From positions 1 to 14,311 of the forward strand of contig JAHWKH010000014.1 of the NCBI GenBank assembly GCA_019347995.1: a stretch of 14,311 nt of DNA, read 5' to 3'. A program made the translations under genes and the position numbers. This stretch comes from Gemmatimonadota bacterium (GTDB lineage Bacteria; Gemmatimonadota; Gemmatimonadetes; Longimicrobiales; UBA6960). The notes below the pieces were generated by a model, which saw only the letters and a program-made list of their open reading frames with translations, was not told the origin of the DNA and made no database searches. Shown here piece after piece: positions 1-14,311 of this stretch (position 1 is the stretch's first letter; each line of letters opens with the position of its first letter).

Positions 1-156
1 GGGAGCGGACCGGCTCGGATCCGCTTTCTTTGGTGCCAGGGCTCAACTTCACGGGGCCGTACCGCCCGATAACTGCTTAGGCCGACTTAGCGCGCGGGCG
101 CCGGTGCGGAAGCAGCCAGGACAACCGATCAGGAGAAACGGAGCGCATAGACGCGA
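1..156. other. Unassigned left edge upstream of the sigma-factor-like fragment
   Basis: No gene is recognised here on either strand. The stretch looks less GC-rich than the rest of the window, has scattered stops, and ends with a purine-rich segment (aggagaaacggag, about 130-142) that could serve as a loosely spaced ribosome-binding region for the plus-strand ATG at 157. It may be the 5' flank of the sigma-70-like gene fragment. No promoter is clear enough to call. Confidence 0.3.
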
Positions 157-273
157 ATGCTTGTAGCTGAGCTTCAGGAACTCGAAGAGGTGAAGAACCT
201 GTTGGCCAAGGGCCAGCAGGTCGGCGTCCTGACCTTCGGCGAGATCGCCACCGCGGTCGCCGAGGTCGACGCG
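157..273 (+). pseudogene. rpoD: N-terminal fragment resembling sigma-70 (RpoD) region 1.1
   Basis: The plus-strand ATG at 157 opens about 38 codons that read like sigma-70 region 1.1: an acidic start (ELQELEEVKNLLAKGQ), then the loop-strand pattern GVLTFGEIATAVAEVD. Region 1.1 of primary sigma factors typically has a Lys/Gly-rich turn followed by xLTxxEIxxAL and an acidic D-x-D, and this matches. After the Asp at 268-270 the similarity ends, and the sequence becomes the antisense of the aroB-like start on the minus strand. The open frame continues to 1095 on the plus strand, but that part is only the shadow of ptsI, HPr and EIID. This is the only plus-strand coding signal in the window and its base composition is lower in GC. 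The identification is by pattern only and could be wrong; the fragment certainly cannot make a sigma factor. Confidence 0.42.
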
Positions 274-288
274 GACGGTGTCGCTCAT
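253..288 (-). pseudogene. aroB: First codons of an AroB-like gene, cut off at a junction
   Basis: An ATG at 288 overlaps the TGA of the preceding frame (ATGA), the usual coupling of adjacent operon genes. It begins MSDTVRVDLGDR, which resembles the N-terminus of 3-dehydroquinate synthase (typically TVxVxLGxRSYxIxIG). After the Arg the expected SYxI strand is absent and the reading frame becomes the antisense of the plus-strand sigma-like sequence. The assignment rests on about 12 residues plus the aroK-like tail immediately upstream, since aroK-aroB is a common gene pair. It is tentative. Confidence 0.33.
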
Positions 289-488
289 CCCTGGTCCCGG
301 ATCCGGTCGTGCTCCCGGGGCGACAGCACGTCCGGGACCCTGGCGGCCCACGACAGCACCGCCTCGGCCACCTCCTCGGGCGCGACCGTGCGATGCTCCA
401 CCTCGGGCACGCCCCAGCGCAGGATGTGCACGCGGCCCAGCCCGATCCCCTCGGATGCGGGGAAGCCGTCGAGGACGATGGCGCTCAT
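285..488 (-). pseudogene. ptsI: PTS Enzyme I N-terminus, broken and joined to an AroK-like tail
   Basis: The ATG at 488 follows the HPr stop by 1 nt. The first 44 residues read as the N-terminus of PTS Enzyme I, the PEP-dependent kinase that phosphorylates HPr: the GFPASEGIGLGRV strand-turn is the standard EI start, and ptsI is the expected neighbour of ptsH. Enzyme I is normally about 570 residues, but this frame stops after 67. The change of character comes in PEEVAEAV (residues 37-44, about 357-380). The remainder, LSWAARVPDVLSPREHD and a short end, has no resemblance to Enzyme I and lacks the His-domain and PEP-binding domain. A tail of the form 'speevaeaIL' is typical of shikimate kinase C-termini, and the next frame looks like aroB, so I infer a ptsI-aroK hybrid. 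The product cannot be a working Enzyme I. The EI half is well supported; the aroK half is tentative. Confidence 0.7.
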
Positions 489-489
489 G

Positions 490-771
490 TCACTCCTCCT
501 GGAAGCCGCGGCCCACGAGATCGGTCAGGGCCTGCAGGGCGTCGGGGGCCTCCTCGCCCTCGCAGCGGATGGTGATGCGGCTGCCGCACTCGGCGGCGAG
601 CATGAGGACGCCCATGATGCTCTTTCCGTTCACCTGGAGGCCGTCCTTCTCGACCGCCACCTCACAGGGGTAGCGAGCCGCCAGCTTCACGAACTCGGCT
701 GCCGGGCGGGCGTGCAGCCCCGCGCGGTTCACGATCTCCACCGAGGTCTCCTGCGTCTGCGAGTCGCTCAT
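490..771 (-). CDS. ptsH: HPr, phosphocarrier protein of the PTS
   Basis: This 93-residue protein is the small cytoplasmic phosphocarrier between Enzyme I and the EIIA domains. The active-site motif NRAGLHARPA is present with the phosphorylatable His at residue 20 (His15 in E. coli numbering). The regulatory site NGKSIMGVLML carries Ser51, the equivalent of Ser46, which HPr kinase modifies, consistent with hprK in the same operon. Length and fold pattern match the family (85-95 residues). The ATG at 771 overlaps the EIID stop as ATGA; an in-frame ATG 9 nt further upstream would lie deeper inside EIID. The Enzyme I fragment follows after 1 nt. The protein itself looks intact and functional. Confidence 0.96.
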   Translation of the reverse strand: MSDSQTQETSVEIVNRAGLHARPAAEFVKLAARYPCEVAVEKDGLQVNGKSIMGVLMLAAECGSRITIRCEGEEAPDALQALTDLVGRGFQEE

Positions 772-1520
772 GCCACCCATCCGACGAGAGTGATGCCCGC
801 CACGGCACCCACGACCGCGAGAGCGGCGGGACGCCAGGCGCGAAGGCCCGCCAACAGCCCCAGCACGAAAGCCGCGCCGGCCAGGGCGGACCAGAATCCG
901 GGCAGCCCCCCGAGGCCGCCCATCCTCACGAGGAGCTCGCCCGACAGGAGTCCCAGCGCGACGCAGCCCACGCGGATGATGCGCTCGGCGTGGCGGCCCA
1001 GCGCCGCTTCGCGCAGCCGGCCCGCCACCTCCGTGCCTTCCCTCAGGCCGACATCGAAGCCCCAGAGCCGCAGGCCGAGATGGCCGACGTTGTAGAGCGC
1101 CAGGAACACCACCACGGCCACCCACGGCGGGGCGCCCACGGCCCACAGGACCAGACCCAGCAGCATCGTGGTGGGAAGCCACGCCGCCCACACCAGGTTG
1201 TCGCCCAGGCCGCCCAGGGGCCCCTTGATGGCGACCTTGAAGCGGCCCACGAGCGCCGGGTCGCTGCCGTCGGCTTCCAGCCGCGCCACGGCCCCCAGCG
1301 CGATCCCCGAGAGGTAGGGGTGGGTGTTGAAGTGCTCCACGTGCCGTGCCAGCGCCTTCTCCAGCTCCTGCCGATCGCGCCGCAGGCGACGCAGCACCGG
1401 GAGCAGCGCGAACGCGAAGCCTCCCCCCATCATCGTGTGGTAGTTCCAGGACCCCTGGATGGTGAAGGAGCGCAGGAACGCCGACCAGCGCGCGGCGCGG
1501 GGAACGGGAGCGCCGCTCAC
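768..1520 (-). CDS. PTS mannose-family transporter subunit IID
   Basis: This is the EIID membrane subunit (about 250 residues) of a mannose/fructose/sorbose-family PTS permease. The N-terminus has the family signature: a short amphipathic stretch then FTIQGSWNYHTMMGGGFAFALLP, comparable to the RSFxxQxSWNYExMQxxGFxxxxxP pattern of EIID. Further on it has the HxxxFNTHPYLSG segment and a GPLGGLGDNLVWAAWLP membrane-loop motif, followed by hydrophobic segments to the C-terminus. I chose the GTG at 1520, which overlaps the EIIC stop as GTGA and leaves the family N-terminus near the start; the open frame extends further but only inside EIIC. The protein is slightly shorter than the usual 270-280 residues. 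It works with EIIC in the inner membrane. Confidence 0.92.
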   Translation of the reverse strand: MSGAPVPRAARWSAFLRSFTIQGSWNYHTMMGGGFAFALLPVLRRLRRDRQELEKALARHVEHFNTHPYLSGIALGAVARLEADGSDPALVGRFKVAIKGPLGGLGDNLVWAAWLPTTMLLGLVLWAVGAPPWVAVVVFLALYNVGHLGLRLWGFDVGLREGTEVAGRLREAALGRHAERIIRVGCVALGLLSGELLVRMGGLGGLPGFWSALAGAAFVLGLLAGLRAWRPAALAVVGAVAGITLVGWVA

Positions 1521-2176
1521 AGGAGCCACGCTCCCAGGGCGCCCGCCGCCAGTCCGGCCGCGAACAGATCCCTTCGCCGCCGGAACCCGCCGAAGCCGCG
1601 CAGGAGGGCTCCCACCGAGACCGCCCCACCCACCAGCAGGAGGCCCAGGGTGTTCCCCGCGGCCAGGGGCCACGAGCTCGCCAGGGCCGCCACCACCAGC
1701 CTCCCTACCAGCACGCCCGACGCCGTCACGAGCATCCCACGCAGGAAGTCCAGGACGATGGCGCCGAGGTGACCCGCCACCACCCGCCCCGGGGTCACGG
1801 ACGTCCTCCCCGGATCGGGGGCGAGGCGGACGCTGAAGGTACGCAGGCCACTGATCGTCAGCCCGCCGATATGGCCCCAGACCAGGCCCACCGCCACGCC
1901 CAGGGCCAGGGCTCCGGGAAGGTCGCCTGCCGCCGCCGATCCCACCGCCACCACCGTGGCGGTGGCGCCCTCGGGGAAGCGCGCGCCACCCACGGGGAGC
2001 GACACCAGCAGGTAGATCTCCAGGATCGCTCCGACCAGGGCGCCCGTCATGGGATCGCCCACCACCCAGCCCGCCAACAGCCCAACCACGAGCGGCCTGG
2101 AGACCATGAACTGGCCCACGGACGTCTCGTCGAGGGCCAGGAGCCCGCCCACGAATGAGAGGGGCAGGAGACTCAC
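1517..2176 (-). CDS. PTS mannose-family transporter subunit IIC
   Basis: This is the 219-residue, highly hydrophobic EIIC subunit that forms the sugar channel with EIID. Visible features include an N-terminal membrane segment (LSFVGGLLALDETSVGQF), the conserved SRPLVVGLLAGWVVGDP and GALVGAILEIYLL stretches and the GGARFPEGATATVVA loop, all typical of the mannose/sorbose EIIC family. The start chosen is the GTG at 2176, which overlaps the EIIB stop as GTGA. Upstream in-frame codons lie inside EIIB and encode an arginine-rich shadow. The length is somewhat short compared with about 250-265 for E. coli ManY, with the shortfall toward the C-terminal half. The substrate cannot be read from the sequence. 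Confidence 0.9.
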   Translation of the reverse strand: MSLLPLSFVGGLLALDETSVGQFMVSRPLVVGLLAGWVVGDPMTGALVGAILEIYLLVSLPVGGARFPEGATATVVAVGSAAAGDLPGALALGVAVGLVWGHIGGLTISGLRTFSVRLAPDPGRTSVTPGRVVAGHLGAIVLDFLRGMLVTASGVLVGRLVVAALASSWPLAAGNTLGLLLVGGAVSVGALLRGFGGFRRRRDLFAAGLAAGALGAWLL

Positions 2177-2655
2177 CGGTCCACCAGGTCCTCGAGATGC
2201 ACCTTGTGCGAGCCCGGAAGGTCGCGTGCGCTGACGTCCGCTCCCTCCTCGGCCAGCTCGCGCACGCGCTCCCGGTCGGCTTCGTTCAGGTAGAGATAGG
2301 GCAGCACCGCCACGCGGCCCGGGGCGTGGTGGATGCCCCCGAGGTTGACCTTCTCTCCCCGCAGGCGTCCCTCTCGCGCCAGTCGCACCATGGTGCCGAG
2401 ATCGCGGGTCAGGAGCACGCTCCTCACCGGGTCCTGGCGCCACGTCTCCAGCTGCTCCCGCGCCTGCTCCACGGTGAGGAACTCGGCCACCGATCCGTCG
2501 GCCAGCCCCAGGCGGTAGAGCTCCTGCTCCCAGCCGCTCTCCGCGAGCTGGTCGTCGACGACGAGGTAGCGCCGCGGACGGAGCTGGCTTCCCCACCCCA
2601 GCACCACCTGCCCGTGGATGAGGCGCTCGTCGACCCGGTACAGGACGATGGGCAT
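2173..2655 (-). CDS. PTS mannose-family subunit IIB
   Basis: This 160-residue cytoplasmic EIIB protein receives phosphate from EIIA and passes it to the sugar. The family's N-terminal motif is clear: RVDERLIHGQVVLGWG with the phosphorylated His at residue 14. Downstream the Rossmann-like alternation continues, with RPRRYLVVDDQLA, SVLLTRDLGTMVRLAREG and VNLGGIHHAPGR, the last corresponding to the conserved 'lNiGgih' loop. The length matches the family (about 155-165). The ATG at 2655 is the natural start and is separated from EIIA by 27 nt. The stop overlaps the EIIC GTG, indicating translational coupling. Confidence 0.95.
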   Translation of the reverse strand: MPIVLYRVDERLIHGQVVLGWGSQLRPRRYLVVDDQLAESGWEQELYRLGLADGSVAEFLTVEQAREQLETWRQDPVRSVLLTRDLGTMVRLAREGRLRGEKVNLGGIHHAPGRVAVLPYLYLNEADRERVRELAEEGADVSARDLPGSHKVHLEDLVDR

Positions 2656-2682
2656 CGCCTCAGCCTCCGGCCGCCGGACGGC

Positions 2683-3090
2683 TCAAGGAGCCTCCGAGGG
2701 TGCAGGAAGGGCCTGGATGCCCTTCCTGCCCGACTCGACCAGCCGCACCACGAGCGCGTCCAGGGGCATCTCGCGGTTGAAGACGAAGTCCAGCAGCATG
2801 GGCAGGTTCGCGCCGCACACCACGGCGCGGGGAGCGCGCCCCCTGCACGAGAGGCGCGCCGCCATGGCGCAGCTCCCCGACTGGAGGTCCGTGAAGATCA
2901 CCGCCGGGGCGTCGCCCGCCAGACGGTCGAGCTCGTCCATCAGGCTCTCCGGCCCGCGTCCCTCGTTGGAGAGGGGCACCAGGGCTTCCTCCGGGGTCCC
3001 GGCGATGGTGCGGACCGCGTCCACCATGCCCTCGGCCATGCGCCCGTGGGTGAAGACGATGCCGCGCACGGCGGCCACCGGCTCACTCAT
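2683..3090 (-). CDS. PTS mannose-family subunit IIA
   Basis: This 135-residue cytoplasmic EIIA domain protein accepts phosphate from HPr. The active-site region GIVFTHGRMAEGMVDAV puts the phosphorylatable His at residue 15. The second conserved strand, AVIFTDLQSGSC, matches the 'DLxGGSP' region with small changes, and VVCGANLPMLLDFV matches the conserved 'vsGvNLPMLle' segment. It is a stand-alone EIIA rather than the EIIAB fusion of E. coli ManX, like those found next to hprK in many non-Firmicutes genomes. The ATG at 3090 overlaps the end of hprK by 8 nt, so the two are probably co-translated. Confidence 0.94.
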   Translation of the reverse strand: MSEPVAAVRGIVFTHGRMAEGMVDAVRTIAGTPEEALVPLSNEGRGPESLMDELDRLAGDAPAVIFTDLQSGSCAMAARLSCRGRAPRAVVCGANLPMLLDFVFNREMPLDALVVRLVESGRKGIQALPAPSEAP

Positions 3091-4060
3091 AATCCTGCTC
3101 CAGGTACTCCCGGACCGGACGCATGGCGTCCTGCAGATGCTGGTCGAAGGCCTGGGCGGCGTTCACCCCCGAATAGCGGAGGAGGTGGTTCATGGCCAGG
3201 ACCTCGGAGATCACCGTGATGTTCTTTCCCGGGTTCAACGGCACCGTGACGCGGGGCAGCGTCACGCCGAGGATCGTGGTGTCGTCCTCCTCGAGCCCCG
3301 TGCGGCTGTAGTCCCGGGTGTTGTCCCAGTGCTCCAGGTGGACCACCACCTCCATCCGCTTCTGCTGGCGGATCGCCCGGATGCCGAACAGCGCGCGGAT
3401 GTCGATGATGCCCACGCCGCGGATCTCCATGTGGTGGCGCTGCAGCTCGTGGCCCTGCCCGATGAGGATGTCGATGCCCCGGCGCGTGCACATGACCAGG
3501 TTGTCGGCCACGAGCCGATGGCCGCGCTCCACGAGATCGAGCACGCACTCGCTCTTCCCCACCCCGCTCTTCCCCACGAAGAGGAGCCCCACGCCGTACA
3601 CGTCGGCCAGCGATCCGTGCAGGGTCGTGAACGGGGCCAGCGCGGCCTCCAGGAAGGGCTTGATGCGGTGGTAGAAGTCCCGCGTGGTGAGGTCGCTGCG
3701 GATGACGGGGATGCCCGCCTCCCGCGCGACCTCCACGAAGTAGGGCGGCACGGCCTGGCCTTTGGTGACGAAGACCACGGGGATGTCGAATGCGAACAGG
3801 GCCTCGAGACAGCGACGTCCCTCGTCCCCACCCAGCGCGTCCAGGTAGGTCATCTCGGTCTCGCCGAAGACCTGCGGGCGGTCCTCGGCGAAGCGCTTCG
3901 TGTAGCCCGCCAGCGCGAGGCCCGGGCTGGAGATGTCGGGGTCGGCGATACGCCGATCGAGCCCGTCCTCGGCCGTGAGAGGCTCCAGGGCGAGCGATGC
4001 GCGCTTGGCGTCGAGGAGGTCCCGCACGGTGAGAGGCTTCCGACGACCCTCTTCGCTCAC
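3083..4060 (-). CDS. hprK: HPr kinase/phosphorylase
   Basis: This bifunctional enzyme phosphorylates and dephosphorylates HPr on its regulatory Ser. With the GTG start at 4060 it has 325 residues, the family norm. The N-terminal domain opens with LTVRDLLDAKRASLALEPL. The catalytic domain shows the LHGSLADVYGVG strand (His at about 148), the P-loop GKSGVGKS (163-170) and the HPrK signature EIRGVGIIDIRALFG (about 212-226). The usual VADD after the P-loop reads VADN here (about 184-187), a substitution at a highly conserved acidic position. I prefer GTG 4060 because it overlaps the hpf-remnant stop as GTGA and has GGAG 7 nt upstream; an ATG at 4081 would add seven residues. EIIA follows with an 8 nt overlap, so the kinase, its HPr target and the EII proteins share an operon. 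Confidence 0.94.
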   Translation of the reverse strand: MSEEGRRKPLTVRDLLDAKRASLALEPLTAEDGLDRRIADPDISSPGLALAGYTKRFAEDRPQVFGETEMTYLDALGGDEGRRCLEALFAFDIPVVFVTKGQAVPPYFVEVAREAGIPVIRSDLTTRDFYHRIKPFLEAALAPFTTLHGSLADVYGVGLLFVGKSGVGKSECVLDLVERGHRLVADNLVMCTRRGIDILIGQGHELQRHHMEIRGVGIIDIRALFGIRAIRQQKRMEVVVHLEHWDNTRDYSRTGLEEDDTTILGVTLPRVTVPLNPGKNITVISEVLAMNHLLRYSGVNAAQAFDQHLQDAMRPVREYLEQDYE

Positions 4061-4146
4061 GAACCGGCTCCGGACATCCATGTCCCGGCCCGGCCGCGGA
4101 TGGGAGGGGGGACGTCGACGTGGTGGGTGACGATCTGGATGCGCAT
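4057..4146 (-). pseudogene. hpf: Remnant of a ribosome hibernation factor gene (hpf/raiA)
   Basis: An ATG at 4146 with a good ribosome-binding site (GGAG, 5 nt spacing) opens a 29-codon frame beginning MRIQIVTHHVDVPPPIRGRA, which resembles the first strand and helix of HPF/RaiA proteins (pattern: MxIxITxRHVEVxxxLRxxxxxK). The rest of the domain is missing; after about 21 residues the frame reads TWMSGAGS and stops. That stop overlaps the GTG of hprK as GTGA. Full-length members have about 95-190 residues. hpf directly upstream of hprK is a familiar order in several phyla, which supports the identification. The likely history is an internal deletion that kept both the start and the stop-coupling to hprK. 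A genuine 29-residue peptide cannot be excluded. Confidence 0.5.
4068..4071 (-). promoter_or_regulatory. Ribosome-binding site deciding the hprK start
   Basis: GGAG (minus strand) lies 7 nt before the GTG at 4060. It falls inside the hpf-remnant frame and supports GTG 4060 over ATG 4081 as the hprK start. Confidence 0.5.
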
Positions 4147-4198
4147 CGATTCTCCGGTGGAGCGACCCCGCACGCGCGGGCGACCCGGGCGACGGAAG

Positions 4199-5359
4199 CT
4201 AATCGGGGCCGGAAGCGGCCACCACCCGGGTACGGAGCACCTCCAGGACCCGCCGGGCCGCGGTGTCCCACGAGAAGCCTTCGGCGAACGCCCTCGCCCG
4301 CCGCCCCATCGCGTCGCGTGCCGCCGGATCGGTGAGGAGGGTCTCGATCCGGTCGGCCAGGAGGTCCACGTCTCCGTGGGGCACCAGGAATCCGGTCTCG
4401 CCGTCCACCACCGAGTCGCGCAGCCCCGGTGCGTCGCTCGCGACGGTGGCGGTGCCGCAGGCCGCCGCCTCGAGGTTGGCGATGCCCCAGCCCTCCTTGG
4501 GGGAGGTGAGGACGTGGATCCAGCTACGGCGAAAGAGCTCCAGCTTCTCGTCCTCCTCCACGAATCCGCGGAAGCTCACGCGCCCGCCGAGTCCCAGCCG
4601 GTGAACGAGGCGCTCCAGGTCGGGCCGGTGGTCGCCCTTGCCGGCGATCACCAGCCGCCCGTCCACGCGCCGCTCCCGCAGGCGGGCCATGGCCAGGATC
4701 GGCAGGTCCACCCGTTTGTATTTCTTGAGCCGGCCCAGGTAGAGGAGCGTCGGTACCTCGAAGCGCTCCTCTCCCGGCGTGTAGTGGGCGGTGTCGACGC
4801 CGTTGGGAATGACGGCGATGCGGGAGCGCTCGACGCCCCGCTCCTCCAGGTCTTCGGCGGTGCTCCGTGACACGGCGATCACGGGAGAGCCCCGGAAGAC
4901 CCGCGGCACGGGCCGCTCCAGCAGCCACGTCAGGGCCGCCACCGGGACGCTGGCTTCGTGGAACGCGGTGGAGCCGAAAAGGTGGTGGACCAGGAGGACG
5001 GTCGGGGGGCCGCCCCACGTGGGCGTGAAGAGCGGGATCTTGTTGAGGTCCTCCACGACGACGTCGAAGCCTGCGTCCGCCAGGTGGCGTCGGAAGTAGC
5101 GCCGGGCCCGGAATGCGAAGGAGTGGCGCCCGCCGGCCCGGTGGACGTCCATGCCGTCGAGGCGGGTCCGGGGCGCGCTCCCCGGGAATCCGGAGCACAG
5201 GATCGACACCTCGTGCCCCCAGCCGGCCATGCGGCCGAAGACCTCGTGGAGATGCGCCTCGGCCCCACCGGCCTGGGGATTCTCCCGGTCCAGCCAGTTC
5301 ACCACCAGGATCCGCAGCGGCCCCTCGCCCTCCCGGGCGCTAGCCGACGACGGGTGCAC
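4199..5359 (-). CDS. Glycosyltransferase family 4 (GT-B) protein
   Basis: This 386-residue soluble glycosyltransferase has the GT-B two-domain layout. The N-terminal domain begins ILVVNWLDRENPQAGGAE (about 17-34), the glycine-rich acceptor-side loop of GT4 enzymes. The nucleotide-sugar domain contains VIPNGVDTAHY (183-193), LLYLGRLKKYKRVD (205-218) and the EX7E-type region PKEGWGIANLEAAACG (287-302), with Glu289 and Glu297 in the expected places, followed by GLRDSVVDGETGFLV. It probably transfers a sugar from an NDP-sugar to a lipid or polysaccharide precursor; donor and acceptor cannot be inferred. The GTG at 5359 overlaps the end of nusB by 20 nt. There are no clear membrane segments. Its position between nusB and the PTS genes looks like operon filling rather than a functional link. 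Confidence 0.88.
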   Translation of the reverse strand: MHPSSASAREGEGPLRILVVNWLDRENPQAGGAEAHLHEVFGRMAGWGHEVSILCSGFPGSAPRTRLDGMDVHRAGGRHSFAFRARRYFRRHLADAGFDVVVEDLNKIPLFTPTWGGPPTVLLVHHLFGSTAFHEASVPVAALTWLLERPVPRVFRGSPVIAVSRSTAEDLEERGVERSRIAVIPNGVDTAHYTPGEERFEVPTLLYLGRLKKYKRVDLPILAMARLRERRVDGRLVIAGKGDHRPDLERLVHRLGLGGRVSFRGFVEEDEKLELFRRSWIHVLTSPKEGWGIANLEAAACGTATVASDAPGLRDSVVDGETGFLVPHGDVDLLADRIETLLTDPAARDAMGRRARAFAEGFSWDTAARRVLEVLRTRVVAASGPD

Positions 5360-5792
5360 GCTTGTAGATCGCGTCCAGAACCCCGTTCACGAAGCGCGGC
5401 GATTCGTCGCCGCCGTACTGCTCCGCCAGCCGGATGCCTTCCCGGATGGAGACCTTGGGCGGGACATCGTCGAAGAAGAGCATCTCGGCGGCGGCGAGGC
5501 GGAGCGCGCCCCGGTCCACGTGGGAGACGCGCTCCAGGCGCCAGTTGTCCAGGGCCGCCTCCAGGGCGCGGTCCACCTCGGGAAGGTGGTCGTCCAGCGC
5601 CTCGAGGAGCCGCCGCACGTACGGGATCCGGGCCGGTGCGATGCGTCGGGTGGCCATGGTCTCGACGAGCGCGTCGCGCAGCGTGCCCGGGCGGCCGCCC
5701 GATTCCCACCGGTAGTGGATCTGCAGGGCCCAGCTGCGGGCGCGGCTGCGGTCGATACGCTCCCGCCGCGCCAGGGGGGCGTCCTGGCTCAC
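5340..5792 (-). CDS. nusB: Transcription antitermination factor NusB
   Basis: This 150-residue protein is an all-helical RNA-binding factor that partners with ribosomal protein S10 in rRNA antitermination. An Arg-rich N-terminus (ARRERIDRSRARSWALQIHY) corresponds to the BoxA RNA-binding helix, and the C-terminal signature VSIREGIRLAEQYGGDES followed by RFVNGVLDAI is nearly canonical. The length is typical (130-160). The start is the GTG at 5792, overlapping the ribH stop as GTGA. ribH-nusB is one of the most conserved gene neighbourhoods in bacteria, which confirms both calls. Confidence 0.95.
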   Translation of the reverse strand: MSQDAPLARRERIDRSRARSWALQIHYRWESGGRPGTLRDALVETMATRRIAPARIPYVRRLLEALDDHLPEVDRALEAALDNWRLERVSHVDRGALRLAAAEMLFFDDVPPKVSIREGIRLAEQYGGDESPRFVNGVLDAIYKRAPVVG

Positions 5793-6289
5793 GGGCGCCC
5801 CGCGCGCACCGGCGGCCGCAGGCGGTCGAACAGCTCTGCCATCTCCAGGGCCGCCAGCGCCACCTCCCGGCCCTTGTCGCCCCGGTCCGGGTCGGCGCGC
5901 TCGACCGCCTGGGCGTCGGTTTCCGTGGTGAGGACGCCGAAGACCACGGGCAGGTCGTGGTCCAGGGCGACCCGCCCCAGCCCCCGGGCCGTCTCGGCGG
6001 CGATGACGTCGAAATGAGGGGTCTCGCCCCGCACCAGACAGCCCAGGGCGAGCAGGGCGTCGTGGCCGGACCTCCGAGCCAGGCGGGCACAGGCCTGGGG
6101 CAGCTCCCACGCCCCGGGCACCCGGTGGACGTCCACGGTGCCGGCGCCGTGCTCCCGGAGGGTGGCCACGGCGCGCTCCAGAAGGACCTCGGTCACGTGG
6201 CCGTTGAAGCGCGAAGCCACCACGGCGAAGCGGCGGCCCACGCCGCTCACGCGGCCAGCGAGGGCGGAGGCGTACGACGCGTCGCTCAA
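5789..6289 (-). CDS. ribH: 6,7-dimethyl-8-ribityllumazine synthase
   Basis: This enzyme condenses 5-amino-6-ribitylaminouracil with 3,4-dihydroxy-2-butanone 4-phosphate in riboflavin synthesis; family members usually form pentamers or 60-mers. It has 166 residues, with the conserved RFN (27-29), VPGAWELP (58-65), CLVRGETPHFDVI (84-96, catalytic His92) and GVLTTET with QAVERA (118-132). I chose the TTG at 6289 because it overlaps the preceding TGA (TTGA) and gives the expected short lead before RFAVVASRFN. A GTG about 48 nt further in is a possible alternative. Its substrate dihydroxybutanone phosphate is normally made by the RibB half of RibBA, which is missing from the hybrid gene just upstream. 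Confidence 0.94.
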   Translation of the reverse strand: MSDASYASALAGRVSGVGRRFAVVASRFNGHVTEVLLERAVATLREHGAGTVDVHRVPGAWELPQACARLARRSGHDALLALGCLVRGETPHFDVIAAETARGLGRVALDHDLPVVFGVLTTETDAQAVERADPDRGDKGREVALAALEMAELFDRLRPPVRAGRP

Positions 6290-6948
6290 AGAATATGACC
6301 CATCTTGAGGCGCTTCGTCTCCAGGTAGTCCGCGTTGAAGCGTCCCGGTCTCACCATGAGGGGCTCGCGGCCGGTGATCTCGAGGTCGTAGCCGTCCAGC
6401 CCCACCACCTTGCGGGGATTGTTCGTGAGGATGCGGATGGAGTGGAGCCCCAGGTCCAGGAGGATCTGGGCTCCGATGCCGTAGTCGCGCAGGTCGGGCT
6501 TGAAGCCCAGCGCCTCGTTGGCCTCCACGGTATCCTGGCCCCCGTCCTGGAGCTCGTACGCCCGGATCTTGTTGCCGAGGCCGATGCCCCGCCCCTCCTG
6601 CTTCAGATACACGATGGCTCCGGCGCCCTCCTGCTGGAGCCGCTCCATGGCGGTGGACAGCTGCTCGCCGCAGTCGCACCGCATGGACCCGAAGACGTCG
6701 CCGGTGAGGCACTCGGAGTGCATGCGCACCAGCACGTCGGGCTTGCCTTCGATGTCGCCCTTGACCAGCGCCACGTGCTCCCGGTCGTCCACCAGGCTCT
6801 GGTAGGCGATGACGCGGAAGTCGCCGAAGCGCGTCGGCAGCGTGGCCTCGGCGATGCGCTCGACGAGGCGCTCCTTGGTGAGGCGGTAGGCCACGAGCTG
6901 GGCCACGGTGATGAAGCGCAGCCCGTGTTTCTCGGCGAAGACCTCCAG
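6286..6948 (-). pseudogene. ribBA: Remaining part of RibBA: end of DHBP synthase domain plus full GTP cyclohydrolase II domain
   Basis: This entry marks the riboflavin part of the hybrid frame. GTP cyclohydrolase II opens the imidazole ring of GTP to start riboflavin synthesis. Its catalytic and zinc-binding motifs are intact here, and the domain is about the size of stand-alone RibA (about 200 residues), so it might be active if expressed separately. The DHBP synthase part retains only its last about 35 residues and none of its acidic metal-binding motif. ribBA directly before ribH and nusB is a standard order, so the parent gene belongs at this place. Confidence 0.8.
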
Positions 6949-7623
6949 CTCGGGGCGCCGCGCCATGATCTCCTCGAACATGGGGCCGACGCCCCCGTAG
7001 AGGTGGCCCGGGAGCCACAACCCCAGGGACCAGGCGATGACCATCATGAACATGCCCTGGAACGTGTTGGTCCAACCGATGGCGGTCACGCCGGAGCCCA
7101 ACACGTACCAGACGACGATGGCGTAGGCCACGGCGGCGCCCAGCCAGAGCGGCACGTGACCCTCGGTCACGGCCTCGATGACGATGCCGGCCCCGCGCAT
7201 CTGGACGGTCACATAGGGCACGAACGCCGCCACCGACAGCAGGGCGAGGAGGAGCGACAGCGAGCGGGACGGGAAGCGTCCGCGCAGGAGCTGGGCCTGG
7301 GTCACGTAGCCCTGGCGCCGGCCCACCTGCGCGACCTTCGGCCCCACCCAGTACCACGGCGCCACGCCCAGGACGCCGTAGCTCAGGATGTAGAAGGCCG
7401 CCGCGCCGCGGGAATAGGCCCATCCCGGCCCGCCCAGGAAGGCGAAGGCGCTGAAGACCGTGGCGCCCGTGACGAAGTACATGACCAGCAGGCCGAAGCT
7501 CCGGTCGCCGGCCACGTAGCCCGTGACGCTCTTCGAGCTCCTGCGGCCCGCTGCCAGGCCGATCGCCAGCGTGACGGCCAGGTAGCCCGCGATGACGACG
7601 GTGACCCACTGCCAGCGCTCCAC
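6286..7623 (-). CDS. Hybrid ORF: truncated sodium:solute symporter joined to GTP cyclohydrolase II (RibBA C-terminal half)
   Basis: This 445-codon frame changes family in the middle. Residues 1 to about 219 are the first six or so membrane helices of a sodium:solute symporter (SSS, LeuT fold), with the typical GYVAGDRSFG, FSAFAFLGGPGWAY and QMRGAGIVIEAVTEG segments and NTFQGMFMMVIAW at about 186-198. From about residue 220 the sequence is RibBA: the last piece of the RibB domain (EVFAEKHGLRFITVAQLVAY) and a complete GTP cyclohydrolase II domain with zinc ligands Cys305, Cys316 and Cys318 (SECLTGDVFGSMRCDCGE), EGRGIGLGNKIRAYELQD (343-360) and ILTNNPRKV. SSS proteins normally have about 450-500 residues and 13-14 helices, so half the transporter is gone, and the RibB active site is entirely absent. 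The junction falls in MARRPEL (220-226, about 6946-6966), a string plausible in both parents. The GTG start is 1 nt after the DUF3311 stop. Confidence 0.85.
   Translation of the reverse strand: MERWQWVTVVIAGYLAVTLAIGLAAGRRSSKSVTGYVAGDRSFGLLVMYFVTGATVFSAFAFLGGPGWAYSRGAAAFYILSYGVLGVAPWYWVGPKVAQVGRRQGYVTQAQLLRGRFPSRSLSLLLALLSVAAFVPYVTVQMRGAGIVIEAVTEGHVPLWLGAAVAYAIVVWYVLGSGVTAIGWTNTFQGMFMMVIAWSLGLWLPGHLYGGVGPMFEEIMARRPELEVFAEKHGLRFITVAQLVAYRLTKERLVERIAEATLPTRFGDFRVIAYQSLVDDREHVALVKGDIEGKPDVLVRMHSECLTGDVFGSMRCDCGEQLSTAMERLQQEGAGAIVYLKQEGRGIGLGNKIRAYELQDGGQDTVEANEALGFKPDLRDYGIGAQILLDLGLHSIRILTNNPRKVVGLDGYDLEITGREPLMVRPGRFNADYLETKRLKMGHIL
6967..7623 (-). pseudogene. Remaining part of a sodium:solute symporter (N-terminal half)
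   Basis: This entry marks the transporter part of the hybrid frame: about six hydrophobic segments (roughly residues 7-24, 45-63, 72-92, 124-142, 157-177 and 187-205) with SSS-family loops. It belongs with the DUF3311 gene immediately upstream, since DUF3311 proteins are commonly encoded directly before SSS transporters. The substrate is unknown. The second half of the LeuT fold is missing, so transport by this fragment is unlikely. Confidence 0.8.
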
Positions 7624-7624
7624 G

Positions 7625-7849
7625 TCAGCGCGAGCCCCGGTCGCGGCGGCGGCGCGTCTCGGCCCGGTCCAGCAGCCAGAGCACGGGCACCGCGCCGGCC
7701 ACCCAGGCGGCGATCCAGGCCATGACGAACGGCAGACCCAGCACCCGGGGCTCGACGCGGTTGAACGGGATCACGCCCGGCCACGTGACCGCCACCGCCA
7801 TGGCGATGAGGTACGCGGCGGCGAAGGCCCGGGCGGCTCGAACGCTCAT
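7625..7849 (-). CDS. Small DUF3311-type membrane protein
   Basis: This 74-residue protein has two predicted membrane helices (about residues 8-27 and 40-61) and an Arg-rich cytoplasmic tail ending RRRRDRG. Between the helices the segment RVEPRVLGLPFVMAW matches the characteristic 'P-x-x-x-GLPFxxxW' region of DUF3311 proteins. Members are usually encoded just before a sodium:solute symporter and may help assemble or tune it; their biochemical role is not established. Here the stop is followed after 1 nt by the symporter-type GTG at 7623, as expected. The ATG at 7849 lacks a strong ribosome-binding site. It lies 40 nt after the beta-lactamase-like gene. Confidence 0.8.
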   Translation of the reverse strand: MSVRAARAFAAAYLIAMAVAVTWPGVIPFNRVEPRVLGLPFVMAWIAAWVAGAVPVLWLLDRAETRRRRDRGSR

Positions 7850-7889
7850 GCCCGCCGCCCGCCCGGACGCGCGCACACCGGGGCCGTCC

Positions 7890-8837
7890 TCAAGGGGTTC
7901 CCCCCACCGTGTCGCCCCGCTCGCGGAGCAGGACGTCCAGCGGCACGCGGACGCCATGCTCGGTGGCGCGGGCGAGCTTCGAGAAGTAGCCCCACGCGGC
8001 CTCGGAGGAGGCCCGCACCAGGGCGCCGCCGTCACCGCCGTACGTGCTCATCACGGCGAGAGCATACGGGCGCCCCGGCAGCCCCACCAGGGCCCACACC
8101 GTGGTCACCCCCTCCACGCCACCGGGCTTGAACGCCACCGGGACGCCCGACGGGATCGGCGCCCCCACCGGTCCGCCCTTGGGGATCTCCAGGATGTCGC
8201 GCACCCGGGTGCACGCCGCCTCCGACAGGGGCAGGTCGCAGCGGTGGATGCGCGCCATGAGCATGGCCGCCTCCGCCGGCGTGGACAGGTTCTCCTCGCC
8301 GCGGGCCGAGGCGTCGGGCCGGATCATCTCCCGCTGGAGCCGTGTCGAGGGCGCCCCCAGGCGGTCCATGAGGGCGTTCACGGCGTCCATCCCGACCGTC
8401 CGGATCAGGACGTTGGTGGCCGTGTTGTCGCTCTCGGTGATCATGAGGACGGCCAGGTCCTCGAGGGAGAGGGCGGAGCCGCGCCGCGTGAGATGCTGGA
8501 GCACACCGCTGCCGCCCACGGCCACGTCGTCGGTGATCTCCACGCGCCGCAGGAGGATGTCCGGGTCGTCCTCGGCCCGCCGGAAGAGCTCCAGCAGAAT
8601 GGGGATCTTGATGGCGCTGCCCTGGGGGAACACCAGGTCCTGGTTGGCCCCGATGCGGCGGCCGTCCACCAGGTCCACGATCTGGATCCCGGCCACGCCG
8701 TCGAAGTCGTTGGCCAGGGAGTCCAGGCGCCCCTGGAGGTTCTCGGCCAGGATGTCCCGGTGCCGGTCCTGGGCGTGGAGTGGGCCGGCCGCGAGGAGGA
8801 TCATCATCGTGGGCAGGATCCAGCGGGTGGGGCGCAC
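7890..8837 (-). CDS. Secreted class A beta-lactamase-like serine hydrolase
   Basis: This 315-residue exported protein belongs to the class A beta-lactamase/serine hydrolase family. It has a signal peptide (WILPTMMILLAAGPLHA, cleavage probably before Gln23). Catalytic motifs are SAIK (Ser74, Lys77) and SDN (136-138), and a KPG (237-239) stands where most class A enzymes have KTG. Spacing to the LSTP segment (184-187) puts Glu170 where the deacylating Glu166 sits, but it is followed by MIRP rather than the usual PELN, and the omega loop continues with RGEEN. True antibiotic hydrolysis is therefore uncertain; it may be a broader peptidase-like family member. The start is the GTG at 8837, with AAGGAG 6 nt upstream; the longer frame to 8957 runs through the inverted-repeat region. 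It stands alone between the repeat and the transporter pair. Confidence 0.88.
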   Translation of the reverse strand: MRPTRWILPTMMILLAAGPLHAQDRHRDILAENLQGRLDSLANDFDGVAGIQIVDLVDGRRIGANQDLVFPQGSAIKIPILLELFRRAEDDPDILLRRVEITDDVAVGGSGVLQHLTRRGSALSLEDLAVLMITESDNTATNVLIRTVGMDAVNALMDRLGAPSTRLQREMIRPDASARGEENLSTPAEAAMLMARIHRCDLPLSEAACTRVRDILEIPKGGPVGAPIPSGVPVAFKPGGVEGVTTVWALVGLPGRPYALAVMSTYGGDGGALVRASSEAAWGYFSKLARATEHGVRVPLDVLLRERGDTVGGTP

Positions 8838-8843
8838 GGGGGG

Positions 8844-8851
8844 CTCCTTCC
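8844..8851 (-). promoter_or_regulatory. Strong ribosome-binding site fixing the beta-lactamase-like start
   Basis: GGAAGGAG (minus strand) lies 6 nt before the GTG at 8837 and directly precedes a signal peptide. It decides against the in-frame ATG at 8957. Confidence 0.75.
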
Positions 8852-8878
8852 GGGTGTGGGTGGGACCGATGAACGGCT

Positions 8879-9057
8879 TACCGCAACTGGGAGGGTGGGA
8901 GGAGACGCGGAGGTGCCGGAGATCGGCCGGCAGATACAGGTTTCGTTTCTTCCTCATTCCTTCGCGTACGTTACCGCGCCCCGGAGCTCAGGCCAGCTCC
9001 TCCCACGCGAAAGGACCTCCGGCACCTCCGCGCTCCTCCCGATCTCCCGTTGCGGTA
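8879..9057. repeat. Long nested imperfect inverted repeat (179 nt)
   Basis: The outer arms are 8879-8923 and 9014-9057. Read as complements they share TACCGCAAC, GGGAGGAG and the 16 nt core CGCGGAGGTGCCGGAG (8906-8921 against 9017-9032), about 40 of 47 aligned positions. Inside is a second pair, CCTTCGCGT (8959-8967) and ACGCGAAAGG (9005-9014, one bulge), and at the apex GGAGCT (8983-8988) and AGCTCC (8995-9000) around a 6 nt loop. The whole can fold as one long branched hairpin in RNA or as a cruciform. It lies 30 nt after the crotonase stop and 41 nt before the beta-lactamase-like start. It has no U-run, so it is not a classical terminator; a MITE-like element, REP-type palindrome or structured RNA are possibilities. 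Confidence 0.75.
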
Positions 9058-9086
9058 CGTAGTCCGCGTTGTAGTTACACCCGACC

Positions 9087-9866
9087 CTACCGCCCGCGAA
9101 ACTCCGGGTCCCTCTTCTCCACGAAGGCCCGCACGCCCTCGCGGCCGTCCTCGCTGGCGAAGGCGGCCAGGAAGAGCTCCTTCTCCAGCTCCAGGCCCGC
9201 CGACAAGGGCGTCTCCATGGCGGCGCGGACCGACTGCTTGATGAGACGCAGCGACACCGGGCTCCAGCGGGCCATGCGGTGGGCCAGCTTGACGGCCTGC
9301 TCCACGTGCTGGCCCTCGTCGACCAGGAGCTCCACCAGGCCGATGCGGTGGGCCTCCTCGGCGTCGATCATGTCGCCGGTCAAGGCGATCCGGAGCGCCT
9401 GCCCGGGACCCACCAGGCGCGCCAGGCGCTGCGTGCCGCCGGCGCCGGGAATGAGGCCGATGCGGATCTCGGCCTGGCTGAATCGGGCCGTGCGGTCGGC
9501 GACGCGCACGTCGCACGCAAGGGCCAGCTCCGAGCCGCCGCCCAGGCAGTCGCCGTGCACGGCGCACAGGATCGGCTTGGGAAAGGCGGCGACCGCGTCG
9601 TACATCCGCCGGCGCTGATAGACCTCGCGCTGCTCCCAGGGCTCGCGGCCCGCGAACTCGGTCACGTCGGCGCCGGCCACGAACGCCTTCTCGCCGGCGC
9701 CGTGCAGGACGGCGGCCTTCACCGTCTCGTCGCCGGCCAGCGCGTCCACGAGCTCCATGAGGCGCTGGCGGACGGACTCGTTGAGGGCGTTGAGCTTGTC
9801 GGGGCGGTTGAGGGTGAGGACGGCCACGGGGCCGTCCTTCTCGAGCAGGATGGGGTCGTCGCTCAT
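9087..9866 (-). CDS. Enoyl-CoA hydratase (crotonase family)
   Basis: This 259-residue cytoplasmic enzyme probably hydrates trans-2-enoyl-CoA to 3-hydroxyacyl-CoA. Both catalytic glutamates of true hydratases are in place: Glu113 in HGDCLGGGSELALACD and Glu133 in FSQAEIRIGLIPGAGGTQRL. The oxyanion-hole segment AFVAGADVTEF is at 61-71. This argues for real hydratase activity rather than only isomerase activity. The length is typical (about 255-265). The ATG at 9866 is 55 nt after the dehydrogenase stop, with a small hairpin between them and only a weak ribosome-binding site. Following a 3-hydroxyacyl-CoA dehydrogenase and a 3-oxoadipyl-CoA-type thiolase, it would supply the hydration step, comparable to PaaF in phenylacetate catabolism. 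Confidence 0.93.
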   Translation of the reverse strand: MSDDPILLEKDGPVAVLTLNRPDKLNALNESVRQRLMELVDALAGDETVKAAVLHGAGEKAFVAGADVTEFAGREPWEQREVYQRRRMYDAVAAFPKPILCAVHGDCLGGGSELALACDVRVADRTARFSQAEIRIGLIPGAGGTQRLARLVGPGQALRIALTGDMIDAEEAHRIGLVELLVDEGQHVEQAVKLAHRMARWSPVSLRLIKQSVRAAMETPLSAGLELEKELFLAAFASEDGREGVRAFVEKRDPEFRGR

Positions 9867-9897
9867 GGTCCCGGGGGCGTGGTGAGGCGTGGAAGGG

Positions 9898-9918
9898 GGA
9901 GCCGACGGCGTCGGCTCC
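9898..9918 (-). other. Perfect 9-bp hairpin between dehydrogenase and crotonase genes
   Basis: GGAGCCGAC and GTCGGCTCC flank a 3 nt loop, starting 3 nt after the dehydrogenase stop. No T-run follows on the minus strand (it continues CCCCTTCC), so it may be an mRNA-stabilising or pausing hairpin or a weak Rho-assisted terminator. Confidence 0.5.
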
Positions 9919-9921
9919 GGC

Positions 9922-10791
9922 TCATTCGCTCCAGTCGTAGAAGCCCTGTCCCGCCTTCTTGCCGGTCTTCCCGTCGGCCACCATTCGGCGCAGGATCGCG
10001 GGTGGGCGGAAGGCGTCGGAGCCCAGCGTCTCGTGCAGGTATTCGGCGATACCGAGGCGCACGTCGAGGCCCACCAGGTCGGTGAGCTTCAGCGGACCCA
10101 TGGGGTGGCGGTAGCCCAGCTCCATGGCCCGGTCGATGGCCTCGGGCTCCGCGACACCCTCCTCCACCATGCGCATGGCCTCCAGGCCCAGCACGACGCC
10201 GAGCCGCGAGGACGCGAAGCCGGGCGAGTCCTTCACCACCACGGGCTCCTTGCCCAGGCGGCGGACGAAGGCGAGGGCCGACTCCATCGTCGCCTCCGAC
10301 GTCGCGGGGCCCCGTACCACCTCCACCAGCGCCATGATGTGGACGGGGTTGAAGAAGTGCAGACCCAGGAAGCGCTCGGGCCGGTCGAGGGCTTCGGCGA
10401 TGGCGGCGATGGACAGGGACGAGGTGTTGGTGGCCAGGAGGGAGCCTTCGGGCGCCGCGGCCTCCACCCGTGCGAAGATGTCGCGCTTGAGCTCCAGCTT
10501 CTCGGGCGCCGCTTCCACGACCAGGTCGGCGCCGGCCACCGCGTCCTCGAGGTCGGCCGAGGTCGTGAGGTTCTCCAGCGTCTCTTCGCGCTCCGGGCCG
10601 GTCACCTTCCCGAGCCGCACTCCCTTGTCGAGGTTGGCGGCGACCCGCGCCCGGGCCCGCTCCAGCGCCGCGGCGTCGATGTCGAAGAGCGTGACCCGGT
10701 GTCCCGAGGCCGCGGCCACCTGGGCGATGCCGTGCCCCATGGTGCCGGCGCCCAGGACCGTCACGGTGGAGGTGGTGGACGGGGAGTCCAC
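9922..10791 (-). CDS. 3-hydroxyacyl-CoA dehydrogenase (3-hydroxybutyryl/3-hydroxyadipyl-CoA type)
   Basis: This 289-residue NAD-dependent enzyme oxidises a (3S)-hydroxyacyl-CoA to the 3-oxoacyl-CoA. The N-terminal Rossmann motif is VLGAGTMGHGIAQVAA (12-27), with Asp37 ending the second strand as expected for NAD. The catalytic pair is His145 and Glu157 in LHFFNPVHIMALVEVV, the same 12-residue spacing as characterised family members. The C-terminal dimerisation domain has SPGFASSRLG and ends in KKAGQGFYDWSE. The size matches stand-alone enzymes of the Hbd/PaaH kind. The GTG at 10791 is 1 nt after the thiolase stop, so translation is probably coupled. Whether the substrate is a C4 acyl group, a long chain or adipyl cannot be told from the sequence. 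Confidence 0.94.
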   Translation of the reverse strand: MDSPSTTSTVTVLGAGTMGHGIAQVAAASGHRVTLFDIDAAALERARARVAANLDKGVRLGKVTGPEREETLENLTTSADLEDAVAGADLVVEAAPEKLELKRDIFARVEAAAPEGSLLATNTSSLSIAAIAEALDRPERFLGLHFFNPVHIMALVEVVRGPATSEATMESALAFVRRLGKEPVVVKDSPGFASSRLGVVLGLEAMRMVEEGVAEPEAIDRAMELGYRHPMGPLKLTDLVGLDVRLGIAEYLHETLGSDAFRPPAILRRMVADGKTGKKAGQGFYDWSE

Positions 10792-10792
10792 G

Positions 10793-11992
<1,200 letters not shown>

Positions 11993-11997
11993 GGGAT

Positions 11998-12003
11998 CTC
12001 CCT
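11998..12003 (-). promoter_or_regulatory. Ribosome-binding site supporting a TTG start for the thiolase
   Basis: AGGGAG (minus strand) lies 5 nt before the TTG at 11992. No ATG or GTG near the conserved N-terminus competes. Confidence 0.6.
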
Positions 12004-12026
12004 GTACGGGTCGGAGGAGAGGGCAG

Positions 12027-13475
12027 TCAGTCCAGGGCCACCCAGACCGACTTGACCTGCGTGTACTTCTCCAGCGCGGCCTGCCAGCCAAGGTCGCGGC
12101 CGAAACCGCTCTGCTTGAAGCCGCCGAAGGGCGAGGCCGAATCGTAGCGGTTGTACGTGTTGATCCACACGGTGCCCGCCTGCAGCTCGGACGCGAAGCG
12201 GTGCGCCTTGCCGACGTCCCGGGTCCAGATGCCCGCCGCCAGCCCGTAGATGGTCCGGTTCGCCTTGTCGATGGCGTCGTCCAGGTCGTCGAAGGGCATG
12301 ACCGCGGCCACGGGCCCGAAGATCTCCTCGCGGGCGATGGTCATCTCGGGCTCCACGTCGGCGAAGACCGTCGCCGTGACGAAGTTCCCCCTGCCTTCGT
12401 GGGTGGCCCGCTCGCCTCCGGCGACCAGGCGGGCTCCCTCCTTCTTGCCGGCTTCCACGTAGCGCATCACCCGCTCGAGCTGCTCCTCGCTCACGATGGC
12501 GCCGAGTCGGGTGCCCTTGTCCATGGGGTCGCCAATGGTCATGCCGGCCGAGCGCTTGCCGAACTCCGTGACGAAGTCGTCGTAGACCGCACGCTCCACC
12601 AGCACCCGCGAGCCTGCGGCGCACACCTCGCCCTTGCCGTAGAAGATGCCGGTGGCGGCGCCGCGCACGGCCGCCTTCAGGTCGGCGTCGGCGAAGACGA
12701 TGTTGGCGCTCTTGCCCCCCAGCTCGAGCGAGACCTTCTTGAGCGTCTCGGCGGCCTCGCGCATGACCGTCTTGCCCACCTCGGTGGAGCCCGTGAAGGC
12801 GATGGCGTCCACGTCGGGGTGGCGCACCAGCGCCGCGCCCGCCGTCTCGCCGAAGCCCGGCACCACGTTCAGCACGCCCGGGGGGAGGCCCGCTTCGGCG
12901 GCCAGCTCCCCGAGCCGCAGCGCCGTGAGCGGTGTCTGCTCGGCGGGCTTCAGGACCACCACGTTCCCGCAGGCCAGGGCGGGGGCCACCTTCCAGGCCG
13001 CCAGCGAGAGGGGGAAGTTCCACGGGACGATGCAGCCCACCACCCCGATGGGCTCGCGCAGCGTGTAGTTGAGAAAGGGTCCGCTGACCGGGATGGTGTC
13101 GCCGTGGACCTTGTCGGCCATGCCCGCGAAGTAGCGGAAGTTCTCCACCACCGAGGGAAGGTCGACCTTCCGCGACTCGAAGTACGGCTTCCCGTTGTCC
13201 CTCGTCTCCAGGGCGCCCAGCTCGTCGGCATGGGCCTCGATGACGTCGGCCAGCTTCCACAGGAGCGCCGAGCGCTGGTGGGGGTCCATGCGCCGCCACT
13301 CGGGAAGCGCGCCGCGCGCCGAAGCCACGGCCCGCTCCACGTCGGCCTCGCTTCCCGCCGCCACCCGGGCGATGACCTCTCCGGTCGCGGGATTCTTCGT
13401 CTCGAAGGTCTCGCCCGACGCGGCGTCGCTCCACGCGTTGTCGATCCAGATCCCGCTGCCCACGGTCTCGCTCAC
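12027..13475 (-). CDS. NAD(P)-dependent aldehyde dehydrogenase
   Basis: This 482-residue enzyme of the ALDH superfamily oxidises an aldehyde to the acid. The expected residues are present: Asn153 in [14 protein letters not shown], the cofactor loop FTGSTEVGK (227-235), the general base Glu251 in [11 protein letters not shown], the catalytic Cys285 in EVCAAGSR and EEIFGPV toward the C-terminus. The overall pattern (betaine/phenylacetaldehyde/ALDH1-like) does not fix a substrate. In this neighbourhood phenylacetaldehyde or a pathway semialdehyde would fit, which is inference only. The start is the GTG at 13475, with GGAG 6 nt upstream. A strong terminator precedes it, so it probably has its own promoter in 13476-13571 and may be the first gene of the thiolase-dehydrogenase-crotonase operon. 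Confidence 0.93.
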
Positions 13476-13481
13476 GCCCCG

Positions 13482-13485
13482 CTCC
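13482..13485 (-). promoter_or_regulatory. Ribosome-binding site for the aldehyde dehydrogenase
   Basis: GGAG (minus strand) lies 6 nt before the GTG at 13475. It selects this start over in-frame upstream codons that run toward the terminator. Confidence 0.5.
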
Positions 13486-13571
13486 AGTCTGGATGGATCT
13501 CCTGCTTCGAACCCGGCGGAAGCGCCCACGCGCTCCCGCCCGCTCCCCGGCCGTGCCCCCGCGGCCCGACG

Positions 13572-13610
13572 AAAAGCGCGGCGGAGCCCGGCGATGCCGG
13601 ACCCCGCCGC
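13572..13610 (-). terminator. Intrinsic terminator after the partial crotonase gene
   Basis: On the minus strand, 13610-13596 and 13592-13578 form a 15-bp stem (two G-U pairs) closed by a 3 nt loop. GC and then a TTTT run (13575-13572) follow. The hairpin begins 16 nt after the crotonase stop. This is the clearest Rho-independent terminator in the window and separates the partial gene from the aldehyde dehydrogenase unit. Confidence 0.85.
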
Positions 13611-13626
13611 GGCGAGTGGTCCTCCG

Positions 13627-14311
13627 TCACTTCCCCGTGAAGGCCGCCTTGCGCTTCTCGACGTACGCCGCGATGCCCTCCTTGGCGTCCGCGCTGGCGA
13701 AGAGCTGCTGCTGGAGCTCGCGCTCCAGCGTGAGCGCCTGCTCGAAGGGCAGCCCCACGCCCGTCTGCACCGCGCGCTTGATGTTGCCCACCGCCTTGCT
13801 GGCCTTGTTGGGCGTGGTGAACTGCTTCGCGTACTCCAGCGCCTTGCCGAGGAAATCGTCACGGCTGTCGGCGTCGATGACCTGGTTCACCAGGTTCTTG
13901 TCGAGGCCTTCGTCGAACTCGAACACGTCACCCGTGGCCATCAGCTCGATGGCGTGGGACTTCCCGACGATGCGGCACAGGCGCTGGGTGCCCCCGGTAC
14001 CGGGAAGCACGCCCAGGTTCACCTCGGGCAGCCCGATCTTGCCCGCGCCCCTGCGTGCGATGCGCAGGTCGGCCGCCATGGCGATCTCGAGCCCTCCGCC
14101 CACCGTGTGCCCGTTGAGCGCGGCGATCACCAGCTTGGGCGTGTGCTCGAGCCGGTTGAGCGTCTCGTTGGCGTGGAGGCAGAAGTAGTACTTGAACGTC
14201 GGGTCCGCCTCGTTGAGCATGGAGATGTTGGCGCCGGCGCAGAAGAACTTCTCACCGGCGCCCGTGAGGACGATCACCTCCACGTCGGTGTCGAAGCGGG
14301 CGCGAACGATG
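13627..14311 (-). CDS. Enoyl-CoA hydratase/isomerase family protein (partial, runs off the right edge)
   Basis: This crotonase-fold protein has its first residues outside the window; 227 residues are visible and perhaps 30-45 are missing. The open frame continues to the window edge, so the GTG at 14283 is an internal Val, not the start. Visible motifs are the oxyanion segment FFCAGANISML, ALNGHTVGGGLEIAMAADL with the first catalytic Glu, and GKIGLPEVNLGVLPGTGGTQRL with the second, which favours hydratase activity. The C-terminus (AAYVEKRKAAFTGK) is canonical. It is only moderately similar to the second crotonase at 9087-9866, so it is not a recent duplicate. The gene ends in a strong terminator, so it closes a separate transcription unit. 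An isomerase role (as for PaaG) is possible. Confidence 0.9.
   Translation of the reverse strand, partial: IVRARFDTDVEVIVLTGAGEKFFCAGANISMLNEADPTFKYYFCLHANETLNRLEHTPKLVIAALNGHTVGGGLEIAMAADLRIARRGAGKIGLPEVNLGVLPGTGGTQRLCRIVGKSHAIELMATGDVFEFDEGLDKNLVNQVIDADSRDDFLGKALEYAKQFTTPNKASKAVGNIKRAVQTGVGLPFEQALTLERELQQQLFASADAKEGIAAYVEKRKAAFTGK

Follow-up and report, generated by a model that had tools for sequence, protein, structure and literature searches.

RibBA is a bifunctional protein in which a DHBP synthase domain (RibB, PF00926) is combined with GTP cyclohydrolase II (PF00925), and ribBA is normally required for riboflavin synthesis. Transporters of the sodium:solute symporter (SSS) type carry the SSF domain (PF00474) and are encoded next to a small DUF3311 partner. 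A literature search, in the portions of the papers that it brought up, yielded no paper on a fusion of such kind between a transporter and GTP cyclohydrolase II. According to the accessible part of a review, shared k-mers in an assembly graph can yield chimeric contigs (PMC7299287). In the window, i.e. the whole stretch of 14,311 nucleotides analyzed here, a single open frame begins as an SSS transporter and ends as RibBA. Our analysis indicates that the window is very probably a chimeric contig and the apparent fusion an assembly misjoin rather than a new protein, because the closest listed relatives of both parents have the same heptapeptide at the joint, the parents belong to separate conserved gene clusters in relatives, and no such fusion was found elsewhere among the matches listed.

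The open frame and the two gene clusters of the window

In agreement with the earlier note, which had described one uninterrupted frame made of an SSS half and a GTP cyclohydrolase II half, the minus-strand frame running from 7623 to 6286 has a GTG start and no internal stop (445 aa; Table 1). Pfam reported only part of the SSF domain (PF00474; aa 36-234, E 9.3e-16, profile positions 1-194 of 406), while the GTP cyclohydrolase II domain is complete (PF00925; aa 255-420, E 1.2e-74, profile positions 1-164 of 165). Likewise, the note had regarded a part of RibB as missing, and indeed Pfam gave no match to the DHBP synthase domain (PF00926) in the 445-aa product; the end part of this domain is present in the RibBA relative P0003. 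The product therefore possesses the GTP cyclohydrolase II of a bifunctional RibBA and lacks its DHBP synthase domain except for the last part, and it holds a fraction of the SSF domain that is intact in the transporters P0004 and P0006 (profile positions 1-406). The rest of RibB and the region upstream of it are absent from side B of the joint in the window. A simple hydropathy scan detected 4 peaks in the SSS part of the product, for which the earlier note had given about six helices, versus 10 in intact P0004. The protein database entry for the window's own product, P0002 (304 aa), begins at an internal methionine, residue 142.

All genes of the window lie on the minus strand and form two groups, side A with SSS and side B with ribBA, which have the same GC content (0.714 and 0.717). 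Where the window passes from one cluster to the other, it breaks off inside a gene of the first and resumes inside a gene of the second, and the outermost ECH gene of side A is cut by the window end. Downstream of the riboflavin-nusB cluster, positions 490-4081 hold hprK, a mannose-type PTS set (EIIA, EIIB, EIIC and EIID) and HPr. A gene of the beta-lactamase2 family (PF13354) is located at 7893-8957 beside DUF3311-SSS, as is also the case at two of the nine relative loci (L130 and L142).

Table 1. Positions of the features discussed, numbered from the first letter of the window.
Feature	Coordinates	Strand	Basis or remark
Open frame of 445 aa, very probably chimeric: SSS N-terminal half followed by the final portion of RibB and a complete GTP cyclohydrolase II	6286..7623	minus	
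SSS transporter, N-terminal part (aa 1-219)	6967..7623	minus	close intact relatives 503-504 aa
Joint, 21 nt coding MARRPEL	6946..6966	minus	protein alignments and DNA
RibBA, starting shortly before the DHBP synthase domain ends and including the whole GTP cyclohydrolase II	6286..6945	minus	
DUF3311 small protein, SSS partner	7628..7849	minus	Pfam; adjoins SSS in 9/9 relative loci
ribH	stop 5789, start near 6298	minus	PF00885
Side A, SSS cluster: ECH - ALDH - thiolase - 3-hydroxyacyl-CoA dehydrogenase - ECH - beta-lactamase2 - DUF3311	7628..14311	minus	
Side B, ribBA cluster: ribH - nusB - glycosyltransferase - hprK - EIIA - EIIB - EIIC - EIID - HPr	490..6298	minus	

The joint and the shared heptapeptide

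Protein alignments showed the 445-aa product to be collinear with SSS proteins up to residue 226 and with RibBA proteins from residue 220 onward. The two alignments overlap in residues 220-226, which read MARRPEL; residue 219 (I) fits SSS only, and residue 227 (E) fits RibBA only. At the position of the joint, the closest SSS protein among the matches listed (P0004, 96% identical over its half) reads EEIMARRPELLTLPG, and the closest listed RibBA (P0003, 93%) reads DGTMARRPELEVFA, so that MARRPEL is continued by LTLPG in P0004 and by EVFA in P0003. The mark expected of a chimera, a sequence common to both parents at the joint, was thus found in the closest listed relative of each. The heptapeptide is usual in RibBA, with M, A, R, R, P and L invariant in all nine aligned rows (the window included). 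Among the three intact SSS proteins aligned it occurs in P0004, the corresponding residues being AAERPEL in P0006 and AASRPEL in P0080, and the SSS proteins of eight relatives also differ from it; the residues in G173 are ATQRPEL. The 21-mer at the joint occurs once in the window, and the exact 21-mer was absent from all 166 other fetched loci. Judging from the protein of P0004, we infer that both parents would be identical at the DNA level at the joint in the window strain. Since the switch lies within 6946-6966 and the frame is the same in both genes, an in-frame product would require no selection. The earlier note had suspected an artefact with its breakpoint at these positions, which is in line with our data, but it overlooked the likely cause, namely the heptapeptide common to both parents.

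The abundance of such short repeats was estimated from 20 pieces of 20 kb taken from the relative G085, a scaffold in which 14 of the 20 pieces contained runs of N; seeds holding N and 18-mers with more than 5 occurrences were omitted. Between these pieces 19 N-free exact repeats of at least 21 nt were detected (a 20th, composed of 20 real bases and an N, was left out of the count), which extrapolates to roughly 2,000 per 4.1 Mb. Some of the repeats resemble shared protein motifs rather than chance matches. A genome of this kind thus contains many repeats of at least 21 nt that are shared by distant loci.

Parent loci in relatives and the search for the same fusion

Gene order was compared at nine locus pairs from nine genomes, with 8 to 20 kb per locus, on which the proteins of the window were placed. 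DUF3311 and the C-terminal part of SSS were present at all nine SSS loci, none of which contained ribBA within its 8 to 20 kb, and all nine RibBA loci carried the RibB part, ribH, nusB and the glycosyltransferase, again without SSS within the 8 to 20 kb inspected. These results bear out the assignment made in the earlier note, which had placed DUF3311 with the transporter and ribH-nusB with RibBA. The genes hprK, EIIA, EIIB, EIIC and EIID were found at eight of the nine RibBA loci and HPr at six, and the order of side B was kept after an intact ribBA at six of them (L129, L135, L137, L140, L144 and L146). ECH, ALDH, thiolase and dehydrogenase occurred at three of the nine SSS loci (L130, L139 and L145); the order of side A preceded an intact SSS gene at L130 (G173) and also at L139 (G008), there without a beta-lactamase match. 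In G173, each of the 18 window gene probes was recovered in the order of the window, with 8 on the first locus and 10 on the second; this genome also has ribD and ribE domains upstream of ribBA and an AraC-type regulator after the SSS gene.

Moreover, the two parents are distant from each other in relatives. In the five genomes in which both were listed on one contig, they are separated by about 164 kb to 2.2 Mb and lie in opposite orientation in four cases, i.e. in G173 (about 300 kb), G172 (219 kb), G117 (164 kb) and G085 (2.24 Mb), and on the same strand in G190 (1.96 Mb). The values for G085, G117 and G190 are contingent on scaffolding, as there are runs of N in these contigs (L131, L133 and L138), and the pieces read from G173 and G172 contained no N. 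Furthermore, the contigs given for the RibBA piece P0003 and the SSS protein P0006 (88%) have an identical length of 4,456,228 bp, so that relatives of both parents presumably exist as separate genes in a single genome. A second copy of GTP cyclohydrolase II, 43-44% identical, was observed in three of ten relatives (L099, L100 and the G003 match at C16), where the matching parts lie in open frames of 381-404 aa.

The same fusion was sought in genomes and in proteins. The genome searches covered 10 Gemmatimonadota reached through the loci, 298 genomes from the phylum, 288 of which had a match at 1e-60, and 121 genomes of one family, 110 of which had a match at 1e-105. No fusion was present among the matches listed from these 10 Gemmatimonadota, 298 phylum and 121 family genomes, each match corresponding to one half. 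A search with the whole protein scored 8000 candidates, and a search with the joint only, scored across aa 185-275, matched 1424 proteins; among the best 120 listed in each, the only protein spanning both halves was the window's own P0002. The next-widest coverage of the joint among the 120 listed was that of P0029 (79%), an ordinary RibBA. Candidates with slightly wider coverage (P0029 and P0073), as well as genome matches reaching further left (L014, L055 and L056), were rejected as fusions and proved to be ordinary RibBA. Neither independent genomes with the same succession of domains, which the earlier note had named as the sign of a real protein, nor other proteins sharing it were therefore encountered among the matches listed.

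Origin of the joint and comparison with known systems

The main rival to a chimeric contig is a real rearrangement in the window strain, in which recombination across a short identity would have joined both loci and broken both genes, by inversion if the loci lie opposite to each other as in four of the five relatives. The fused frame would then be a functionless by-product, and a reciprocal RibB-SSS joint would be located elsewhere. The shared heptapeptide would suit such recombination as well as misassembly, and the opposite orientation in four of the five same-contig pairs permits an inversion. However, the event would disrupt ribBA, an objection that is weakened by the second GTP cyclohydrolase II copy found in some relatives, and no second genome with the same joint appeared among the matches listed. 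On balance, we regard a rearrangement as improbable. It is even more doubtful that recombination at the heptapeptide produced a real in-frame fusion that is expressed, with GTP cyclohydrolase II behind half a symporter.

A local deletion between neighboring DUF3311-SSS and ribBA-ribH-nusB units would agree with the location of both window sides on the same strand, and the earlier note had taken this succession, with the intervening DNA lost, for the natural order. However, the two units were neighbors in none of the nine locus pairs, and since four of the five same-contig pairs have them in opposite orientation, a simple deletion cannot create the joint, which leaves this explanation with next to no probability. 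A real, selected fusion, in which a truncated transporter would tether GTP cyclohydrolase II to the membrane, is scarcely credible either, because the open frame and the complete GTP cyclohydrolase II domain are all that speaks for it, whereas the SSF domain is only half present, the same domain order was seen in no other protein among those listed, and the joint lies at a parent-shared sequence inside the RibB domain and not at a domain boundary.

A chimeric contig, in comparison, accounts for the uninterrupted frame, for the truncated gene on either side, for the location of the joint and for the absence of listed relatives with the fusion, and the join appears to have been made by assembly and not by the cell. 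The loci joined at about 21 identical bases encoding MARRPEL in the SSS gene and in ribBA would come from separate places in a single Gemmatimonadota-like genome or from two closely related genomes of the same sample, and, with the same frame at this heptapeptide in both genes, the misjoin would resemble an in-frame fusion. The organism should consequently carry an intact DUF3311-SSS gene as well as an intact ribD-ribE-ribBA-ribH-nusB cluster. Since the final k-mers of assemblers exceed 21, such a join would require a small k, low coverage or an origin in the library. Read as a misjoin, the window illustrates clearly how an in-frame "fusion" that withstands checks of its frame and domains can arise at a short coding repeat, and a useful test for fusion claims is to align the handful of residues at the joint with each intact parent.

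In summary, the window resembles known systems on either side of the joint and departs from them at it. Like Gemmatimonadota RibBA, the product aligns without gaps over aa 220-445 (93% to P0003), and ribH and nusB follow as they do at nine of nine RibBA loci of relatives; unlike RibBA, it has a transporter half in place of the DHBP synthase domain save for the last part of the latter. Similarly, aa 1-226 align with SSF transporters of 503-504 aa (96% to P0004), and DUF3311 is located upstream as at all nine relative loci with this partner, but the second half of the transporter is absent, the profile ending at position 194 of 406. Finally, as in chimeric contigs that arise from shared k-mers in metagenomes, the joint is found at a short sequence common to two loci; the joins treated in the accessible part of the review connect different species (PMC7299287), whereas the loci joined here would belong to one genome or to close relatives.
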